64,000 nucleotides of DNA from Thermanaerosceptrum fracticalcis (GTDB lineage: Bacteria > Bacillota > Peptococcia > DRI-13). A program made the translations under genes and the position numbers. The number at the start of each line of letters is the position of its first letter. The stretch's first letter is position 1. Of this stretch, positions 1 through 64,000 are shown in pieces. Location: the NCBI RefSeq assembly GCF_000746025.2, contig NZ_CP045798.1, positions 310,001 through 374,000 of the forward strand, read 5' to 3'. Under the pieces are notes generated by a model. The model had not been told where the DNA came from and searched no databases. It worked only from the letters and a program-made list of their open reading frames with translations.

Positions 1-702
1 ACAACCATAGGGGATGTTGATGGTGACGGGATACCTGACTTGGCCATAGGTGCCCCTTTGGCTTCCCCGTCGGGTTTATACCAGGCAGGTGAGATCTATG
101 TCTATTCCGGTGCTGCCGGTTCCTTAATCTATAAAATAGAAGGTACGGAATTTAACGCAGGTTTAGGTTTTTCTCTAAAGGCCCTTCCTGACATAAATGG
201 TGATGGCATTCCTGAGATTTTAGCCGGCGCTCCTGGAAGCTCACCCGGGGGAAGAAGTGAAGCCGGTTCAGCCTATATCTTTTCTAGCCTGGATGGGAGC
301 CAACTCCTGCATTTTGCGGGCCCTGTAAGCGGGGAAGAGGTGGGAATAGCAGTAACTCCCGTGGGAGACTTGGACAACGATGGTCAACCTGACTTGGCCC
401 TGGGTGCTCCCAGTGCCTCCCCTCATAATAAACGTTTTGCGGGTAAGGTTTATCTGATCTCTAGTCGCACCGGGCAAATACTACAGGTACTGGAGGGTCA
501 AGAAAGCTGGAACCAGTTTGGCTGGTCTGTTGCCGGCAGCAGCCTCTTGAATGCTAATAGTATACTGTTTATCGGGTCTCCCGGTAATGATGCCTTATAT
601 ATGTATCAGGGTAAGAGGCATATTATGCGGTGTGAAATGCATCTGTGTATCACTCTATCCGTCCTACAGAAAAGGGAGATTTTAATTCCTGCCATGCTGT
701 GA
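1..702 (+). CDS. FG-GAP (integrin-alpha-like) repeat protein, 5' end outside window
   Basis: The reading frame is open from the first base, so the gene begins left of the window. At least three FG-GAP repeats are visible, each with a calcium-loop motif of the type D-x-DGDG-x-P-D/E followed by LAIGAP, ILAGAP or LALGAP (near bases 10-60, 190-240 and 365-420). A weaker fourth (FIGSPGNDALYMY) lies near 570-610. Such repeats build a beta-propeller, usually on secreted or surface proteins. The last 30 or so codons (KRHIMRCEM onward) no longer look like a propeller blade, so the C-terminus may have been altered by a frameshift or deletion. A heptad-repeat tract follows directly. Function beyond an extracellular propeller cannot be read from this fragment. 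Confidence 0.8.
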   Translation, partial: TTIGDVDGDGIPDLAIGAPLASPSGLYQAGEIYVYSGAAGSLIYKIEGTEFNAGLGFSLKALPDINGDGIPEILAGAPGSSPGGRSEAGSAYIFSSLDGSQLLHFAGPVSGEEVGIAVTPVGDLDNDGQPDLALGAPSASPHNKRFAGKVYLISSRTGQILQVLEGQESWNQFGWSVAGSSLLNANSILFIGSPGNDALYMYQGKRHIMRCEMHLCITLSVLQKREILIPAML

Positions 703-745
703 CTCACCGCTATCCGACTTCCTACATCCGCCATCAGTGACCAGA
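703..745. repeat. 7-bp periodic intergenic repeat (tract A)
   Basis: Directly after the FG-GAP stop, the units CCGCTAT, CCGACTT, CCTACAT, CCGCCAT and CAGTGAC follow each other in 7-base steps. This is one of a family of degenerate heptad tracts scattered through the window (see the findings). Confidence 0.6.
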
Positions 746-807
746 CCAGACTAAAGGGACTCCGTCCCTTAACACCCCCTAATCAATAATTTATAATTCC
801 TGATATA

Positions 808-838
808 TTAAAAAAAGCCCACACTTTGTGGGCTTTGT
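808..838 (-). terminator. Rho-independent terminator
   Basis: On the minus strand a stem AAAGCCCACA/TGTGGGCTTT is followed by a run of T. It lies about 85 bases past the stop of the Cys-rich gene and probably ends its transcript. A second inverted repeat (ACTACACTGC/GCAGTGTACT) sits at about 849-879. Confidence 0.65.
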
Positions 839-920
839 AGATAGTCTGACTACACTGCCGTATTGAGCAGTGTACTTTTTAGTGGGCTTTTTTTGCACAG
901 GATTTTGAAGGAAGAGAAGG

Positions 921-1544
921 TTAGAAGCACTGAGCCGGCGGCGTAGGTGGGCAAACACCGGGGATAGTAACACAGGGAGCCGGTACGCAGAAACCGTAGC
1001 TGGGAACCAGCAGCTGGACAGTGAGGATGCACTTGATAACCAGGCAGACCTGGAGGGTGCAGGTAACGGTGATGGATTCGAGGTTGACAGCACTGACAAT
1101 ACAGCTGCAGAAGAGCAGGGTGCTTTCACTGCAATCGGGAGAAACACCTTCGGGGCAGCACAGGGTGACTGTTTTGGTGAAATTAAACACCCTGTCAACG
1201 GTTTCGGTAGGATTATTGGGGTTCGTAAGGGTGATGGGGACGGAAACCAAGATGGTGATGGTGAAGAATCCACCGCCAGCGGAGACCCGGGAAACCTCTG
1301 TACAGGTAATACTACTACCCGGAGTGAGTTGACAGGGGGTGATAGTACCTACAGCAAAAGGTCCTGTGGTAAACTCGGTTAATCTGGATATAGTGGTATC
1401 CCGGGAAAGATCGTGGATTTGGAAGCAGCTGTCGTATACTTTGTCTACGACAATACATTCAATCCTCGTTGGGGGTGGGCAGCCTTCAGGTGGGCATACG
1501 CCCGGGGTTACTTCCTGTGCAATTTTTGCGGTCTTATCAAGCAT
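921..1544 (-). CDS. Cys-rich protein, probable spore-surface type, function unknown
   Basis: A 207-residue protein with an AAAGGAGG ribosome binding site about 10 bases before its ATG. It contains many cysteines, several in CPP/CCPEG contexts (near residues 17-30, 127-145 and 195-206), and a hydrophobic middle part made of alternating beta-type stretches. There is no obvious signal peptide. Cys/Pro-rich intracellular proteins of this kind in spore formers are often coat or exosporium components cross-linked by disulfides, and the Cys-rich and CsxC-like genes between 6.7 and 10.5 kb support this context. The assignment is inference: no named family was recognised. It is divergent from the next gene (1746). 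Confidence 0.6.
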   Translation of the reverse strand: MLDKTAKIAQEVTPGVCPPEGCPPPTRIECIVVDKVYDSCFQIHDLSRDTTISRLTEFTTGPFAVGTITPCQLTPGSSITCTEVSRVSAGGGFFTITILVSVPITLTNPNNPTETVDRVFNFTKTVTLCCPEGVSPDCSESTLLFCSCIVSAVNLESITVTCTLQVCLVIKCILTVQLLVPSYGFCVPAPCVTIPGVCPPTPPAQCF

Positions 1545-1745
1545 CTAATATTTCCTCCTTTCATAAACATAAGGTTTATGTCTAATGTATTGTATTAGTG
1601 AGTCTTTAAAGTTGTTACAGTCATTAGGGGTAAAAAGTTAAAAAGTAGGTTTTCGCTAAGCAGTCATAGGAAGAAAGGGTAATGTATAGTATTAAATAAA
1701 TAGCATGGTTGGGGAATTGGAGTAAGTAAAGGGTGGGGATGAGGG

Positions 1746-2780
1746 TTGGAAAAACTAATCGTATCAGGTGACCAAGATATCTGGTATTTATCTGGAAGGC
1801 CCCAGGGTTTATCCTTAAGTCTCTTGCTCGCTACCAAACCTGTAGAGAATGTATCCCTCTCGGAAGTGGCGCTTGACAGGGCGGGTAATCCCCATTTACT
1901 CCTGGAAAAGAAAGGTGAAACTGAGTATTACTATTGGAACGGGAGTTCTTGGTCCGTAGGGGCAAAGCCCCTGCTCTCTTGTCCAGGTCATTTCTTTCTG
2001 GCTTTTAGAGATAACAGGGAACTTCACCTCCTGGTAAATCATCAGGAAGGGACGCCGAGAGATTTTACTCACCTTTATTTAAAGGAAAATATTTGGTATC
2101 AGGAAGAGATACCCCTCATTCCCAGAGGAGCCAAGATTCGATCTTTTTTTAATTGGCCGAAAGACGGCCTGACACTTATTTATAAACTTGAAGCCCCCCT
2201 AGAAAATGGCCTCGGAATAGTTCATTATGATGGTCAATGGAAGAATCCCCGGAAATTAAATCTCGGGGGGGGGAGGCTTTTAAACTGTTATCCCCATACC
2301 GATGCTTTATTGCTCTTAGCAGGGGAAGGGACTTTGGAGGGATGCATTTTTGTGATTTATACTGTTCCTTTGGCAGAACCAGAAAATTCCCGTCGGCATG
2401 TTTTGGGAAGAGTCAAAGGTTGTGAGGGGGCCCCTTGTATTTTCTTTAGCAGAAAAGGTGTTCTAAATATCTGTTGGAATTACCGGGGACGAATTTATCT
2501 GGCAAATGTGGATGCAAAAACTTTTGACCTGTTAAATCTAATAGAAAGCGATATCTTTTATCCTGCAGAATTCATGTCTCTTACGGGTCCGGGAAACTTA
2601 CCGGGTTTGCTTGCCCTAAAAAAAATCCACGGAACCACCTTAGACTTTCCCGCAGTGATGACGGTGGAAACCTTAGAAATGATGATCAAAGGGAGAAGTA
2701 TAGCCAGTAGTGATAATATGGCCAGGGGAAAGATGAAGTGTTATCGTAAGTCGCAAAATGTCAGACCTTCCAGGTCTTAG
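1746..2780 (+). CDS. Hypothetical protein, probable beta-propeller-like repeats
   Basis: A 344-residue protein not assigned to a named family. The start chosen is TTG at 1746, just after a purine-rich GGGTGGGGATGAGGG stretch. The sequence carries recurring patterns of the type hydrophobic-HLLxxK/N followed by WYxE or YYWNGSSW (about residues 45-75, 95-125 and 240-270). Repeated short beta-strands with aromatic turns like these are seen in propeller proteins of the BNR/sialidase-like type. No signal peptide or membrane segment is apparent. The last 30 residues are basic and look unstructured. Function unknown. Confidence 0.6.
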   Translation: MEKLIVSGDQDIWYLSGRPQGLSLSLLLATKPVENVSLSEVALDRAGNPHLLLEKKGETEYYYWNGSSWSVGAKPLLSCPGHFFLAFRDNRELHLLVNHQEGTPRDFTHLYLKENIWYQEEIPLIPRGAKIRSFFNWPKDGLTLIYKLEAPLENGLGIVHYDGQWKNPRKLNLGGGRLLNCYPHTDALLLLAGEGTLEGCIFVIYTVPLAEPENSRRHVLGRVKGCEGAPCIFFSRKGVLNICWNYRGRIYLANVDAKTFDLLNLIESDIFYPAEFMSLTGPGNLPGLLALKKIHGTTLDFPAVMTVETLEMMIKGRSIASSDNMARGKMKCYRKSQNVRPSRS

Positions 2781-2791
2781 TTGCAACTCCT

Positions 2792-3112
2792 TCAACTCCG
2801 TTGAATGTAGTGATAACCTAACTGGGCAATGGTATAGGTGATGGTTTGTAAGCTAACTTGGCCCGGATTAAAAGCGACCACTAACTTTTTCTGGTGGAGG
2901 ATAGGTTTTGCACTAGTTACCCCTTCTAAGGCGAGCAGGGCAGAAGTGAGTTTATCTTTATCCTGCTCATTGTGCATATCGGTAACAGTAATGGTGACAG
3001 GGAACTCTCTTCTCATCTGGGCATATAGTTTAGCGCTGGGCATTTTGGAGGCTTCAGGATCAAATAACCTTTTCTCCATGAGATTGTCAACGGTTTCCTT
3101 ATACCAGCTCAT
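2792..3112 (-). CDS. Small HMA-like (heavy-metal-associated fold) protein
   Basis: The frame extends further upstream, but ATG at 3112 (MSWYKETVDNL) is preceded by a good GAAAGGAGC site, giving 106 residues. The C-terminal 60 residues (TITVTDMHNEQDKDKLTSALL to HYIQ) follow the beta-alpha-beta-beta-alpha-beta plan of HMA domains, with the typical 'L-x-x-x-EGV-x-S-A-x-P' and 'V-A-F-N-P-G-x-V-S' turns. The CxxC metal motif is absent, so metal binding is doubtful. It is the second gene of a two-gene unit with the 3162-3440 gene. Role unknown. Confidence 0.6.
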   Translation of the reverse strand: MSWYKETVDNLMEKRLFDPEASKMPSAKLYAQMRREFPVTITVTDMHNEQDKDKLTSALLALEGVTSAKPILHQKKLVVAFNPGQVSLQTITYTIAQLGYHYIQRS

Positions 3113-3161
3113 ACTTTCATTTGCTCCTTTCTTACAGGCACCAGCCTGTTCTTGATCATTT

Positions 3162-3440
3162 TCACCCGCCCTCTCTGACAAAAGTGAGGCCCTTTTGCTG
3201 AAGAAGATAATCAATAAAGCTTGGGCTGATCAGGGTTGGGTTGAAACTAATCCTGACAGCATTTTGGGGTTTTTCCAGGATAGCAATTTCTTTGACTAGA
3301 GGATAGACTGCCTCCACTAACAATTGTTTCTTCTCCTGCTCTGCCAAATTATTAATGATATAAAGGACTTCAGCATGCTGGCTTAAGTCGATATTTTCAC
3401 CCCGGGCATCTATCCATAAACGTGTCTGGGGTAATTTCAT
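3162..3440 (-). CDS. Small hypothetical protein with HMA-like C-terminal half
   Basis: A 92-residue protein whose ATG is preceded by GGTAAAGGAGGGG, a very strong site. Its C-terminal part (AVRISFNPTLISPSFIDYLLQQKG) resembles the second half of an HMA-type fold, like its downstream neighbour 49 bases away, but again without CxxC. The N-terminal half (MKLPQTRLWIDARGENIDLSQ) is not recognised. The pairing of two cysteine-less HMA-like proteins is reminiscent of the ferredoxin-like-fold proteins found beside P-type ATPases, but no ATPase is present here. Divergent from the CAP-domain gene. Confidence 0.55.
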   Translation of the reverse strand: MKLPQTRLWIDARGENIDLSQHAEVLYIINNLAEQEKKQLLVEAVYPLVKEIAILEKPQNAVRISFNPTLISPSFIDYLLQQKGLTFVREGG

Positions 3441-3677
3441 CTAACCCCTCCTTTACCTTTTTTCTTTGTATACTATTCTTTAGGGCCTTTAGTTGTTCAT
3501 AAGGAAAAGCTTTTTACCAAAAAACAACAGGTGCGTAAAATTACACAAAACTGGGAGTATAAAGACTTGTACCGGGTTTTGGTTGGATTAAATCAACTAA
3601 CAACCTGCATTTAAGGTGTTGTTTTAGGTTGCAAGTGCAAAGTATATTAGAGTTATCACCGCTTAGGAGGAAAAAAT

Positions 3678-4337
3678 ATGAACAAAAAACTTGTCAAAAC
3701 TCTAGCCGTCTTAGGGATTTCCGCTTTACTGACTTCCCAGTTATTCGTACAAGAAGCCTATGCTTCCTGGGGGGCCGCCAGATTACGTGACTTACAAGGT
3801 ACAACTACCGCCCAGCCTGCCCCAAGTACGCCGACTAGTCCTACTACACCGAGTACAGGCAGCACTACTTCTGCTACACCGGGCACTCCAACGGTCACAA
3901 CACCTGCCTCTACGCCTTCTTCACCGGCAGCACCTTCCCCTGTAGAACAAGGGAGTATGAACGCGGAAGAACAGTTAATGTTGAAGTTGATAAACGAAGA
4001 AAGAAGTAAAAATGGGCTGAAACCCTTGGCGCCTATGGCTAAACTCAATGAATTGGCCCGTCTTAAGAGTATAGATATTATTAAAAAGAACTACTTTTCC
4101 CATACCTCTCCCACTTATGGTTCATTTGCCAAGATGGTTTATGATGCCGGCATCAGGTTTCGCTCCGTGGGGGAGAACTTAGCGAAAGCCCGTAATGCTC
4201 AACATGCTTTTAGCCTTTTGATGGCCAGTTCCGGGCATCGAGCCAACATTTTGAATCCCAACTTTACCCATGTTGGTCTCGGTGTAGTACCCGATAAATA
4301 TGGCGTTGTGGTAACGCAGCTTTTTATTATGCAATAG
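3678..4337 (+). CDS. Secreted CAP (SCP/PR1) domain protein, YkwD-like
   Basis: A 219-residue protein with AGGAGG seven bases before the ATG. Residues 1-29 form a signal peptide (MNKKLVKTLAVLG, cleavage near AYA-S). Residues 40-95 are a Pro/Thr/Ser linker. Residues 98-219 are a CAP domain: NEERSKNGLKPL, the FSHTSP motif (a CAP-cavity His), VGENLA, and SSGHRANILNPNFTHVGLG with the second cavity His. Bacterial YkwD-like CAP proteins are exported to the cell wall or spore coat; their biochemical activity is not settled. Transcribed alone, with a terminator just after the stop. Confidence 0.88.
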   Translation: MNKKLVKTLAVLGISALLTSQLFVQEAYASWGAARLRDLQGTTTAQPAPSTPTSPTTPSTGSTTSATPGTPTVTTPASTPSSPAAPSPVEQGSMNAEEQLMLKLINEERSKNGLKPLAPMAKLNELARLKSIDIIKKNYFSHTSPTYGSFAKMVYDAGIRFRSVGENLAKARNAQHAFSLLMASSGHRANILNPNFTHVGLGVVPDKYGVVVTQLFIMQ

Positions 4338-4350
4338 TTGAAAGAAACAG

Positions 4351-4380
4351 AAAACCTGGCGAGGAGGCCAGGTTTTTTTT
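4351..4380 (+). terminator. Rho-independent terminator of the CAP gene
   Basis: The stem AAACCTGGC/GGCCAGGTTT with a short GAGGA loop is followed by eight T residues, 13 bases after the stop codon. Confidence 0.85.
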
Positions 4381-4443
4381 ATGACATATTTCCATAAAGA
4401 GCATATAGTGATAGTAGTAAAATTGTGAAGGAGGGAGAATCAC

Positions 4444-5817
4444 ATGTTTAATGTCTACGTGGCCGACCAGCTTTTAGCATCCTATCCAAAAAAGCAAGAG
4501 GCCTTTTTTCAGGCTTTTTGTGCCATACATAATATTTCTTACCGCTGTAACGAGGTGGGGGACTATATTTTATTTCCCCCCCTTAAAGGTATCCACTTGG
4601 TTATTTGCCCCCTGAACGATATCAATCAGGATCTCAACCAGGTGGTAAAAAGATTTGCCGATGGGTTAAAAGCCCAGGGAGCTCTGGTCTTGTTCAGCTC
4701 CTATAACTCTTTTCACAGTAAACTGATGAAAATGCTCAAGGTACAAATATTTCTAAGTTTTTCGAATCACGCTTGTCCAGAAAAGAAAGGAAAAGTTCGC
4801 TTCTTTTATTCCTTAAAACAGAAAGAGGAAAGTTTACAGGTAGTTGCTTCCATTATTAAATACCTGGCTCAACAGAAAGATCCTTTAGAGTATGAAATTC
4901 CGGGACTGTGGGATTTTGTCTTGAATTTCAAATACAACAAACTCTATCTGTCGGATGTGCCTTCCGTGTTAATGGAATTAGACCATGTGGACCTTACCGG
5001 AATAGATTATCTGGAAAAGGCCATTATTGACGGTTTATTGGATATGTACGGTAAGATACCTCTGGAAGATCAATTAGCCCTTTTAAAAGAGCTGGCCGGC
5101 AGTCTGGAGGAGAAAACGCCGGCAAAAGTGGAAAATGAGAAGGAGGAAGAAATAATCCACGAAGATATTGATCCCGTTGCAGTGGAAGAGATTATATTTA
5201 AGGAAGAAACTCTCTTAGAAGTTAATGAGGCAACGGTAGTGAAGGAAGAGGCAAACATAAAGGAAAAAGAAAACATAAATGAAGAGATTGAGCTACTGAA
5301 TGCCGTTGAGATAATAAATAAATCAGAGGTAAAAGATGAACCGGAAGTAAAAGATCAACTACAACAGCAGGTTACTTCTGTTTCCGCAACAGAAGATAAG
5401 ATAAATAAGGTGTCTCTCCCCGTGGCTAAAATTACTAACACAAATAAGAAACAAGCAGCTATGAGTGTCACTAAAAAAACTAAAAAGAAGTACAGGGGAA
5501 ACCGGAGTCCCTTTTTATATCCGCCCGAAGATGGACCTGTCTTCCCCTTTGCTCCTCGAGCCAGAGAAGATTTTTATCAGCAGTCGTATATCTCTTTAAA
5601 TACTTCTCTTCAGGATTATGTAAAAAGTACTTTTAGCCAGCAGGCAATGTCAGCACCTGAAATTCCCTGGCAAAAACCCCAGCAGCAGCAGGAAGTATAT
5701 CGTTCTATTACGCCTAAAACCCATAATGCTCTGCTTGAATTGAAAAACCTGGCTGATACGGTCTGCCCCAAAGAGACTAGTCCGAAGGAGATACATGAAG
5801 ATTTACCTGCTTCTTAA
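4444..5817 (+). CDS. Degenerate Amidase_3-like domain protein with K/E-rich linker
   Basis: A 457-residue protein with GGAGGG before ATG 4444. Residues 1-205 fit the layout of N-acetylmuramoyl-L-alanine amidase (Amidase_3): a strand at HLVICPL, the helix DLNQVVKRFADGLKAQGALVLF, the IFLSFSNHA segment where active enzymes have SIHANA, and the C-terminal VPSVLMELDH block where active enzymes have PAVLVELGF. The catalytic Glu is kept, but the first two zinc ligands appear lost and the SIHANA His is shifted, so it may be an inactive binding domain. Residues 210-365 are Lys/Glu-rich and probably coiled or disordered. Residues 370-457 form a separate, Pro/Gln-rich tail. No signal peptide is seen. 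The amidase relation is my alignment by eye. Confidence 0.5.
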   Translation: MFNVYVADQLLASYPKKQEAFFQAFCAIHNISYRCNEVGDYILFPPLKGIHLVICPLNDINQDLNQVVKRFADGLKAQGALVLFSSYNSFHSKLMKMLKVQIFLSFSNHACPEKKGKVRFFYSLKQKEESLQVVASIIKYLAQQKDPLEYEIPGLWDFVLNFKYNKLYLSDVPSVLMELDHVDLTGIDYLEKAIIDGLLDMYGKIPLEDQLALLKELAGSLEEKTPAKVENEKEEEIIHEDIDPVAVEEIIFKEETLLEVNEATVVKEEANIKEKENINEEIELLNAVEIINKSEVKDEPEVKDQLQQQVTSVSATEDKINKVSLPVAKITNTNKKQAAMSVTKKTKKKYRGNRSPFLYPPEDGPVFPFAPRAREDFYQQSYISLNTSLQDYVKSTFSQQAMSAPEIPWQKPQQQQEVYRSITPKTHNALLELKNLADTVCPKETSPKEIHEDLPAS

Positions 5818-6000
5818 AAATATTACTTTGCTTTTATTAGGATAAAAAAATTTTTCCCTTTGTCCCCAAAGGGGTGTCCAATTTTTCTGGCAGGACATAT
5901 GATGTAGTGGGGGGATGGTAATCCTCTCAATGCGGCAGATCACATCTAATTTTCCTCCTTAACGAAAGGCCCTTTAGGGGCCTTTCCAAATAGTGTATAG
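5818..6000. other. Intergenic, inverted repeat only
   Basis: This stretch has no supported gene. It holds an inverted repeat GAAAGGCCC/GGGCCTTTC at about 5964-5986 without a clear T-tract; it could stop readthrough from the amidase-like gene. The flanking DNA is decayed (see the following two entries). Confidence 0.4.
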
Positions 6001-6031
6001 CAAAACCTTCCGTAGAGACGGAAGGTTTTTT
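6001..6031 (+). terminator. Rho-independent terminator-like hairpin
   Basis: AAAACCTTCC/GGAAGGTTTT with a GTAGAGAC loop and T-run on the plus strand. It overlaps the 3' end of the phosphomannomutase remnant read on the other strand. Confidence 0.7.
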
Positions 6032-6178
6032 CATAAGGTTCTTTATTAAGCAATGTCCCGTCCGGGAAAAAACAGGTTTGCCACCTAAATGAACAATTTT
6101 ATCAATTAGAGCCTGGGAACATTTTACTTCAACCAGGGCAGTAGACCCGGGGTAGCGGAGAATTTCTCCATCTTGCCA
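6023..6178 (-). pseudogene. Phosphomannomutase remnant (internal fragment)
   Basis: Reading the minus strand gives about 52 codons containing DGEILRYPGSTALVEVKCSQ and LGGKPVFSRTGHCLIK. These match the central block of phosphomannomutase/phosphoglucomutase (VKCSxxL, GGxPVxxRTGHSxIK, the metal/sugar-phosphate-binding region). Nothing upstream or downstream continues the protein, so it is a leftover internal piece. It lies back to back with a mannose-1-phosphate guanylyltransferase remnant, suggesting a lost GDP-mannose pathway locus. Confidence 0.7.
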
Positions 6179-6205
6179 CCGGCGGTTTCTTTGGGTAACC
6201 TTCTA

Positions 6206-6541
6206 GAACCTATGGGGAGAGATACAGCCTCAGCTTTAGGGTACGCCCTGGAGTGGCTGTCAGAGATTTAAGCCGATGCCATACTTATCACTTTTCCTGC
6301 TGACCACTATGTGGCCGCTGAAGAAAAATGGACTCAGGCTCTTACAGGCTCCTTTGACCGTAAAAAACTTTGTAGAAAAACCTGATATTTTTACGGCAGT
6401 AAAACTTCTGGCGGAAGGAAATTATTTCTGGAATAGCGGCATGTTATTGAAATCCCTGCATATCACAGAGTTTTACCATCCTATTTCACTATATAAGCAT
6501 AATGATGAGTACGCAAAAATAAATTTGAAGAAATTGTGGTA
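6206..6541 (+). pseudogene. Mannose-1-phosphate guanylyltransferase remnant
   Basis: The sequence EPMGRDTASALGYALEWL, an in-frame TAA, and then ADAILITFPADHYV correspond to the GRDTA and PADH blocks of ManC/AlgA-type guanylyltransferases. After a frame change near 6355 the piece NFVEKPD...GNYFWNSGM (the FVEKP and WNSGMF blocks) follows. The region between PADH and FVEKP that normally holds GYGYI is missing, so there is a stop, an internal deletion and a frameshift. It cannot encode a working enzyme. Confidence 0.8.
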
Positions 6542-6691
6542 GAGGGTCAGCCCTGGACCTTTATCTTTCTGATTTGAAGAAGATTAATTTGATCAAAATC
6601 TCTCCTGTTTACATTTTTTTTGTCACCTCCCATTTTGGCTTGCCATAATATAAGGTAGATCTAGTGATTTTATGTGAAAGGAGAGATTATC

Positions 6692-7423
6692 ATGTCAGCG
6701 GAGGCTAACACTACCAAATGCCCACCTTTTCCCCGTTTCATTTGTACACCGGTTATCATGGAAAAGGTTTGCGCCACAGGCACAAAGTGTTTTCACGATA
6801 TTCATTATCTCTTTGAAACTGATACTGGACGACCTATACCGCCTGATGCCTGTCCTATCAACTGTGTAGTCAGCAATCTGGAAATAATAGGTGTTGATAC
6901 TCCCGTTCCTCCAGGTGGTTTTCCACCGCGCCGGATAGGAGACTGTGTTATTTTCGTCGTTCGTTATAAAGTGCGTGTTTTCTTTGAATTTTTTGACTGC
7001 GTTACCAACAGTTTAGAGGTGGGCGTGGCGATGGGGGTATTTGAACGGGAACTGGCCGTACCGGTACGGGATATTGACGGCGGATGTGTTCTTTGTGCCC
7101 CTGAACAGACGGAAATTTGCATCAGACGCATTACTTTTGATTGTATCAGGGCGGTCTTGGTACCAAGGCCTGCTGGATTCCCACCCACGTTCCCGCCTTT
7201 TGCCATTGAAGTAACGGTAGAAAAGCAGTTCTTTGCCTTACAATCGGGGCGTTCCATAGTCTGCATCGCTTCTTGTCCCCTGGAGGAATGCATTGATTTG
7301 CCCTTCCCCGTACTGCCTGGTGAATGCATACCTTTTGAAAGACCTGCCCAATGCAAAAAATTCTGCCAGGAAACTGACCTGGAGCCTGGACGCTGTGCCC
7401 AGTGTCCGCCTCCCCAACCATAA
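6692..7423 (+). CDS. Cys-rich protein, probable spore-surface type, function unknown
   Basis: A 243-residue protein. ATG 6692 is preferred over an upstream GTG (6674) because AAAGGAGAG lies 8 bases before it. Cysteines are spread along the whole chain (about 20), with an N-terminal TKCPPFPRFIC block and a C-terminal CPPPQP. The core has alternating beta-strand character (VIFVVRYKVRVFFEFF). It resembles the 921-1544 protein in composition and beta pattern, but a clear family name was not recognised. Location next to three CsxC-like genes suggests a spore outer-layer structural protein (inference). A terminator follows. Confidence 0.6.
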   Translation: MSAEANTTKCPPFPRFICTPVIMEKVCATGTKCFHDIHYLFETDTGRPIPPDACPINCVVSNLEIIGVDTPVPPGGFPPRRIGDCVIFVVRYKVRVFFEFFDCVTNSLEVGVAMGVFERELAVPVRDIDGGCVLCAPEQTEICIRRITFDCIRAVLVPRPAGFPPTFPPFAIEVTVEKQFFALQSGRSIVCIASCPLEECIDLPFPVLPGECIPFERPAQCKKFCQETDLEPGRCAQCPPPQP

Positions 7424-7448
7424 TAATTTTTACTGCAAACCAAACAGG

Positions 7449-7478
7449 GAAAAACCACCTCAGCGAGGTGGTTTTTCC
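7449..7478 (+). terminator. Rho-independent terminator
   Basis: GAAAAACCACCTC/GAGGTGGTTTTTC with an AGC loop, 26 bases past the stop of the Cys-rich gene. The A- and T-runs on both arms may let it also serve the convergent gene. Confidence 0.8.
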
Positions 7479-7534
7479 TTAAGCCGAAAATCTTAATCTA
7501 TTAAAAAATTAAAAGCGGATTAATTAATCCAGCT

Positions 7535-8548
7535 TCAGCTATCAGTTGGAGGTATAGCTACTTGACGGTACTGCAATATCTTCAAGGTAAGGTAGATGAC
7601 CATTTTTTCTTCGATGCTGTTAAAAGTTGTTTCTTGCGTACTGGCGGGACATTGGGTATTGAGAAATTCGTCAAATTCTACTATCCTGCTGTTTGTTATT
7701 TCACAGAAAGGCATTTCATTGTAAAAAGCGGTACTAATTTGGTTAGATACTGTGAAGTCACCTGAGGAAATCTCAGCCTGATCGCAAAAATCAGCTTCAA
7801 GAAAATCGTGTTTCTTAAAAAATGGAAATTCCTTCATGTCATTTGAAATTGCAGGGGCCGGTTCAATGCCATTAAAGGCAACATTGGTGGTGCACTTAAA
7901 AGGAATATTAACAATGCAATGGCGTATTTCACCAGATAAGCCGTTTCCCCTGGCATAGTTGCTGGTTGAATACTCAAATTTTTTCCCAACGAATCCCCTG
8001 ATAAAGAGGATGTTTGTATTTTTCAATAAAGTGCATTCCGTAATCTTTAGGTGTTTTTTCATATTCTTTATTTCAGAGGCCTGCTCTGGAAGATCAATGG
8101 TTGCTTCAACATTAAGCTGGATAGTTAATTCCGCAAGTACTACGGGAATTTTGGCAACTGCACCTTTGCCCAAAGCATTTATCGGGCAGGGGGTATTGCC
8201 GCAATTAATAATGGCTTCACTTGTAACTTTAACAGAGTCAGGTTGTGATGGCAGATTACGGCTTTCTTGTTTTGGCGAATTTATGAGATCGTTTGGCGGT
8301 GATTCCTTTACTAAAGCACAACTGCTTTGAACTTGTCTAACAGGACTGTTATTTATTGCCTCTTGGGGGGTGGTCTGGCGGTTCTGATAAGAATGGGCTT
8401 CTTGTCTATGTAGCCAGTTAATAACAGCTTCCTGAGGCTCTCGATAATTATATTGCCCTTCTCCCTTCTTGCTTGAAAATCTAGTTATCCCATTGGGCAG
8501 GAGCTGGTTATTAAGGCTTTTTTCCAATATGCGATAGTAAAGAGTCAT
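7535..8548 (-). CDS. CsxC-like (exosporium-type) protein, long N-terminus
   Basis: A 337-residue protein; AAAGGGGG precedes the ATG. Residues 1-115 are a Gln/Asn/Ser-rich, low-complexity extension not found in the two paralogs next door. From about residue 120 it shares their core: INCGNTPCPINALGKGAVAKIPVVLAEL, KNMKKHLKITEC, NTNILFIRGFVGKKFEYST, IRHCIVNIPFKCTT and the C-terminal EEKMVIYLTLKILQYRQVA. I recognise this core as the CsxC family known from Clostridium exosporium; that name is from memory. Likely a structural protein of the spore outer layer. Confidence 0.65.
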   Translation of the reverse strand: MTLYYRILEKSLNNQLLPNGITRFSSKKGEGQYNYREPQEAVINWLHRQEAHSYQNRQTTPQEAINNSPVRQVQSSCALVKESPPNDLINSPKQESRNLPSQPDSVKVTSEAIINCGNTPCPINALGKGAVAKIPVVLAELTIQLNVEATIDLPEQASEIKNMKKHLKITECTLLKNTNILFIRGFVGKKFEYSTSNYARGNGLSGEIRHCIVNIPFKCTTNVAFNGIEPAPAISNDMKEFPFFKKHDFLEADFCDQAEISSGDFTVSNQISTAFYNEMPFCEITNSRIVEFDEFLNTQCPASTQETTFNSIEEKMVIYLTLKILQYRQVAIPPTDS

Positions 8549-8680
8549 GGAAGATACCCCCTTTCCATCCGCCAGATGCAGTTTGCTTTTTCTTCTGAAA
8601 TATCCTGACCCGCAATTTCCTCTGGTACCATATTATTCAATTTGTCCTTATTTGGTGAAAAACTAAATCTATTATATGCA

Positions 8681-8707
8681 AAAAAGGCCTACCTGCAGGC
8701 AGGCCTA
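8681..8707 (-). terminator. Terminator of the middle CsxC-like gene
   Basis: On the minus strand AGGCCTGCCTGCAGGTAGGCCT is followed by TTTTTT. A related inverted repeat (TTAGGCCTACCT/AGGTAGGCCTAA, about 9645-9672) lies after the third CsxC-like gene, so the two gene copies carry similar 3' ends. Confidence 0.75.
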
Positions 8708-8720
8708 ATTAATTTGATGA

Positions 8721-9560
8721 TCAACAAGGCGAAGGGGGAACTGCCACCTCACGGTTTTGCAAGATCTTGAGGGTAAGGAAGATAACCATTTTTTCTTCGC
8801 AACTTCTGAATACCCTTTTCTTAAGTGGAGCCTTGAGTTTTCTTGGAACAGGGCTGAGATATTCATTGAATTCCACGATTTTGCTGCTTTCTAACTCACA
8901 GAAAGGAAGTTCATTAAAGAACTCGGTAGTGATTTGATTAAATTCCGTGGAGTCACCGGTTAATAATTCGTCCTTTTCAGCAAATTGAGGTCCTTTAACC
9001 TCAAATCTGCCAAAATCTTGGAATTCATTGGTGCTGGCAGGGACAACCGGGAGAGGTTCCATGACATTGAAAGTAACCGGAGTAGTACACTTAAAGGGAA
9101 TTTCTACAGTGCAGTGACGGATGTCCCCGCAAATGGCCTCTGCATGCTCACAGTTTCTTGTGGAATAATTAATGTTTTTGTGGACTAATCCCTGGATAAA
9201 GAGGGTATTAGTATTTGGCAAGAGGAAACACTGGGTGATTTTAAGGCGATTAGCGACTTTTTTTATTGCTATGGTTGGTTCGGGAAAATCAAATACTACA
9301 GCGATATTTATCTGTACGGAGAGCTCGGCGAGAACGACAGGTATTTTTGCCACAACACCTGTTGCTAGAGGCGTGGGAGGGATGGGCTGGTTGATGCAAT
9401 TATTTATTGTTTCCCCTCTAACCTGAACATTAGCTACTTGTGTCTCGGCCTTACTGATCTTTACACCTTTTGGTTTCAACCAATTATTGGCTATGGCTGG
9501 CGGTTGGCCCAGAATATTGCCTGCATAGGCAGTTGCCAGGTCATTAAGTGGGCAGGACAT
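8721..9560 (-). CDS. CsxC-like (exosporium-type) protein
   Basis: A 279-residue protein with TAAAGGAGA before the ATG. Residues 1-50 are variable (MSCPLNDLATAYAGN). The core begins at INNCINQPIPPTPLATGVVAKIP and includes VVLAELSVQIN, RLKITQCFLLPNTNTLFIQG, the HCTVEIPFKCTTPVTFNVMEPLP block and EEKMVIFLTLKILQNREVAVP. It is close to the 9682-10476 paralog, with long identical runs around PVVPASTNEF, which indicates a fairly recent duplication. No signal peptide, as expected for a spore protein made in the mother cell. Confidence 0.7.
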   Translation of the reverse strand: MSCPLNDLATAYAGNILGQPPAIANNWLKPKGVKISKAETQVANVQVRGETINNCINQPIPPTPLATGVVAKIPVVLAELSVQINIAVVFDFPEPTIAIKKVANRLKITQCFLLPNTNTLFIQGLVHKNINYSTRNCEHAEAICGDIRHCTVEIPFKCTTPVTFNVMEPLPVVPASTNEFQDFGRFEVKGPQFAEKDELLTGDSTEFNQITTEFFNELPFCELESSKIVEFNEYLSPVPRKLKAPLKKRVFRSCEEKMVIFLTLKILQNREVAVPPSPC

Positions 9561-9681
9561 TGTCAGGTTTCTCCTTTATATCATTCATATTTAATAATTG
9601 CTTCAGAAGTTAACAATTGTCAAAAAGTGTTTTTAGATATATCTTAGGCCTACCTAGAGGTAGGCCTAAGATCATGAATAA

Positions 9682-10476
9682 TCAGCAATCAGAAGCGGGC
9701 ACTGCTACCTGGCGGTTTTGCAAGATCTTTAGGGTCAGGTAGATAACCATTTTTTCTTCAATCTTCTTAAATTCTCTTTCTTCAAAAGGTGCCTTAACAT
9801 TGGCCGGCGGCAGGGGATTTAGATATTCATCAAATTCCACGATCCTGCTGCTGACTAGTTCACAGAAAGGCAGCTCATTGAAGAATTCGGTACTGATTTG
9901 GTTATATTCCGTAAAGTCACCGGACAATAATTCGTCCTTTTCAGCAAATTGAGGGCCTTTAACATCAAATCTGCCAAAATATTGGAATTCATTGGTGCTG
10001 GCAGGGACAACCGGGAGAGGTTCCATGACATTGAAAATAACCGGTGTAGTACACTTAAAGGGTATGTCTACAGTGCAGTGGCGAATATCACCGCAAATGC
10101 CTTCCGGGGTAGAACATTTTCTTGTGGAGTAATCGATGTTTTTGCGTACAAAGCCTTTAATAAATAACATATTGGTGTTTTGCAACAACAAGCATTGGGT
10201 GATTTTCAGGCGTTTCTTGATATTTTTTATTTCGAGCGCAGGTTCGGGCAGTTCAATGGTTGAGTTGACATTAAATTGCACAGTAAGTTCGGCCAGGACA
10301 ACGGGTACTTTTACTACGGCACCTGTAAATAAAGGTTCAACGGGGACGGGATTGTTGACACATTCAATAATTTCTCCGCCGGAAACATCGGCACAAGCTG
10401 TGGGACAAAAAGTTTGGGCATCTTTTTTAAATAGATCTGCAGCAGTTCTAATTGTTTTACCTGGGTTCCAAGTCAT
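9682..10476 (-). CDS. CsxC-like (exosporium-type) protein
   Basis: A 264-residue protein; AAAAGGAGG precedes ATG at a good distance. It has the same core as its two downstream neighbours: IECVNNPVPVEPLFTGAVVKVPVVLAEL, KNIKKRLKITQCLLLQNTNMLFIKGF, HCTVDIPFKCTTPVIFNVMEP and EEKMVIYLTLKILQNRQVAVP. The short N-terminus (MTWNPGKTIRTAADLFKK) is unique. Three tandem paralogs each have their own ribosome site, and at least two have their own terminator-like hairpin, so they may be transcribed singly, probably late in sporulation (inference). No sigma factor site was established. Confidence 0.7.
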   Translation of the reverse strand: MTWNPGKTIRTAADLFKKDAQTFCPTACADVSGGEIIECVNNPVPVEPLFTGAVVKVPVVLAELTVQFNVNSTIELPEPALEIKNIKKRLKITQCLLLQNTNMLFIKGFVRKNIDYSTRKCSTPEGICGDIRHCTVDIPFKCTTPVIFNVMEPLPVVPASTNEFQYFGRFDVKGPQFAEKDELLSGDFTEYNQISTEFFNELPFCELVSSRIVEFDEYLNPLPPANVKAPFEEREFKKIEEKMVIYLTLKILQNRQVAVPASDC

Positions 10477-10752
10477 TCAGTTTTCCTCCTTTTGTTGATT
10501 GATTCTGGTTTGATGCCAAGTCAGTAATGCTTTCTTTTCGCATCCTAGTACATGTTATGCTTTTTGTCCCTTTTCGGTGACATGCTGTCAGGGATAAGTC
10601 CAAATTTTTTGGCAGAGGAAGCAGCCTTTGCTCAGATATTAGTTTAATTAACTGATTATTAAAATTTAGTTATAATAAAGGTTATATTTCCCTTCCCTCT
10701 TTAAAAACGGTAAAATAAATTTAACTAAGCAGTATCAATGGGAGGTAGAAAA

Positions 10753-11574
10753 TTGCCCGGATATTTTCAACGCCATTTCAAGGAAGGAATCGAATACTAT
10801 ACTATCTCTTCTTTTGAAGAGACAGGGCTGGTCATCCACGGTTTTAGCGGGAAGTCGGGCGGGGTCAGTGGCGGTACATATAACAGCCTTAATCTCAGTA
10901 TTCTCACTGAGGATAAGCTGGAGAATGTCCTGGAAAACCGCCGGCGGTTTGCCCGGGTTCTGGGGATTGATCCGGCATCAATAGTAGGCGCCCATCAGGT
11001 GCATCGTGATACTATCTACCAGGTGACACTCAAAGACAAGGGAAGAGGTGCCTTTGCTCCAGAAACGGTTATACCTGCTACTGACGCTTTAATCACGAAT
11101 GAGCGGGGATTAGCTTTAACGGCGTTTTTTGCTGACTGTGTGCCCGTCTTTTTCCTGGACCCGGTCAAGAAGACAATAGCCCTGGCCCATGCCGGCTGGA
11201 AAGGGACTGTGGCCAAAATCGCCGCCAAGACAGTTAAGGCTCTGGCAGAAGCATACGGTACGGACACCAAAGACCTCTTGGTAGCTATTGGGCCCAGCAT
11301 TGGCCCCTGTCATTATGAGGTGGACTTACCGGTAATCGAGAAAGTAAAAGACGCTTTCCCGGAGAATTGGGAATCCTTAATAACAGGCTTACAAGGGGAT
11401 GGACACGGACAACTTAATCTCTGGCTAGCTAATTTTTATCAACTGGTGGATATAGGTGTTGTACCCGAAAATATAACCCTGGCGGAAGTTTGCACTTACT
11501 GTCATCAGGATAAGCTTTTTTCCCATCGTGCCGGTATGGCGGGAAGACAGGCCGCCATTATTATGCTGAAATAG
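10753..11574 (+). CDS. pgeF: Peptidoglycan editing factor / multicopper-type laccase-domain purine nucleoside phosphorylase
   Basis: The TTG at 10753 is chosen because GGGAGGT lies six bases before it; an ATG at 10738 lies upstream of that site. The 273-residue protein shows the YfiH/LACC1 hallmarks: HGFSGKSGGVSGG, GAHQVHRD, the ADCVPVFF cysteine, LAHAGWKGT and IGPSIGPCHYEV, then the C-terminal CTYCHQDKLFSHR. The two His and one Cys make the zinc site. The family is reported to act on adenosine/inosine and, in E. coli, to prevent misincorporation in peptidoglycan. It sits 10 bases before a response regulator and is probably co-transcribed with it. Confidence 0.93.
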   Translation: MPGYFQRHFKEGIEYYTISSFEETGLVIHGFSGKSGGVSGGTYNSLNLSILTEDKLENVLENRRRFARVLGIDPASIVGAHQVHRDTIYQVTLKDKGRGAFAPETVIPATDALITNERGLALTAFFADCVPVFFLDPVKKTIALAHAGWKGTVAKIAAKTVKALAEAYGTDTKDLLVAIGPSIGPCHYEVDLPVIEKVKDAFPENWESLITGLQGDGHGQLNLWLANFYQLVDIGVVPENITLAEVCTYCHQDKLFSHRAGMAGRQAAIIMLK

Positions 11575-11584
11575 AGGTGAGAGC

Positions 11585-12286
11585 ATGACACGGATACTTG
11601 TGGTGGATGATGAAGAAAGTATCAGAGAACTGGTCAAATTCAACCTGGAGAAAGCAGGGTATGTTGTGGATTCTTTAGAAAACGGACAGGAAGCCTTGAA
11701 CCTTATTTTGGCAAACTCGCCCGATTTATTGGTGCTGGATTTAATGCTGCCCGGTCTCGATGGACTGGAAATCTGCCGGCGCCTGCGCCAGCAGGAGCAA
11801 ACCAAGTTTTTGCCCGTTATTATGTTAACAGCCCGTGGTGAGGAAATAGACCGGGTTGTAGGGTTAGAACTGGGAGCAGATGACTATTTGACCAAGCCCT
11901 TCAGCCCCAGGGAACTGGTGGCACGGGTAAAGTCCCTTCTCAGAAGAAGCCAGACTGCTCCCAAAGCTGCCAGTGATACTACTTCACCCGCTATTATCAG
12001 AGGTGGGCTTAAGATTTATCCCGACCGTTTTGAAGCCTTCCTCAACGGAGAACTCTTGGAACTCACCCCTAAAGAATTTCAGCTTTTGTCTCAACTGGCT
12101 ACCAATCCAGGCAAAGTGTATACCCGGGAATTTTTGCTGGAGAAAATCTGGGGTTATGAATTCGTAGGTGATACCAGGACGGTGGATGTGCATATCCGTC
12201 ACCTGCGGCAGAAGCTCGAGAAAGATCCCAGTCAACCCGAATTGATTGAAACCATTCGCGGTATAGGTTACAGGTTTAAGGGATAA
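11585..12286 (+). CDS. phoP: OmpR/PhoB-family response regulator
   Basis: A 233-residue protein with a receiver domain (acidic pair DDEE at 8-11, phospho-acceptor Asp52, Thr82, Lys104) and a C-terminal winged helix (LTPKEFQLLSQL ... DTRTVDVHIRHLRQKLE ... ETIRGIGYRF). It ends 3 bases before a histidine kinase, and pstB-phoU follow, which is the classic layout of a phosphate-starvation regulator. The PhoP/PhoB name rests on this context. Confidence 0.9.
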   Translation: MTRILVVDDEESIRELVKFNLEKAGYVVDSLENGQEALNLILANSPDLLVLDLMLPGLDGLEICRRLRQQEQTKFLPVIMLTARGEEIDRVVGLELGADDYLTKPFSPRELVARVKSLLRRSQTAPKAASDTTSPAIIRGGLKIYPDRFEAFLNGELLELTPKEFQLLSQLATNPGKVYTREFLLEKIWGYEFVGDTRTVDVHIRHLRQKLEKDPSQPELIETIRGIGYRFKG

Positions 12287-12289
12287 AAA

Positions 12290-13654
12290 ATGAGAAAATT
12301 AACATGGAAATATACCCTGGTTTTTGCCGCCATTACCGGTGTGGCCATTATCCTGATCAACCTGGCTACGCTCTTTGCCAGGGAACATGGTTTGTACTTT
12401 TTTATAGTGACCGGGATTTATCTTTTAAGTATCCTTGTGTTTTATTTTTGGACGGATTACCATACCAGGCTCATCAGTAAGCTGAAGGAAATGGCCCACT
12501 CCTTTGCTAAAGGAAACTTTATCCCCACCATTTTCATCACCACTGATGATGAATTGGGCCAGTTGTGCGACACCATGCACATGATGGGTTCTACCTTAAA
12601 CAGTAATATCAAGGAGACCCTCAAAGAGAAAGACCGGATGGAGACCATCCTGGCCAGTATGGTGGAAGGGGTTTTGGCTTTTGACCAGGTTGGCCGTTTA
12701 ATGCTGATCAATAAGGCAGCGGAGGAGATGCTCGGTGTTACCTGGGAGGAAGCCAAAGAGCGGTATTTCTTAGAAATACTGCGTAACCACCAGCTGGCAG
12801 ACCTCTTAAAAAAAGGATTAGCTGACGGTACCAGACAAGTCATAGAGATAAAATTAACCCCTGGTGACACTGAATATTACCGGGTTTATATTACCCCTAT
12901 CCAGGGGAAAGGAGAGCGTTTACAAGGTGCGGTTATGGTGCTTAGGAATGTGACGAAACTTCGCCAGCTGGAACAAATGCGCAGCGAATTTGTGGCCAAT
13001 GTATCCCATGAGCTTCGGACACCGCTCACTTCCATCAAGGGGTACGTGGAAACCCTGCTGGATGGGGCTATGGAGGACAAAGAACTAAGCCAGAAGTTTT
13101 TGAAAATCATGGAAGCGGAAACAGATCGTTTAAACCGTTTGATTACGGATCTCCTATTTCTTTCACGCCTGGAAACTGGCCGGGTGGAAGTAGCCAAAAA
13201 GTCCATTGAGACCAGGCAGATGCTAGATAAGGTTGTGAACGTTCTTACTCCCGTGGCTCAGCGTAAAGATATTGTCATTAAAACTTATATTTATCCCCAG
13301 GCCCACACTATCTATGGGAATCAGGACATGCTGGAGCAAGTACTGATCAACCTCCTAGATAATGCCATTAAATATTCCCACGACAAAGGTTCTGTCCTGG
13401 TGGAGGTAAGTCCCCATGAGCAGGGGACAGCCATCAAAATAACGGACCAGGGGATTGGTATTCCTGCCGACAGTTTGCCCCGTCTGTTTGAGCGTTTTTA
13501 CCGGGTGGATAAGGCCCGCTCCCGTCAGGTGGGGGGGACCGGTTTGGGGTTATCCATCGTGAAGCATATTGTGGAGAGACACCGGGGACAAGTCCAGGTG
13601 GAATCTGAAGAAGGAAAAGGAACCACTTTTACAGTGATATTGCCTAACTCCTAA
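12290..13654 (+). CDS. phoR: PhoR-type sensor histidine kinase
   Basis: A 454-residue membrane kinase. Two N-terminal membrane segments (about residues 8-28 and 33-52) are separated by only a few residues, so there is almost no external sensor domain. A HAMP region, a PAS domain (about 110-215, ILASMVEGVLAFD), HisKA with phospho-acceptor His near 240 (NVSHELRTPLTSIKGY) and an HATPase domain (NLLDNAIKYS, DQGIGIP, GGTGLGLSIVK) follow. The lack of a periplasmic sensor fits Gram-positive and other PhoR proteins that sense through PhoU/Pst. Partner of the regulator just upstream. Confidence 0.9.
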   Translation: MRKLTWKYTLVFAAITGVAIILINLATLFAREHGLYFFIVTGIYLLSILVFYFWTDYHTRLISKLKEMAHSFAKGNFIPTIFITTDDELGQLCDTMHMMGSTLNSNIKETLKEKDRMETILASMVEGVLAFDQVGRLMLINKAAEEMLGVTWEEAKERYFLEILRNHQLADLLKKGLADGTRQVIEIKLTPGDTEYYRVYITPIQGKGERLQGAVMVLRNVTKLRQLEQMRSEFVANVSHELRTPLTSIKGYVETLLDGAMEDKELSQKFLKIMEAETDRLNRLITDLLFLSRLETGRVEVAKKSIETRQMLDKVVNVLTPVAQRKDIVIKTYIYPQAHTIYGNQDMLEQVLINLLDNAIKYSHDKGSVLVEVSPHEQGTAIKITDQGIGIPADSLPRLFERFYRVDKARSRQVGGTGLGLSIVKHIVERHRGQVQVESEEGKGTTFTVILPNS

Positions 13655-13745
13655 AATTTTAACAATTCTTTAACCTGGATTTAGCACTTTCCCGTATCTC
13701 TTAGGTTATAATGGGTGGGGTAATGGGAAAGAGGTGATTGACATT

Positions 13746-14507
13746 ATGCAACGTCAAGAAAAGATTAGAACAAGAGGTTTAAATTTATTTTATGGTGAAC
13801 ACCATGCCCTGAAAGACATCGACCTCAATGTTAGAACCCATAGCATTACGGCATTGATCGGACCATCTGGTTGTGGAAAATCCACTTTTCTGCGTACCCT
13901 TAACCGTATGAATGATTTAATAGACGGTGTTCGCATTATCGGAGAAGTGTCCATTGATGATGAGAACATCTATCAACCCAATGTAGATGTGGTAGCCCTG
14001 CGCAAAAAAGTGGGTATGGTTTTTCAACGGCCTAATCCCTTCCCCATGTCGGTGTATGATAATATTGCCTATGGACCCCGGATTCATGGTTTAAAAGATA
14101 GAAGAAAATTAGATGAAATAGTGGAAAAAAGCCTGAAAGGTGCTGCTTTATGGGAGGAAGTAAAAGACCGGCTCCATAAGCCGGCTTTGGGACTTTCCGG
14201 TGGACAGCAGCAGCGTTTGTGCATTGCCCGCCTCCTGGCTGTGGAACCGGAGATTCTGTTGATGGATGAACCAACTTCCGCTTTAGACCCCATTTCCACT
14301 TTAAAGATTGAAGAACTGGTGCAGGAACTAAAAAGGGAATATACTATTGTAATTGTGACCCACAACATGCAGCAGGCAGCCCGTATTTCCGACTTTACAG
14401 CCTATTTTCTAAACGGTGAAGTGGTTGAATATGATACTACTGATGTGATATTTACCAATCCACGGGATCAACGGACAGAGGATTATATTACGGGTCGTTT
14501 TGGTTAA
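13746..14507 (+). CDS. pstB: Phosphate ABC transporter ATP-binding protein
   Basis: ATG 13746 follows AAAGAGGTG; a GTG at 13734 is inside that site and is less likely. The 253-residue ATPase has Walker [10 protein letters not shown], the [15 protein letters not shown] signature, Walker [12 protein letters not shown] and the switch His in VTHNMQQA. PstB-specific features include RTLNRMNDL and [14 protein letters not shown]. The permease and binding-protein genes (pstS, pstC, pstA) are not next to it; they would have to be elsewhere. It follows phoR after a gap of about 90 bases holding a possible promoter. Confidence 0.93.
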
Positions 14508-14522
14508 GGAGGGGTGTGAGTA

Positions 14523-15182
14523 ATGACTACCAGGCATTCTTTTGATGAGAGTTTAGTAGAGTTACAGCAGCAGATACTGCGCATGGGCAGCCTTGTGGAA
14601 AACATGATCAGCAGTTCTGTGGAATCTCTGGCCAGGCAGGATGTAAAACTGGCCGAAAAAGTCATCGATATGGAAAAAGAAATTGATCTCCTGGAAATGG
14701 AGATTGAACAGAGATGCTTGAAGCTGATTGCCACCCAGCAGCCTTTAGCCAAGGATTTACGAAGGATTACGGCCGGTTTTAAGATCATTACCGACCTGGA
14801 GAGGATGGCCGATTATTCCCATGATATCGCCAAGGTGACCATACGTTTAAGCGGGCAGCCCTTGATCAAACCGCTCATTGATATCCCAAGAATGAGCGTT
14901 CTTGCCCAAAAAATGGTGAAGGACGCCCTGGATGCCTACGTAAAAGAAGATGTAGAACTGGCGTACCAAATGTGTAAAGATGACGACATGGTTGACCAGA
15001 TCTATTCCCAGATTTTCCGGGAGCTTTTAACCTATATGATGGAAGATCCCCGGACCATCAGCCAGGCTACTTATCTTCTCTTTGTAGGCCGGTATATTGA
15101 GCGGATTGCGGATCATGCCACCAACATCGGTGAACGGGTGATTTACCTGGTCACAGGGGAAAAGAAAGAACTGAATGATTAG
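14523..15182 (+). CDS. phoU: Phosphate-signalling protein PhoU
   Basis: A 219-residue all-helical protein with two PhoU repeats (about residues 15-105 and 118-210). Each carries an E/D-x-x-x-D metal-binding helix, e.g. DLERMADYSHDIAK and YIERIADHATNIGERV. PhoU links the Pst transporter with PhoR and represses the phosphate regulon when phosphate is plentiful. It begins 16 bases after pstB, behind AAGGAGGGG, and ends in a terminator. Confidence 0.95.
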   Translation: MTTRHSFDESLVELQQQILRMGSLVENMISSSVESLARQDVKLAEKVIDMEKEIDLLEMEIEQRCLKLIATQQPLAKDLRRITAGFKIITDLERMADYSHDIAKVTIRLSGQPLIKPLIDIPRMSVLAQKMVKDALDAYVKEDVELAYQMCKDDDMVDQIYSQIFRELLTYMMEDPRTISQATYLLFVGRYIERIADHATNIGERVIYLVTGEKKELND

Positions 15183-15186
15183 TTAT

Positions 15187-15222
15187 AAAAAATACACGCA
15201 TTATCATGCGTGTATTTTTTTC
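15187..15222 (+). terminator. Rho-independent terminator after phoU
   Basis: AAAAAATACACGCA/TGCGTGTATTTTTT with a TTATCA loop directly after the phoU stop. Confidence 0.9.
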
Positions 15223-15237
15223 TGATTATTTAATTAC

Positions 15238-15360
15238 TGCCCGCTACCCGCTAACAGCCACCCGAAAATCGGGAAACGGGAAACGTCGGTCACTAGTAAC
15301 TAGTAACTAATAACTAGTAACTTAACTGCTGCGAACTTATACTACCAACTACCAACTAAT
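15238..15360. repeat. 7-bp periodic intergenic repeat (tract B)
   Basis: Units such as TAACTAG, TAACTAA and TAACTAG, and further on ACTACCA-ACTACCA, follow at 7-base spacing between phoU and the HlyD-like gene. The left third (CCGCTAC, CCGCTAA, CAGCCAC, CCGAAAA) is a more GC-rich variant of the same periodicity. Confidence 0.65.
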
Positions 15361-15440
15361 TTTGCCTAAGCCGGCAGGAGATAAAGGACAGTTGTAGAAA
15401 TATTTTATGATCTAACCATTTTTTCCTAGGTGTGATAAAA

Positions 15441-16463
15441 TTGAGTAACAGCGCAGAAGTTAAGCCGGAACGTCTTAGACAAGCCCAGCGCAGGAAGGGG
15501 CAGCTAACAAGGCGGAACCGTGTGTTTTTGATTTTAGCAGCCATCTTTTTGGTTTTTATTGCCAGCGGCTATGTGAAGAACATTGTCGCATCCTTGCTCG
15601 TGGAAGTAGTACCGGGTCAACCCTCGGTCCTGGAAGAGGTCACGAAAGCAGAATTCGTGATTATCAGGAACGAGGCAGCCCTGGCGGCCCCCTTTACAGG
15701 GCGTTTAGAAATATTGCGCCCGGAAGGAGAAAGGGTAGCCAAGGGGACAGTTATGTGCTATCTTGTCTCCGAGGACGGGACTTCCCTGGAAAAGACAAAA
15801 AGGCTCGCTTTTATAGCGCCCCAAGCTGGAGTTGTATCTTACCATATTGACGGCTATGAGAACATTTGCAATTCACAAATCTGGCCACAACTGGATATCC
15901 ACCAGTTGACTGATCTGGAAAAAAGATTAGGAGCCCCCATGTCAGGAGATGCTAAAGAAAAGAAGGTTATCCCGGGGGGAAGCTTTTTTGTGAAGGTTAT
16001 AGATAACCTGAGTCCAGGCTATCTTTACCTGGAAACGACATCTGATCTGGGGCGTGAATTGAAGACCGGTAACAGCATAGAAATACGGCTGGAAAAGCTG
16101 GATAACCTGTTGATTCGTGGCAATATTATGTCCGTGGCGCAAAACGGGGATAAGCTGCAATTATTAATCAGAATTCCTAATTTGCCCGAGACTTATAAAT
16201 TGCGCAAACTTCAAGGTCATATTATTACGAATAAATACCGGGGAACTGTTCTTTCGGAACATTGTTTAGTCGAAAAGGAAGGTAACTTGGGAGTTTTTAT
16301 CTACGCCCGGGGAAAGGTACAGTGGAAAGAGGTTACAGTCAGCGGGAGGCTCAACAAGAAAGTGGCCGTGGAAGGGCTGTCGGCTTCGGATCTGGTCATT
16401 ACCACCCCCCAGTTAGTGAAAGAAGGACAGGTGGTCTTCTTTCCACGTCGTCTATCTCTGTAG
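15441..16463 (+). CDS. HlyD-like membrane-anchored protein of the sepF cluster
   Basis: TTG 15441 has AGGTG eight bases ahead; an in-frame GTG at 15432 overlaps that site. The protein (about 340 residues) has a basic N-terminus, one membrane segment (VFLILAAIFLVFIASGYV, about residues 28-46) and then an external part with a split biotinyl/lipoyl-like hairpin (AAPFTGRLEILRPEGERVAKGTVMCYL ... APQAGVVSYHIDG) and a beta-barrel-like C-terminus, as in HlyD family adaptors. No ABC exporter is nearby. It starts the yggS-sepF-proC-yggT-ylmH-divIVA row, a position suggesting a cell-division or envelope role (inference). Confidence 0.75.
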   Translation: MSNSAEVKPERLRQAQRRKGQLTRRNRVFLILAAIFLVFIASGYVKNIVASLLVEVVPGQPSVLEEVTKAEFVIIRNEAALAAPFTGRLEILRPEGERVAKGTVMCYLVSEDGTSLEKTKRLAFIAPQAGVVSYHIDGYENICNSQIWPQLDIHQLTDLEKRLGAPMSGDAKEKKVIPGGSFFVKVIDNLSPGYLYLETTSDLGRELKTGNSIEIRLEKLDNLLIRGNIMSVAQNGDKLQLLIRIPNLPETYKLRKLQGHIITNKYRGTVLSEHCLVEKEGNLGVFIYARGKVQWKEVTVSGRLNKKVAVEGLSASDLVITTPQLVKEGQVVFFPRRLSL

Positions 16464-16478
16464 TTCTGGAGGTTAATT

Positions 16479-17204
16479 ATGGAAAGTATCAGGGAAAACA
16501 TGCAGAGCATCCAGCAACTTATTGAAACCACCTGCAGAAAGAGCGGCAGGAACCCTGGAGAAGTTAAATTAGTAGCTGTTTCCAAGAATTTTCCTGTAAA
16601 TATAATAATGGAAGCTTACCAGGCGGGGCAGCGTATGTTTGGTGAAAACAGGGTGCAGGAACTTATTCAGAAAGTCCCCCAGCTGCCGCCCGATATTGAA
16701 TGGCATCTCATTGGTACCTTGCAGCGGAACAAAGTAAAATACATAATCGACAAAGTAAGTTTAATTCATTCCGTAGATTCCCTTGCTTTGGCCCAGGAAA
16801 TCAGTAAAAGGGCGCTAAAAGCGGGAGTAACCGCAAACATCCTGTTACAGGTTAATATTTCTCAGGAAACAAGCAAATCAGGGTTTAGTGAAGAAGAATT
16901 ACTGCAAAATATCAAGGAAATCTCTGTTTTACCGGGAATAAAGATAAAGGGCCTCATGACCATAGGTCCTCTGGTTGCCGAAGCCGAGGAGGTGCGGCCC
17001 ATATTCCGCAGGCTAAAGGAGCTGTCGGTAGAAATTGACGGGATGAAACTTCCCCAGGTAGAAATGAAGGAACTCTCCATGGGAATGAGTGATGATTTTA
17101 CTGTGGCTGTGGAGGAGGGGGCGACTTTTGTAAGGATAGGCAGCAGGATTTTTGGCCCCAGAAATTATGAAGAAGGAGGAGAAGAGCATGAAGGTTTTCG
17201 ATAA
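16479..17204 (+). CDS. yggS: PLP homeostasis protein, YggS/PROSC family
   Basis: A 241-residue single-domain TIM-barrel protein. The PLP-binding lysine lies in LVAVSKNF near residue 35, and FGENRVQEL, WHLIGTLQRNK and SMGMSDDF are the family signatures. It binds pyridoxal phosphate without a known catalytic reaction and keeps the PLP pool balanced. Its end overlaps the start region of sepF; the gene order yggS-sepF is conserved in Firmicutes and Actinobacteria. Confidence 0.95.
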   Translation: MESIRENMQSIQQLIETTCRKSGRNPGEVKLVAVSKNFPVNIIMEAYQAGQRMFGENRVQELIQKVPQLPPDIEWHLIGTLQRNKVKYIIDKVSLIHSVDSLALAQEISKRALKAGVTANILLQVNISQETSKSGFSEEELLQNIKEISVLPGIKIKGLMTIGPLVAEAEEVRPIFRRLKELSVEIDGMKLPQVEMKELSMGMSDDFTVAVEEGATFVRIGSRIFGPRNYEEGGEEHEGFR

Positions 17205-17673
17205 GATACTTGATGTCATGGGTTTTACAGAAGTAAGGGAAGAGGTTGTTGTTACCGAGGAAACCAGCAGCCCTCTCTACGAGAATGCTGAGGTCAGAAA
17301 CCGTAAATCCCGGGGACAGGTTGTGCCTTTTAACGCCGGCAGCAACAAGGACCAGATAAAGGTCACTTTAGTTGAACCAACTACTTTTGATGATACACAG
17401 CAGATAGCTGACAGTTTAAAGAATAAACGGACTGTCATTATCAATCTGGAAAACGTGGATTTTGCCCTGGCCAGGCGCATTATTGACTTTGTGGGGGGGA
17501 CGGCCTATGCTCTGGGAGGTACCCTGCAAAAAATCGGTTCAGGCATCATCATTGCCGTACCCAATAACGTGGATATTTCCGGCGATATTAATGACCTGAC
17601 CCAACCCAAAGAAGTCTTTGCCTGGATCAGTAGAATTAACCAGGGAACGGAACTAAGGAGGTTTGAACGTTGA
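17188..17673 (+). CDS. sepF: Cell division protein SepF
   Basis: ATG 17188 is preceded by GAAGGAGGAG, giving 161 residues and a 17-base overlap with yggS. The N-terminal amphipathic membrane-binding helix (MKVFDKILDVMGF) is followed by an acidic linker and the SepF domain (about 70-160: KVTLVEPTTFDDTQQIADSLKNK, the NLENVD strand, RRIIDFVGGTAYALGG). SepF tethers FtsZ to the membrane and shapes the division septum. Overlaps the TTG start of proC by four bases. Confidence 0.95.
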   Translation: MKVFDKILDVMGFTEVREEVVVTEETSSPLYENAEVRNRKSRGQVVPFNAGSNKDQIKVTLVEPTTFDDTQQIADSLKNKRTVIINLENVDFALARRIIDFVGGTAYALGGTLQKIGSGIIIAVPNNVDISGDINDLTQPKEVFAWISRINQGTELRRFER

Positions 17674-18473
17674 AGAATATTGGCTTTATCGGCGGCGGTG
17701 CCATGGGCGAGGCGATTTTAGCAGGTCTCATTCGTAGAGGTGTGGAGCCCGAAACTTTATTGGTAAGCGACCTTTCCCATGAACGGCTGGAATGCTTAAA
17801 GAATAAATTAGGTGTAAAGACAACTGTTGACAATAAAGATGTGGTCCGGCACGGCGAGGTGATTATCCTGGCCGTAAAACCCCAGAATATCATGGATGCT
17901 CTCAAAACTTTTGCCTCTGTTTTGACTCCCGACAAATTACTAATCTCCATTGCTGCGGGTATTTCCACTTCCTTTATTGAGGAAGTAGTACCCTTAGGCT
18001 GTAAGGTAATACGGGTCATGCCCAATACCCCTGCTTTAATCAATGCGGGAACCACTGTGCTGGCGGGTGGAAAGTTTGTCACCCAAGAAGATTTGGCCGT
18101 AGCTGAAGAAATCTTTAAAGCAGTGGGCAGTGTGACTATCCTGCCCGAAAAAATGCTTAATGCTGTTACGGGTTTAAGCGGCAGCGGACCCGCTTATGTT
18201 TATGTAGTGATTGAAGCCCTGGCCGATGGCGGCGTTTTAGCCGGTCTGCCGCGGGATGTGGCCCTCAAACTGGCTGTTGAAACTGTACAGGGGGCCGCCC
18301 GCATGGTCCAGGAAACCAGACTCCATCCCGGACAACTGAAGGATATGGTAACTTCCCCCGGCGGTACGGCCATCACAGGTCTGGCCCAAATGGAAAAAGC
18401 GGGGTTGCGGGGTATTATCATGGAAACGGTTCTGGCAGCTACCAGTAGATCCCAGGAATTATTAAAAAAATAA
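17670..18473 (+). CDS. proC: Pyrroline-5-carboxylate reductase
   Basis: A 267-residue enzyme starting with TTG 17670 (AAGGAGG eight bases ahead). The Rossmann motif GFIGGGAMGEA at the N-terminus, the AVKPQ turn, and the C-terminal GSGPAYVYVVIEALADGG and MVTSPGGTAITGL blocks define ProC, which reduces pyrroline-5-carboxylate to proline with NAD(P)H. Its place between sepF and yggT is common in Clostridia and probably reflects co-transcription, not function. Confidence 0.96.
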   Translation: MKNIGFIGGGAMGEAILAGLIRRGVEPETLLVSDLSHERLECLKNKLGVKTTVDNKDVVRHGEVIILAVKPQNIMDALKTFASVLTPDKLLISIAAGISTSFIEEVVPLGCKVIRVMPNTPALINAGTTVLAGGKFVTQEDLAVAEEIFKAVGSVTILPEKMLNAVTGLSGSGPAYVYVVIEALADGGVLAGLPRDVALKLAVETVQGAARMVQETRLHPGQLKDMVTSPGGTAITGLAQMEKAGLRGIIMETVLAATSRSQELLKK

Positions 18474-18490
18474 AGGGGAGTGGATACATA

Positions 18491-18751
18491 TTGACTTGGC
18501 TGATTCCCTATGTACGCATTGCTTTTGAAGTCTTGGACTGGTTAATCATCATCAGGGTGCTCCTGTCCTGGGTTCGTCATGACCCCTACAACCCCATTTT
18601 CCGCTTTATTTATGAAATCACCGAACCGGTACTGGCGCCCTTCCGCCGGTTGATGGGGGGGCGAATGGTTGTGGATTTCTCCCCCATTGTGGCCATTTTT
18701 GTGATCCAGCTGGTAGAAATGCTGGTGATTGACCTTTTGAGGACCCTTTAA
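18491..18751 (+). CDS. yggT: YggT family membrane protein
   Basis: An 86-residue protein with two hydrophobic segments (about residues 4-25 and 60-82) separated by the family motif LSWVRHDPYNPIFRFIYEITEPVLAPFRRL. TTG start with AGGGGAG upstream. YggT/YlmG proteins are implicated in membrane organisation around division and in chloroplast nucleoid distribution. It is the fourth gene of the division cluster. Confidence 0.9.
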   Translation: MTWLIPYVRIAFEVLDWLIIIRVLLSWVRHDPYNPIFRFIYEITEPVLAPFRRLMGGRMVVDFSPIVAIFVIQLVEMLVIDLLRTL

Positions 18752-18755
18752 AGAT

Positions 18756-19547
18756 ATGCCGAAGACTCGTGAGGAAATCCTGCGGCAGCTTAAGACCGAG
18801 GAAGAGAAACAGTTTGTGGCCAGGCTCCTGGATAAAATGAGACTGTTAGAGAAAAAACAGCAGAGCCAGGTCACCGACTTTGCTGACCCTCATTTGCTGG
18901 GGGTAGCGGAAAAAATTCTAGAACATTGTGGGGATTTCAGCTGGGAAAGTTATGGCGGACATCCTTATGCCGAAAGGAGAAGGATTGTTTTATCCCCGGA
19001 TTATTTGGAAATGAGCCTGGATGCGGCACAAATCACTTTACTGGCCTGTTATGGAGACTTCTCTTCCGTGAAGGTTACCCACCGGGACTTTCTAGGAGCC
19101 CTTTTAAGTACAGGGATCAAACGGGAAAAACTTGGTGATATCTGGCTGGTTCCCCAGGGATGTGTGACTGCGGCAGACAGGGAAATAGCTAACTTTTTGC
19201 TGTACGAGCCCCTCAAAGTAAAGGGGGTACCCCTGGAAATCAAGGAACTGGCGCCGGAACAGTTTAGCTTGCCCGAGCGGGAAGGGAAAAGTATTACTAC
19301 TACCGTACCCTCCCTGCGCCTGGATGCTATAGCTGCGGCAGGTTTTGGCACTTCCCGGACCAGAATAAGCCGGGAGATTTCTGCCGGGAAGATTAAGGTG
19401 AACTGGCAGGAGACCACTAAAACCGACCATCTGCTTAAAGAAGGAGATGTTTTATCGGGGCGGGGAAGGGGTCGTGTGCTTGTGCAGGAAATAAGTGGTA
19501 CAACACATAAAGGGAGGATAAAAGTTACCTTGCAGAGATTTGTCTGA
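18756..19547 (+). CDS. ylmH: S4-domain RNA-binding protein YlmH
   Basis: A 263-residue protein. The N-terminal two thirds form the YlmH RNA-binding fold (AERRRIVLSPDYL, FLGALLSTGIKREKLGDIW), and the C-terminal S4 domain (about 180-245) has the helix SRTRISREISAGKIKVNW followed by LLKEGDVLSGRGRGR. It starts 4 bases after yggT. Family members bind rRNA or stalled 50S-peptidyl-tRNA and act in ribosome rescue in some Firmicutes. Standard place before divIVA. Confidence 0.93.
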   Translation: MPKTREEILRQLKTEEEKQFVARLLDKMRLLEKKQQSQVTDFADPHLLGVAEKILEHCGDFSWESYGGHPYAERRRIVLSPDYLEMSLDAAQITLLACYGDFSSVKVTHRDFLGALLSTGIKREKLGDIWLVPQGCVTAADREIANFLLYEPLKVKGVPLEIKELAPEQFSLPEREGKSITTTVPSLRLDAIAAAGFGTSRTRISREISAGKIKVNWQETTKTDHLLKEGDVLSGRGRGRVLVQEISGTTHKGRIKVTLQRFV

Positions 19548-19561
19548 AAGAGGTGTTGGCT

Positions 19562-20083
19562 GTGTTAACTCCCCTGGATATCCATAATAAAGAGTTCAAA
19601 AAAGGATTTCGTGGTTATGACGTGGATGAGGTTGATGAGTTTTTAGATGAAGTGATCAAGGATTTTGAGACTTTATACAAAGAAAATATGGAGCTTAAAG
19701 ACCAGTTGCAAAAGCACCGCGATCATTTAAACCGCTATAAAGAGATGGAAGAAACTTTGCGGAATACCATGGTCTTAGCGCAAAAAATGGCTGATGAAGC
19801 CAGGAGAAATGCCGATAAGGAAGTAGACCTCATTATCTGGGAAGCGAAAAAGAAGGCGGAACAGATTATCAATAGTGCCCATGAGCAGGTAATCCAGGCT
19901 ACGGCGAAATTGGAGGAACTTCGTGCTTTTGAAAAACAGCTATATGTTAAGCTGAAAAGCTTTCTCAATACACAGCTCGAACTTTTGGAAAGTGAACATC
20001 TTAATACAAGTCCAGCCTGCGTAACCGAGGAAACAAAGGAGTATAGGGACCATGGCTTCACTGTGGAATTTGCAGGAGACTAA
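19562..20083 (+). CDS. divIVA: Septum-site/polar protein DivIVA
   Basis: GTG 19562 is chosen over an in-frame upstream GTG because GAAAGAGGTG ends six bases before it and the protein then begins with the family's MLTPLDIHNKEF. The N-terminal membrane-binding part (FRGYDVDEVDEFLDEV) leads to a long coiled coil (about residues 30-150), then a short acidic tail, 173 residues in all. It marks curved membrane at poles and septa. The 3' end overlaps yggU by 32 bases. Confidence 0.94.
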   Translation: MLTPLDIHNKEFKKGFRGYDVDEVDEFLDEVIKDFETLYKENMELKDQLQKHRDHLNRYKEMEETLRNTMVLAQKMADEARRNADKEVDLIIWEAKKKAEQIINSAHEQVIQATAKLEELRAFEKQLYVKLKSFLNTQLELLESEHLNTSPACVTEETKEYRDHGFTVEFAGD

Positions 20084-20348
20084 AGAAGGTCTACAGTTTA
20101 AGATAAAGGTACAGCCTAGGGCCAGTAAAAACGAAATCGCCGGTCTGCAGGAGGATGCTTTAAAGATTAGATTAACGGCTCCGCCCGTTGAGGGGGAAGC
20201 CAATGCGGCCTGCATCAGGTTTATTGCCCAGAAGCTGGGGATAGCCACGAGTAGAGTAACTATTGTCAGTGGGCATACAGGACGAAATAAGATAGTGCTT
20301 GTTGAAGGTGTAAATAAGGAGCAGTTGTTGCAGCAATTAGGCCTCTAA
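20052..20348 (+). CDS. yggU: DUF167/YggU family protein
   Basis: A 98-residue protein of the DUF167 type: LQFKIKVQPRASKNEIAGL, RLTAPPVEGEANAACIRFIAQKLG and VTIVSGHTGRNKIV are the family blocks. Function unknown across bacteria. ATG 20052 lies inside the end of divIVA, with AAAGGAG 12 bases ahead, so translation is likely coupled. Last gene of the division cluster before the ileS T-box. Confidence 0.92.
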   Translation: MASLWNLQETKEGLQFKIKVQPRASKNEIAGLQEDALKIRLTAPPVEGEANAACIRFIAQKLGIATSRVTIVSGHTGRNKIVLVEGVNKEQLLQQLGL

Positions 20349-20399
20349 CCAGCTGCAATTGACTTTTTTCTGTTATTTGCTTTATAATTATCAGGAAAC

Positions 20400-20655
20400 A
20401 GACAATGGCCGTGATTGGGAGAGTAGCTTGCCAGAGTTTTCTTACAGCGAGCCCGTGGTGGTGGGAGACGGGTAGAAACTAGCAGGGGAAAATCACCCAG
20501 GAGCCGTAGAACAGAACCTTTATCATTCAAGGCTATGTTTTACCGGTTAACCCCCGTTACAGGGTTTATGAGAGGCAGTTTGTTTATACTGTTATTAGGG
20601 TGGTACCGCGGGAATAGGCTCTCGTCCCTTTTGGGGAGGGGAGCTTTTTTTAGTT
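20400..20655 (+). promoter_or_regulatory. T-box leader (tRNA-Ile sensing) of ileS
   Basis: The hallmark T-box AGGGTGGTACCGCGG lies at 20598-20612, followed by the terminator GGCTCTCGTCCC/GGGGAGGGGAGC plus TTTTTT (20617-20653). The upstream stem I region contains a GGGAGAGTAGC segment and AGTA-like bulges. The specifier is probably an isoleucine codon within CCTTTATCATTCAAGG (about 20516-20531), but that placement was not folded. Uncharged tRNA-Ile would favour the antiterminator and expression of ileS. It lies about 180 bases before the gene, with two heptad tracts between. Confidence 0.93.
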
Positions 20656-20712
20656 GGTGGTTGTTAGTTGGCAGTTGTTAGTGGATGAAGTCCGACTACC
20701 GACTACCGAAAC
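20651..20712. repeat. 7-bp periodic intergenic repeat (tract C)
   Basis: Directly after the T-box terminator: TAGTTGG, TGGTTGT, TAGTTGG, CAGTTGT, TAGTGGA, TGAAGTC, CGACTAC, CGACTAC. The series passes from one unit orientation (GTAGTTG-type) into the other (CGACTAC-type). Confidence 0.7.
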
Positions 20713-20783
20713 CAATAATATTATTCTTATTGCTTTCCCGTGCATATTACTGATTCTATAAGCTTTAAAGAGTGGTAAATTAT

Positions 20784-20819
20784 TACTACCAACTATCAAC
20801 TAGCAACTAACAACTAAAA
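20784..20819. repeat. 7-bp periodic intergenic repeat (tract D)
   Basis: Five steps of AACTAxC type (AACTATC, AACTAGC, AACTAAC, AACTAAA) just upstream of the ileS ribosome binding site. Confidence 0.65.
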
Positions 20820-20836
20820 CGAGGTGAATTACAAGC

Positions 20837-23620
20837 ATGTCCAAAGAAGTACAAAACAAGTATAATGATACCCTCAATCTACCCCAGACGGAGTTTCCCA
20901 TGCGGGGGAATTTACCCCAGAGGGAACCGGAAATCCTGCAAAAATGGGAGGAAATGAAACTTTATGAAATAGTCCAGAAGGCTACGGCCGGGAAACCTAA
21001 GTTCATTCTCCATGATGGACCTCCCTATGCCAATGGGAATATCCATTTAGGCCATACCCTGAATAAAGTATTAAAGGATATCATTGTTAAATACCGCAGC
21101 CAAAACGGGTATGATGCTCCCTACGTTCCCGGCTGGGATACCCACGGTTTGCCCATCGAACAGCAAGCCATAAAAGCTATGGGTCTGAACCGGCATGCTA
21201 CCGACCCTGTTGAATTTAGGAGACACTGTAGGGAATACGCCTTAAAGTATGTGGGCATTCAGCGAGAACAATTTAAACGCCTGGGGGTACGGGGAGATTG
21301 GGAAAATCCTTATGTGACCCTGAACCCAGAATTTGAAGCTGTCCAAATTGGTGTCTTTGGCGACATGGCGAAGAAGGGGTATATCTATAAAGGCCTGAAG
21401 CCTGTCTATTGGTGTCCTCACTGCGAAACGGCCCTGGCCGAAGCAGAAATCGAATATGGTGAAAAAAAATCGGCCTCCATTTATGTCAAGTTTCCTGTTA
21501 TTCAGGGGAATGGTCTTTTGGGGCAGGATGACACTTATTTTGTGATCTGGACCACTACTCCCTGGACTTTGCCCGCCAACTTGGCGGTGTGTGTGCACCC
21601 TGAACTGGATTACAATCTCCTGGTAGTGGGTCAAGAAAGATACATTGTGGCCAAGGAACTGCAGGAGAATTTCCTGGAAGTCTTGGGTAAGCCTGAAGCT
21701 TATGTGGAAGAAACCTTCAAAGGGGAAGAACTGGAAGGAATCATCTGCAGCCATCCCTTCTTTGACAGGCAATCTGTCGTTATTTTAGGAGAACACGTAA
21801 CCACGGAACAGGGCACCGGCTGTGTCCATACGGCGCCGGGTCATGGTGTGGAGGACTTTGAGGTTGGCAAGAAATATAATCTTCCTGTCCTTTCTCCTGT
21901 TGATAATACAGGTAAATTTACGAAAGAAGCGGGTAAATTTGCCGGCATGTTTATCGAGGATGCCAATAAAGCCATCACGGCGGAGTTGAAAGAACAAGAC
22001 AAGCTTCTGTCCTTAGGGTTTATCAAGCACCAGTATCCCCACTGCTGGCGCTGCAAAAATCCCGTGATGTTCAGGGCCACAGAGCAGTGGTTTGCCTCTA
22101 TTGACGGTTTCCGGGAGGCCGCCCTCAAAGCCATTGAGGAAGTAAAGTGGATCCCGGCCTGGGGAGAAGAGCGCATCCACAATATGGTAGCCGACCGTGG
22201 CGACTGGTGTATCTCCCGGCAGCGTACCTGGGGTGTGCCCATTCCCATCTTCTATTGTAAGGAATGTAATAAAGAGATAATTAATGATGCCACTATCAGT
22301 CATTTACAGGAACTCTTTAAGGAGCACGGTGCCGATGTATGGTGGGCCAGGGAAGCCAAAGACTTAATTCCTGAAGGCCTTGCCTGCCCTGAATGCGGCG
22401 CCAAAGAATTCCGTAAAGAGACGGATATCATGGACGTTTGGTTTGATTCCGGTTCCAGCCACTTTGCCGTCCTGGAAACCAGGCCTGATTTAGTCTGGCC
22501 TGCGGACCTTTATTTAGAGGGCAGTGACCAGCATCGGGGCTGGTTTAACTCCTCCCTCTCCACTTCCGTAGCCGTCAGGGGAGTAGCCCCCTATAAGGCT
22601 GTTTTAACCCACGGTTTTTTGGTTGACGAACAGGGAAGAAAGATGTCCAAGTCTCTGGGGAACGGTATCGATCCCCTGGAGGTCATTGAACAGATGGGGG
22701 CCGACATCTTAAGGCTCTGGGTAGCTTCCGCCGATTACCGTTCTGATGTGGCAGCTTCACCCAACATCCTCAAACAGATAGCAGAAGCTTATCGCAAGAT
22801 CCGCAATACCTGCCGCTACCTCTTAGGCAACCTCTATGACTTTGAACCAGAGAAAGATGCCATACCCTATGAAAAAATGGTAGATATCGATAAATGGGCC
22901 CTTTTTAAATTGCATAAGCTGATCAAACGTGTGACCGAGGCCTATGAGAATTATGAATTCCACACTGTTTATCACAGTATCCATAACTTCTGCGCCGTGG
23001 ATATGAGCGCCATCTACCTGGATATTATCAAAGACCGGGTGTATACGGCTAAGGCTCAATCCATGGAAAGAAGAAGTGCCCAAACTGTAATCTTTGAGAT
23101 CATTACCGCTCTGGTGAAAATGCTTACTCCTATTTTGGCCTTTACCACAGAAGAAATCTGGCAATACCTGCCCTACAAGAACAAGGCCGAGACTGTACAG
23201 ATTGCAGGCTGGCCCGAGCTCAAGGCAGAGTATATTGACAGTGACTTGGAAGCCAAATGGGATAAGATTCTGGAAGTAAGAGACTTTGTGGCCAAACCCC
23301 TGGAAGAGGCGAGGCGGGCCAAGCTCATCGGCCACTCTTTAGACGCTCAGGTGAATCTCTATGCCAATGAGGAGTGGTATCAATTCCTGGAGCCTCTAAA
23401 AGAAGACCTGGCTACTATTTTCATTACTTCCGGAGTAGTACTCCATAAAGGCGACGGAACAGGCGAGGTTTATACCAGTGAAGACTTGCCCGGTTTAGCT
23501 GCCAAGGTGGAAAAAGCTCCCGGAGTAAAATGCGAGCGCTGCTGGATCTATTCGGAAACCACAGGACAGGATGCCGAGCATCCCGGCCTCTGCAAGCGCT
23601 GTGCCGACGTTTTGAGGTAA
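20837..23620 (+). CDS. ileS: Isoleucyl-tRNA synthetase
   Basis: A 927-residue class I synthetase, full length. The HIGH motif is at PPYANGNIHLGHTLNK (about residue 60) and the KMSKS motif at GRKMSKSLGN (about residue 600). The CP1 editing domain lies between (WTTTPWTLPAN, GCVHTAPGHGVEDF). The C-terminus has the zinc-binding cysteine set (CERCWIYSETTG ... CKRC). It charges tRNA-Ile and edits valine. Start ATG 20837 follows GAGGTGA. Regulated by the T-box upstream. Confidence 0.98.
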   Translation: MSKEVQNKYNDTLNLPQTEFPMRGNLPQREPEILQKWEEMKLYEIVQKATAGKPKFILHDGPPYANGNIHLGHTLNKVLKDIIVKYRSQNGYDAPYVPGWDTHGLPIEQQAIKAMGLNRHATDPVEFRRHCREYALKYVGIQREQFKRLGVRGDWENPYVTLNPEFEAVQIGVFGDMAKKGYIYKGLKPVYWCPHCETALAEAEIEYGEKKSASIYVKFPVIQGNGLLGQDDTYFVIWTTTPWTLPANLAVCVHPELDYNLLVVGQERYIVAKELQENFLEVLGKPEAYVEETFKGEELEGIICSHPFFDRQSVVILGEHVTTEQGTGCVHTAPGHGVEDFEVGKKYNLPVLSPVDNTGKFTKEAGKFAGMFIEDANKAITAELKEQDKLLSLGFIKHQYPHCWRCKNPVMFRATEQWFASIDGFREAALKAIEEVKWIPAWGEERIHNMVADRGDWCISRQRTWGVPIPIFYCKECNKEIINDATISHLQELFKEHGADVWWAREAKDLIPEGLACPECGAKEFRKETDIMDVWFDSGSSHFAVLETRPDLVWPADLYLEGSDQHRGWFNSSLSTSVAVRGVAPYKAVLTHGFLVDEQGRKMSKSLGNGIDPLEVIEQMGADILRLWVASADYRSDVAASPNILKQIAEAYRKIRNTCRYLLGNLYDFEPEKDAIPYEKMVDIDKWALFKLHKLIKRVTEAYENYEFHTVYHSIHNFCAVDMSAIYLDIIKDRVYTAKAQSMERRSAQTVIFEIITALVKMLTPILAFTTEEIWQYLPYKNKAETVQIAGWPELKAEYIDSDLEAKWDKILEVRDFVAKPLEEARRAKLIGHSLDAQVNLYANEEWYQFLEPLKEDLATIFITSGVVLHKGDGTGEVYTSEDLPGLAAKVEKAPGVKCERCWIYSETTGQDAEHPGLCKRCADVLR

Positions 23621-23621
23621 T

Positions 23622-23652
23622 CGAACGACCTCCGACTTCCGAATTCCGATTT
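23622..23652. repeat. 7-bp periodic intergenic repeat (tract E)
   Basis: CCGACTT, CCGAATT, CCGATTT in 7-base steps right after the ileS stop. Confidence 0.55.
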
Positions 23653-23674
23653 GCATGTATTCCTCTAAAAAGCA

Positions 23675-23712
23675 AATACCCTGTACCACGAGATACAGGG
23701 TATTATTTTTTT
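23675..23712 (+). terminator. Rho-independent terminator of ileS
   Basis: AATACCCTGTA/TACAGGGTATT with a CCACGAGA loop and a T-run, about 55 bases past the ileS stop. Confidence 0.85.
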
Positions 23713-23807
23713 CCCCGGAAACGCCTGATTTTACCATAAAAGAAGAGAGGGATATTCTTTAAAAGCATAGTACTTTTTAGTATTATTGGCTATGAGGTGA
23801 TTTAAAG

Positions 23808-25538
23808 TTGTTACAACATTTAGTGGGGATAGCCAAGCATCTCTTTACGGAATTAGCTGTGGTACTAATCTTTGTTTTCTTTCTTAGTAAGGCTAAGGTT
23901 TTTAAAAACATCATGCTTAAACGGGATACATCCTGGCCTGAAAAAGTGTTTTTAACTGTTTTCTTTGGTCTTATTGGGATATTGGGTACTTATAATGGTA
24001 TACCTATAGAAAAAACTATAGCCAATACACGGGCAGTAGGAGTTATTGTGGCTGGGTTGGTGGCAGGTCCTACAGTAGGTTTAGGAGCGGGATTGATAGC
24101 CGGTATTCACCGTTTTTCTCTGGGCGGATATACTGTGTTTGCCAGTTCATTTTCTACTGTGGCCGAAGGGTTTTTAGCCGGTCTTTATTATGATAAGATT
24201 CGTTATAAAAAAGTAAGGTGGCCTTATGCCTTAGGTTTGGCCTTAGGCTTGGAAATCCTGCATATGGGGGTACTGGTAATCATGTCCAAGCCCCTGGCCC
24301 AGGCTGTGAGGTCGGTGGAAATGATCGGTCCACCCATGATTATAATTAATGCCCTTGGCGTGGCTGCTTTTGTGGCTATTTTGGAAAGTGTTTATCGAGA
24401 TCAAGAAAAACGAGAAGCAACGGCAGCCCAATTAGCTTTGCAGATTGCCAACGAGACCCTTCCTTTTCTAAGGAAAGGTTTAAATCGCTACTCCGCTGAA
24501 AAAACTGCCAAAATTATTTTTGAGATGGTGGAAGGGCTTGGGGCAGTAGCCATAACTACACCCAAGAAGATACTTGCCTTTGTCGGAACAGGTAGTGACC
24601 ATCACTCTCCGGAAACGGATATTTTCACGCAGAGTACCGCAGAGGTACTGGAAACCGGAGAGTATAGTGTAGTCCAGACAAAGGATGAAATTGGTTGTCC
24701 TACGGACAATTGCCCCCTGGCCTCTAAAGTAACAGTACCTTTAAAAGAAAATAATGAAGTCGTAGGTTCACTGGTACTATATAAGTTAACTGAACAGAGC
24801 ATTACACCCTTTGAAATTGAGTTGGCCCTGGGTTTAGCCCAGTTAATTTCCACACAAATTGAGATTAGCAGGGGTCAGATGCAGTCGCAGTTACTGGCGG
24901 AAGCGGAAATTAGGGCCCTCCAGGCCCAGATCAATCCCCACTTTCTTTTTAATGCTCTCAATACAATTGTGTATTACTGTAGAAAAGATCCGGAGATGGC
25001 GAGAGACCTCCTCATTCATTTGGGAGAGTTTTACCGGGAAAATTTAGTAAACCCCGATCAACTAGTGGACCTTGATACGGAACTCAAACATGTAGATTCT
25101 TATATCAAAATAGAAATGGCTAGATTTCGCGGTAAACTGCAAGTCATTTATCAAATCTCACCAGAATGTAAATGTATGGTACCCCCATTAATCCTGCAAC
25201 CCATTGTGGAAAATGCCATAAAACACGGTATACTACCCAAAAAAGAAGGAGGGATTATTACAATTTCCGGTAAAGTTTCGGAGGACAAGGTTATTTTGGC
25301 CGTAGAGGATAACGGTGTAGGGATGAAGCCTGAATTAATAAAAAAGGTTCTGGAATATAATCCCGACCGTAAAAATATCGGTCTTTCCAATGTAGACAGC
25401 CGACTGAAGAATATTTACGGCAGTAACTTTGGTTTACAGATTGAAAGTTGGCCGGGGCGAGGTACTCGCGCGACCATTCCCATTCCTTTGCGAAAGGAGG
25501 ATGAAAGTCAAGAAGATGAAGGCCTTACTGGTAGATGA
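23808..25538 (+). CDS. LytS-type sensor histidine kinase (5TM)
   Basis: A 576-residue kinase starting with TTG 23808 (GAGGTG ten bases ahead). Residues 1-205 hold the 5TM-LYT module with several membrane segments and the NTRAVGVIVAGLVAGPTVGLGAGLIAG signature, split here by shorter loops. A GAF-like domain (about 220-350, with CPTDNCPLASKV) follows. The His_kinase block has phospho-acceptor His near 378 (QAQINPHFLFNALN) and the HATPase has PIVENAIKHG and EDNGVGM. LytS relatives sense small organic acids such as pyruvate. The neighbouring regulator and the malonate operon 870 bases downstream make a carboxylate signal plausible. Confidence 0.9.
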   Translation: MLQHLVGIAKHLFTELAVVLIFVFFLSKAKVFKNIMLKRDTSWPEKVFLTVFFGLIGILGTYNGIPIEKTIANTRAVGVIVAGLVAGPTVGLGAGLIAGIHRFSLGGYTVFASSFSTVAEGFLAGLYYDKIRYKKVRWPYALGLALGLEILHMGVLVIMSKPLAQAVRSVEMIGPPMIIINALGVAAFVAILESVYRDQEKREATAAQLALQIANETLPFLRKGLNRYSAEKTAKIIFEMVEGLGAVAITTPKKILAFVGTGSDHHSPETDIFTQSTAEVLETGEYSVVQTKDEIGCPTDNCPLASKVTVPLKENNEVVGSLVLYKLTEQSITPFEIELALGLAQLISTQIEISRGQMQSQLLAEAEIRALQAQINPHFLFNALNTIVYYCRKDPEMARDLLIHLGEFYRENLVNPDQLVDLDTELKHVDSYIKIEMARFRGKLQVIYQISPECKCMVPPLILQPIVENAIKHGILPKKEGGIITISGKVSEDKVILAVEDNGVGMKPELIKKVLEYNPDRKNIGLSNVDSRLKNIYGSNFGLQIESWPGRGTRATIPIPLRKEDESQEDEGLTGR

Positions 25539-26271
25539 TGAGTTTCCTGCCAGAGGCGAATTAAGGTGCCTCCTGGAGGAGATTGGCAGGATTGAGGTTG
25601 TAGGGGAGTGTGAAGACGGGGAAGAAGCCCTTGATTTTCTTAAAAAAAATGCCATTGATGTAGTTTTTCTAGATATTCAAATGAGTGTTAAAGACGGGTT
25701 GACTACTGCTTGGGAGATTATCCAATTACCTCATCCTCCCAAAATTGTCTTTACCACAGGTTATAATGAGTATGCCGTCAAGGCTTTTGAATTAAATGCA
25801 GTGGACTATGTCATGAAGCCTTACTCTAAAAAACGGTTGGAGCAAACCGTACAAAAGCTGGTAGATCTTAAGCAAGAGAAAAAATGGGAGAACAGTACGA
25901 TCTACGAATTATTAGCTAAAAATTTAGTTGCCAATCAAGGGAGATTATCTGTTTGGGCCCATGATAGGCTTATCGTACTAACTACAGCTCAAATCCTTTG
26001 TGTCAAAGCTAAAGGGAAAGGGAAGACCGTTTTATATACGGAGAAAGGTAATTTCTTTACGGGATTTACTCTCAAAGAAATTGAGGAAAAATTGAATTCC
26101 TCTCAATTTTTGCGTACCCATAAGAGTTATCTGGTTAATCTGGAAAAGATTCGGGAAATTATTCCCTGGTTTAATAACACTTATGTGTTAGTTTTAGAGG
26201 GCTATACAGGAGAAAACATACCTGTGAGCCGCCATTATATTAAAGAGTTTAATGAAAAGATGGGGATTTAA
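25516..26271 (+). CDS. LytTR-family response regulator
   Basis: A receiver (VDDEFPAR at the N-terminus, phospho-Asp near residue 52 in VVFLDIQM, Lys in YVMKPY) is joined to a LytTR DNA-binding domain (about 150-250: FLRTHKSYLVNLEKIREI, PVSRHYIKEF). ATG 25516 gives the usual family start; ATG 25501 is also in frame but abuts the AAAGGAGG, leaving no spacing. The start overlaps the kinase gene's end, so the pair is coupled. It is the likely activator of the operon that follows, but its DNA target site was not identified. Confidence 0.9.
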   Translation: MKALLVDDEFPARGELRCLLEEIGRIEVVGECEDGEEALDFLKKNAIDVVFLDIQMSVKDGLTTAWEIIQLPHPPKIVFTTGYNEYAVKAFELNAVDYVMKPYSKKRLEQTVQKLVDLKQEKKWENSTIYELLAKNLVANQGRLSVWAHDRLIVLTTAQILCVKAKGKGKTVLYTEKGNFFTGFTLKEIEEKLNSSQFLRTHKSYLVNLEKIREIIPWFNNTYVLVLEGYTGENIPVSRHYIKEFNEKMGI

Positions 26272-26286
26272 ATGCATCTTATCGAC

Positions 26287-26316
26287 CAAAAAGGGGCTTT
26301 TAACCCCTTTTTTTTT
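26287..26316 (+). terminator. Rho-independent terminator after the LytTR regulator
   Basis: AAAAAGGGG/CCCCTTTTTTTTT hairpin 16 bases after the stop. It separates the regulatory pair from the CoA-transferase operon. Confidence 0.8.
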
Positions 26317-26405
26317 CATCTTAATCCCTAAAAACCGACGGGGTTATAAATTTTAAGTATATTTGAAATAGAGAGTCAAAATATGAAAGCAAAGGAGATG
26401 GAATT

Positions 26406-27602
26406 ATGCATGATTTACGGGGGCTATCTGGCTTAAAAGTACTGGACCTTTCCCGGGTTTTGGCCGGGCCTTACTGCGGGATGGTTTTGGCAGACCTGGG
26501 AGCCGAAGTGGTGAAGGTAGAAATGCCTGGTGTTGGTGACGACTCCAGGGCTTTCGGCCCCTTTGTAGGTTCAGAGAGCGCATATTTTATGAGTTTAAAC
26601 CGGAACAAGGAAAGTATTACCCTGAATCTTAAGGAAGAAAAGGCAAAAGAAATTTTTCTACGCCTGGTAGAAAAGTTTGACGTGGTTCTGGAAAACTACC
26701 GGCCCGGAACTATGGAAAAGCTGGGTTTGGGGTATGACCGTCTTTCCCAGGTTAACCCCCGCCTGATTTATGCTGCCACCTCCGGCTTTGGGCATACGGG
26801 TCCCTATAGTTTAAAACCGGCCTATGATGTAGTAGTTCAGGGGATGGGCGGAATTATGAGTATTACAGGTCATCCAGGCGGGCCTCCGACGCGTGTTGGC
26901 GCTTCCATCGGGGATATCACTGCTGCTCTGTTTACAACTATTGGTATTCTTGCAGCCCTTAACATGCGCCATGAAACAGGGAAAGGGCAGAAAGTGGATG
27001 TGGCTATGCTTGATTCCCAGGTAGCCATTCTGGAAAATGCTATTGCACGTTACGAAGTTACTGGTCAGGTTCCAGAGCGGATTGGTAACCGCCATCCTTC
27101 CATTACCCCATTTACTTCTGTACAAGCAGCGGATGGGTATCTGATTATCGCTATCGGTAACGATAGTCTGTGGGCTAAATTCTGTCGTATGGTAGCCAGA
27201 GAAGAGTTAATTGATGATCCTAGGTATCGTACTAACAAGGACCGGACTGATAACTGGGATGCTTTAGAGCCAGTATTGACAGAGATATTTGTCAACAAGA
27301 CAGTGGATGAATGGATTAGTTTGTTAGAGTCTGCCGGTATTCCATGTGGACCCATCAATACTGTCGATAAGGTTGTTTCGGATCCCCAGGTACTGGCCAG
27401 AAATATGATCGTGGAAGTAGAACATCCCGTGGCAGGAAAACTTCGTATGGCAGGTTGCCCCATTAAGTTGTCCGCCGTTCCCGGAAGGGAAATCCGGAGG
27501 CCAGCTCCCTTATTGGGCCAGCATACCACAGAAGTACTTTCCCGGTATCTCGGCATGTCGAAGGATGAAATTGAACACCTGAAGATTCAGGGTGTTGTTT
27601 AA
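26406..27602 (+). CDS. Class III (CaiB/BaiF) CoA-transferase
   Basis: A 398-residue protein with AAAGGAG before ATG 26406. The family blocks are clear: VLDLSRVLAGPYCGMVLADLGAEVVKVE, NRNKESITLNL, VLENYRPGTMEKLGLGYDRL and GASIGDITAALF with the catalytic Asp near 171. These enzymes move CoA between acyl groups. Because MadL/MadM and a biotin decarboxylase follow on the same strand, the likely role is to transfer CoA to malonate (or methylmalonate) from a donor such as acetyl-CoA, starting a cycle regenerated by decarboxylation. The substrate is inferred from context only. Confidence 0.9.
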   Translation: MHDLRGLSGLKVLDLSRVLAGPYCGMVLADLGAEVVKVEMPGVGDDSRAFGPFVGSESAYFMSLNRNKESITLNLKEEKAKEIFLRLVEKFDVVLENYRPGTMEKLGLGYDRLSQVNPRLIYAATSGFGHTGPYSLKPAYDVVVQGMGGIMSITGHPGGPPTRVGASIGDITAALFTTIGILAALNMRHETGKGQKVDVAMLDSQVAILENAIARYEVTGQVPERIGNRHPSITPFTSVQAADGYLIIAIGNDSLWAKFCRMVAREELIDDPRYRTNKDRTDNWDALEPVLTEIFVNKTVDEWISLLESAGIPCGPINTVDKVVSDPQVLARNMIVEVEHPVAGKLRMAGCPIKLSAVPGREIRRPAPLLGQHTTEVLSRYLGMSKDEIEHLKIQGVV

Positions 27603-27644
27603 AAGCGAAGGAAGGAAAAACAAAAGAAAAAGGGGGTATAGTGA

Positions 27645-28016
27645 ATGGAGATCTACGGACTTGGTATTATAGCCGCCTGTATGTTTGTTGGTGTTTTTGT
27701 GGGTAGTATATTTGCCAAACTGCTGGGAGTATCGGGTGATGTGGGCGGAGTAGGTATCGCCATGCTACTCCTGGTATTGGTGTCCAACTACATTAAATTG
27801 GATGAGAAAACTCAGAATGGAATTAAATTAATTAGCAATCTTTACATCCCTATCATTGTAGCCATGGCGGCTACTCAAGATGTGGTTAAAGCTCTTTCCG
27901 GTGGGGCAGTGGCCTTCCTGGCAGGCGGGGTGGCTACAGTGGCATCATTTTTCCTGGTTCCCTTGCTGTCACGTATCGGTAAAGGGGATAAAATTTCCCA
28001 GGGAAGGGAGATGTAA
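27645..28016 (+). CDS. madL: Malonate transporter subunit MadL
   Basis: A 123-residue membrane protein (about four hydrophobic segments). MEIYGLGIIAACMFVGVFVG and the GVSGDVGGVGIAMLLL block match MadL, the small subunit of the Malonomonas/Pseudomonas malonate carrier. The gene ends three bases before madM and follows the CoA-transferase by 42 bases with AAGGGGGT as ribosome site. MadL needs MadM for transport; the coupling ion (Na+ or H+) cannot be read from sequence. Confidence 0.88.
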   Translation: MEIYGLGIIAACMFVGVFVGSIFAKLLGVSGDVGGVGIAMLLLVLVSNYIKLDEKTQNGIKLISNLYIPIIVAMAATQDVVKALSGGAVAFLAGGVATVASFFLVPLLSRIGKGDKISQGREM

Positions 28017-28018
28017 AT

Positions 28019-28789
28019 ATGAATTTTGTTCAAATTGCTGCCGACATAATCTCTAAGAATAGCCTAGTAATGTCCTTTGCTGTTGTGGCTGTTATGATGG
28101 TCGCGGGGTACCGCTTATCGGCGTTATTAGGTGAAAAGCGTTTTGGTTCTGCTGTGGCCATTGTTATTGGTCTGGTACTGGCGCTGATTGCCGGTAAATA
28201 CACCGGTGGTTCTAAGGGAATTGCAGACATAAAAATTCTCTCAGGTTTCGGAGTCCTCGGTGGTGCTATGTTTCGAGATTATGCCATCATTTCCACTGCT
28301 TTCGGCGCCAATATTGAAGAACTGAAAAAAGCCGGTGTAGCCGGGATAGTTTCCCTGTTTGTCGGTGTCATCTTTTCCTTTGTAGTAGGGGCGGCCTTTG
28401 CTATAGCTTTTGGTTTCAAGTCAGCAGTAGATGTGACTACCATCGGAGCGGGGGCTGTTACCTTCATTGTTGGCCCTGTTACGGGAGGTGCTTTGGGGGC
28501 CAGTTCAGCGGTAGTTGCCCTGTCGATTGCTGCCGGTGTGGTCAAATCGGTATTATGTATGATCATTACACCGCTGGTAGCCCCTTATATTGGCCTGAAT
28601 AATCCCCAGTCGGCTATGGTTTTTGGTGGATTGTTAGGGACAACCAGCGGTGTGGCTGGGGGACTGGCTGCTACTGATCCTAAACTGGTGCCTTACGGTG
28701 CCATGACTGCTACTTTTTATACGGGATTGGGATGCCTGTTGGCCCCGTCGGTGCTCTTCATGATTGTTCGTGCTATACTGGGCAGTTAA
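28019..28789 (+). CDS. madM: Malonate transporter subunit MadM
   Basis: A 256-residue polytopic membrane protein, large subunit of the MadLM carrier. Glycine-rich membrane helices include AGYRLSALLGEKRFGSAVAIVIGL, SGFGVLGGAMFRDYAIISTAFGA and FGGLLGTTSGVAGGLAATDP, the family's conserved turns. Together with MadL it would import malonate. No acyl-carrier protein or phosphoribosyl-dephospho-CoA genes of the classical mad operon are present nearby. Confidence 0.88.
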   Translation: MNFVQIAADIISKNSLVMSFAVVAVMMVAGYRLSALLGEKRFGSAVAIVIGLVLALIAGKYTGGSKGIADIKILSGFGVLGGAMFRDYAIISTAFGANIEELKKAGVAGIVSLFVGVIFSFVVGAAFAIAFGFKSAVDVTTIGAGAVTFIVGPVTGGALGASSAVVALSIAAGVVKSVLCMIITPLVAPYIGLNNPQSAMVFGGLLGTTSGVAGGLAATDPKLVPYGAMTATFYTGLGCLLAPSVLFMIVRAILGS

Positions 28790-28851
28790 AATGAAGTCTT
28801 TCTCAGTTAGCCAAGTATTATTTTAACCATTGAGATAACAGCTTAGAAAGA

Positions 28852-28879
28852 CAAAGCCCTCGCAATCCGGGGGCTTTTG
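28852..28879 (+). terminator. Possible terminator/attenuator in the decarboxylase operon
   Basis: AAAGCCCTCG/CGGGGGCTTTT hairpin in the 134-base gap between madM and the carboxyltransferase gene. It may reduce readthrough or separate two transcripts. Confidence 0.6.
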
Positions 28880-28923
28880 TTCTGATGTTTTGATATCACC
28901 AATAGAAAGAGGGGAGTTACAAA

Positions 28924-30474
28924 ATGAGTACCAAAGCTAAAATTGATGATCTTTTGGCCCGTAGTAAAAAGATTGAATCAGGCGGCGGTCAAAAAGCCAT
29001 CGATAAGCAGCACCAGAGCGGTAAACTCACTGCCCGTGAGCGCATCGAGAAACTCCTGGATCCGGGAACCTTTACTGAACTGGACAAGTTTGTTGCCCAT
29101 CGTTGTGTAAACTTTGACATGGCCGGCAAAGAAGCCCCCGGTGAAGGCGTAGTAACGGGATATGGCACTATTGATGGCCGTCTGGTTTATGTCTTTGCCC
29201 AAGACTTTACAGTACTGGGCGGTTCTCTCGGGGAAATGCATGCCGCCAAGATCTGTAAAGTAATGGACCTGGCGGTAAAAATGGGTGCACCCTGTATAGG
29301 GCTTAACGACTCCGGAGGGGCCCGTATCCAGGAAGCGGTAGATGCCCTTTCCGGTTACGGTCAGATTTTCTACCGCAATACCCTGGCCTCAGGGGTTATT
29401 CCCCAAATTTCCGTGATTATGGGACCCTGTGCCGGTGGCGCCGTATATTCTCCTGCTCTAACAGACTTCGTTTTTATGGTGAAAAATACCGCCCGCATGT
29501 TCATCACGGGGCCCCAGGTAATTAAGGCCGTAACCGGTGAAGAAGTATCCGACGAACAGTTAGGCGGGGCTATGACCCACAACCGTACCAGCGGCGTTGC
29601 CCACTTTGCCGCCGAGAATGAAGAAGACTGTTTTAGGCAAATCCGTACCCTGCTAAGCTACCTGCCATCCAACAACCTGGAGAATCCCCCCTATCTGGAA
29701 TCGGGCGATGATCCTGGCCGCATGGATGAATCCCTCAACGAAATCATTCCCGATAACCCCAACGCTGCTTATGACATGGTGGAACTCATCCAAAAGATTG
29801 TGGATAACGGCCAATTCTTCCAGACCCAACCTTTGTATGCCCCCAACATGCTGACAGGCTTCGCCCGCATTAATGGCCAGGTCATTGGCATTATCGCCAA
29901 TCAACCTAAGGTTATGGCCGGCTGCCTGGACATCAACGCCTCCGATAAAGCTGCGCGTTTTATCCGTTTCTGCGATGCCTTTAACATCCCTATAGTAACT
30001 TTTGTGGATGTACCGGGATACTTACCGGGAACCAACCAGGAGTACGGCGGTATTATCCGTCACGGCGCCAAGCTGCTCTACGCTTATTCTGAAGCCACTG
30101 TACCCAAAGTAACCGTCATTACCCGTAAAGCCTATGGTGGTGCTTACATTGGCATGTGCTCACGCCACCTGGGGGCTGACCAGGTTATGGCCTGGCCTAC
30201 AGCGGAAATTGCGGTCATGGGTGCCGAAGGTGCCGCCAACATCATCTTCCGCAAGGATATAGAAACAGCTGCCGATCCTGCGAAAGAACGGGCAGAAAGA
30301 ATAGCCGATTACCGCGAACGTTTCGCCACTCCCTATGTAGCTGCCGAAAGGGGTTATGTGGATATGGTGATTGAACCTAAAGAAACCAGGCCCCGCCTGG
30401 CCAATGCCTTAGAGATGCTTTCTACTAAGCGCGAAACCCGTCCCGCTAAGAAACACGGCAATATTCCACTCTAA
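28924..30474 (+). CDS. mmdA: Carboxyltransferase subunit of biotin-dependent acyl-CoA decarboxylase
   Basis: A 516-residue protein of the acyl-CoA carboxyltransferase family, same size as methylmalonyl-CoA decarboxylase alpha (MmdA). Blocks include [71 protein letters not shown] and the second-domain [45 protein letters not shown]. It moves a carboxyl group from malonyl-type CoA esters to biotin. Operon context with CoA-transferase and MadLM favours malonyl-CoA, but methylmalonyl-CoA is the family's usual substrate. Confidence 0.92.
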
Positions 30475-30535
30475 AAATCAAACAATGAACTTAAGACAAT
30501 TTTAATTGGTTGATGTGGGAAAGGAGAGACAAAAA

Positions 30536-30925
30536 ATGAAAAAATTTAATATCACAGTGAATGGTAAGACCTATGAAGTGGAAGTAGAAGAAATTGGCGG
30601 TAGTGCAGCCCCTGCGCAAAGGCCTGCCGCTCCTGCAGCAGCATCTGTTCCTGCACCTCAAGCTGCACCTGCCCCGGCTCCCAAGGCTGCCCCTGCTCCT
30701 GTAGCTGCCGGCGCTGAAGTCATTACTGCTCCCATGCCCGGTAAAATTATGTCCATTAAAGTGAAGGTAGGCCAAGCCGTGAAAGAGGGTGATCTCGTTT
30801 TAACCCTTGAAGCCATGAAAATGGAAAACGAAATCTTCTCCGGCGCAACTGGTAGCGTTAAAGAAATCAGAGTATCCGAAGGTGCGGCTGTTAACCCAGG
30901 GGACGTACTTGTAGTGATCGGCTAA
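30536..30925 (+). CDS. mmdC: Biotin carrier subunit of the decarboxylase
   Basis: ATG 30536 (AAAGGAGAG ahead) gives 129 residues. The N-terminal beta-strand part ([18 protein letters not shown]) is followed by an Ala/Pro-rich flexible linker (about 25-60) and a biotinyl domain with the biotin-accepting lysine in EAMKMEN near residue 97. It shuttles carboxybiotin between the carboxyltransferase and the membrane beta subunit. It lies between these two genes, in the usual order of sodium-pump decarboxylases. Confidence 0.94.
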
Positions 30926-30965
30926 GCGTGAGTGTTTAAAAATACGAGAGGGGTTGAACTCACCA

Positions 30966-32144
30966 ATGGAACTTAATCTGACCCAGGCCCTTTACGATTT
31001 GGCCATGAGTACCGGCTTTGTCACCATAACCTGGCAGCAAATTGTTATGCTCTTCATTTCCTTTACTCTGCTGTACCTGGCCATCGTCAAAGGCTTTGAA
31101 CCGCTTCTTTTATTACCAATTGCCTTTGGTATGCTTTTAGCGAACCTGCCTGATACCGGCATTATGGCACCCCAGGGAACTGCCATTGATCCCATTACCG
31201 GTAAAGAAAAGATCGTGCCCGGCGGCCTTTTATGGTACCTCTATCAAGGGGTAAAAATGGGAATCTATCCACCCCTGATCTTCCTGGGAATAGGAGCCAT
31301 GACCGACTTCGGTCCCCTCATTGCCAACCCTAAGACCCTGCTTTTAGGTGCTGCTGCCCAGTTAGGTATCTTCACCACCTTTATCGGGGCCCTCTTCTTA
31401 GGGTTTAATCCCCAGGAAGCTGCTTCTATCGGTATTATCGGCGGTGCTGACGGTCCTACCGCTATCTTTTTAACCTCGAAGCTAGCGCCCCACCTCTTAG
31501 GCGCCATTGCTGTGGCTGCATATTCCTACATGGCTCTGGTACCCATTATCCAGCCGCCTATTATGCGGGCATTAACCACCAAGAAGGCCCGGATGACAGT
31601 GATGGAACAGCTTCGTCCCGTTTCCCAGACGGAAAAAATCATTTTCCCCATTGTGGTAACGGTTATTGTAACCCTGTTATTACCCGATGCGGCTCCGCTC
31701 ATTGGTATGCTCATGCTGGGTAACCTCTTTAGAGAATCAGGTGTGGTGGGACGTTTGAATGATACAGCGCAAAACGCCCTCATCAACATCGTCACCATCT
31801 TCTTAGGTACAACCGTTGGTGCCACAGCCAGTGCCGAAAACTTCCTTAACTTTCAAACTATCTCGATTATTCTCCTGGGTTTAGCAGCATTTGCAATGGG
31901 TACGGCCGGTGGCGTGCTCCTTGGCAACCTGATGTATGTTCTCTCCGGGGGTAAGGTTAACCCCCTCATCGGTTCTGCCGGTGTATCGGCCGTGCCTATG
32001 GCGGCCCGGGTATCCCAGGTAGTGGGCCAGAAAGATAACCCCAGGAACTTCCTCCTGATGCATGCCATGGGTCCCAACGTGGCCGGTGTTATCGGTTCTG
32101 CCGTTGCTGCCGGTGTTCTGTTGTCACTCTTTGGTACACACTAA
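30966..32144 (+). CDS. mmdB: Na+-translocating decarboxylase beta subunit
   Basis: ATG 30966 is used, as a TTG at 30954 sits directly on the GAGAGGGG site. This 392-residue membrane protein has the OadB/MmdB blocks: [56 protein letters not shown] (the Asp of GGADGPT, equivalent to Asp203 of the Klebsiella enzyme), and [13 protein letters not shown]...[26 protein letters not shown]. It decarboxylates carboxybiotin and pumps sodium ions outward. A small delta/OadG-type membrane subunit is not found beside it. Confidence 0.95.
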
Positions 32145-32145
32145 A

Positions 32146-32167
32146 AGCGTGACTGATTAGTCACGCT
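32146..32167 (+). terminator. Hairpin after the decarboxylase operon
   Basis: A perfect inverted repeat AGCGTGACT/AGTCACGCT with a GATT loop immediately after the stop. It has no long T-run, so it could be a weak terminator or an mRNA-stabilising hairpin. Confidence 0.55.
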
Positions 32168-32324
32168 CAGATTAAAGACAACCCCAATACTAGTTATAAA
32201 TATAACGAATTGCCATTAAGGTGCATTAAACTTTCTGGGTGTTTTACTGTCTTAGAAAAAAGAATTTTTTGTATGGTATAATAAAACAAGAAAAGGGATT
32301 GCCAAAAGCAAAGGGGTGATAATT

Positions 32325-32906
32325 GTGAGTTCGCCTATCCATCATCCTGAACGGAAGTATAGCTATCAAGATTACTTGCGTTGGTCAGATGAAGAGCGTT
32401 GGGAACTAATTGACGGTGTACCCTATAATATTACTCCATCACCCTCCAGAAAACATCAGCAAATCTTAGGTGAATTAGCAACAGAATTCACCTCCTATCT
32501 CCGCGGCAAAAGGTGTGAGGCATTTATCGCGCCATTTGATGTCAGGCTTTTCGCGGAGGGAAAATCAGATGATCAAATCATGGATGTTGTACAGCCTGAT
32601 CTCTTTGTAATCTGCGATCCCAATAAGCTAGACGATAAAGGGTGTAAAGGAAGTCCAGATTTAATCATTGAGATTCTTTCGCCCAGAACAGGAAAGATTG
32701 ATCGATGGATCAAATATAAGTTGTATGAGCGGGCTGGAGTCAGGGAATACTGGATTGTTGAGCCAGTAAACAGTACAATCGAAGTTTTTACCCTAAACCA
32801 GAACGGACGGTTTGAATTGAGTGGGGTTTATGAGGATGAAGATATAATTAAAGTTGGTATTTTTGATGACTTGCTTATTGATCTGAAAGTAATCTTTAGG
32901 GAATAA
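32325..32906 (+). CDS. Uma2 family (PD-(D/E)XK-like) protein
   Basis: A protein of about 193 residues; GTG 32325 fits the AAAGGGG site better than GTG 32316. The Uma2 fold is recognised from SYQDYLRWSDEERWELIDGVPYNITPSPSRKHQ, VQPDLFVICD, GSPDLIIEILSPRTGKIDRWIKYKLYERAGVREYWIVEP. The Asp-Glu-x-Lys-like residues (PDL, IEIL, K) are the putative nuclease site. These proteins are abundant in bacteria with repetitive or mobile DNA, but their role is not established. Single gene with its own terminator. Confidence 0.88.
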   Translation: MSSPIHHPERKYSYQDYLRWSDEERWELIDGVPYNITPSPSRKHQQILGELATEFTSYLRGKRCEAFIAPFDVRLFAEGKSDDQIMDVVQPDLFVICDPNKLDDKGCKGSPDLIIEILSPRTGKIDRWIKYKLYERAGVREYWIVEPVNSTIEVFTLNQNGRFELSGVYEDEDIIKVGIFDDLLIDLKVIFRE

Positions 32907-32954
32907 GCCGCATCCCTTAATAAGAAATACAGAGCTCATATTTTATAACTACAC

Positions 32955-32995
32955 AGAGGTCCTGTAGCGTACTGCCACAGGACCTCTCTTTTTCT
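32955..32995 (+). terminator. Rho-independent terminator after the Uma2 gene
   Basis: AGAGGTCCTGT/ACAGGACCTCT hairpin plus CTTTTTCT. It lies between convergent genes. Confidence 0.85.
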
Positions 32996-33000
32996 CATCT

Positions 33001-33088
33001 CGGTAGTCGGAAATCGGAAAGCGGATGCACCACAGGCACAAGTCTCGCTACGTCACTTCGTTCCTAGTCTCGCTATGTCGGAAGTCGC
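33001..33088. repeat. 7-bp periodic intergenic repeat (tract F)
   Basis: GGTAGTC, GGAAATC, GGAAAGC at the left end keep a 7-base step. The right part contains a longer imperfect repeat (TCTCGCTACGTC / TCTCGCTATGTC, about 33042 and 33068). Confidence 0.5.
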
Positions 33089-33094
33089 TTGGGT

Positions 33095-33859
33095 CTATCG
33101 GGCCAGCCAGCCGCCGTCAACACACAGCACATGACCGTGCATATATTCGGAAGCGCTTGATGCCAAAAAGACAACGGCTCCGTTCAAATCGCGGGTATTG
33201 CCCCAGCGGCCGGCAGGAATCCGCTCCTGGATAGACTGGTTCCTTTTTTCATCGGCCCTGATGGGGGCAGTATTATCAGTAGCCATGTATCCAGGTGCGA
33301 TAGCGTTAACGTTGATGTTGTATTTGGCCCACTCGTTGCACATGGTTTTGGTGATGCCCGCTATGCCATGTTTACTGGCTGCGTAGGAAGGGACTAAGAT
33401 ACCCCCCTGGAAAGAGAGGAGAGAAGCAATATTGATAATCTTTCCCCCGGTGCCTTGCTTGATAAATTGATTGGCCACAGCCTGGGCAAGGAAGAAAGCT
33501 GACTTCAGGTTAATGTTCATTACTTCGTCCCAGTATTCTTCGGAAAATTCCAGCGTGGGCTGGCGGCGGATGATCCCGGCGTTATTAACCAGGATATCGA
33601 TTTTACCAAAGTTCTCTATGGTTTTCTCAATAATCCCGGGGATCACCTTGGTGGTCTCTCTTAAATCTGCTGGGACGGGGACGAATCTTCTTCCCACAGC
33701 TTCTACTTCTTTTTGAGTAGAGGTCATATCGCCGGAAGCTACCCCCACAATATCAGCTCCCGCTTCAGCCAAACCTACGGCCATACCCTGGCCTAAGCCG
33801 CGGCTGGCTCCGGTGACGATGGCCACTTTACCCTTTAAAGAAAACTGTTCAAGGATCAT
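33095..33859 (-). CDS. kduD: SDR dehydrogenase, 2-dehydro-3-deoxy-D-gluconate 5-dehydrogenase type
   Basis: A 254-residue short-chain dehydrogenase. NAD binding TGASRGLGQG (about 17-26), NNAGI (about 93), the catalytic Ser and YxxxK in PSYAASKHGIAG (about 158-165) and the C-terminal IPAGRWGNTRDLNGAVVFLASSASEYMHGHVL...DGGW are close to KduD/gluconate 5-dehydrogenase enzymes. These act on sugar acids from uronate or pectin breakdown. It follows a zinc dehydrogenase by 13 bases, with an IclR regulator further upstream on the same strand. Confidence 0.85.
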   Translation of the reverse strand: MILEQFSLKGKVAIVTGASRGLGQGMAVGLAEAGADIVGVASGDMTSTQKEVEAVGRRFVPVPADLRETTKVIPGIIEKTIENFGKIDILVNNAGIIRRQPTLEFSEEYWDEVMNINLKSAFFLAQAVANQFIKQGTGGKIINIASLLSFQGGILVPSYAASKHGIAGITKTMCNEWAKYNINVNAIAPGYMATDNTAPIRADEKRNQSIQERIPAGRWGNTRDLNGAVVFLASSASEYMHGHVLCVDGGWLAR

Positions 33860-33872
33860 TTTTCACGACCTC

Positions 33873-34889
33873 CTAAAAATCCAGAATAACTTTACAAACT
33901 TTTGTGGGTTCCTTCTCAATGATCCCCATGGCTTTATCCAGTTCGGTATAAGAAAAACGGTGGCTGATTAAGAGCCGGGGCTGAATTTTTCCTTCTTTGA
34001 ACCACTGTAACACTTCGGGAAACTTATGTTTATTCATGCGGGAGCCAATAATCTCCAGTTCCTTTTTGGTAATGTCTACGGGCCTGATACGCGATTCCTC
34101 GCTATTGAACCCAATTTCGATAATCCTGGTGCCATGGGGAGCTTCCTGGACAGTCTGTTCCAGGATTTTGGCGCTGCCAACGGCGTCAACGATCACATTG
34201 GGCCCTTGAGACCAGTAATCATAGGATTCCTGGATAGCCGATTTTCCCTGGGGATTAATGACGGCTAAGGCCCCCATTTCTTTAGCCAGTTCCAGGCGGT
34301 TGGGCAAGATATCGGCGACGATAACCTGGGCACCTTGGACGTTTTGTGCAATCTGCAGCACCGTCAAGCCGATGGGTCCGCCGCCGATAATGAGGACACG
34401 GTCATTGGCGGTAATCCGGCCTCTGTCTACCATCTGGGCGCCAATACTGTAAGGTTCTACGAGAGCCGCTTCTTCCCAGGGAATCTGAGGGTTAAATTTA
34501 TATACCCGCTCAGCCTTAACATTAATCTTTTCCGTAAACCCTCCGTCGGTTTGTACACCCAGGCACATGACCTGATGACAAATGTTATGCCGTCCTTCCT
34601 GGCACAAGAAACATTGACCGCAGCTGACCACCGGATCGATAGCCACCCGGTCCCCGATTTGCAGCTCTTTTACTTCAGAGCCAACGGCTGTGATAATACC
34701 TACCAGTTCATGGCCTGGAATCCGGGGATACTTGGCTGCGGCATGGACGCCATGATAGATATGGACATCTGTACCGCAGATACCTGCCGCCTTTAATTCA
34801 ATTGTTACTTCATCGTCGAGAGGGGCAGGAGGCTCGGGAATATCCCGGTACTCAATGACATGAGGTTCAACAATATAAACAGCTTTCAT
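33873..34889 (-). CDS. Zinc-binding medium-chain dehydrogenase (sugar-acid/polyol type)
   Basis: ATG 34889 (or the adjacent ATG 34892) gives about 339 residues; the longer frame runs into the upstream insertion element and its N-terminus is element DNA. Catalytic zinc ligands appear in GICGTDVHIYHG and PGHELVG, the structural zinc site in CGQCFLCQEGRHNIC, and the NAD Rossmann in GGGPIGLTVLQIAQ. The family includes threonine, sorbitol and galactitol/galactonate dehydrogenases; with KduD beside it a sugar-acid substrate is likely. The insertion may have replaced its native leader. Confidence 0.88.
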   Translation of the reverse strand: MKAVYIVEPHVIEYRDIPEPPAPLDDEVTIELKAAGICGTDVHIYHGVHAAAKYPRIPGHELVGIITAVGSEVKELQIGDRVAIDPVVSCGQCFLCQEGRHNICHQVMCLGVQTDGGFTEKINVKAERVYKFNPQIPWEEAALVEPYSIGAQMVDRGRITANDRVLIIGGGPIGLTVLQIAQNVQGAQVIVADILPNRLELAKEMGALAVINPQGKSAIQESYDYWSQGPNVIVDAVGSAKILEQTVQEAPHGTRIIEIGFNSEESRIRPVDITKKELEIIGSRMNKHKFPEVLQWFKEGKIQPRLLISHRFSYTELDKAMGIIEKEPTKVCKVILDF

Positions 34890-35034
34890 CATCGTTGGGC
34901 GAGGAAACCCCCACCTCAAAGCAAAAGCGTAGGTGGTGGTAGGAATCGCCTTTTCCACTCCTTTCGTAGTAGACACATTCTTACATGTTGTAAAATATAG
35001 ATATTAGAAAGTAATTCCAAGGGAGGTGAATCTA

Positions 35035-36116
35035 GTGGAACAAACCATAACGGCCAAAATCCAGATACACCCTACGGCAGAGCAAATAATTCAGTTACAA
35101 GAGACATTACGCAAAGTACGAGATGGCTTAAATTTTGTTTCGAAGTATATCTATAGTACAAAATGTCTTTCTCAAAGAACGATACATGATAATACGTATT
35201 ATGATCTTCGTGCAAACTTTGGGCTTCGTTCTCAAATGGCTCAAAGCGTTATAAAAACTGCAATTGCTAAGTATAAATCCGCAAGCAGTAATGGTCATGA
35301 GATTACTCACTACTTAAAGATGGTATGCTATCGATTAACACTTTAGAAGGAAGAATTAAAGTTTCCTTTGCGATTAAAGGTATGGAACAATATTTCGACG
35401 GGTCATGGTCATTTGGTATAGCAAAACTTGTTACCAAATACGGAAAATATTTTCTCCACATACCTATGACTAAAGAGATTGTTACTCCCGATATAAATCT
35501 AGTTAATAAAGTCGTTGGTATAGATCTAGGGATAAATTTTCTCGCCACAGCGTACGACTCAAAGGGGAAAACAATATTTTTTAATGGTAGAACGGTCAAA
35601 CATAAAAGGGCCCATTATGAGCAGCTTCGCAAAAAACTTCAGCAAAAGGGTACTCGTTCTGCAAGAAAACGCCTTCGTTCAATGGGTTCACGAGAAAACC
35701 GTTGGGTTTGTGATTTAAATCATAAAATCACTAAGGCACTCGTGAATCAGTACGGTCCAAACACCCTTTTTGTTATTGAAGATTTAACGGGTATGAGAAG
35801 TGCTGCCGAAAAAGTCCATCTTAATAACAGATACACTTCCGTATCTTGGGCATTCTATCAATTCAGAAGTTTTCTTGAATACAAGGCAGCGATGAGTGGC
35901 AGTTCGGTGATTGCTGTAGATCCTAAATACACATCGCAGACCTGTCCTAAATGCGGACACACCGAAAAAGCAAACCGCGATAAAAAGAAGCATATTTTTA
36001 AATGTAAAACCTGCTCCTATACCTCAAATGATGATCGTATCGGGGCCATGAATCTTTGGACAACAGGAATTGAGTACGTCTCCAAAGTTACGCTGCAAGC
36101 AAGTTTTACGGCGTAA
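35035..36116 (+). pseudogene. tnpB: RNA-guided nuclease TnpB, split by frameshift/deletion
   Basis: An N-terminal part (35035-35346, VEQTITAKIQIHPTAEQ) and a C-terminal part (35325-36116) are in different frames. They join near LSINTLEGRIKVSF, where about 30 residues expected in TnpB are missing. The C-terminal part keeps the RuvC set (Asp in VGIDLGIN, Glu in LFVIEDLTG, Asp in SNDDRIGAMNL) and the zinc finger CPKCGHTE...CKTCSYTS. So the catalytic half is intact, but the RNA-binding N-terminal half is broken, and the protein is probably not functional unless recoded. Confidence 0.85.
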
Positions 36117-36240
36117 GGTAGTTGTCAGCCTGCCTAATGTTCCGGCTCGCCGTGGTAACGGTGTTAAAAGGTGGGAGCCGCAAGGCGCTTACCGGGGGTG
36201 TCCGGAAGTTCCGGAACCTACGGCGAAATCCTTATAGTAA
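36100..36240 (+). ncRNA. Probable omegaRNA (reRNA) at the right end of the TnpB element
   Basis: The region overlapping and following the tnpB stop is GC-rich and strongly self-complementary, with pairs such as CCGGAAG/TTCCGG and GGGAGCCGC...GCGCTTACC, in otherwise AT-richer surroundings. In IS200/IS605 elements the TnpB guide RNA is made from exactly this place and ends in sequence copied from the flanking target. The guide would be the bases just right of the element. Position-based inference; not folded by computer. Confidence 0.55.
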
Positions 36241-36270
36241 AGTAATGGTGAATAATCATTAAGCAGATTA

Positions 36271-37047
36271 TTATTTGGAGATTAACCCCAGAGAATTAGA
36301 GATTTGTCCAGTGATAATTATTAGTTTTTCTGCCACTTCTTTTTCAATCAGTTCTAAGGTAAAACGGGAGTGGGGACCGGAAATACTGACAGCAGCAATA
36401 ACCTTTCCTTTATAGTCATATATGGGGGCTCCTATACAGCGGCATTCATCTTCGCTTTCCCGGTTATCCAAAGCATAGCCTCTTTTCCTGGTGAGTTCCA
36501 TATCCTTGAGAAAAGCTTCGGGGGTTACCAGGGTAAACTCTGTCCTATTCTCCATTCCCTGGTCGTTCAGGATATCCAGAATGGCTTCCTCACTGTGTCC
36601 CATGAGGAGGGCCTTGCCCAGGGAAGTGCAGTGTACATGGTTTGTAGTGCCAATCTTAGCTACGAGACGAACGGGATGGGGACTTTCCACCATATCCACA
36701 TAAAGCACTTTATTTTTCTCCAGTATTCCCAGGAAGACCGTTTCTTTGGTGATGTCATTTAATTTTTTCAGGAAAGGTCTGGCCAGGTTTTTTAATTCAA
36801 ATTTCTGATCTACCCGCTGGCTCATGAGGAGAAGTTTAAGGCCCAGTTGATATGTGCCATCGGGGTTACAGCGTACGTAATCCCGGCTTTCCAAATTGTT
36901 TAGCAGGCGGTAAACGGTGGATTTGGCTAAGCCTGTAGCCTCTGTGAGTGTTTTCAGGTTAACAGGCCGGGAACTGTTGCTGATAACCTCCAGTATATCG
37001 AAAGCTCTTTGTAGTGATTGCACCTCTAAGTAATTGCTTTGCATCAA
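36271..37047 (-). CDS. IclR-family transcriptional regulator
   Basis: A 258-residue regulator. N-terminal winged helix (about 8-70: SLQRAFDILEVISNSSRPVNLKTLTEATGLAKSTVYRLLNNLE) and C-terminal IclR effector domain (about 90-250: GTTNHVHCTSLGKALL, ESEDECRCIGAPIYD, AAVSISGP). It lies upstream of the zinc dehydrogenase and kduD on the same strand, now separated by the TnpB element. IclR members of the KdgR type control pectin/uronate breakdown, which would fit these neighbours. ATG 37047 or 37044 are both possible. Confidence 0.9.
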   Translation of the reverse strand: MMQSNYLEVQSLQRAFDILEVISNSSRPVNLKTLTEATGLAKSTVYRLLNNLESRDYVRCNPDGTYQLGLKLLLMSQRVDQKFELKNLARPFLKKLNDITKETVFLGILEKNKVLYVDMVESPHPVRLVAKIGTTNHVHCTSLGKALLMGHSEEAILDILNDQGMENRTEFTLVTPEAFLKDMELTRKRGYALDNRESEDECRCIGAPIYDYKGKVIAAVSISGPHSRFTLELIEKEVAEKLIIITGQISNSLGLISK

Positions 37048-37188
37048 TATTACCCTCGGAAAAAGATTTGTCCCGTTGTATAATGTGAATATGTTTTATA
37101 TACGCTAAATTCAGCAAAGAATCCTTCTTTTCGTTTCATGATCTGGACTAATTATTCATGATGTGGATTGAGATGTGAGGGGAAAGAT

Positions 37189-38433
37189 ATGTCAAGCAAG
37201 CCTATTATTGTTATTGGCGGAGGTGCTGCCGGGTTACTGGCTGCGGGGCGGGCAGGTGAGTTAGGCGCCAGGGTGATCCTCCTGGAAAAAAACGATCGCC
37301 TGGGCCGGAAAATCCTGATGTCAGGCGGTGGACGCTGCAATGTGACCAATACCGGGAGTATCCAGGAGTTGATCAAGCATTACCCGGGGAATGGTCAATT
37401 TTTATACAGCGCTTTTAGTCAATTTTCCAATGAGGACCTGATGCTGCTTTTAGAAAGAATGGGTATACCCCTTAAGGTAGAGAAAGAAGGAAGGGTTTTT
37501 CCATCCTCCGACAGGGCTTCTGACGTCGTAAAGGGATTGACCAAATACTTGGAGCAGGGCGGGGTGGAGATCCGTTTGGCAGAAAAGGTGACAGGGATTG
37601 TTACGGAAGGCCGGGAGGTTAGGGGTGTAAATACGGAAAAAGAGAGGATTGCTTCCCGTCTGGTCATTGTGGCTACCGGGGGAAAATCCTATCCTGCCAC
37701 AGGTTCTACGGGAGATGGCTATCAATGGGCTCTAGCCTGTGGACACAGTATTGTTCCCATTAGACCGGCTCTTGTTCCTTTAAACATTAAAGAAGGATGG
37801 GTGAGGGAGGTACAGGGACTGGCCCTCCGGGATATAGAAGCTGTTCTAATGGAAGGTGAGAAACTTCTGGGCAGGGAAAGGGGTGAAATGCTTTTTACCC
37901 ATTTCGGCGTATCAGGACCTGTGATCTTATCCTTAAGCCGCTACGTGAAAAGTGATTCTTCGGGGCCGGGTTTAACCCTTTCTCTCAATCTAAAACCTGC
38001 ATTAAACCAGGAGGAGTTGACCGGGGAACTGCAGCTTGAGCTCCAAAAAAATCAGAAAAAACAATTGAAAAATGCCCTGCATGACATTTTACCCAGGAGG
38101 CTAATCCCTATTCTTATCATGGAAAGCCAAATTTCCCCTGATAAACTTGCTCACCAGCTAACAAAAAAGGAGCGGCAGGCGCTCCTTGATACATTACGGA
38201 ATTTAAAATTGACCATTACAGGGCCGCGTTCCCTGGACGAAGCCACTGTTACAGCAGGAGGAGTATCTCTTAAAGAGATAAATCCCAAAACCATGGAATC
38301 CAAGCTGATTAAAGGTTTGTATTTTGCGGGGGAAATCCTGGATATTGACGGTTTTACCGGGGGGTATAATTTACAGGCGGCTTTCTCAACAGGTTATACG
38401 GCAGGAGACCATGCGGGGCAGGAGAGTTTTTAG
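37189..38433 (+). CDS. HI0933/BaiN-type FAD-dependent oxidoreductase
   Basis: ATG 37189 with GAGGGGA five bases ahead gives 414 residues. FAD-binding GGGAAGLLAAGRAGELGARVILLEKNDRLGRKI, the SGGGRCNVTN motif, VIVATGGKSYPATGSTGDGYQWA and the C-terminal YFAGEILDIDGFTGGYNLQAAFSTGYTAG are hallmarks of this family. Members include BaiN of the bile-acid pathway, but most are of unknown function and occur in almost all Firmicutes. It overlaps the end of the convergent gene by four bases. Confidence 0.9.
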   Translation: MSSKPIIVIGGGAAGLLAAGRAGELGARVILLEKNDRLGRKILMSGGGRCNVTNTGSIQELIKHYPGNGQFLYSAFSQFSNEDLMLLLERMGIPLKVEKEGRVFPSSDRASDVVKGLTKYLEQGGVEIRLAEKVTGIVTEGREVRGVNTEKERIASRLVIVATGGKSYPATGSTGDGYQWALACGHSIVPIRPALVPLNIKEGWVREVQGLALRDIEAVLMEGEKLLGRERGEMLFTHFGVSGPVILSLSRYVKSDSSGPGLTLSLNLKPALNQEELTGELQLELQKNQKKQLKNALHDILPRRLIPILIMESQISPDKLAHQLTKKERQALLDTLRNLKLTITGPRSLDEATVTAGGVSLKEINPKTMESKLIKGLYFAGEILDIDGFTGGYNLQAAFSTGYTAGDHAGQESF

Positions 38434-39425
38434 GTGTCCAGTTTTAATAGGGATTTTTCCACTAAAAAAATCTTACCCTGATCATCTATAACCTCCAGGA
38501 GCTGTTTTCCTCCGCCAGGCAGGTTTTCCAAGTGGTTTGCCATATTTTTTAAGACGGCTACTCGTTTTTGTGTTTCGGTTTTTCCGGGAATATCGATCAC
38601 TCCCGTATTCAGTACGAATTTCTGCCACTTCTCATGCCAGTAATAAGTTTCTGTAAGCTCTCGGGATTGTAGTAAAGAGAAATCGGTTTCCGGAGGTAAT
38701 CTTACCTTATTTTGTGCCGATATATAATAATTTTGCTGTCCTGTTGTTTTAATTAAGGCTGAACTATCCTTGGTTTCATAGGTGATTCGTAAGTCCTGGG
38801 TCAATTTCAACCATTTGACAGGATTGGCTTTGGGGTTCTGCCAGGTATTAAGCCAGTTGATTTCCCAATGAGAATTTTCACTCCAGAGAACGTGTAAAGT
38901 ATTTTCCTGCCATCCCCAAAGCTTCACGGTACAAACCCTGGTAAAGGCTCCCGTCATTTCATCGTGGTCTTCCCTGGTGACCAGTATCTCTTTACCATTG
39001 GCCAGGCTCAATTTGTCAAGTTTACCCAGGGGGAGTAAATTATCCAGGTATGTCAGTAAAATATAGTTGTTGTTTTGTCTTTGGATAATGGCCAGGATAC
39101 CCTTATCGGGAGCAAGAGAAAGTGTGACGATAACCTCGGGATAGGCGCCGGGTATGAGGTCAAGAAAGAGGTAGGAAACCTGCCAGGCTTCGTTCAGTAG
39201 GCCGGGTTTTATGTATTTGACCAGCGTTTTGACCGTTGCATCCAGCGCATCTTCTACCATGTGAGGGTTTCCTGATTGCAATAGTTCCATTTGAATAGTG
39301 GGAAAGACAGGGAGGGGGCCGGTGATTTTACCTGTAGGTTCGTAATTTATCCTTGTATGCACTTCCCACCATGTGATAAACAGCAGGCAGAAGACCAGTA
39401 GTTGGGTTGCAATTTTCTTTTTCAT
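38430..39425 (-). CDS. Hypothetical membrane-anchored or exported protein
   Basis: A 331-residue protein with an N-terminal hydrophobic segment (residues 5-21, IATQLLVFCLLFITWW) after MKKK, acting as signal peptide or anchor; no lipobox is seen. The remainder is a beta-rich soluble domain with repeated WxxEN and LxLxxG motifs (e.g. LSLAPDKGILAIIQ, VKLWGWQENTLHVLW). A short conserved-looking C-terminus (LEVIDDQGKIFLVEKSLLK) ends it. No family was recognised. It is single, facing the flavoprotein gene. Confidence 0.65.
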   Translation of the reverse strand: MKKKIATQLLVFCLLFITWWEVHTRINYEPTGKITGPLPVFPTIQMELLQSGNPHMVEDALDATVKTLVKYIKPGLLNEAWQVSYLFLDLIPGAYPEVIVTLSLAPDKGILAIIQRQNNNYILLTYLDNLLPLGKLDKLSLANGKEILVTREDHDEMTGAFTRVCTVKLWGWQENTLHVLWSENSHWEINWLNTWQNPKANPVKWLKLTQDLRITYETKDSSALIKTTGQQNYYISAQNKVRLPPETDFSLLQSRELTETYYWHEKWQKFVLNTGVIDIPGKTETQKRVAVLKNMANHLENLPGGGKQLLEVIDDQGKIFLVEKSLLKLDT

Positions 39426-39604
39426 TTTTTCACTCCCTATCTCACCTGACCTAATATATGTTATTCAGACAGCTTCCTTTAAATTCAGGAAATAGCTGGC
39501 TCCCTTTTTCTAAAAAATTTTGTCAGGATGGCAGGAATATTTTATTTTGGGAAGAAATAATTCTTAAGAAATCGATGTAATATGTAATTTTCAGAAAAAA
39601 TATA

Positions 39605-39804
39605 CGGCGGATGAAGCCTGGCGGGAGAGCCTCCCCAGGAGCACCGAAGGAGCAAGGCCGGAAGTTACGATTCCGGTTGAATCTCTCAGGTCCCAGTACC
39701 GCAGGCCGACGAAACTCTGGAGAGCACCCGGTAATATTTTACCGGGCACCAAAGGGGTAAAGCTGAAGTTCAGCCAAACTCTCAGGTAAAAGGACAGAGG
39801 AAAC
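39605..39804 (+). promoter_or_regulatory. Tandem glycine riboswitch
   Basis: Two glycine aptamers in series. The first runs from GGCGGGAGAGCCTCC with GAGCACCGAAGGAGCAA to TTGAATCTCTCAGGTCCCAGTACCG; the second has CTCTGGAGAGCACC, CACCAAAGGGGTAAA and AAACTCTCAGGTAAAAGGACAGAGG. The expression platform follows at about 39792-39841 (GGACAGAGGAAACA.../...TGTTTCTTCTGTCC, then TTATTTT), a terminator-like hairpin. Glycine would turn on the cleavage genes downstream, as in other Firmicutes. Confidence 0.95.
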
Positions 39805-39846
39805 AGTAGCTTTGTTTTAGCTATTGTTTCTTCTGTCCTTATTTTA

Positions 39847-39876
39847 TTAGTTGATAGTTGGTAGTTGATAGTTATT
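39847..39876. repeat. 7-bp periodic intergenic repeat (tract G)
   Basis: TAGTTGA, TAGTTGG, TAGTTGA, TAGTTAT in perfect 7-base steps between the riboswitch and gcvT. Confidence 0.7.
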
Positions 39877-39996
39877 TGTTGCTTGTCTCCCTGACGTAAA
39901 CCTTGAAACCGTGATTCTTGGCACGGGATCACGAATATCTTGCATTCATTTTTTCCACAAGAATTGGGAAACATTTTGAGAAAGAGGTGATATCTT

Positions 39997-41097
39997 TTGG
40001 GTGAACTGAAAAAAACTACATTATACGAACTGCACAAGAAGCTGGGTGCCAAAATGGTGGAATTTAGCGGATGGGAAATGCCTGTGCAGTATACCGGAAT
40101 CATCGAGGAACATAAAGCTGTGCGCAGTGCGGCGGGACTCTTTGATGTCTCGCATATGGGAGAGATTCTGGTTAAAGGACCAGGAGCCCTTGCCTTGATT
40201 CAAAAACTCATAACCAATGATGCTGCTAAGCTTACCGTGGGGCAGGCCCTTTACAGTCCTATGTGTTATTCTTCGGGAGGGATTGTGGATGACCTTTTAG
40301 TGTACCGTCTTGGGGACGATGAATACTGGTTGGTGGTGAATGCAAGCAATAAAGACAAGGATTTTGGTTGGATTAAGGATCACCAGGAAGGTAAGGTAAC
40401 AGTAGAGGATATATCAGACAAGACAGGCCAAATTGCCCTGCAGGGTCCCAGATCCCAGGAGATTCTCAGCCAGATTACGGATATTAATTTGGGAGAAATA
40501 AAGTACTTCCGCTTTGTTTGGGCTGAAACAGCCGGGGTTAAAACTTTAGTTTCGCGAACGGGGTATACCGGTGAGGACGGGTTTGAGCTCTATATGAATG
40601 CAGAAGGGGCTCCCAAGGTTTGGCAGGCACTATTGGAGGCGGGAAAAGACTATGGTCTTGTACCGGTAGGATTAGGAGCCCGGGATACCCTGCGTTTTGA
40701 AGCCAGGCTTCCCCTCTATGGACATGAACTGAATGAAGAATATACACCCCTGGAGGCGGGGTTGGGGAGTTTTGTGGCCCTGTCTAAGGCTGAGGATTTT
40801 ATCGGTAAGGAAGCGCTCTCAAAGCAAAAGGCGGAAGGTATTACCCGTAAATTAGTAGGTTTTGAAATGCTTGATAGAGGTATTCCCCGGGCAGGTTATA
40901 GAATAGAAAAAAATAACATATCCATTGGTGAGGTGACCTCCGGGAGCTTTGCCCCTTCTCTGGGTAAAAACCTGGGGCTTGGTTATGTAAAGTCAGCCGA
41001 AGCTGTACTGGACAACGAAATTACCGTTATTATCAGGGATAAAGGCCTGCGGGCCCGTATCATAAAAACACCATTTTATAAGAGGGAGGTAAAATGA
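39997..41097 (+). CDS. gcvT: Glycine cleavage system T protein (aminomethyltransferase)
   Basis: A 366-residue protein with TTG start (AAAGAGGTGA ahead). GcvT blocks: [33 protein letters not shown], the catalytic-region [31 protein letters not shown] and the C-terminal [21 protein letters not shown]. It releases ammonia and passes the one-carbon unit to tetrahydrofolate. First gene of gcvT-gcvH-gcvPA-gcvPB under the glycine riboswitch; gcvH begins one base after it. Confidence 0.97.
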
Positions 41098-41098
41098 A

Positions 41099-41479
41099 AT
41101 GTATCCCAGTCATTTGAAGTATACCAGGGAACATGAATGGATCAGTATTGAAGGAGATAAGGCTGTCATAGGGATAACCGATTATGCCCAAAAAGCTCTT
41201 GGTGATGTAGTATTCGTAGAATTACCTGAACTGGAAAGAAGGGTGGAAGCGGGCGAAGCTTTTGGTGTGGTAGAATCCGTTAAAGCAGTTTCGGACATCA
41301 ATGCGCCTTGCTCAGGCATTATCACAGCCGTCAATGAAGCTCTTCTCGACAGCCCGGAATTAATCAACCAAGATCCCTATGGCGATGGCTGGATCATCGA
41401 AATGGAAATTTCCGAGTTATCTGAGGACTTGCTAAGCGCTGAGGAATATGAGGATTTAATCGCCCGGGAGGCTGAGTAG
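41099..41479 (+). CDS. gcvH: Glycine cleavage system H protein
   Basis: A 126-residue lipoyl protein. The lipoylated lysine is in GVVESVKAVSDINAPCSG (near residue 63); LKYTREHEWI at the N-terminus and DGWIIEMEIS at the C-terminus are characteristic. It carries the aminomethyl group between P, T and L proteins. GGGAGGTAAA precedes the ATG inside the end of gcvT. Confidence 0.97.
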   Translation: MYPSHLKYTREHEWISIEGDKAVIGITDYAQKALGDVVFVELPELERRVEAGEAFGVVESVKAVSDINAPCSGIITAVNEALLDSPELINQDPYGDGWIIEMEISELSEDLLSAEEYEDLIAREAE

Positions 41480-41480
41480 T

Positions 41481-42821
41481 ATGCACTATCTTCCTCATAC
41501 GCCTGAGCAGGTTGACGCCATGCTAAAAAGTATTGGTGTGCAATCCACCGACGAACTTTTTCGGGATATTCCGGAAAGCATACGTCTTAAGCAACCCCTT
41601 TCCTTACCCCAGGGCCTTTCCGAAAATGCAGCCTGGCGGAATCTCCAGGAGTTAGCCGGTAAGAATAAGCATGCCGGCCAATATATCTGTTTTCTAGGGG
41701 CAGGAGCTTATGAGCATTACCAGCCCAGGGCCGTTAGCCATCTCCTGTCACGATCCGAATTTTATACAGCCTATACGCCTTATCAGCCGGAAATTAGCCA
41801 GGGAACGCTTCAGGCCATCTTTGAATATCAAACCATGATTTGTGAATTAACGGGAATGGACGCGGCCAATGCCTCGGTCTATGATGGGGCTACTGCTTTG
41901 GCTGAAGCCTCTTTAATGGCGGCGGAAGCAACCCGCAGGAATCAGATGCTGGTAAGTAGCGCTATCCATCCCGAATACCGTGCTACCATGGAGACATACC
42001 TCCATGGCCGGGGAATTAGCCTGGAACTAACCCCCTACTGGGGAGGCCTGACCTGCCAGGATGCCTTGGGTAAAAAAATAAACAAGGAAGTGGCTGCGGT
42101 AGTCATCCAGTATCCTAATTTTTTTGGCAGTATTGAGAACCTTCAGCAATTTGCCGAAATTGCCCATGCTGCAGGCGCCCTTCTCATTGTGTGTGCGGAC
42201 CCCGTATCCTTAGGAGTACTGGAAAGTCCGGGTAAATTAGGTGCCGATATTGTTGTGGGGGAAGGACAGAGCCTGGGGCTGCCTCTCAGTTTTGGTGGTC
42301 CCTATCTGGGTTTTATGGCTGCTAAGGAAAAATACATGCGCCGTTTACCAGGCAGGATCGTAGGAAAAACTGTGGACCGCCTGGGCAGAGAAGGTTTTGT
42401 CTTGACTTTACAGGCCCGGGAACAGCATATCCGCCGGGAAAAAGCCAGCTCTAATATTTGTTCTAACCAGGCCCTTTGTGCTTTATCTGCCACCTTATAC
42501 CTTTCGTTACTGGGACCCGGAGGACTGGAACAGGTTGGAAATCAGTGCTTACAGAAAAGCCATTACGCCAAAACTCTTCTAAGTAAAATAGAAGGTGTCA
42601 CTATTCCCTTCCAAGTTCCGACTTTTAAGGAATTTGTAGTGAAAACAGAGGAATCCCCGGAGAGCATTAACCGTCGTCTTTGGGAGGCAGGTATTTTGGG
42701 GGGCTTGGATTTGGGAAGATATTATCCTGAATTAACCAATCATATCCTGCTGTGCGTAACGGAAGTGCGTACTAAAGAAGAAATTGACAAACTTGCCCGG
42801 GTTTGGGGTGATAATGTATGA
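41481..42821 (+). CDS. gcvPA: Glycine dehydrogenase (decarboxylating) subunit 1
   Basis: A 446-residue protein: the N-terminal half of the two-subunit P protein found in Firmicutes and Archaea. Blocks include [74 protein letters not shown] and GGPYLGFMA. It is PLP-fold but lacks the PLP lysine, which is in subunit 2. Its end overlaps gcvPB by four bases. Confidence 0.97.
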
Positions 42822-44284
42822 TGGAAAAATTGATATTTACCAAGAGTGTCGCCGGCAGGAAGGAAGATTATCTCCCTGAATTAGACCTGCCTGCTGTAGA
42901 TATATCCGAACTTTTGCCACCTCAACTGAAGAGAGGAGAAAGACCCCACATACCTGAGCTTTCGGAAATAGATGTGGTACGTCATTATACCCGTTTATCC
43001 CGGCTTAACTATGGGGTGGATACAGGATTTTATCCCCTGGGCAGTTGTACGATGAAATATAATCCCAAAATCAATGAAGATGCTGCCAATTTACCTGGAT
43101 TCAGCCAGCTTCATCCATACCAGCCCGAGGAATATACCCAAGGCGCCCTGGAGCTGATGTATACTACTCAGCAGTATTTAGCCGAAATTGCCGGGATGGA
43201 TGCTTTTACTCTCCAGCCTGCGGCGGGAGCCCATGGGGAATTTACCGGGTTACTGATCATCATGGCCCATCACGCCGCCAGGGGAGACCATAAACGGACC
43301 AAAGTCATCGTTCCCGATTCCTCCCACGGTACTAACCCGGCTACGGCAGCTTTATGCGGCTGCAGTATTGTGCAGATACCCTCTAATGAAGACGGCAGTG
43401 TGAACCTTGAGGCTTTACGGGCAGCTGTAGGCGAGGATACGGCGGCATTGATGCTTACTAATCCCAGCACCTTAGGGCTCTTTGAAACGCAGATCCTGGA
43501 GATTGCGCGCATCGTGCATGAGGCGGGAGGGTTATTGTACTATGACGGGGCCAATATGAACGCGATCATGGGCTATGCCCGTCCTGGCGATATGGGCTTT
43601 GATGTGGTACATTTAAACCTGCATAAGACCTTTTCCACACCCCACGGCGGCGGAGGACCCGGTTCTGGACCGGTAGGCGTCAAGGCTTTCCTGGAGCCTT
43701 ACCTGCCCAAACCGGTGGTGGCGAGAAAGGAAGAAAACGGTACTTACTACTTGGATTATGATAGACCCCATTCCATTGGTAAAGTGAAAGCTTTTTACGG
43801 CAATTTCGGTGTTGTGGTAAAAGCCTATACTTATTTAATCATGATGGGGCGTGAGGGGTTAAAAGAAGTCAGCGAAAAAGCCGTTTTAAATGCCAATTAT
43901 CTAATGAGCCTTTTGAGCCCTACTTACCATCAACCCTTCAGCGGGCCCTGTAAACACGAATTCATCATTACGCCCAAAACCCTGAAGGAAACCGGGATTC
44001 ACACCATGGACATTGCGAAACGCCTCATCGATTACGGTTTTCACCCGCCTACTGTTTATTTCCCGCTCATCGTGGAAGAAGCCTTAATGATCGAACCTAC
44101 GGAGACAGAAAATAAGGAGACACTGGATGAATTTGCAAAAACTTTATTAAAAATTGCCGAAGAGGCAAAGGTAAATCCGGGACTGCTCCAGGAAGCACCC
44201 CACATAACTCCTGTCAGCCGTTTGGATGAAGCGGCCGCCGCCCGTAAACCGGTCCTCAGGTGGCGACCGGGGAGCGGGGAGTAG
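42818..44284 (+). CDS. gcvPB: Glycine dehydrogenase (decarboxylating) subunit 2
   Basis: A 488-residue PLP enzyme. The PLP lysine is in [50 protein letters not shown] and [14 protein letters not shown] are family blocks. With GcvPA it decarboxylates glycine and loads the aminomethyl group on GcvH. The L protein (lipoamide dehydrogenase) is not in this cluster; the only one in the window is a broken copy at 57.1 kb. Confidence 0.97.
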
Positions 44285-44514
44285 TCATACGACACCCGAC
44301 TTCCGACTTCCGACATCCGATGTCCGATATCTTTATATGACTTCCGATATCCGCTTTCCGATTTCCGAGTTTAATTGCTTCTAAGTCCATGTTCCAGTAC
44401 AGCATTGTCGGAAGTCGGTAGTCGGAGGTCAGCAGTCGGAATTCGGTTCACGGTTAACTGTTATCGGTTCACGTTAAAGAACACTGCCAACTAACAACTA
44501 CCAACTGGCTGCAG
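44284..44514. repeat. 7-bp periodic intergenic repeats (tract H, longest)
   Basis: This 230-base stretch has no gene. It begins with CCGACTT, CCGACTT, CCGACAT, CCGATGT, CCGATAT and, after a short gap, CCGATAT, CCGCTTT, CCGATTT. It continues with the opposite orientation (GTCGGAA, GTCGGTA, GTCGGAG, GTCAGCA, GTCGGAA, TTCGGTT, CACGGTT) and ends with AACTAAC, AACTACC, AACTGG. The two orientations could pair into a long imperfect hairpin. Confidence 0.75.
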
Positions 44515-44573
44515 TATGCACCTCCGGCCCTGTTCCATCATATATTAAAATGGACGGGGCAGGGGGGGATTTC

Positions 44574-45035
44574 ATGAATAGGGCAGTCTTTTTTTCCGGT
44601 CCTGGAACTGTATATGCATATACTGTTAAAGAGGGAAGCGAGCAGGTTTTAGAAGTTTATCCGGAAACATTGCCAGCCTTAAGATTCTTGAGGCGGAGGG
44701 GGTTTTGCCTGGTCTTAATAACGTCTGACCGGCAGGAATTCAAAAATTTCCTCAACTGTTTTAAGTATAAGACTTTAGAACTCTCTCACTGGAATGGGGA
44801 AATGGAGGAGTTAAACCGGCTCCTCTCGGAAAAAGATATAGATCTAAAAGAAAGTTGTTTGATCACTGACGGTCCCTATCTTAAGCTGCTGGAAAATATG
44901 GGCTGCAGGATTTTGCTCGTTCTTACAGGTAAAGGTGTTTGTACTCTTAATTCTCTTGATTTAAGCGAGGGACCTGGTGTAATAGACATATGTAAAAACA
45001 TCTATTCGGCTGCCTTCAGTATTGCGTTAAATTAG
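44574..45035 (+). CDS. HAD-like protein with degenerate catalytic motif
   Basis: ATG 44574 has GGGGGGGA upstream; 153 residues. It aligns by eye with the GmhB/HisB-type HAD phosphatases: motif I AVFFSGPGTVYAY where enzymes have AVFLDRDGTI, then YPETLPALRFLRRRGFCLVLITSDRQEF (motif II TSD/TNQ), the helix LNRLLSEKDIDLKESCLITDGPYLKLLENMGCRILLV (motif III/IV region). Both motif I aspartates are replaced (Ser, Pro), so phosphatase activity is unlikely. A terminator follows. Role unknown. Confidence 0.65.
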   Translation: MNRAVFFSGPGTVYAYTVKEGSEQVLEVYPETLPALRFLRRRGFCLVLITSDRQEFKNFLNCFKYKTLELSHWNGEMEELNRLLSEKDIDLKESCLITDGPYLKLLENMGCRILLVLTGKGVCTLNSLDLSEGPGVIDICKNIYSAAFSIALN

Positions 45036-45036
45036 G

Positions 45037-45068
45037 AAAGCTCTTACAGAGATGTAAGAGCTTTTTTT
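45037..45068 (+). terminator. Rho-independent terminator
   Basis: AAAGCTCTTACA/TGTAAGAGCTTTTTTT hairpin directly after the HAD-like gene. The group II intron begins right behind the T-run. Confidence 0.9.
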
Positions 45069-45070
45069 GT

Positions 45071-46391
45071 GTTCGTCCGGCATGTTTACTGAGCCGATGG
45101 GTTGAAAGAAACCCTGTCACCTAACCAGCGGGAAGACAACCCGTAAGCAAGGGCGTCACTGGCCAACGGTGGGGTCTGAAGGAAGCTGAAGGGGGAATCT
45201 GGAACATAGCGCAAGCGAACCGGGGTTGGCTCGTCAGGAGGGTAACCTTGCACAAAGTGGGAAAACCCGAAAGCTGGATAACCTGAGGAGTTAAGACGGA
45301 TGCGTTCAGATTCAGGCAGGTAGACTTAACCGGAGAAGCCCGGCATCATCCCTCAGAGAGGGTAGGCCCAAACAAGTGGAAACACAAGTGCGGGACGAAG
45401 TGATGTGGGGTGGCAGATGACTCCGTAGTAGTGACAAACTCTCGGCCAATGAAAGCTGGTAACAGACGGGAGGGCAAAACCGGGAGGACACTGCACCTGG
45501 TTGCAGTGGGGTACAGCAAGCCAAAAGCGGCTGTACTTGCGAAGGGAGGAAGATAAATCAAAGAATGCAACCAAAGTAGACAAAGGATGGGAAGAGAAGA
45601 CAACTTTGGCTGGAAAGCCAAAGGGAACGGCTGAACCGGGGGTGACGAACCTGCTGGGCAGTACGTCCGCTCAGCCGGAGTAAAGTGACTGGAGAGGTAA
45701 GATTGCCAGAGAGCTAGAGACGCCTGGAAAGCACATGAAGGAACCGGCGCGAAATCCTGGACTACAGAGGAAGCATAGCGAAATGGGGTGAAGTGATTGA
45801 AGAAATGGTATAGCCTAATAGACAAAGTATACCGGATGGACAACCTGGAAAAAGCATACAAAGCCGTTAAAGCCAACAATGGCGCCCCCGGAGTAGACGG
45901 GGAGACCGTGGAAGCCTTCGGCCAAAATCTGCAAGAAAGGTTAAGCCAACTTCAACACGAACTCAAGACCGGCATTTACGAACCCCAACCGGTACTGCGG
46001 GTAGAAATACCCAAAGCGGACGGCAGTAAACGCCCGCTAGGTATACCTACAGTCAGGGACCGGATAGTCCAACAAGCCCTCCTAAACATCCTACAACCAA
46101 TCTTTGAACCCGACTTTCACCCGTCAAGCTATGGATATAGACCTGGGCGCTCCTGTCACCAGGCAGTAGCCAAGGCAGAGATGTTCATAAACAAATATGG
46201 ACTGAATCATGTTGTAGACATGGACCTATCCAAATGCTTTGACCGGCTGGACCATGAACTAATCCTGGAAGGAGTCAACCGTAAAATCAGTGACGGAAGC
46301 ATCCTGAAACTGATAAAGAAATTTCTGACTGTTGGAGTAATGAAAGACGGAGCATGGGAAGAAACAGACTTGGGGAGCCCGCAAGGCGGAT
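45071..46391 (+). mobile_element. Truncated group II intron (5' ribozyme part and start of reverse transcriptase)
   Basis: The start GTTCGTCCGGCATG fits a variant of the GUGYG group II 5' end. The next 700 bases contain typical domain I sequence (GATGGGTTGAAAGAAACCC, GGGAAGACAACCCGTAAGC, GCGTCACTGGCCAACGGTGGGGTC, AACCTTGCACAAAGTGGG). The encoded reverse transcriptase starts at 45797 and stops being recognisable at LGSPQGG (about 46390). Domains V and VI with the GAGCCGUAUG-type hairpin were not found to the right, so the intron has lost its 3' half. It is inserted right behind a terminator hairpin. Confidence 0.85.
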
Positions 46392-47059
46392 TATGCAAAG
46401 CTTTGCATAATCCGCCTTATGCAAAGAAAGTAGTTATGCAAAGTAAACCTGTCCAATCCTTGAAATATAAGCGGGCTGACCGGCAACGGTTGATTGATAA
46501 GGCCCATCGTCTCTTGGAACAACCAAGCTCTATCAAGGCCAGCAACAAGCGTGGAGGCAAACGTTTCATTAAACATATCAGCGAAAACGACCAATACTTT
46601 CTTGATGAAAAGGCCATTGCCAACGATGAGCGGGTTGACGGTTACTATGCCATTCAGACCAGTTTACATGATCTGACTCCGGAAGCTGTGCTTGACGCAT
46701 ATCATACTCTCTGGAAAATCGAAGAGTCTTTCCGCATCATGAAGAGCACATTGGAAGTACGTCCCATCTTTCATTGGACTGAAAAGCGCATAAAGGGCCA
46801 TTTTGTTATTTGTTTCCTGGCTTTCTTACTCGAAAGGACCTTAGAATTCCGCTTAAAAGAACATCAACTTTCTATTAGTCCAGCTCAAATTCAGGAAGCT
46901 TTGAGTTCACTGTTGTTTACAGAAATAGAGATAAATGGACAAAGGTTTTTAGTAAAGATGAAACCGAGTGATAATGCCAATAAAATCTTAAGAATATTAC
47001 GCATTGCCCCACCGAAGAACATGCTGCCTATTGAGGAGGCAGGAGAGTTCACATGGTAG
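45797..47059 (+). pseudogene. In-frame chimera: group II reverse transcriptase N-part fused to IS1634-type transposase C-part
   Basis: Residues 1-198 are the N-terminal RT domain (LEKAYKAVKANNGAPGVDGETVE, RPLGIPTVRDRIVQQALLNIL, SSYGYRPGRSCHQAV, HVVDMDLSKCFDRLDHELIL, LGSPQGG). The YADD catalytic box and maturase domain are gone. From residue about 205 the frame carries the C-terminal part of an IS4/IS1634-type DDE transposase (KRFIKHISENDQYFLDEKAI, YHTLWKIEESFRIMKSTLEVRPIFHW with the acidic catalytic Glu, HFVICFLAFLLERTLEFRL). The junction is a perfect 36-base palindrome. Neither half is a working enzyme. Confidence 0.85.
46383..46418. repeat. Perfect 36-bp palindrome at the RT/transposase junction
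   Basis: AAGGCGGATTATGCAAAG is followed at once by its exact reverse complement, with no loop. The word TTATGCAAAG recurs twice more in the next 30 bases. It contains the last RT bases (CAAGGCGG, encoding QGG) and the first bases of the transposase part. Confidence 0.9.
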
Positions 47060-47279
47060 AGGGTGTGGGTACAATTTGCGCATCATTATGTGAGCAAATC
47101 CTTGTTTTTCAAGGCTTTCGAGTTTTCAACTGACAAAGTCAAGAAAAGACAATATACATCGGTATGGGGATTTAACCTTCATAGAAAAAAGGCGGTTATG
47201 TATCCACACACCGCCGTACCTGACAAATGATTATCCGAACAAGTTTTACTATTAATTTGCTCATAATTGATTGTTAATA
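47060..47279. other. Intergenic, IS/intron debris
   Basis: No gene is seen. The first part probably belongs to the end of the IS1634-type element; a small inverted repeat GGCGGT...ACCGCC lies at about 47192-47215. No group II domain V was found. The region becomes AT-rich towards the GntR gene. Confidence 0.4.
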
Positions 47280-48032
47280 TTATGGAATAATATCTATAAC
47301 GTCTTTATCAAATATTTTTACCATAACTTTGAGGTAATCACCTATAGGTTTATAATCATTTTCATTAAATGTGTCATTATGAAGCAAGTCTAAAAACAAC
47401 CTATAGCCGGCTTGAACTATATGCATTTCCCAAAGTCTTCTACACTCTATAATACTTCCGGTCCGTAAACTTTTGACTAACTCTTGATGTTCATTAATTG
47501 AGATAAGGAGATTCTTATGATGAGAAAGCGACAAACGCCTAAAAAGGGCCATCTTCGAATTTATTGCTTCCATTTGTTCAGATATAAGTTGATTTTGGCT
47601 TGCTTCAATAATACTACAATGGATGATTTTATTACACTCTGCAACTTTTGCGTAATTTTTATTTTTTTCCTCTTCCAGACTTATGTTTATTATTTCTTCC
47701 AGTTGATCAGCCAGTTTTAGATGTACACCCCGTGCAATCACTATGGATATGGCTAATCCTTCTAGGGCAGCACGTACCGAATAGGTCTCGCCTAAATCTT
47801 TTGGTGTTGGTTCGTATACAGTGACAATGCCGTCATCGCTTTTAAGAAGTCCTTCTCTACACAGCATTCTAACTGCTTCTCTGACAGGGGTTCTACTAAT
47901 ACCCAAAAGTTCTGCTAATTGATTATCTGTCAATCTTTGTCCTGGGCTGAGGGTACCCGATATAATAAAATTCTTAATTTTATCATAGCCCATCTGATAC
48001 AGGGGTAATGGTTTAGAAATTTTGGTATCCAT
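47280..48032 (-). CDS. GntR family regulator with FCD domain
   Basis: A 250-residue regulator. Winged helix at residues 10-75 (YDKIKNFIISGTLSPGQRLTDNQLAELLGISRTPVREAVRMLCREGLLK) and an all-helical FCD effector domain (about 90-225). FCD members bind carboxylates through a metal site. Divergent from the enolase-superfamily gene, with matched palindromic sites in the shared 282-base gap, so it probably controls the catabolic operon to its right. Confidence 0.9.
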   Translation of the reverse strand: MDTKISKPLPLYQMGYDKIKNFIISGTLSPGQRLTDNQLAELLGISRTPVREAVRMLCREGLLKSDDGIVTVYEPTPKDLGETYSVRAALEGLAISIVIARGVHLKLADQLEEIINISLEEEKNKNYAKVAECNKIIHCSIIEASQNQLISEQMEAINSKMALFRRLSLSHHKNLLISINEHQELVKSLRTGSIIECRRLWEMHIVQAGYRLFLDLLHNDTFNENDYKPIGDYLKVMVKIFDKDVIDIIP

Positions 48033-48087
48033 CGCTTACACCTACTCATTCTCTTAGTATTAAAATTGTTTAAATAAATACCGGAAA

Positions 48088-48110
48088 CTTTAGCATGCTG
48101 TATACTATTT
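48088..48110. promoter_or_regulatory. Candidate GntR operator 1 (near gntR)
   Basis: TTTAGCATGCTGTATAC. Its reverse complement GTATACAGCATGCTA matches operator 2 at 14 of 15 positions (GTATAC/GCATAC). It lies about 60 bases upstream of the gntR start, suggesting autoregulation. Confidence 0.6.
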
Positions 48111-48271
48111 TCTATATATAAATAAATATTCCTTTTGAGAAAACATAAAAATATATTTACAAAATGAGACAAAATACGCAATTAAAATGTCGAAAATTGT
48201 AGAAATATTGTGTAAAAAACATGAAAATTATAAAAGGAGAAGACAAAAATAAATAGAATATAAACAAATAA

Positions 48272-48296
48272 AAGCATACAGCATGCTGAATGCTAA
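48272..48296. promoter_or_regulatory. Candidate GntR operator 2 (operon side)
   Basis: GCATACAGCATGCTGAATGCT, 20 bases before the ATG of the enolase-superfamily gene. The inner AGCATGCT is self-complementary and shared with operator 1. A repressor bound here would block the operon promoter. Confidence 0.65.
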
Positions 48297-48314
48297 AAAC
48301 ATGGAGGTGGTTTA

Positions 48315-49469
48315 ATGAGAATAACTAATGTTGAGGCCATTAGTCTTATTGTACCTATTGAAAACTCTATCAAAGCGCCAATTAGTATTCCTCATGCAGA
48401 CGAACTAGAAAAGATAGTATTCAAGGAATATCGTGTCACACTGGTGAAAATTGACACTGATGAAGGCATTACCGGTTATGGGGAATGTATGGTCCGTTTG
48501 GCTCCAACAGCTACGAGGGATATTGTGGAGTACGTCAAGCCGTTGCTCATCGGAAAAGATCCTATGGATACAGAGTATATATGGGAATTACTATTTGGCA
48601 CCATGATGAACCGTGGTCATTTTCAAGGGTTTTATATTGAAGCAATTAGTGGAATTGATGTAGCATTATGGGATATTAAAGGTAAGGCATTAAATGTTCC
48701 CGTCTATACCCTGCTTGGAGGGAATAGTCATCCGAAAATCTGGGCTTATGCTTCCTCTATCAGGTTCAGAGGAATGGAAACTATGCTGAAAACGGCTGAG
48801 ACCTTTGTGGAAAAAGGTTTTACTGCAATGAAGATAAAAATCGGACAGGGATATAAAACTGATGTGATGGCGGTGGAGGCGGTAAGAAAACACGTTGGTG
48901 ATGACATAACTTTAATGGTGGATGCCAACTGTGGATATGATGTAAAAACGGCCCTAAAAATAGGTAGAGAACTAGAAAATTATAATATAACCTGGTTTGA
49001 GGAACCTATATCCCCTATGGATTATGACGGATACCGCCGGTTGTCAGAAAGCCTGGATGTTCCAATTGCAGCAGGTGAAGCACATTTCCTAAGATATGGG
49101 ATTAAAGATTTGATTGAAAAAGGTAAAGTAGATATTATACAGCCCAACGTTTGCAGAGCGGGCGGCTTTACAGAGTGTCTGAAAATACATGGGCTAAGCA
49201 GCTCTTATGATGTACCGTATTTAACCCATACAGGAAGTTCATCGGCAGTTTGTATTGCAGCATCGCTTCAAATAGCAGCAGCATTTTCTGACTGTTTTAT
49301 CTTTGAACATATGCAAAGCGACTGGTCAAAGGATCAAAGAAACCCACTGCGTTGGGATTTAACGCCGTTGCCCATCAAGTCCTTCAGTAATGGATTTATT
49401 GAACTAGAAGATAAGCCGGGTATAGGTGTTGAAATCAATGAGGACGTGATTAAAAAATATCGGGTTTGA
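48315..49469 (+). CDS. Enolase-superfamily (mandelate racemase/muconate lactonizing) enzyme
   Basis: A 384-residue TIM-barrel enzyme with GGAGGTGG before ATG. N-terminal capping domain (MRITNVEAISLIVPIE, DTDEGITGYGE) and barrel: the KxK catalytic pair in AMKIKIG (near 173-175), metal ligands in MVDANCGY, FEEP and AGE, and a C-terminal THTGSSS with the possible His base. Members racemise, dehydrate or cycloisomerise carboxylates such as mandelate, sugar acids and muconate. The capping-domain specificity loop does not let me name the substrate. First gene of the operon. Confidence 0.88.
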   Translation: MRITNVEAISLIVPIENSIKAPISIPHADELEKIVFKEYRVTLVKIDTDEGITGYGECMVRLAPTATRDIVEYVKPLLIGKDPMDTEYIWELLFGTMMNRGHFQGFYIEAISGIDVALWDIKGKALNVPVYTLLGGNSHPKIWAYASSIRFRGMETMLKTAETFVEKGFTAMKIKIGQGYKTDVMAVEAVRKHVGDDITLMVDANCGYDVKTALKIGRELENYNITWFEEPISPMDYDGYRRLSESLDVPIAAGEAHFLRYGIKDLIEKGKVDIIQPNVCRAGGFTECLKIHGLSSSYDVPYLTHTGSSSAVCIAASLQIAAAFSDCFIFEHMQSDWSKDQRNPLRWDLTPLPIKSFSNGFIELEDKPGIGVEINEDVIKKYRV

Positions 49470-49488
49470 CTGAAAGGAGAATCTGACC

Positions 49489-50646
49489 ATGTTTGTGTTT
49501 GATAAAGGATTTGATTTTGATGCAAAGCTGAATATTAGATTCCGACCTGGTGCTGTAAAAGAAATTGGAAAAGAACTAAAAAAAATGGGCTTCAAAAAGG
49601 CCCTGGTTGTGACGGATCCTGGTGTCCTTAAGGCAGGATTACATAATGGCTTAATCAAATCGCTGGTGGATGAGAACATCGAATATGAAACATTTTCAGA
49701 TGTTGAGCCTAACCCAAGAGATATCTCCGTAGAAAAAGCGGCTAAGTTAGCCAAGGAGTTACAGATAGATGTGGTAATTGGCATCGGGGGAGGAAGCTCA
49801 TTAGATACAGCCAAAGGTGTAGGATTTCTGTTAACCAATCCGGGGCGAATTAAAGATTATAATGGCAAGGATAAAGTTAAAAATGAGCCCATACCTATTA
49901 TTGCTATTCCCACAACGGCGGGGACAGGCAGTGAAGTAACTGCCAATGCTGCGATTACAGATGCCGAGGATCATGTTAAAATGTCGGTTCGCTCTCCTAA
50001 AATAATACCCTCATTAGCCGTACTTGATCCCGAACTCCTGGCCACATTACCGCAAAAAGTGGCAGCATACAGCAGCATGGATGCCTTAATTCATGCTATT
50101 GAGAGTTATTTATCGAGGGGCGCCAATGCTTTCAGCGACTTTTTTAACTTAAAGGCTATTGAATTAATCAGTAAATACATTAGACCTTTTTGTGCTGAGC
50201 CTTCAAATATTGAAGCGGCAGGAAATATGCTTATCGGCAGTATGTTAGCAGGATTAGGCATCAGTAATACCGGTACTGGCAATGCTCATGCTTTAGGAAG
50301 GGCCTTAGGCGGCGAATATGACATGGCCCACGGGCTAGCATGTTCTGTTGTGTTTCCACATGTTATGAAATTTAACGCAGTATCCCAACCGGATAAATAC
50401 GTAGATATTGCTAAGGCTATGGGATTAATTACTGATGGTTTAACTAAAAAACAAATAGCTGAAAAAGTCGTTGAAGAAATTTTTGCTTTAATGGATGATC
50501 TTAAGATTGAGAAAAATCTTAACACACTAAATGTTAAAAAAGAAAGCTTTGAAAGGATGGCTCAAGTAGCTATCAGTAATGTCAAACCTAATCCTAGAAA
50601 AACCACACTAGAAGACTTGGTACAATTATTTAATGACGCTTATTAA
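49489..50646 (+). CDS. Iron-containing alcohol dehydrogenase
   Basis: A 385-residue group III alcohol dehydrogenase, 19 bases after the enolase-type gene (GAAAGGAGA ahead). Cofactor binding GGGSSLDTAKG (near 100), IPTTAGTGSEVTANA, and the metal ligands in SMDALIHAIESYLS and MAHGLACSVVFPHVMKFN are intact. It would interconvert an alcohol or 2-hydroxy acid and an aldehyde or keto acid with NAD(P)H. Combined with the AOR at the operon end it suggests an alcohol-to-aldehyde-to-acid route (inference). Confidence 0.93.
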   Translation: MFVFDKGFDFDAKLNIRFRPGAVKEIGKELKKMGFKKALVVTDPGVLKAGLHNGLIKSLVDENIEYETFSDVEPNPRDISVEKAAKLAKELQIDVVIGIGGGSSLDTAKGVGFLLTNPGRIKDYNGKDKVKNEPIPIIAIPTTAGTGSEVTANAAITDAEDHVKMSVRSPKIIPSLAVLDPELLATLPQKVAAYSSMDALIHAIESYLSRGANAFSDFFNLKAIELISKYIRPFCAEPSNIEAAGNMLIGSMLAGLGISNTGTGNAHALGRALGGEYDMAHGLACSVVFPHVMKFNAVSQPDKYVDIAKAMGLITDGLTKKQIAEKVVEEIFALMDDLKIEKNLNTLNVKKESFERMAQVAISNVKPNPRKTTLEDLVQLFNDAY

Positions 50647-50750
50647 TTAGGAGGTGGGTAAGTTTAAGGTTCCTTTTGTTAAAAGTCTGCTCAAAATGAC
50701 ATCCGGTTTGCTCTCAGAAAATCATTTTAAAAAATTGGGAGGGATGTAAT

Positions 50751-51770
50751 GTGAAGTCAAAAAAGGTTAAACTAGTAGCTATATTTTTAAGCTTGGTGAT
50801 ATTGTTAACAATTGGTTGTAGTACGCAAGAAGCAAAAAATAAAGAGGAGAATAGCAAAAAAGATTGGCCTAAAGGTGTTACAATCGGTTCATCTTCAATG
50901 GGGGGAATCTATTATGTATGGGCCGGAGCCTGGTCTAAAATTATGATGGAACAGTTAAAAATTCCTTTTTCCGTTGAAGTTAGTGCTGGTGGCGTAGATA
51001 ATGCAAAGTTAGTTAATGACGGTAAGGTTGACTTCGGTCTAGCTGCTGATGGTATTGTGTATGCAGGTCTTAACGGTACAGAATGGGCGAAAGGAACTAA
51101 ATATGAAAATATCAGAGCCATCTTTCCGATGTATCCTGGTTATTTCCAATGGCACACCTTATCTAAGATACCTATTAAGAGTATTCATGACATGAATGGA
51201 AAACGTGTAGTTCCTGGACCTGCGGGAAGTTCCGCTGATTCTTACTGGAGAATGATTTTTGAATTCTTTAATATTAAACCGCAAATAAGTAATGCCGGTT
51301 ATGCTGATGCAACATCATTAATGCAAGATGGAATGATCGATGCAATCGGCTTAGCACCAACAGGTGTTCCTCACCCCAGTACAGCAGAGTTGGCTACGAC
51401 CCATGATGTACGCATCATCGGTGTAAGTAAAGATGACATTCAGAAATTACAAAAACAATACCCCTATATGAGTGTGGGGCAGATTCCAGCCGGTACTTAT
51501 AAAGGGATGAACGAACCCGTAGATACTATTGTAATTTGGAACGTGATGATGGCCAATAAAAACGTATCAGAGGATTTAGTTTACCATGTAGTTAAGGCCA
51601 CTTTTGAAAATCATGAGAAATTAGTAGCTGCTCATCCTTCTGCGAAAGATACCCTCGCTGAAAACATTAAATATATTAAAGTACCTCTCCATCTGGGAGC
51701 GATTAAATATTATAAAGAAAGAGGTATTACTATACCAAACGAGGCCTATCCACCCGAATACAAAAAATAA
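50751..51770 (+). CDS. TAXI-family TRAP transporter solute-binding lipoprotein
   Basis: A 339-residue protein; GTG 50751 has GGGAGGG six bases ahead. A lipoprotein signal (LVILLTIGCSTQ, lipid-modified Cys at about 24) precedes the TAXI domain: GVTIGSSSMGGIYYVWAGAWSKIM, VSAGGVDNAKLVNDGKVDFGLAADG, AIFPMYPGYFQWHTL, GKRVVPGPAGSSADSYW. It captures a carboxylate outside the membrane and delivers it to the permease just downstream. Confidence 0.93.
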   Translation: MKSKKVKLVAIFLSLVILLTIGCSTQEAKNKEENSKKDWPKGVTIGSSSMGGIYYVWAGAWSKIMMEQLKIPFSVEVSAGGVDNAKLVNDGKVDFGLAADGIVYAGLNGTEWAKGTKYENIRAIFPMYPGYFQWHTLSKIPIKSIHDMNGKRVVPGPAGSSADSYWRMIFEFFNIKPQISNAGYADATSLMQDGMIDAIGLAPTGVPHPSTAELATTHDVRIIGVSKDDIQKLQKQYPYMSVGQIPAGTYKGMNEPVDTIVIWNVMMANKNVSEDLVYHVVKATFENHEKLVAAHPSAKDTLAENIKYIKVPLHLGAIKYYKERGITIPNEAYPPEYKK

Positions 51771-51780
51771 CTTAACTGAA

Positions 51781-51815
51781 GAGACACTACCCACATTAAT
51801 TGTGGGTAGTGTCTC
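51781..51815 (+). promoter_or_regulatory. Intercistronic hairpin between TRAP binding protein and permease
   Basis: A perfect stem GAGACACTACCCA/TGGGTAGTGTCTC starts 11 bases after the binding-protein stop. There is no T-run after it (GAAAAAT), so it is more likely an mRNA-processing or 3'-stabilising hairpin that gives more binding protein than permease, as known for other binding-protein operons. Confidence 0.65.
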
Positions 51816-51862
51816 GAAAAATACCGTCTAAGTAACTTCTTATTTAAAAGGGGGAAGGACGA

Positions 51863-53791
51863 ATGGCAACTAATGAAGAAATTATTGAGAATTTAGATGA
51901 GTCAAAAAGACATCGAAGCCTTAAAGGCTACAGTTATTATATGGTTTTTGTACTCGGTGTTATTATGAGCATTTTTCATGTTGCTACTTTAAACTTTGTG
52001 CCAATAGACCCATGGATTATGCGTACATTACATTTGCTATTTGCTGGAGTTTTGATTTTCGCACTTATCCCTGCAAGTAAAAGATCTTCTAAAACGAAAA
52101 TTTCTCCGGTAGACGTTTTATTAATGATACTTGTTTTATTTGTTTTACTGTATATTCTTGTGCAATTTGATGAATTAATTTATCGTATCGGCACTTCACC
52201 AACTAAAACAGATGTTATTGTTAGCACTATTGGAATATTATTAGTTTTGGAAATGACCAGGAGGCTGCAAGGGTTAATTTTACCCATGATTGCCATAGCT
52301 TTTATTCTCTACAGTTTATTCGGAGCATATTTTCCCGGTTTATTCTGGCACAAAGGGTATTCCTTTGAGCGGACTGCGGCATTTATTTATAGTCAAAACG
52401 GAATTTTCGGTATTCCAATAGGTGTTTCGGCTACGTTTGTATTTTTGTTTTGTCTGTTTGGTTCTTTTTTACAAGCATCTGGTGGTGGGAAATTATTCAT
52501 TGATTTAGCCTTTTCTTTAGCAGGGGCTTCCAGGGGTGGTCCTGCTAAAGTTGCCGTGATTGCTAGTGCACTCTTTGGAACTATAAACGGAAGCTCTGTA
52601 GGAAACGTCGTTACTACGGGCACTTTTACTATTCCATTAATAAAGCAAGCAGGCTATTCACCAAGATTTGCAGGTGCAGTAGAGGCAGTTGCTTCCACAG
52701 GGGGGCAAATTATGCCGCCTATTATGGGAGCGGGAGCCTTTATTATGGCCGAAATATTAGGAATTCCCTATTTACAGGTTGCTTTAGCAGCTGCTATACC
52801 TGCGGTTTTGTATTTCTTAGCTGTTTTTGTCATGGTACATATGGAAGCAAACCGCTTAGGAATTAAAGGGATGAGTAAAGATCAATTGCCTAATATATGG
52901 CGGTTGTTAAAAGAAGACGGATATATGCTTATTCCTGTTTTTCTTTTACTTTATGCTTTAATAGTGCTGATGGTTTCACCCTTAAGAGCCGCCTCTTATG
53001 CCCTTTTATGTACTGTTATTGTTAGTTGGTTCAAAAGAAAAAGCCGCATGGGAATTAAAAAGATATTAGAAGCTTTTTATGACGGGGCCAGAGGAAGTCT
53101 TGATGTAGCAGCAACTACAGCTTGTGCAGGTATTATTATAGGAGTAGTTTCTTTATCAGGTATTGGTATGAAATTTGCAACGATTATTATGAGTTTCGCT
53201 AATGGAAGTTTAGGAATTGCCTTAGTTGCCACTACGTTTGTATGTATAGTCTTAGGAATGGGATTACCCACTGTTGCTGCTTATGCGATAGCGGCTTCTA
53301 TACTTGCCCCCGCTTTGGTTGAACTGGGGGCAAACCCAGTAGCGGCCCATATGTTTATTTTATATTTCGCTAGTATTTCAGCTATAACGCCACCTGTAGC
53401 TCTAGCCGCATTTGCTGGTGCAGCGATAGCTGACGCAAAACCTATGGATGTTGGTTTTACAGCCTTTAGACTTGGTATTGCTTCTTACATCATACCATTC
53501 ATGTTTGTGTATGGTCCTTCATTACTATTTCAAGGTAGTATTTCTACTATCCTGTTGACTATATTCACATCGGTTATTGGAATTGTTGCTTTATCAGGAG
53601 CTAGCCAAGGATGGTTCTGGGGGAAAGCCAACATCGTAGAAAGAATATTACTATTTATTGCATCACTTTCCCTTATTAAGCCTGGAATATACACGGATAT
53701 ACTTGGAGTTGGTTTGATGCTTACAGTATTTGCTTTACAAAAATTAAGAATTACCAGAACCCAGTCTAAATCTATTGCAACAGAAAGCTAA
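51863..53791 (+). CDS. TRAP transporter fused permease (TAXI type, DctQ-DctM fusion)
   Basis: A 642-residue membrane protein. About four N-terminal membrane segments (the small Q-type part, residues 20-165) are joined to a large M-type part (about 170-530) with the conserved NGSSVGNVVTTGTFTIPLIKQAGY, STGGQIMPPIMGAGAFIMAEILG, GLPTVAAYAIAASILAPALVE and FILYFASISAITPPVALAAFAGAAIA motifs. It uses an ion gradient to drive uptake with the TAXI lipoprotein. GGGGGAAGG precedes the ATG. Confidence 0.94.
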   Translation: MATNEEIIENLDESKRHRSLKGYSYYMVFVLGVIMSIFHVATLNFVPIDPWIMRTLHLLFAGVLIFALIPASKRSSKTKISPVDVLLMILVLFVLLYILVQFDELIYRIGTSPTKTDVIVSTIGILLVLEMTRRLQGLILPMIAIAFILYSLFGAYFPGLFWHKGYSFERTAAFIYSQNGIFGIPIGVSATFVFLFCLFGSFLQASGGGKLFIDLAFSLAGASRGGPAKVAVIASALFGTINGSSVGNVVTTGTFTIPLIKQAGYSPRFAGAVEAVASTGGQIMPPIMGAGAFIMAEILGIPYLQVALAAAIPAVLYFLAVFVMVHMEANRLGIKGMSKDQLPNIWRLLKEDGYMLIPVFLLLYALIVLMVSPLRAASYALLCTVIVSWFKRKSRMGIKKILEAFYDGARGSLDVAATTACAGIIIGVVSLSGIGMKFATIIMSFANGSLGIALVATTFVCIVLGMGLPTVAAYAIAASILAPALVELGANPVAAHMFILYFASISAITPPVALAAFAGAAIADAKPMDVGFTAFRLGIASYIIPFMFVYGPSLLFQGSISTILLTIFTSVIGIVALSGASQGWFWGKANIVERILLFIASLSLIKPGIYTDILGVGLMLTVFALQKLRITRTQSKSIATES

Positions 53792-53817
53792 ACTATGGCT
53801 ATATTTAGGGGAATTAT

Positions 53818-54108
53818 ATGCTAATTAAGGTAATATTTCATGGTACATATAAAGAAATCACTGGTATAAGAGAAAGGTATCTGGATTTAAAAAAAGATAC
53901 TACTTTAAGTGATTTGCTGACTGAATTAGAGCTAATTTATGGAGAGCAACTAATTAATCAGCTTATTGACTGCGAACATGATGATGTTTGGTCTTTAATG
54001 GCAATAGCGGTGAATGGAACGATACTGAGCGATAAGAGTAAATTTAGGGAAATAAGACTGAATGAAAATGATGAAATAGTTTTTTTACCACCGGCTCTTG
54101 GTGGGTAA
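53818..54108 (+). CDS. MoaD/ThiS-like sulfur carrier
   Basis: A 96-residue ubiquitin-fold protein ending in ALGG, the double glycine that is thiocarboxylated in MoaD/ThiS. Other family signs: KVIFHGTYKEITG, TTLSDLLTELE, VNGTILSD, ENDEIVFLPPALGG. It lies 26 bases after the permease and just before the ferredoxin and AOR genes, so it likely supplies dithiolene sulfur for the tungsto- or molybdopterin of that AOR. Confidence 0.88.
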   Translation: MLIKVIFHGTYKEITGIRERYLDLKKDTTLSDLLTELELIYGEQLINQLIDCEHDDVWSLMAIAVNGTILSDKSKFREIRLNENDEIVFLPPALGG

Positions 54109-54133
54109 GGATGCTATTTTAGGAGGCTAATCT

Positions 54134-54586
54134 ATGAAAAAGATCTTAGTGGATAGTGAAAAATGCAGCGGTTGTCGAATTTGTGAATCTGTATGCTCCT
54201 ATCACAAGTTAGGGAATAAATTTAACCGTAAAAAAGCAGCAATCAAAATTGTGGTCGAAGGTGAGTTAGGTGAGAACAATACACCTGTAATTTGCCGACA
54301 TTGCAAAAAGGCAAAATGCTCTGAAGCCTGTCCTGTTGAAGCTTTTTATCAGGACGAAAAAACCGGTGCTTTAGTCATTGATCAAAATAAGTGTATTGGT
54401 TGTGGTTTATGTGCGGAAGCATGTCCTTTTGGTGCCATCTATCTTCATGAAGAATTGTCAATTCCTTTGAAGTGTGATTTATGTGGAGGGGAACCTCTTT
54501 GTGTAAAGTATTGTGTTCCTACCGCCATTACATATGAGGATGAACAAAGACTGGGTGCTTTAAGACGGGAAAAGGGGGTTCAGTAA
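54134..54586 (+). CDS. Ferredoxin-type 4Fe-4S protein, AOR electron partner
   Basis: A 150-residue protein with four cysteine clusters: CSGCRICESVCSYHK, CRHCKKAKCSEACP, CIGCGLCAEACP and CDLCGGEPLCVKYCVP, enough for up to four [4Fe-4S] centres as in HycB/DmsB-like subunits. It ends one base before the AOR start, so they are translationally coupled and probably form a complex. It would carry electrons from aldehyde oxidation to ferredoxin or another acceptor. Confidence 0.92.
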   Translation: MKKILVDSEKCSGCRICESVCSYHKLGNKFNRKKAAIKIVVEGELGENNTPVICRHCKKAKCSEACPVEAFYQDEKTGALVIDQNKCIGCGLCAEACPFGAIYLHEELSIPLKCDLCGGEPLCVKYCVPTAITYEDEQRLGALRREKGVQ

Positions 54587-54587
54587 A

Positions 54588-56417
54588 ATGTATGGTGGAT
54601 ATAAGAGAATTCTTAAGATAGACCTTACTAATGAAACAGTGAAAAGTGAGTTAACAGATCTACTATTTGCCCGTAAATTTTTGGGTGGCAATGGCTTTGG
54701 TGTTAAATTACTTTATGATACCGTAACTGCAGAAACTGATCCTCTCGGGGAAGATAATGCCTTAGTAATTGTCGTAGGGCCAGCTAATGGAACAATTTTT
54801 CCGGGGGCTGCAATAACGGGTATTATGACTAAATCTCCATTAAATGGTCTTTTTATTGATAGTTATATGGGTGGACACTTTGGTACTGAGCTAAAAAGTG
54901 CAGGATATGATGCTGTTGTTATAACAGGAAAGTTAAAGAATCCCAAATTTTTAGTAATTGAAAACCAAAGCATTAATTTTTATGATGCAGAAGATTTATG
55001 GGGGTTAGAAACATCAAAAACTCAAATAAAAATAAAAGAAAAACTCCGTAATCCCGAATTTCAAGTTGCCTGTATTGGACCGGCCGGTGAAAATCTGGTT
55101 AAATACGCTTCAGTTATCTGCGATACCAGAGCCTGGGGAAGAGGAGGCATTGGAGCAGTTTTTGGTGCAAAGAATCTGAAAGCAATAGCAGTAAGAGGGG
55201 ATGGTGATATAGAAATAGCCGACCCCGATGGATTTTTAAAGTTTACTACCGAGTCCTTAGAAATCATGAAAAAACATCCCGCTTTAGGAAAAGCAATTCC
55301 TAGTATGGGCAGTACAGGCTCAATTGATGGGAATAACTCTATTGGTATTTTAGGAACAAGAAACTGGCAAAGAGAGACTTTCGAAAATGCCTGGAAAATT
55401 AGTGGTAACGCAATGCTTGAACAGAATTTACGTATTGGGCATAAAGCATGTTCAAGTTGTATTGCCCGCTCCGCTATTTTTTGGAAAGCCAGATGCGGTG
55501 AATATGCTGGTATCGTCAGCCGTGGTCCTGAATACGAAACACTTTATGCCTATGGATCTATCTTAGAAAATGATAATCCTGATTCCATAATTGCCGCAGA
55601 TAGATTATCTGATGAGCTTGGTATCGATACAATGAGTACAGGGGTTGTTATTGCTTGGGTAATGGAATGTTTTGAAAAAGGTATTCTTACTGCCAAGGAT
55701 ATCGATGGTTTAGATGTAGTTTTTGGAAACCACAAAATTATCCTTGATATGATTAGGAAGATCGCCAAGAGGGAGGGCATTGGAGACATCTTGGCAGAAG
55801 GAGTTAAAGTTGCTAGCGAAAGAATAGGAAAGGGTAGTAATGAGTTTGCCATTCATGTGAAAGGATTGGAGCTGGCAGGCCATACTGCTCGTGGCTTAAA
55901 GGGAATGGGCTTAGGGTATGCAGTTTCTTCAAGGGGAGGAAGTCACCAGGATACAAGACCAGGTGCTGAAAGATCCGGAAAGTTGGATAGAGCAGTAATT
56001 GAAGGTAAGCCGGAACATGTAATAAAGAATCAGCGCATGACAACAATTGGAGACAGCCTAATTTTGTGCCGTAGACATGCAGAACCGTTTTTCGGGGAAT
56101 ACTTGTCCGAAAAATATGTTGAATTGATCAATCTGTTAACTGGTTTTAACCTTGACTTAGATGAATTAAATATGATTGCAGACAGGATTTATACATTGGA
56201 AAGGATGTTCAATTGTAGGGAAGGAATTACGAGAAAGGACGATATATTGCCTCCGCGCTTTATGAAAGAACCAATTCCGGATGGCCCAAGTAAAGGGATG
56301 TTCATGAGACCAGAAGAATTAGATATGATGCTTGATGAGTACTATTCATTGAGAGGATGGGATATAAAAACAGGAATACCGCCACAGGAAAAATTAATTG
56401 AATTAGATTTAGTATAG
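54588..56417 (+). CDS. aor: Aldehyde:ferredoxin oxidoreductase (first copy)
   Basis: A 609-residue W/Mo-pterin enzyme. N-terminal GGYKRILKIDLTNETVKSELTDLLFARKFLGGNGFGVKLLYD, pterin-binding GPANGTIFPGAAITGIMTKSP, DTRAWGRGGIGAVFGAKNLKAIAVRG, YETLYAYGSILENDNPDSII and DELGIDTMSTG are typical. The cluster motif reads CSSCIARS: the third cysteine of CxxCxxxC is Ser, while the distant fourth Cys (DSLILC) is kept and an extra Cys follows at KARCGEY. It oxidises aldehydes to acids (or the reverse) with ferredoxin. End of the operon. Confidence 0.93.
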   Translation: MYGGYKRILKIDLTNETVKSELTDLLFARKFLGGNGFGVKLLYDTVTAETDPLGEDNALVIVVGPANGTIFPGAAITGIMTKSPLNGLFIDSYMGGHFGTELKSAGYDAVVITGKLKNPKFLVIENQSINFYDAEDLWGLETSKTQIKIKEKLRNPEFQVACIGPAGENLVKYASVICDTRAWGRGGIGAVFGAKNLKAIAVRGDGDIEIADPDGFLKFTTESLEIMKKHPALGKAIPSMGSTGSIDGNNSIGILGTRNWQRETFENAWKISGNAMLEQNLRIGHKACSSCIARSAIFWKARCGEYAGIVSRGPEYETLYAYGSILENDNPDSIIAADRLSDELGIDTMSTGVVIAWVMECFEKGILTAKDIDGLDVVFGNHKIILDMIRKIAKREGIGDILAEGVKVASERIGKGSNEFAIHVKGLELAGHTARGLKGMGLGYAVSSRGGSHQDTRPGAERSGKLDRAVIEGKPEHVIKNQRMTTIGDSLILCRRHAEPFFGEYLSEKYVELINLLTGFNLDLDELNMIADRIYTLERMFNCREGITRKDDILPPRFMKEPIPDGPSKGMFMRPEELDMMLDEYYSLRGWDIKTGIPPQEKLIELDLV

Positions 56418-56441
56418 TTATACAAAAATTTTTACATAGAG

Positions 56442-56468
56442 AGGCTGGCTTTATAGCCTCTTTTTTAT
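56442..56468 (+). terminator. Rho-independent terminator of the AOR operon
   Basis: GAGGCTG/TAGCCTC hairpin followed by TTTTTTATTT, about 25 bases after the AOR stop. Confidence 0.75.
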
Positions 56469-56584
56469 TTACAACTGTTAGGACTCCTAAAACGGGTACC
56501 AGTTTAGTTTTACAACATTTGATGTCGAATCTAATAATTTGAACCAAAATAAAAAGTATTTTGGGGATTTAAAGAATAGAAATA

Positions 56585-56692
56585 AAGATTCCAGCTGAGG
56601 AAGCTTATAGAATAGGTTTAGCGGATAAGGTGGTTCCGGCCGATGAATTAATAAACAAATATAAAGAAGTAGCGAGAACAATTATACGGTAA
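56585..56692 (+). pseudogene. Enoyl-CoA hydratase/isomerase (crotonase) C-terminal remnant
   Basis: An open stretch of 35 codons reads IPAEEAYRIGLADKVVPADEL then KYKEVARTIIR and stop. This is the IxAxEAxRIGLVNxVVPxxEL block of crotonases. The rest of the gene is absent on the left, and the remnant lacks the C-terminal helix domain. Left over from a decayed acyl-CoA locus. Confidence 0.7.
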
Positions 56693-56706
56693 GATTATTA
56701 ATTTAT

Positions 56707-56793
56707 CATGTTGTTCTATTTTTAGCATCAGACTGTTCCAGGTATATTACGGGTTCTACCATTGATATAAACGGTGGCTTATATATGAAGTAA
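56707..56793 (+). pseudogene. Short-chain dehydrogenase C-terminal remnant
   Basis: The codons from 56707 read HVVLFLASDCSRYITGSTIDINGGLYMK and stop, matching the SDR end FLASDxAxYITGxxIxVDGG. It is followed by a terminator-like hairpin (GGTTGG...CCAACC CCTTTTT, about 56827-56856). Only this last 28-residue piece survives. Confidence 0.75.
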
Positions 56794-57101
56794 ATAGATC
56801 TTAACAGGTAGATCTCGTTCAGAGGTGGTTGGAAGTTAGGCTCCCAACCCCTTTTTAGTTATTCTTTAAAGAAGCCGCTTAAAAAATTTCACCCTAATAA
56901 GAGGTAAGAGTAGAGAATATGTAGAATTAATAATACAGATGTTGGCAGGATTTTGTTTTAATCAAAGAAGGGAATACAGATGTTTTCGCCAGAGGAAAAG
57001 AAAAAAAATCGGCGAAGCATGGAACTCCTTTGGAAGAACCATATCTTTTATTGTAAGTGTTGCAAGATTAGGAATAAGTGTATAATTAGGATGGTGAAAC
57101 A
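56794..57101. other. Intergenic debris between remnants
   Basis: Apart from the hairpin after the SDR remnant, no gene or clear remnant could be supported here. The sequence is AT-rich. Confidence 0.4.
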
Positions 57102-57735
57102 ATGGCTACTAACAGCATTATAACGAACACGGGCATAACAAATAACAATTCAGATTGGAGCTTTGATTTAGCCGTTATAGGTGGAGGGCCGGGGGAATAT
57201 AAAAGGTGCCATCATAACTGACGAGAATTTGCGTACCAGTACCCACAACATCTATGCCATTGGTGATGTAAACGGGAAGTATATGCTGGCCCACAAGGCT
57301 TCGGCGGAAGGGATCGTGGCCGTAGAAAATATCTTTGGTAAGCCAGTAAAAATGGACTACAAAGTTATTCCCCAGTGTGTTTACTCTTTCCCGGAAATCG
57401 CTTCCGTGGGTTTAACGGAAAGAGAGGCCCGGAAAAAGTATGGGGAGATTAAGGTAGGAAGATTTCCCTTTTTGGCCAACGGGAAAGCGCTTATTGAAGA
57501 TGAAACAAAGGGTTTTATTAAAGTGATTGCTGACAGCAGGTACAAAGAAATACTTGGCGTACATATTATTGGTCCTGCAGCCACTGAGCTAATTTCGGAA
57601 GTAGTAGTAGCTATGAAATTAGAATGTACAGCCGATGAATTAGCAAACTGTATTCATCCCCATCCCACCATTGCTGAAGCTTTAATGGAAGCTTTCCATG
57701 ATACGGCCCATAAAGCTATACATTTTTACAGGTAA
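57102..57735 (+). pseudogene. Dihydrolipoamide dehydrogenase with internal deletion
   Basis: ATG 57102 opens with a 20-residue extension and the FAD motif FDLAVIGGGPGEY. Then the frame breaks and the C-terminal third follows (57190-57735: TDENLRTSTHNIYAIGDV, MLAHKASAEGI, CVYSFPEIASVGLTEREAR, LGVHIIGPAATELISE and the active-site HPHPTIAEAL). The middle, including the redox-active CxxxxC and the NAD domain, has been lost. It cannot be active. It lies just before the second AOR. Confidence 0.88.
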
Positions 57736-57801
57736 GTCTAAGTGAGATTAGCTGCTTCCAGTTTTGGACGGGCGAAAAATCCTTTTCTTAGGGGGTATCA
57801 C

Positions 57802-59505
57802 ATGTTAGATAGAATAATCAGAGTAGACATGAAAAACCTGAATATAGCAGAGGAAAAGATAGGACATGACTATAAACAACTGGCAGGCCGGGTCCTTTCT
57901 TCCCGTTTGATTTATGATGAAGTTCTTCCCTATGCAGACCCCTTAGGGCCCCATAACAAGCTTATTGTTACCTGTGGCCTCCTGGCGGGTACAACCATTT
58001 CATGTGCCAACCGCCTATCTATCGGGGCCAAAAGTCCCCTTACAGGCGGTATTAAAGAAAGCAATGCCGGCGGTATTGCCGCTTTCAAAATGGGACGTCT
58101 GGGTGTCCGAGCTATAATATTAGAAGGGATTCGTGAGGATAACACCTGGTATATCCTGGTAGTACAAAAAGATAAGGTTTTCTTGCAAGAAGCCAGTCAC
58201 CTAAAAGATAAGGGCATCACGGAAAAAGCTCAGGTTATATATCAGGAATATGGGCCTAGAGCAGGTTTAATTCTCATAGGTCCTGCAGGAGAAAAACGAC
58301 TGCTTACGGCAGGTATAGCTATTAATGATGCCGACGGAGTGCCCGGGAGGTTTTGCGGTCGCGGGGGATTAGGAGCAGTCATGGGAGCCAAACATCTCTT
58401 AGGCATTGTCCTGGATGATACGGGATGCAGGCTGGAAGAACCGGTAGTTCAGGAGTTATATAAGGAAAAGGTTAAAGAACTGCATCAAAATATCTTAACC
58501 CATCCGCAAACGGCCGAAATCTTCCCGAAGTATGGTACGGCGGCGATGATGGAAATCACCAATGCCCTGGGAGGATTACCTACCCGTAATTTCTTTACAG
58601 GCCGCTTTGAGGCTGCTGATAAACTTAACGGGGCAGCTCTTTATAACACAATTAGATCCCGGGGTGGAGAGGGGAAGACCACCCACGCCTGTATGCCGGG
58701 CTGTATCGTGCGTTGTTCCAATATTTTTGCCGATGAAAAGGGCAGCAAAATAGTATCGCCTTTGGAGTATGAAACCATCTGCCTATTAGGTTCCAACCTG
58801 GAAATTGATGATTTGGATACTGTGGCTCAACTTAATTATCTCTGCAATGATTATGGTGTGGACACTATTGAAATAGGCTGTGCCATAGGTGTGGCCATGG
58901 AAGCGGGTATTATTCCCTTCGGCGACAAGGGGGCGGTCCTTAACCTGATGCAGGAAGTTGTTAAGGATACTTATTTAGGGCGTATCATTGCCTCCGGTTC
59001 TGTAATTGCAGGAAAAGTCTTGGGCATCAGGCGCGTGCCGGCCGTAAAAGGACAGGGTATGGCTGCTTATGAACCCAGGGCCATTAAGGGAACAGCTGTC
59101 ACCTATATCACCTCGGCTATGGGAGCAGACCATACGGCAGGTAATGTGGCACGTGCCAATATTAAGCATCACCTAAAAGACGGTCAGGTTGTGGCTTCAC
59201 GTAATGCCCAGATAGGCGTAACGATTCTCGATGCTTTAGGATTTTGTATGATGGTAGGTCCCGCTCTGAAGGGCCGTTCTATTTTAGTCGAATTAATCAA
59301 CGCCCGTTACGGCTGGGATCTGACGACGGAGGATCTGGAAAAAATAGCGCGGGATAACCTCAGTTTGGAAAGGGCTTTTAATGAAAAAGCCGGCTTTACT
59401 AAAGTCCATGACCGTTTACCCGAACATTTTTATGAAGAGGAAAACCCCGCCACAGGCACAGTTTTTGATATTACTGAGGAAGATTTGGCAGAGATGGTCT
59501 TTTAG
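57802..59505 (+). CDS. Aldehyde:ferredoxin oxidoreductase family protein (second copy)
   Basis: ATG 57802 has TAGGGGGT ahead, giving 567 residues; a longer frame upstream starts inside no recognisable sequence. AOR blocks: MLDRIIRVDMKNLNI, TCGLLAGTTISCANRLSIGAKSPLTGGIKESNAGG, GRFCGRGGLGAVMGAKHL and YETICLLGSNLEIDDLDTV. The cysteine motif is CMPGCIVRC with a late Cys in LDALGFC, as in a clostridial AOR subgroup. It is only distantly similar to the first AOR, so it is not a recent duplicate. Substrate unknown. A MoaD-like gene follows 11 bases later. Confidence 0.9.
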   Translation: MLDRIIRVDMKNLNIAEEKIGHDYKQLAGRVLSSRLIYDEVLPYADPLGPHNKLIVTCGLLAGTTISCANRLSIGAKSPLTGGIKESNAGGIAAFKMGRLGVRAIILEGIREDNTWYILVVQKDKVFLQEASHLKDKGITEKAQVIYQEYGPRAGLILIGPAGEKRLLTAGIAINDADGVPGRFCGRGGLGAVMGAKHLLGIVLDDTGCRLEEPVVQELYKEKVKELHQNILTHPQTAEIFPKYGTAAMMEITNALGGLPTRNFFTGRFEAADKLNGAALYNTIRSRGGEGKTTHACMPGCIVRCSNIFADEKGSKIVSPLEYETICLLGSNLEIDDLDTVAQLNYLCNDYGVDTIEIGCAIGVAMEAGIIPFGDKGAVLNLMQEVVKDTYLGRIIASGSVIAGKVLGIRRVPAVKGQGMAAYEPRAIKGTAVTYITSAMGADHTAGNVARANIKHHLKDGQVVASRNAQIGVTILDALGFCMMVGPALKGRSILVELINARYGWDLTTEDLEKIARDNLSLERAFNEKAGFTKVHDRLPEHFYEEENPATGTVFDITEEDLAEMVF

Positions 59506-59516
59506 GGTGTTATCAT

Positions 59517-59747
59517 ATGGAGAAGATTACTATCGAAGTCGAATGGAATTTACCCCGGATGGAAAAGAAAAAAGAAGTCTTTGAAGTTATTAAAGGGACT
59601 ACTGTTGCTAAATTTTTGGAGAGTCAACCTCTTACAATCGACCTTAATGAAGTAATGGTGGTTTACAATGGTAAGGCAGCAGTCTTAACCGATGGAATAA
59701 GTGAAACTGGCAAGATCATCTTGCTTCCTGTACTGTGCGGGGGATAA
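59517..59747 (+). CDS. MoaD/ThiS-like sulfur carrier (second copy)
   Basis: A 76-residue protein ending in VLCGG. The middle TTVAKFLESQPL and the end VVYNGKAAVL...KIILLPVLCGG fit the beta-grasp sulfur carriers. It follows the second AOR directly and is probably co-transcribed with it; a dedicated carrier per AOR seems to be the rule in this genome. Terminator follows. Confidence 0.8.
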   Translation: MEKITIEVEWNLPRMEKKKEVFEVIKGTTVAKFLESQPLTIDLNEVMVVYNGKAAVLTDGISETGKIILLPVLCGG

Positions 59748-59758
59748 AGAAAAGGGAG

Positions 59759-59789
59759 AAACCCAGGGAGTTGCCCTGGGTTTTATTTG
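59759..59789 (+). terminator. Rho-independent terminator after second AOR unit
   Basis: AACCCAGGG/CCCTGGGTT with an AGTTG loop and a TTTATTT run. Confidence 0.85.
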
Positions 59790-59919
59790 TCTAAAGAATC
59801 AGATCTTCTAATAAAATTCATTCCTGCCTATGAGATATCAATATATATGATGGTAAATATCTAAAACCTTCGTTTTATATTATATTACATTGACCTTAAT
59901 ATTGAATTAGACTAGTGGG

Positions 59920-60300
59920 GAAGGAGAGGTTTGCCTATACTCCTATTCTACCTTTGATGCAGAGGGAGCTATTTTTTTCTGAGGTTTTTGCCGGTTATCT
60001 TGCATCTATTAATTATTTCGGTTACCTTTTAGGTGCTATTATGGCGGGGGTTATCTCAGAATATTTTTAACAGGCCTGGCAGTACCCTTATTGAACCAGT
60101 ATTTCGGTTGGCGTGGTACATGGATTGGGTTGGCCTTTATTTGTTTCTTTATTGGACTGTTAACTTGGATATTAATACCGGAAACAGGCAATATTCGTCC
60201 CGCATCTGAAGCCGAATTATGCAAAACAAGAGTTGAAACAAGCATTTTTGCCCTGGCTGGTAGCGGCTTAATAAACTTATCTTTCACTTTGGTAGTATAG
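59920..60300 (+). pseudogene. MFS transporter (YbfB/YjiJ type) remnant
   Basis: The codons from about 59927 read [15 protein letters not shown] and then [20 protein letters not shown], the first two helices of YbfB/YjiJ carriers, and end in a stop at about 60069. After a frame change the piece LNQYFGWRGTWIGLAFICFFIGLLTWILIPE (about 60090-60180) follows, which is a later helix pair. Most of the 12-helix protein is missing. Confidence 0.7.
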
Positions 60301-60431
60301 GGACAATGTGGAATAATTAGGAGGATAATGTAGAAAGAGTTAGTAATTTTTTTAAGTTCGTAGGTGTTGCCTGCCAAAAATAAGGGATAATGTTGATGTT
60401 CAAAGATTATTTGAGTAGTGGGAGGTATTCT

Positions 60432-61625
60432 ATGGGTCCTAACACGGAGATGGAATTAAAATTACGTTTGAATGACGAAAGTTTACTGGGAAAATTGTTA
60501 AACGATCCCCATATACAAGAGCTGGCCCAGCCCCAGTCGTTACAGGCACAATGGTTAGAAGCCATATATTATGATACCCCCGGCAGGGCCCTGACCAGGG
60601 CAGGAATTGCTTACAGGATACGCCGTGAGGGTGATAAATGGATAGCCACGGTGAAAGCCGATGATTTATCAGCGGGTGGTTTGCATATACGTAATGAATG
60701 GAACGTAGAGGTGCCTTTACCGCTGCCTGATTTAAGTCCTTTTCTGCAAACTCCCGTCGGTCCCCGTCTGCTCCAGGTGGCAGGGGAGGAGCAGTGTGAA
60801 GAGCTCCTTGTGACATGCTTTGAACGTAAGAGTTTAAGCTTATCCTGGTATGACGGCAGCCGTATCGAATTAGCTGCAGACCGGGGAGAGGTTGTGGCCG
60901 GCGAAAGGCGTGAGAAGTTTGCGGAAATTGAACTGGAATTAAAGGAAGGGAACCCCGCAGTAATACTGAAACTGGGGGCAGTTTTAGCCAGGCGGTACCC
61001 CCTCTTCCTGGAACCCCGCAGCAAGTTTTCCCGTGGTTTGAAAATGCTGGGCATTGCCACCTTAGAAGAAAGTAAGGCCAAGTTAAGTCTGGATGGCAAT
61101 GAAAATGTAAGAGAAGCCATGCTCAAAATTCTCATTGAAAATATTCAGTATGTTTTAGCGGCTTATGAGGATTTTCTAAAACAGCCCCAAGACCCGGAAA
61201 CTCTTCACCAGTTGAGGATTAAATTGCACCGCCTTCGTTCCCTCTTATCTTTTGGCAGTCCTCTTCTTGATTCCGAATCTTATGAAGCAAAACAAGAGGA
61301 ATTGCGGAATCTTAGTCTTAAATTGTTCCCCCTGCGGGAAATTGATGTGGTAATGACCGCATTACAGGAAATTACTGAAAACAAAATGATGCTTTTGCAG
61401 CCCACTTCATGGTTCATGGATTTAATGGTGAAAGAGCGAAAAGGGATGTTAGAAAGGTTATTGGAAGAAATGTCCCCAGGTTTTTTCACCGCTGTTTTGC
61501 TTGATTTTTGGGCCTGGCTTTTGGAAAACCCCTGGCAGGAAAATAACTTTGCCGGCATGTCATTATCGGATTTTTTCAGTTGCCGCATAAAGGGCTGGAT
61601 AGAAGAATTACTATCTACAGGATGA
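60432..61625 (+). CDS. CYTH-CHAD domain protein
   Basis: ATG 60432 with GGGAGGT five bases ahead gives 397 residues. The N-terminal CYTH (triphosphate tunnel) domain shows ExExK as EMELKLRL, YYDTPGRALTRAGIAYRIRREGDKWIATVK and FAEIELELKEG. The C-terminal CHAD domain (about 220-390) has conserved His/Arg helices (ETLHQLRIKLHRLRSLLSFG, EIDVVMTALQE). CYTH enzymes hydrolyse inorganic triphosphate or thiamine triphosphate; CHAD binds polyphosphate. A polyphosphate-linked role is likely. Confidence 0.92.
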   Translation: MGPNTEMELKLRLNDESLLGKLLNDPHIQELAQPQSLQAQWLEAIYYDTPGRALTRAGIAYRIRREGDKWIATVKADDLSAGGLHIRNEWNVEVPLPLPDLSPFLQTPVGPRLLQVAGEEQCEELLVTCFERKSLSLSWYDGSRIELAADRGEVVAGERREKFAEIELELKEGNPAVILKLGAVLARRYPLFLEPRSKFSRGLKMLGIATLEESKAKLSLDGNENVREAMLKILIENIQYVLAAYEDFLKQPQDPETLHQLRIKLHRLRSLLSFGSPLLDSESYEAKQEELRNLSLKLFPLREIDVVMTALQEITENKMMLLQPTSWFMDLMVKERKGMLERLLEEMSPGFFTAVLLDFWAWLLENPWQENNFAGMSLSDFFSCRIKGWIEELLSTG

Positions 61626-61691
61626 TACAGTGTTATAAAGATGGGTTTTACTGTAAATATTTTTATTTAGTCATGTTAAGGTTGTCACTTT

Positions 61692-63322
61692 ACAGGAGTT
61701 ATGCAGTTGGTGGAAATAAATAGAAAATAATAACTCAAAAAATATTTTAAAAAAGATCCTAATTTTCGACAAAAAAGGTCTTGACTTTTTCGAAAAGCCC
61801 CCATAATCGCTTTGGATGGTATTTTTTACCATCACTCTAGCGATATGGGTGATGTTGATGAAGAAACTGTGTAAACCAACTTTCGAAAAAAAGGATCACG
61901 GTCAAGGTGCCGGAATCCCGGTACTCAAGACAATTTGGGATTTGTTTGACCTGTCTCTGCTGTTTTCCCAGTCCGGAATACGCAAACACTCCGGAATTCC
62001 AGCGTGGCTCCTGGCTTTTGCCTACATCTGCGGCCTTGCTAATCATTCAAGTTCTGCAAATCAAAATGCTAAGTTTTCAACGGAAGCTCCATTTTTACAA
62101 CAACTGCTTTCCGGGCAAATCATCTCTCAAAGTGCCTTCAGCCGGTTTCTCTCCAAGCCCTTTCAGTGGCTCCGGTTCTCTTTGGGCAGATTTGCCAGGT
62201 TACAAGAAAACACGGATAGCAGGCTGACCGACGGCGATATCATTGCCTTAGACGATACTAAAATTGAGCATCCTCACGGTAAAAAAATCCCCTTTCTCTG
62301 TTGGCTCTTTGACAGTTCGGATAAGTGCCATGTATGGTGCATTAATCTTGTGTCGACCCTGGCTGTCTTAAAGAATGGGCTCGAATATCCTATGCTGTGG
62401 CGCTTCTGGGTTAAAAATGGCCAGGAGAATGAAAAACAAACCAAGCTTGATCTTGCTAAACAGATGCTCGCAGAGGTGCGTCAGTTGAACAAGGCCAGAC
62501 TCTGGGTAGCCATGGATCGCTGGTTTTTGTGTAAAAAGTTCCTGAACTGGCTGATGGGTCAAAATTTTGACTGGGTTACCAAAGCCAAACGTAACACGGC
62601 GCTATTCAGGAAAATCTACGACCCGGTACTAGGAAAGGAACGCTACATTAAACTTAATCCGAAGCAACTGCTGCGAGAAGTTTATTCCCAGCTTCGGGTC
62701 CTTGGCAAAGAATCGGTTCTCAGTATTCCGGACATTTACATCAAAATGCCCTATGAGACCTTAACACGCAAGGGAAAACCCATTACTAGACAACGTTTTT
62801 TACCCATAGCTGCCATTGCAGCCACTTATGAGAAGCAGGCTGTCGAGGGCAGCATAGTTCTTCCGGAGGAAGAATGCCCGGCAACCTTCAAGGATGCGTA
62901 TCTCCTGATAAGCAATCGCGTAGATACGCCGGAAGAAGCTGCAACTGCCTATGCTAAACGATGGAGAATAGAAGTTTTTTACCGCACCGCTAAACAGAAT
63001 CTTGGTTTAACATCTTGCTATGCTCAGTCTGAAACAGCTCATTTCGCACATGTGGAGCTCTTGTTTACAGCGAAGACCCTTCTTTGTTATGCCTCTTGGG
63101 AGTGCAATAAAGAAGGCGCCGAACAAGCCCCCTCCCTCTGCGAAGTGATAAGGTACTTCTTCAACGCCGGTTGTCGGATCCGCTGTTGCGAGCAGTTGAT
63201 CCAAGTCTATTTTGACACGGCAACCCAGCGTTTTTCAAGGCTTATTGATAAATTCTGGCCACATTCTTTGGAACTTAGGTTATGGAATTGGAAAAATTAT
63301 CCTGAAACTGCATAACTACTGT
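61692..63322 (+). mobile_element. IS4-type insertion sequence with inverted ends and target duplication
   Basis: The left end ACAGGAGTTATGCAGTT (61692-61708) is matched inverted at the right by AACTGCATAACTACTGT (63306-63322), with 16 of 17 bases the same. The same word CACTTT flanks both ends (61686-61691 and 63323-63328), within a longer shared GTCACTTTA, which is a plausible 6-bp target duplication. The element holds a single transposase gene and looks complete, so it may be recent. Confidence 0.8.
61816..63315 (+). CDS. IS4-type DDE transposase
   Basis: A full-length transposase of up to 499 residues; the internal ATG 61852 or 61858 (MLMKKLCKPTFEKKD) could be the real start. DDE residues: Asp in IIALDDTKIEHPHGKK, Asp in LWVAMDRWFLCKKF, and Glu in WRIEVFYRTAKQNLGLTSCYAQSE, which is the YREK-like signature of IS4 relatives. 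The reading frame is intact and the ends are present, so mobility is possible. Confidence 0.9.
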   Translation: MVFFTITLAIWVMLMKKLCKPTFEKKDHGQGAGIPVLKTIWDLFDLSLLFSQSGIRKHSGIPAWLLAFAYICGLANHSSSANQNAKFSTEAPFLQQLLSGQIISQSAFSRFLSKPFQWLRFSLGRFARLQENTDSRLTDGDIIALDDTKIEHPHGKKIPFLCWLFDSSDKCHVWCINLVSTLAVLKNGLEYPMLWRFWVKNGQENEKQTKLDLAKQMLAEVRQLNKARLWVAMDRWFLCKKFLNWLMGQNFDWVTKAKRNTALFRKIYDPVLGKERYIKLNPKQLLREVYSQLRVLGKESVLSIPDIYIKMPYETLTRKGKPITRQRFLPIAAIAATYEKQAVEGSIVLPEEECPATFKDAYLLISNRVDTPEEAATAYAKRWRIEVFYRTAKQNLGLTSCYAQSETAHFAHVELLFTAKTLLCYASWECNKEGAEQAPSLCEVIRYFFNAGCRIRCCEQLIQVYFDTATQRFSRLIDKFWPHSLELRLWNWKNYPETA

Positions 63323-63424
63323 CACTTTATATGGTCATGTTTCATAAAATAGATACCAGGTAAGAGGATCTTACCAGAACCTCCTGAGTAGAGTAAACCA
63401 GTCGTTATCAAATGCCCCATTTCC

Positions 63425-63451
63425 TATAGCCCCCTTCTGAAGGGGGCTATA
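63425..63451. terminator. Bidirectional terminator-like hairpin
   Basis: TATAGCCCCCTTC/GAAGGGGGCTATA stem followed by AATTTTG. Just before the old-yellow-enzyme gene. Confidence 0.65.
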
Positions 63452-63517
63452 AATTTTGCACATACTGCAAGGCATCGAATGACTATGGTAAAATTAGTAA
63501 TATGAGGAGGGGTTAAG

Positions 63518-64000
63518 GTGAGTATTCTTTTCGAGCATGTCAACATTGTTTCCATGGTGGTAAAAAACCGCTTTGTACGTTCAGCAACCCAGGACTTTCT
63601 TGGGAATGCCGACGGTACTATCTCGGAGCAGGAAATAGATCTGTACAGGACATTGGCCGCCAACGAGGTGGGATTAATTATTACAGCTCATTCATATGTG
63701 CAGCATCCATTCGGCAAAGCTAGTGTGAACCAGAATGCTATTTATAGCGATAAGTTTATTGACGGTTATAAAAAGGTGGTTCAGGCGGTACACAGTTTTG
63801 GCAGCAAACTGGTGATACAGGTTTCCCATGCAGGGAGACAGGCTCTGCCAGATGGGGGATTTACTCCCCTTGCTCCCTCTGCTGTACCTGAGAAGTCAAC
63901 AGGTATTATGCCCAGAGAAATGACGGAAGAAGAAATCTGGCAGGTCATTGAAGATTTTGTGGCCGCCATGGTACGGGCCCGAGATACGGGTTGTGACGGG
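63518..64000 (+). CDS. NADH:flavin oxidoreductase (old yellow enzyme family), 3' end outside window
   Basis: GTG 63518 follows GAGGAGGGG; the frame stays open to the right edge (161 codons). The sequence VKNRFVRSATQDFLGNADGTISEQEIDLYRTLAANEVGLIITAHSYVQ and LVIQVSHAGRQALP is the N-terminal TIM-barrel part of OYE-like enzymes, with the HAGRQ motif after the FMN/substrate region. The common NRFVRSAT start is typical. 2-Enoate or aromatic-enone reduction is the usual family chemistry. The C-terminal part is not visible, so single-domain or 2,4-dienoyl-CoA-reductase-like with an FeS domain cannot be told. Confidence 0.88.
   Translation, partial: MSILFEHVNIVSMVVKNRFVRSATQDFLGNADGTISEQEIDLYRTLAANEVGLIITAHSYVQHPFGKASVNQNAIYSDKFIDGYKKVVQAVHSFGSKLVIQVSHAGRQALPDGGFTPLAPSAVPEKSTGIMPREMTEEEIWQVIEDFVAAMVRARDTGCDG

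What the first reader, a model, noticed from the sequence alone, without database searches (positions are those of the whole stretch)
6692..10476. Cluster of three CsxC-like paralogs beside a Cys-rich protein
Three tandem genes share a core with the blocks VPVVLAEL, KITQC, IPFKCTT and EEKMVIYLTLKILQ but have unrelated N-termini. One carries a 115-residue Gln/Asn/Ser-rich extension that could be a surface filament or adhesion region. CsxC-type proteins were described in Clostridium exosporium; a multi-copy set with Cys-rich companions hints at a self-assembling spore outer layer.
Basis: partly seen in the sequence, partly recalled or inferred. Interest (0 to 1): 0.5.

Follow-up and report, generated by a model that had tools for sequence, protein, structure and literature searches.

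The report
Spore-coat gene cluster, CsxC plus CotE-like
Three neighbouring genes encode spore-envelope proteins of the known CsxC family, and the cysteine-rich gene beside them looks like a heavily cysteine-loaded relative of the Bacillus outer-coat protein CotE; both seem to share one protein fold used to build bacterial spore coats, which suggests how little-studied clostridia may wrap their spores.

Summary
Three tandem minus-strand genes (9682-10476, 8721-9560, 7535-8548) pass NCBIfam's CsxC_fam cut-off (261, 221 and 217 bits against 135). A 20-Cys protein (6692-7423, +) lies beside them. CsxC is not confined to C. botulinum group I: relatives occur in many Clostridia and some Bacilli, often in tandem. 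(1) The conserved N-half of CsxC resembles the SPOCS domain of SipL: NCBIfam's CsxC model hits this genome's own SipL (E 1.6e-8, below cut-off); hhalign 83%, against at most 3.3% in 100 shuffles. (2) The Cys-rich protein, unnamed by Pfam or NCBIfam, aligns with CotE (hhalign 96%, E 3.9e-9); relatives bridge it to Pfam CotE and SipL. SPOCS is a published SpoVID-CotE-SipL superfamily. Sigma-E/K-like elements precede 18 of 23 CotE-like genes, 22 of 556 controls. Not a fixed module: a same-genus genome keeps the CotE-like gene but lacks the CsxC block, and the two never share a contig in 8 other genomes carrying both. Lattice self-assembly is untested; the adhesion-filament idea is unsupported.

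The parts
9682..10476 (-). CsxC paralogue, copy 1 (264 aa, 10 Cys)
   Evidence: NF045794 261 bits, cut-off 135; highest identity 73%, to a copy in Peptococcaceae bacterium UBA5318
8721..9560 (-). CsxC paralogue, copy 2 (279 aa, 10 Cys)
   Evidence: NF045794 221 bits; groups weakly with copy 1 (84/92, open fork); no promoter motif found upstream
7535..8548 (-). CsxC paralogue, copy 3 (337 aa, 9 Cys) with a conserved N-terminal head and a Gln/Asn/Ser-rich linker
   Evidence: NF045794 217 bits; separate clade with L009, L032 and L012 copies, support 100/99; N-terminus aligned
6692..7423 (+). Cys-rich CotE-like protein (243 aa, 20 Cys)
   Evidence: no Pfam or NCBIfam hit; hhalign to CotE 96.0%, E 3.9e-9, 151 columns; second copy at G000:C1:3013932-3014615; matches in 17 of 46 genomes of the class
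6625..6652 (+). sigma-E/K-like promoter of the CotE-like gene, AC-N17-CATAATATA
   Evidence: same perfect element in 18 of 23 family upstreams against 22 of 556 controls. By itself an exact match is not rare in the window (4 found, 1.9 expected)
10546..10581 (-). promoter-like element of copy 1 (ends in GCATAACATGTACTA)
   Evidence: held-out score above the 98th percentile of controls
8624..8659 (-). promoter-like element of copy 3
   Evidence: held-out score above the 98th percentile of controls
8685..8706 (-). terminator-like hairpin after copy 2
7448..7478 (-). terminator-like hairpin between the convergent copy 3 and CotE-like genes
7426..10685 (.). block holding all three CsxC genes, absent in the same-genus genome G398, where about 245 unrelated bases stand in its place
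921..1544 (-). second Cys-rich gene (207 aa, 18 Cys), distantly like the BMQ_0737 spore-coat family; possible further companion
   Evidence: NF052457 E 9.5e-8, 32.5 bits against cut-off 71; relatives 2.7 and 3.1 kb from CsxC genes in L028 and L032

Best explanation
This is a set of spore-envelope structural genes switched on in the mother cell during sporulation. The three CsxC paralogues are single-SPOCS-domain proteins: one SPOCS-like beta domain (about residues 53-145 of copy 1) followed by a second, family-specific beta-rich part and preceded by a variable N-terminus. The Cys-rich neighbour is a cysteine-loaded relative of CotE, the outer-coat organiser of Bacillus, and so belongs to the same published SPOCS superfamily (SpoVID-CotE-SipL). 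Proposed mechanism (inferred): SpoIVA and SipL form the base layer. The CotE-like protein assembles outside it. CsxC proteins dock onto SipL or the CotE-like layer through SPOCS contacts, as SpoVID's SPOCS domain contacts CotE in B. subtilis. Disulfides between the conserved cysteines then lock the layer. The N-terminal variants give the paralogues different outward-facing parts or partners. Shown by computation: family membership, SPOCS/CotE relatedness, promoter type. Inferred: location in the envelope, docking, cross-linking.
For: CsxC_fam cut-off passed by all three copies; the family's founder was found in purified C. sporogenes exosporium (PMC4942563, passages). NCBIfam's CsxC model hits own SipL residues 184-269, E 1.6e-8, below its cut-off, and SipL-like ORFs of about 500-690 aa in many genomes. 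All three SPOCS repeats of SipL align to the same CsxC region: hhalign 83%, 33% and 14%; 100 column shuffles at most 3.3%, reversed alignment 0.1%. The AF2 model of copy 1 is all-beta with block-mean pLDDT of 86 to 98 over residues 51-150. Cys-rich family against CotE: 96.0% (93.5% in the other direction), 100 shuffles at most 2.7%, reversed 0.7%. Bridge proteins match the Cys-rich profile at E below 1e-27 and Pfam CotE at E 6e-5 to 1.5e-3, three of them also Pfam SipL at E 9e-5 to 7e-4, all below cut-off; one further shared ORF, G076:C113, passes the CotE cut-off (25.4 bits; Cys-rich profile E 1.9e-14). Promoters: 18 of 23 CotE-like upstreams perfect against 22 of 556 controls, and 6 of 7 bridge genes; CsxC upstream motif held-out in 28 of 68, where 2% is expected. 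Host has SpoIVA (776 bits) and SipL with three SPOCS domains plus LysM.
Against: No expression, proteomic or structural data for this organism. Pfam's own SPOCS (PF12673) and CotE (PF10628) models do not reach the window proteins even at E of 1. CsxC against CotE and CsxC against the Cys-rich profile give no signal, nor does the Cys-rich profile against SipL, so the shared superfamily rests on SipL on one side and the bridge proteins on the other. 83% is moderate. Fold search found nothing; no SPOCS or CotE chain is in the PDB by sequence, so this is uninformative. Linkage is not conserved. Copy 2 lacks the promoter motif. The CsxC element (GAATANNATG) departs from the sigma-K consensus, which is itself recalled and not from a call. 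The docking and cross-linking steps are inference.
Confidence: 0.7

Rival explanations
1. CsxC itself is the lattice-forming subunit: the paralogues co-assemble by themselves into a disulfide-linked two-dimensional array, as CsxA does in C. sporogenes.
For: Multi-copy sets are common (17 of 35 named loci, counted; 10 of the 20 genomes over the cut-off, counted); four cysteines of copy 1 (39, 95, 142, 205) are kept in 45 to 48 of 51 sequences; long strands in the model.
Against: Only 9-10 Cys per chain; in C. sporogenes recombinant CsxA alone made the lattice (PMC7333573, abstract and passages), and CsxC was one of several proteins in a 30-kDa gel band (PMC4942563, passages). Nothing here tests lattice contacts.
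Confidence: 0.2
2. These are sporulation proteins carried in the coat with no structural role; the SPOCS-like domain is only a targeting tag that sends them to the spore surface.
For: A same-genus genome lacks the whole CsxC block (that assembly is about 80% complete), so CsxC is probably dispensable for the lineage; N-termini are variable.
Against: Conserved cysteines and a conserved whole-length core in 51 sequences; no enzyme domain found.
Confidence: 0.25
3. The Gln/Asn/Ser-rich extension of copy 3 is a surface filament or adhesion region.
For: Strong compositional bias.
Against: The extension is a ~25-residue conserved head plus a linker whose length varies from one orthologue to the next; no repeat or adhesin family was found.
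Confidence: 0.05
4. The similarity of the Cys-rich protein to CotE is convergence of beta-rich coat proteins rather than homology.
For: No CotE model hits the window protein directly (CotE profile E 0.06 for it).
Against: Full-length collinear alignment, shuffled and reversed controls, bridging sequences matched by both profiles.
Confidence: 0.08

Closest known systems
CsxC family (NCBIfam NF045794), founder in Clostridium sporogenes exosporium (PMC4942563)
   Same: All three window proteins exceed the curated cut-off over the whole 203-position model.
   Different: 9-10 Cys instead of 14; tandem set of three; copy 3 has a long N-terminal extension.
SipL (SPOCS x3 + LysM), clostridial coat organiser that binds SpoIVA through LysM (PMC6436350, passages)
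   Same: One SPOCS-like domain, aligned with each of the three SipL repeats.
   Different: CsxC has one such domain, no LysM hit, and an extra C-terminal beta-rich part; it is not SipL, which the genome encodes separately.
CotE (Pfam PF10628), outer-coat organiser of Bacillus
   Same: Full-length collinear profile match of the Cys-rich protein.
   Different: 20 Cys in the window protein, against 0-8 in the 38 CotE sequences used; below Pfam detection.
CsxA, lattice protein of the C. sporogenes exosporium (PMC7333573)
   Same: Cys-rich spore-surface protein in a clostridium (by analogy only).
   Different: No CsxA sequence was in hand, so relatedness of any window protein to CsxA was not tested.
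BMQ_0737 family (NF052457), outer-layer protein of B. megaterium spores (PMC4656864, passages)
   Same: Distant match of the second Cys-rich gene at 921-1544.
   Different: 32.5 bits against a cut-off of 71; not a member by that rule.

Membership tests
CsxC (NF045794) | score over the curated cut-off of 135 bits | tested here: met
   261.2, 220.7 and 216.5 bits
CsxC (NF045794) | cysteine-rich (14 Cys in the founder, PMC4942563) | tested here: inconclusive
   10, 10 and 9 Cys; four positions kept in 45-48 of 51
CsxC (NF045794) | present in purified exosporium | not testable with these tools
   needs proteomics
SPOCS superfamily, for CsxC | Pfam PF12673 over its cut-off | tested here: not met
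   no PF12673 match at E up to 1 for the three window proteins; so related to SPOCS at profile level, not filed as a PF12673 member
SPOCS superfamily, for CsxC | profile-level similarity to SipL SPOCS domains over controls | tested here: met
   (83%), controls; NF045794 hits own SipL at E 1.6e-8
SPOCS superfamily, for CsxC | same fold as a solved SPOCS domain | tested here: inconclusive
   no solved SPOCS or CotE chain found by sequence; Foldseek and VIA gave no clear match
SipL | three SPOCS domains plus C-terminal LysM | tested here: not met
   no LysM or PF12673 hit in the window proteins; genuine SipL elsewhere in the genome
CotE (PF10628), for 6692-7423 | Pfam PF10628 over its cut-off | tested here: not met
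   no match at E up to 1; relatives up to 23 bits against cut-off 25; so a CotE relative, not filed as a PF10628 member
CotE (PF10628), for 6692-7423 | collinear full-length profile similarity | tested here: met
   96.0%, E 3.9e-9, 151 columns; controls; bridges
CotE (PF10628), for 6692-7423 | needed for outer coat assembly | not testable with these tools
   needs a deletion mutant
CsxA-type lattice | self-assembles into hexagonal arrays | not testable with these tools
   needs recombinant protein and electron microscopy
BMQ_0737 (NF052457), for 921-1544 | score over the curated cut-off of 71 bits | tested here: not met
   32.5 bits, E 9.5e-8

The most novel reading that the evidence does not exclude
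The Cys-rich CotE-like protein is the CotE equivalent of this lineage of Clostridia, in which Pfam's CotE model finds nothing: a disulfide-locked outer-coat organiser. CsxC proteins are detachable single-SPOCS adaptors that plug into the SipL/CotE-like scaffold, so the clostridial exosporium or outer coat is built from one repeatedly duplicated SPOCS fold rather than from unrelated proteins.
Probability: 0.3. Interest if true: 0.68.

Novelty: new variant of a known kind. Interest (0 to 1): 0.5.

Why it matters
A 2022 review (PMC9542656, passages) says that of ten B. [quoted passage not shown] difficile, and describes the protein called CotE there as an 81-kDa chitinase-peroxiredoxin, a different thing. 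A cysteine-loaded CotE relative with a near-uniform sigma-E/K-like promoter, in an order where the Pfam CotE model is silent, is a concrete candidate organiser of the outer layers. Reading CsxC as a stand-alone SPOCS protein gives an orphan exosporium protein a testable docking partner. The searches for CsxC (two papers) and for the SPOCS domain (two papers) have no paper in common in the library held; subscription journals are mostly missing from it.

Tried and rejected
Structure search of the CsxC model: Foldseek best E 2.8e-3 with TM 0.13; VIA best Z 3.2. The rows are secretins and ligand-gated channel domains, generic beta proteins, so no conclusion was drawn. Single-sequence model of the Cys-rich protein: pLDDT 39.8, discarded. 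Sequence search of PDB with the CsxC profile: only aminopeptidase N at E 0.44 and above, rejected as chance; Cys-rich protein and a bridge protein: none; 921-1544: one chance row at E 0.69.

The idea that the Cys-rich protein is itself CsxC- or SipL-like by direct profile comparison failed: 0.1%. It became tractable only through CotE. A conserved CsxC plus Cys-rich operon was looked for and rejected. Pattern search of the own genome for the CsxC -10 region found 4 places, and 2 for the backwards control: no regulon claim is made. Generic sigma-70 scan: 12 found, 10.7 expected: uninformative. Pfam DUF7852 just over its cut-off in all three window proteins covers 46 to 73 residues only, and no paper held names it.

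Rows dropped before counts: upstreams shorter than 150 bases, identical in their last 100 bases or holding N were left out of the promoter counts. Near-duplicates remain (for instance L068/L069 and L076/L111). The 35-of-68 figure is in-sample; the held-out figure is 28 of 68. The CsxC alignment A3 uses 51 of the roughly 55 distinct CsxC ORFs's named loci and window: L011's two copies (near-twins of L012's), L019's and L032's second copies and the weak L042 and L043 were left out.
Full report
What is there. Window 6692-10476 holds four genes. Three on the minus strand (10476 to 7535 in reading order) encode proteins of 264, 279 and 337 aa that share a core. All three pass the curated cut-off of NCBIfam CsxC_fam NF045794: 261.2, 220.7 and 216.5 bits against 135. 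The fourth, on the plus strand, encodes a 243-aa protein with 20 cysteines that neither Pfam nor NCBIfam names at E up to 1. No fourth CsxC gene was found in the 3.8-Mb genome; the only other CsxC-model match is SipL. The Cys-rich gene has one paralogue far away, 76% identical. The genome encodes SpoIVA (775.9 bits) and a SipL with three SPOCS domains and LysM, so the host is equipped to sporulate.

How widespread. In the 2016 description CsxC was found only in C. sporogenes and group I C. botulinum (PMC4942563, passages). Here 35 named contigs encode relatives, in Peptococcaceae, Thermotaleaceae, Natronincolaceae, Desulfotomaculaceae, Alicyclobacillaceae, Bacillaceae and others; two of the 35 are weak partial matches (L042, L043). 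In an even sample of the phylum 20 of 398 genomes are over the cut-off, and from the rows listed there 10 of those 20 have two or more copies. Among the 35 named loci 17 hold at least two copies at E below 1e-20 within the fetched flanks (counted). So a multi-copy set is usual, not special to this window.

Paralogues. In a tree of 51 CsxC proteins copy 3 belongs to a firm clade (100/99) with one copy each from UBA5318, UBA6129 and isolate SV3-B7.1, while copies 1 and 2 fall near other copies of the same three genomes with weaker support (84/92, 86/96). At least one duplication is therefore probably older than these lineages. The extension of copy 3 starts with a head shared by these orthologues, followed by a linker that is longest in this window. 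It is Gln/Asn/Ser-rich (31% of 115 residues), about 1 in 574 windows. That reads as a flexible spacer rather than a filament.

CsxC as a SPOCS protein. The CsxC model also rings, under its cut-off, on ORFs of about 500-690 aa in many genomes over model positions 1-120. In this genome that ORF is SipL. A profile of the 51 CsxC proteins, with no SipL in it, finds three stretches in the SipL proteins, each at a SPOCS repeat (13 SipL ORFs, E 3e-8 to 0.0045 in a small set). hhalign gives 83%, 33% and 14% for the three repeats. The best of 100 column shuffles reaches 3.3% and the reversed alignment 0.1%. NCBIfam's own CsxC model scores SipL at E 1.6e-8, 34.8 bits, below its cut-off. Against: Pfam PF12673 does not report the window proteins. 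The AF2 model from 51 sequences is all-beta, mean pLDDT 81.5, with block means of 86 to 98 over residues 51-150. It matches nothing in the PDB clearly, and no SPOCS or CotE chain was found there by sequence.

The Cys-rich neighbour as a CotE relative. Its family (22 sequences) keeps nearly all cysteines: 19 of the 20 window cysteines are in 14 to 22 of 22 sequences. Against a CotE alignment of 38 sequences (loci) hhalign gives 96.0%, E 3.9e-9, over 151 collinear columns; in the other direction 93.5%; best of 100 shuffles 2.7%; reversed 0.7%. CsxC against CotE gives nothing. A phylum sample shows bridges: ORFs in G034, G048, G076, G087, G112 and G122 match both the Cys-rich profile (E 2e-14 to 7e-35) and PF10628. 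One of them (G076:C113) is over the CotE cut-off. Seven relatives were scanned with Pfam: six show CotE and four of these also SipL (one at only E 0.22), all under cut-off; the seventh, L170, shows nothing. SPOCS is described as the SpoVID-CotE-SipL domain (PMC10867305, PMC10659427, passages), so both gene kinds here fall, at profile level, in one published superfamily. Pfam CotE has no match in this genome nor in the 10 other genomes of its order and class that were in that sample. These seven relatives have 20-25 Cys.

Promoters. The sigma-K consensus (AC, then CATANNNTA) is recalled, not from a call. A perfect AC-N15-18-CATANNNTA lies upstream of 18 of 23 CotE-like genes (all 18 at spacing 16-18) and of 22 of 556 other ORFs in the same loci; 6 of the 7 further relatives have it too. 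Some of these upstreams are near-duplicates. CsxC genes carry a different shared element, GTAACC...GAATAACATGTACTA. Trained on part of the loci and tested on the rest, it exceeds the 98th percentile of 551 controls in 28 of 68 cases. It is present before copies 1 and 3, not before copy 2, which may be read through from copy 1. Both elements look like mother-cell sigma-E/K promoters, but which sigma factor cannot be told.

Is it one module? No. In G398, same genus, the region is collinear with the window, except that 3.26 kb holding all three CsxC genes is missing between the CotE-like gene and pgeF, with about 245 unrelated bases there. That assembly is about 80% complete and shows no CsxC elsewhere. 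Gain or loss cannot be told. In the class 11 of 46 genomes are over the CsxC cut-off and 17 of 46 have the CotE-like family, one of them by a weak partial match. 9 of the 11 have both. Outside this genome the two are on different contigs in all 8; most are draft assemblies, but in G404 the CotE-like gene lies over 100 kb from either contig end.

Reading. The most likely function is building and locking an outer spore layer from SPOCS-fold proteins: SipL at the base through SpoIVA (PMC6436350, passages), a cysteine-loaded CotE-like protein outside, and CsxC paralogues docking on them. The contact is modelled on SpoVID's SPOCS domain binding CotE (stated in PMC10867305, passages; the primary paper it cites was not read). 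Membership and promoter type are computed; location, docking and cross-linking are inferred. The adhesion-filament reading has no support; the lattice reading stays open.

Noticed in passing
L010 8887-11019, L013 10022-12181, L016 8844-11003: A gene for an anaerobic carbon monoxide dehydrogenase catalytic subunit (named in L010; the other two by clustering) lies 106-213 bases after a CsxC gene on the same strand in three Thermotaleaceae loci. The same kind of enzyme was listed in the C. sporogenes exosporium preparation (PMC4942563, table), which may be contamination.
   Followed up: partly
window 5974-6445: Fragments 91-94% identical to parts of a mannose-1-phosphate guanylyltransferase gene and a phosphomannomutase-type gene that are whole in the same-genus genome (L104 8100-9536 and 9569-11059): the sugar-nucleotide cluster beside the CotE-like gene looks decayed in the window.
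   Followed up: partly
window 921-1544, L028 3646-4266, L032 12917-13528: Family of 17-18-Cys proteins distantly like BMQ_0737, 2.7 and 3.1 kb from CsxC genes in two other loci.
   Followed up: partly
L037 10235-10798, L038 10239-10835, L039 9083-9349, L041 7229-7651: Short Cys/His/Lys-rich repeat proteins (14-35 Cys) beside CsxC genes in Bacilli.
   Followed up: no
L028 8851-10483, likewise L029, L030, L033: In four Desulfotomaculum-like loci CsxC is followed by a conserved small opposite-strand gene and two related tandem genes of unknown function.
   Followed up: no
L018 6082-6981: A very divergent CsxC copy (end branch 4.19 changes per column) next to an ordinary one on the other strand.
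   Followed up: no
window 3678-4337: CAP-domain protein resembling the YkwD spore family (TIGR02909, 142.6 bits, under its cut-off of 171), about 2.4 kb from the CotE-like gene.
   Followed up: no
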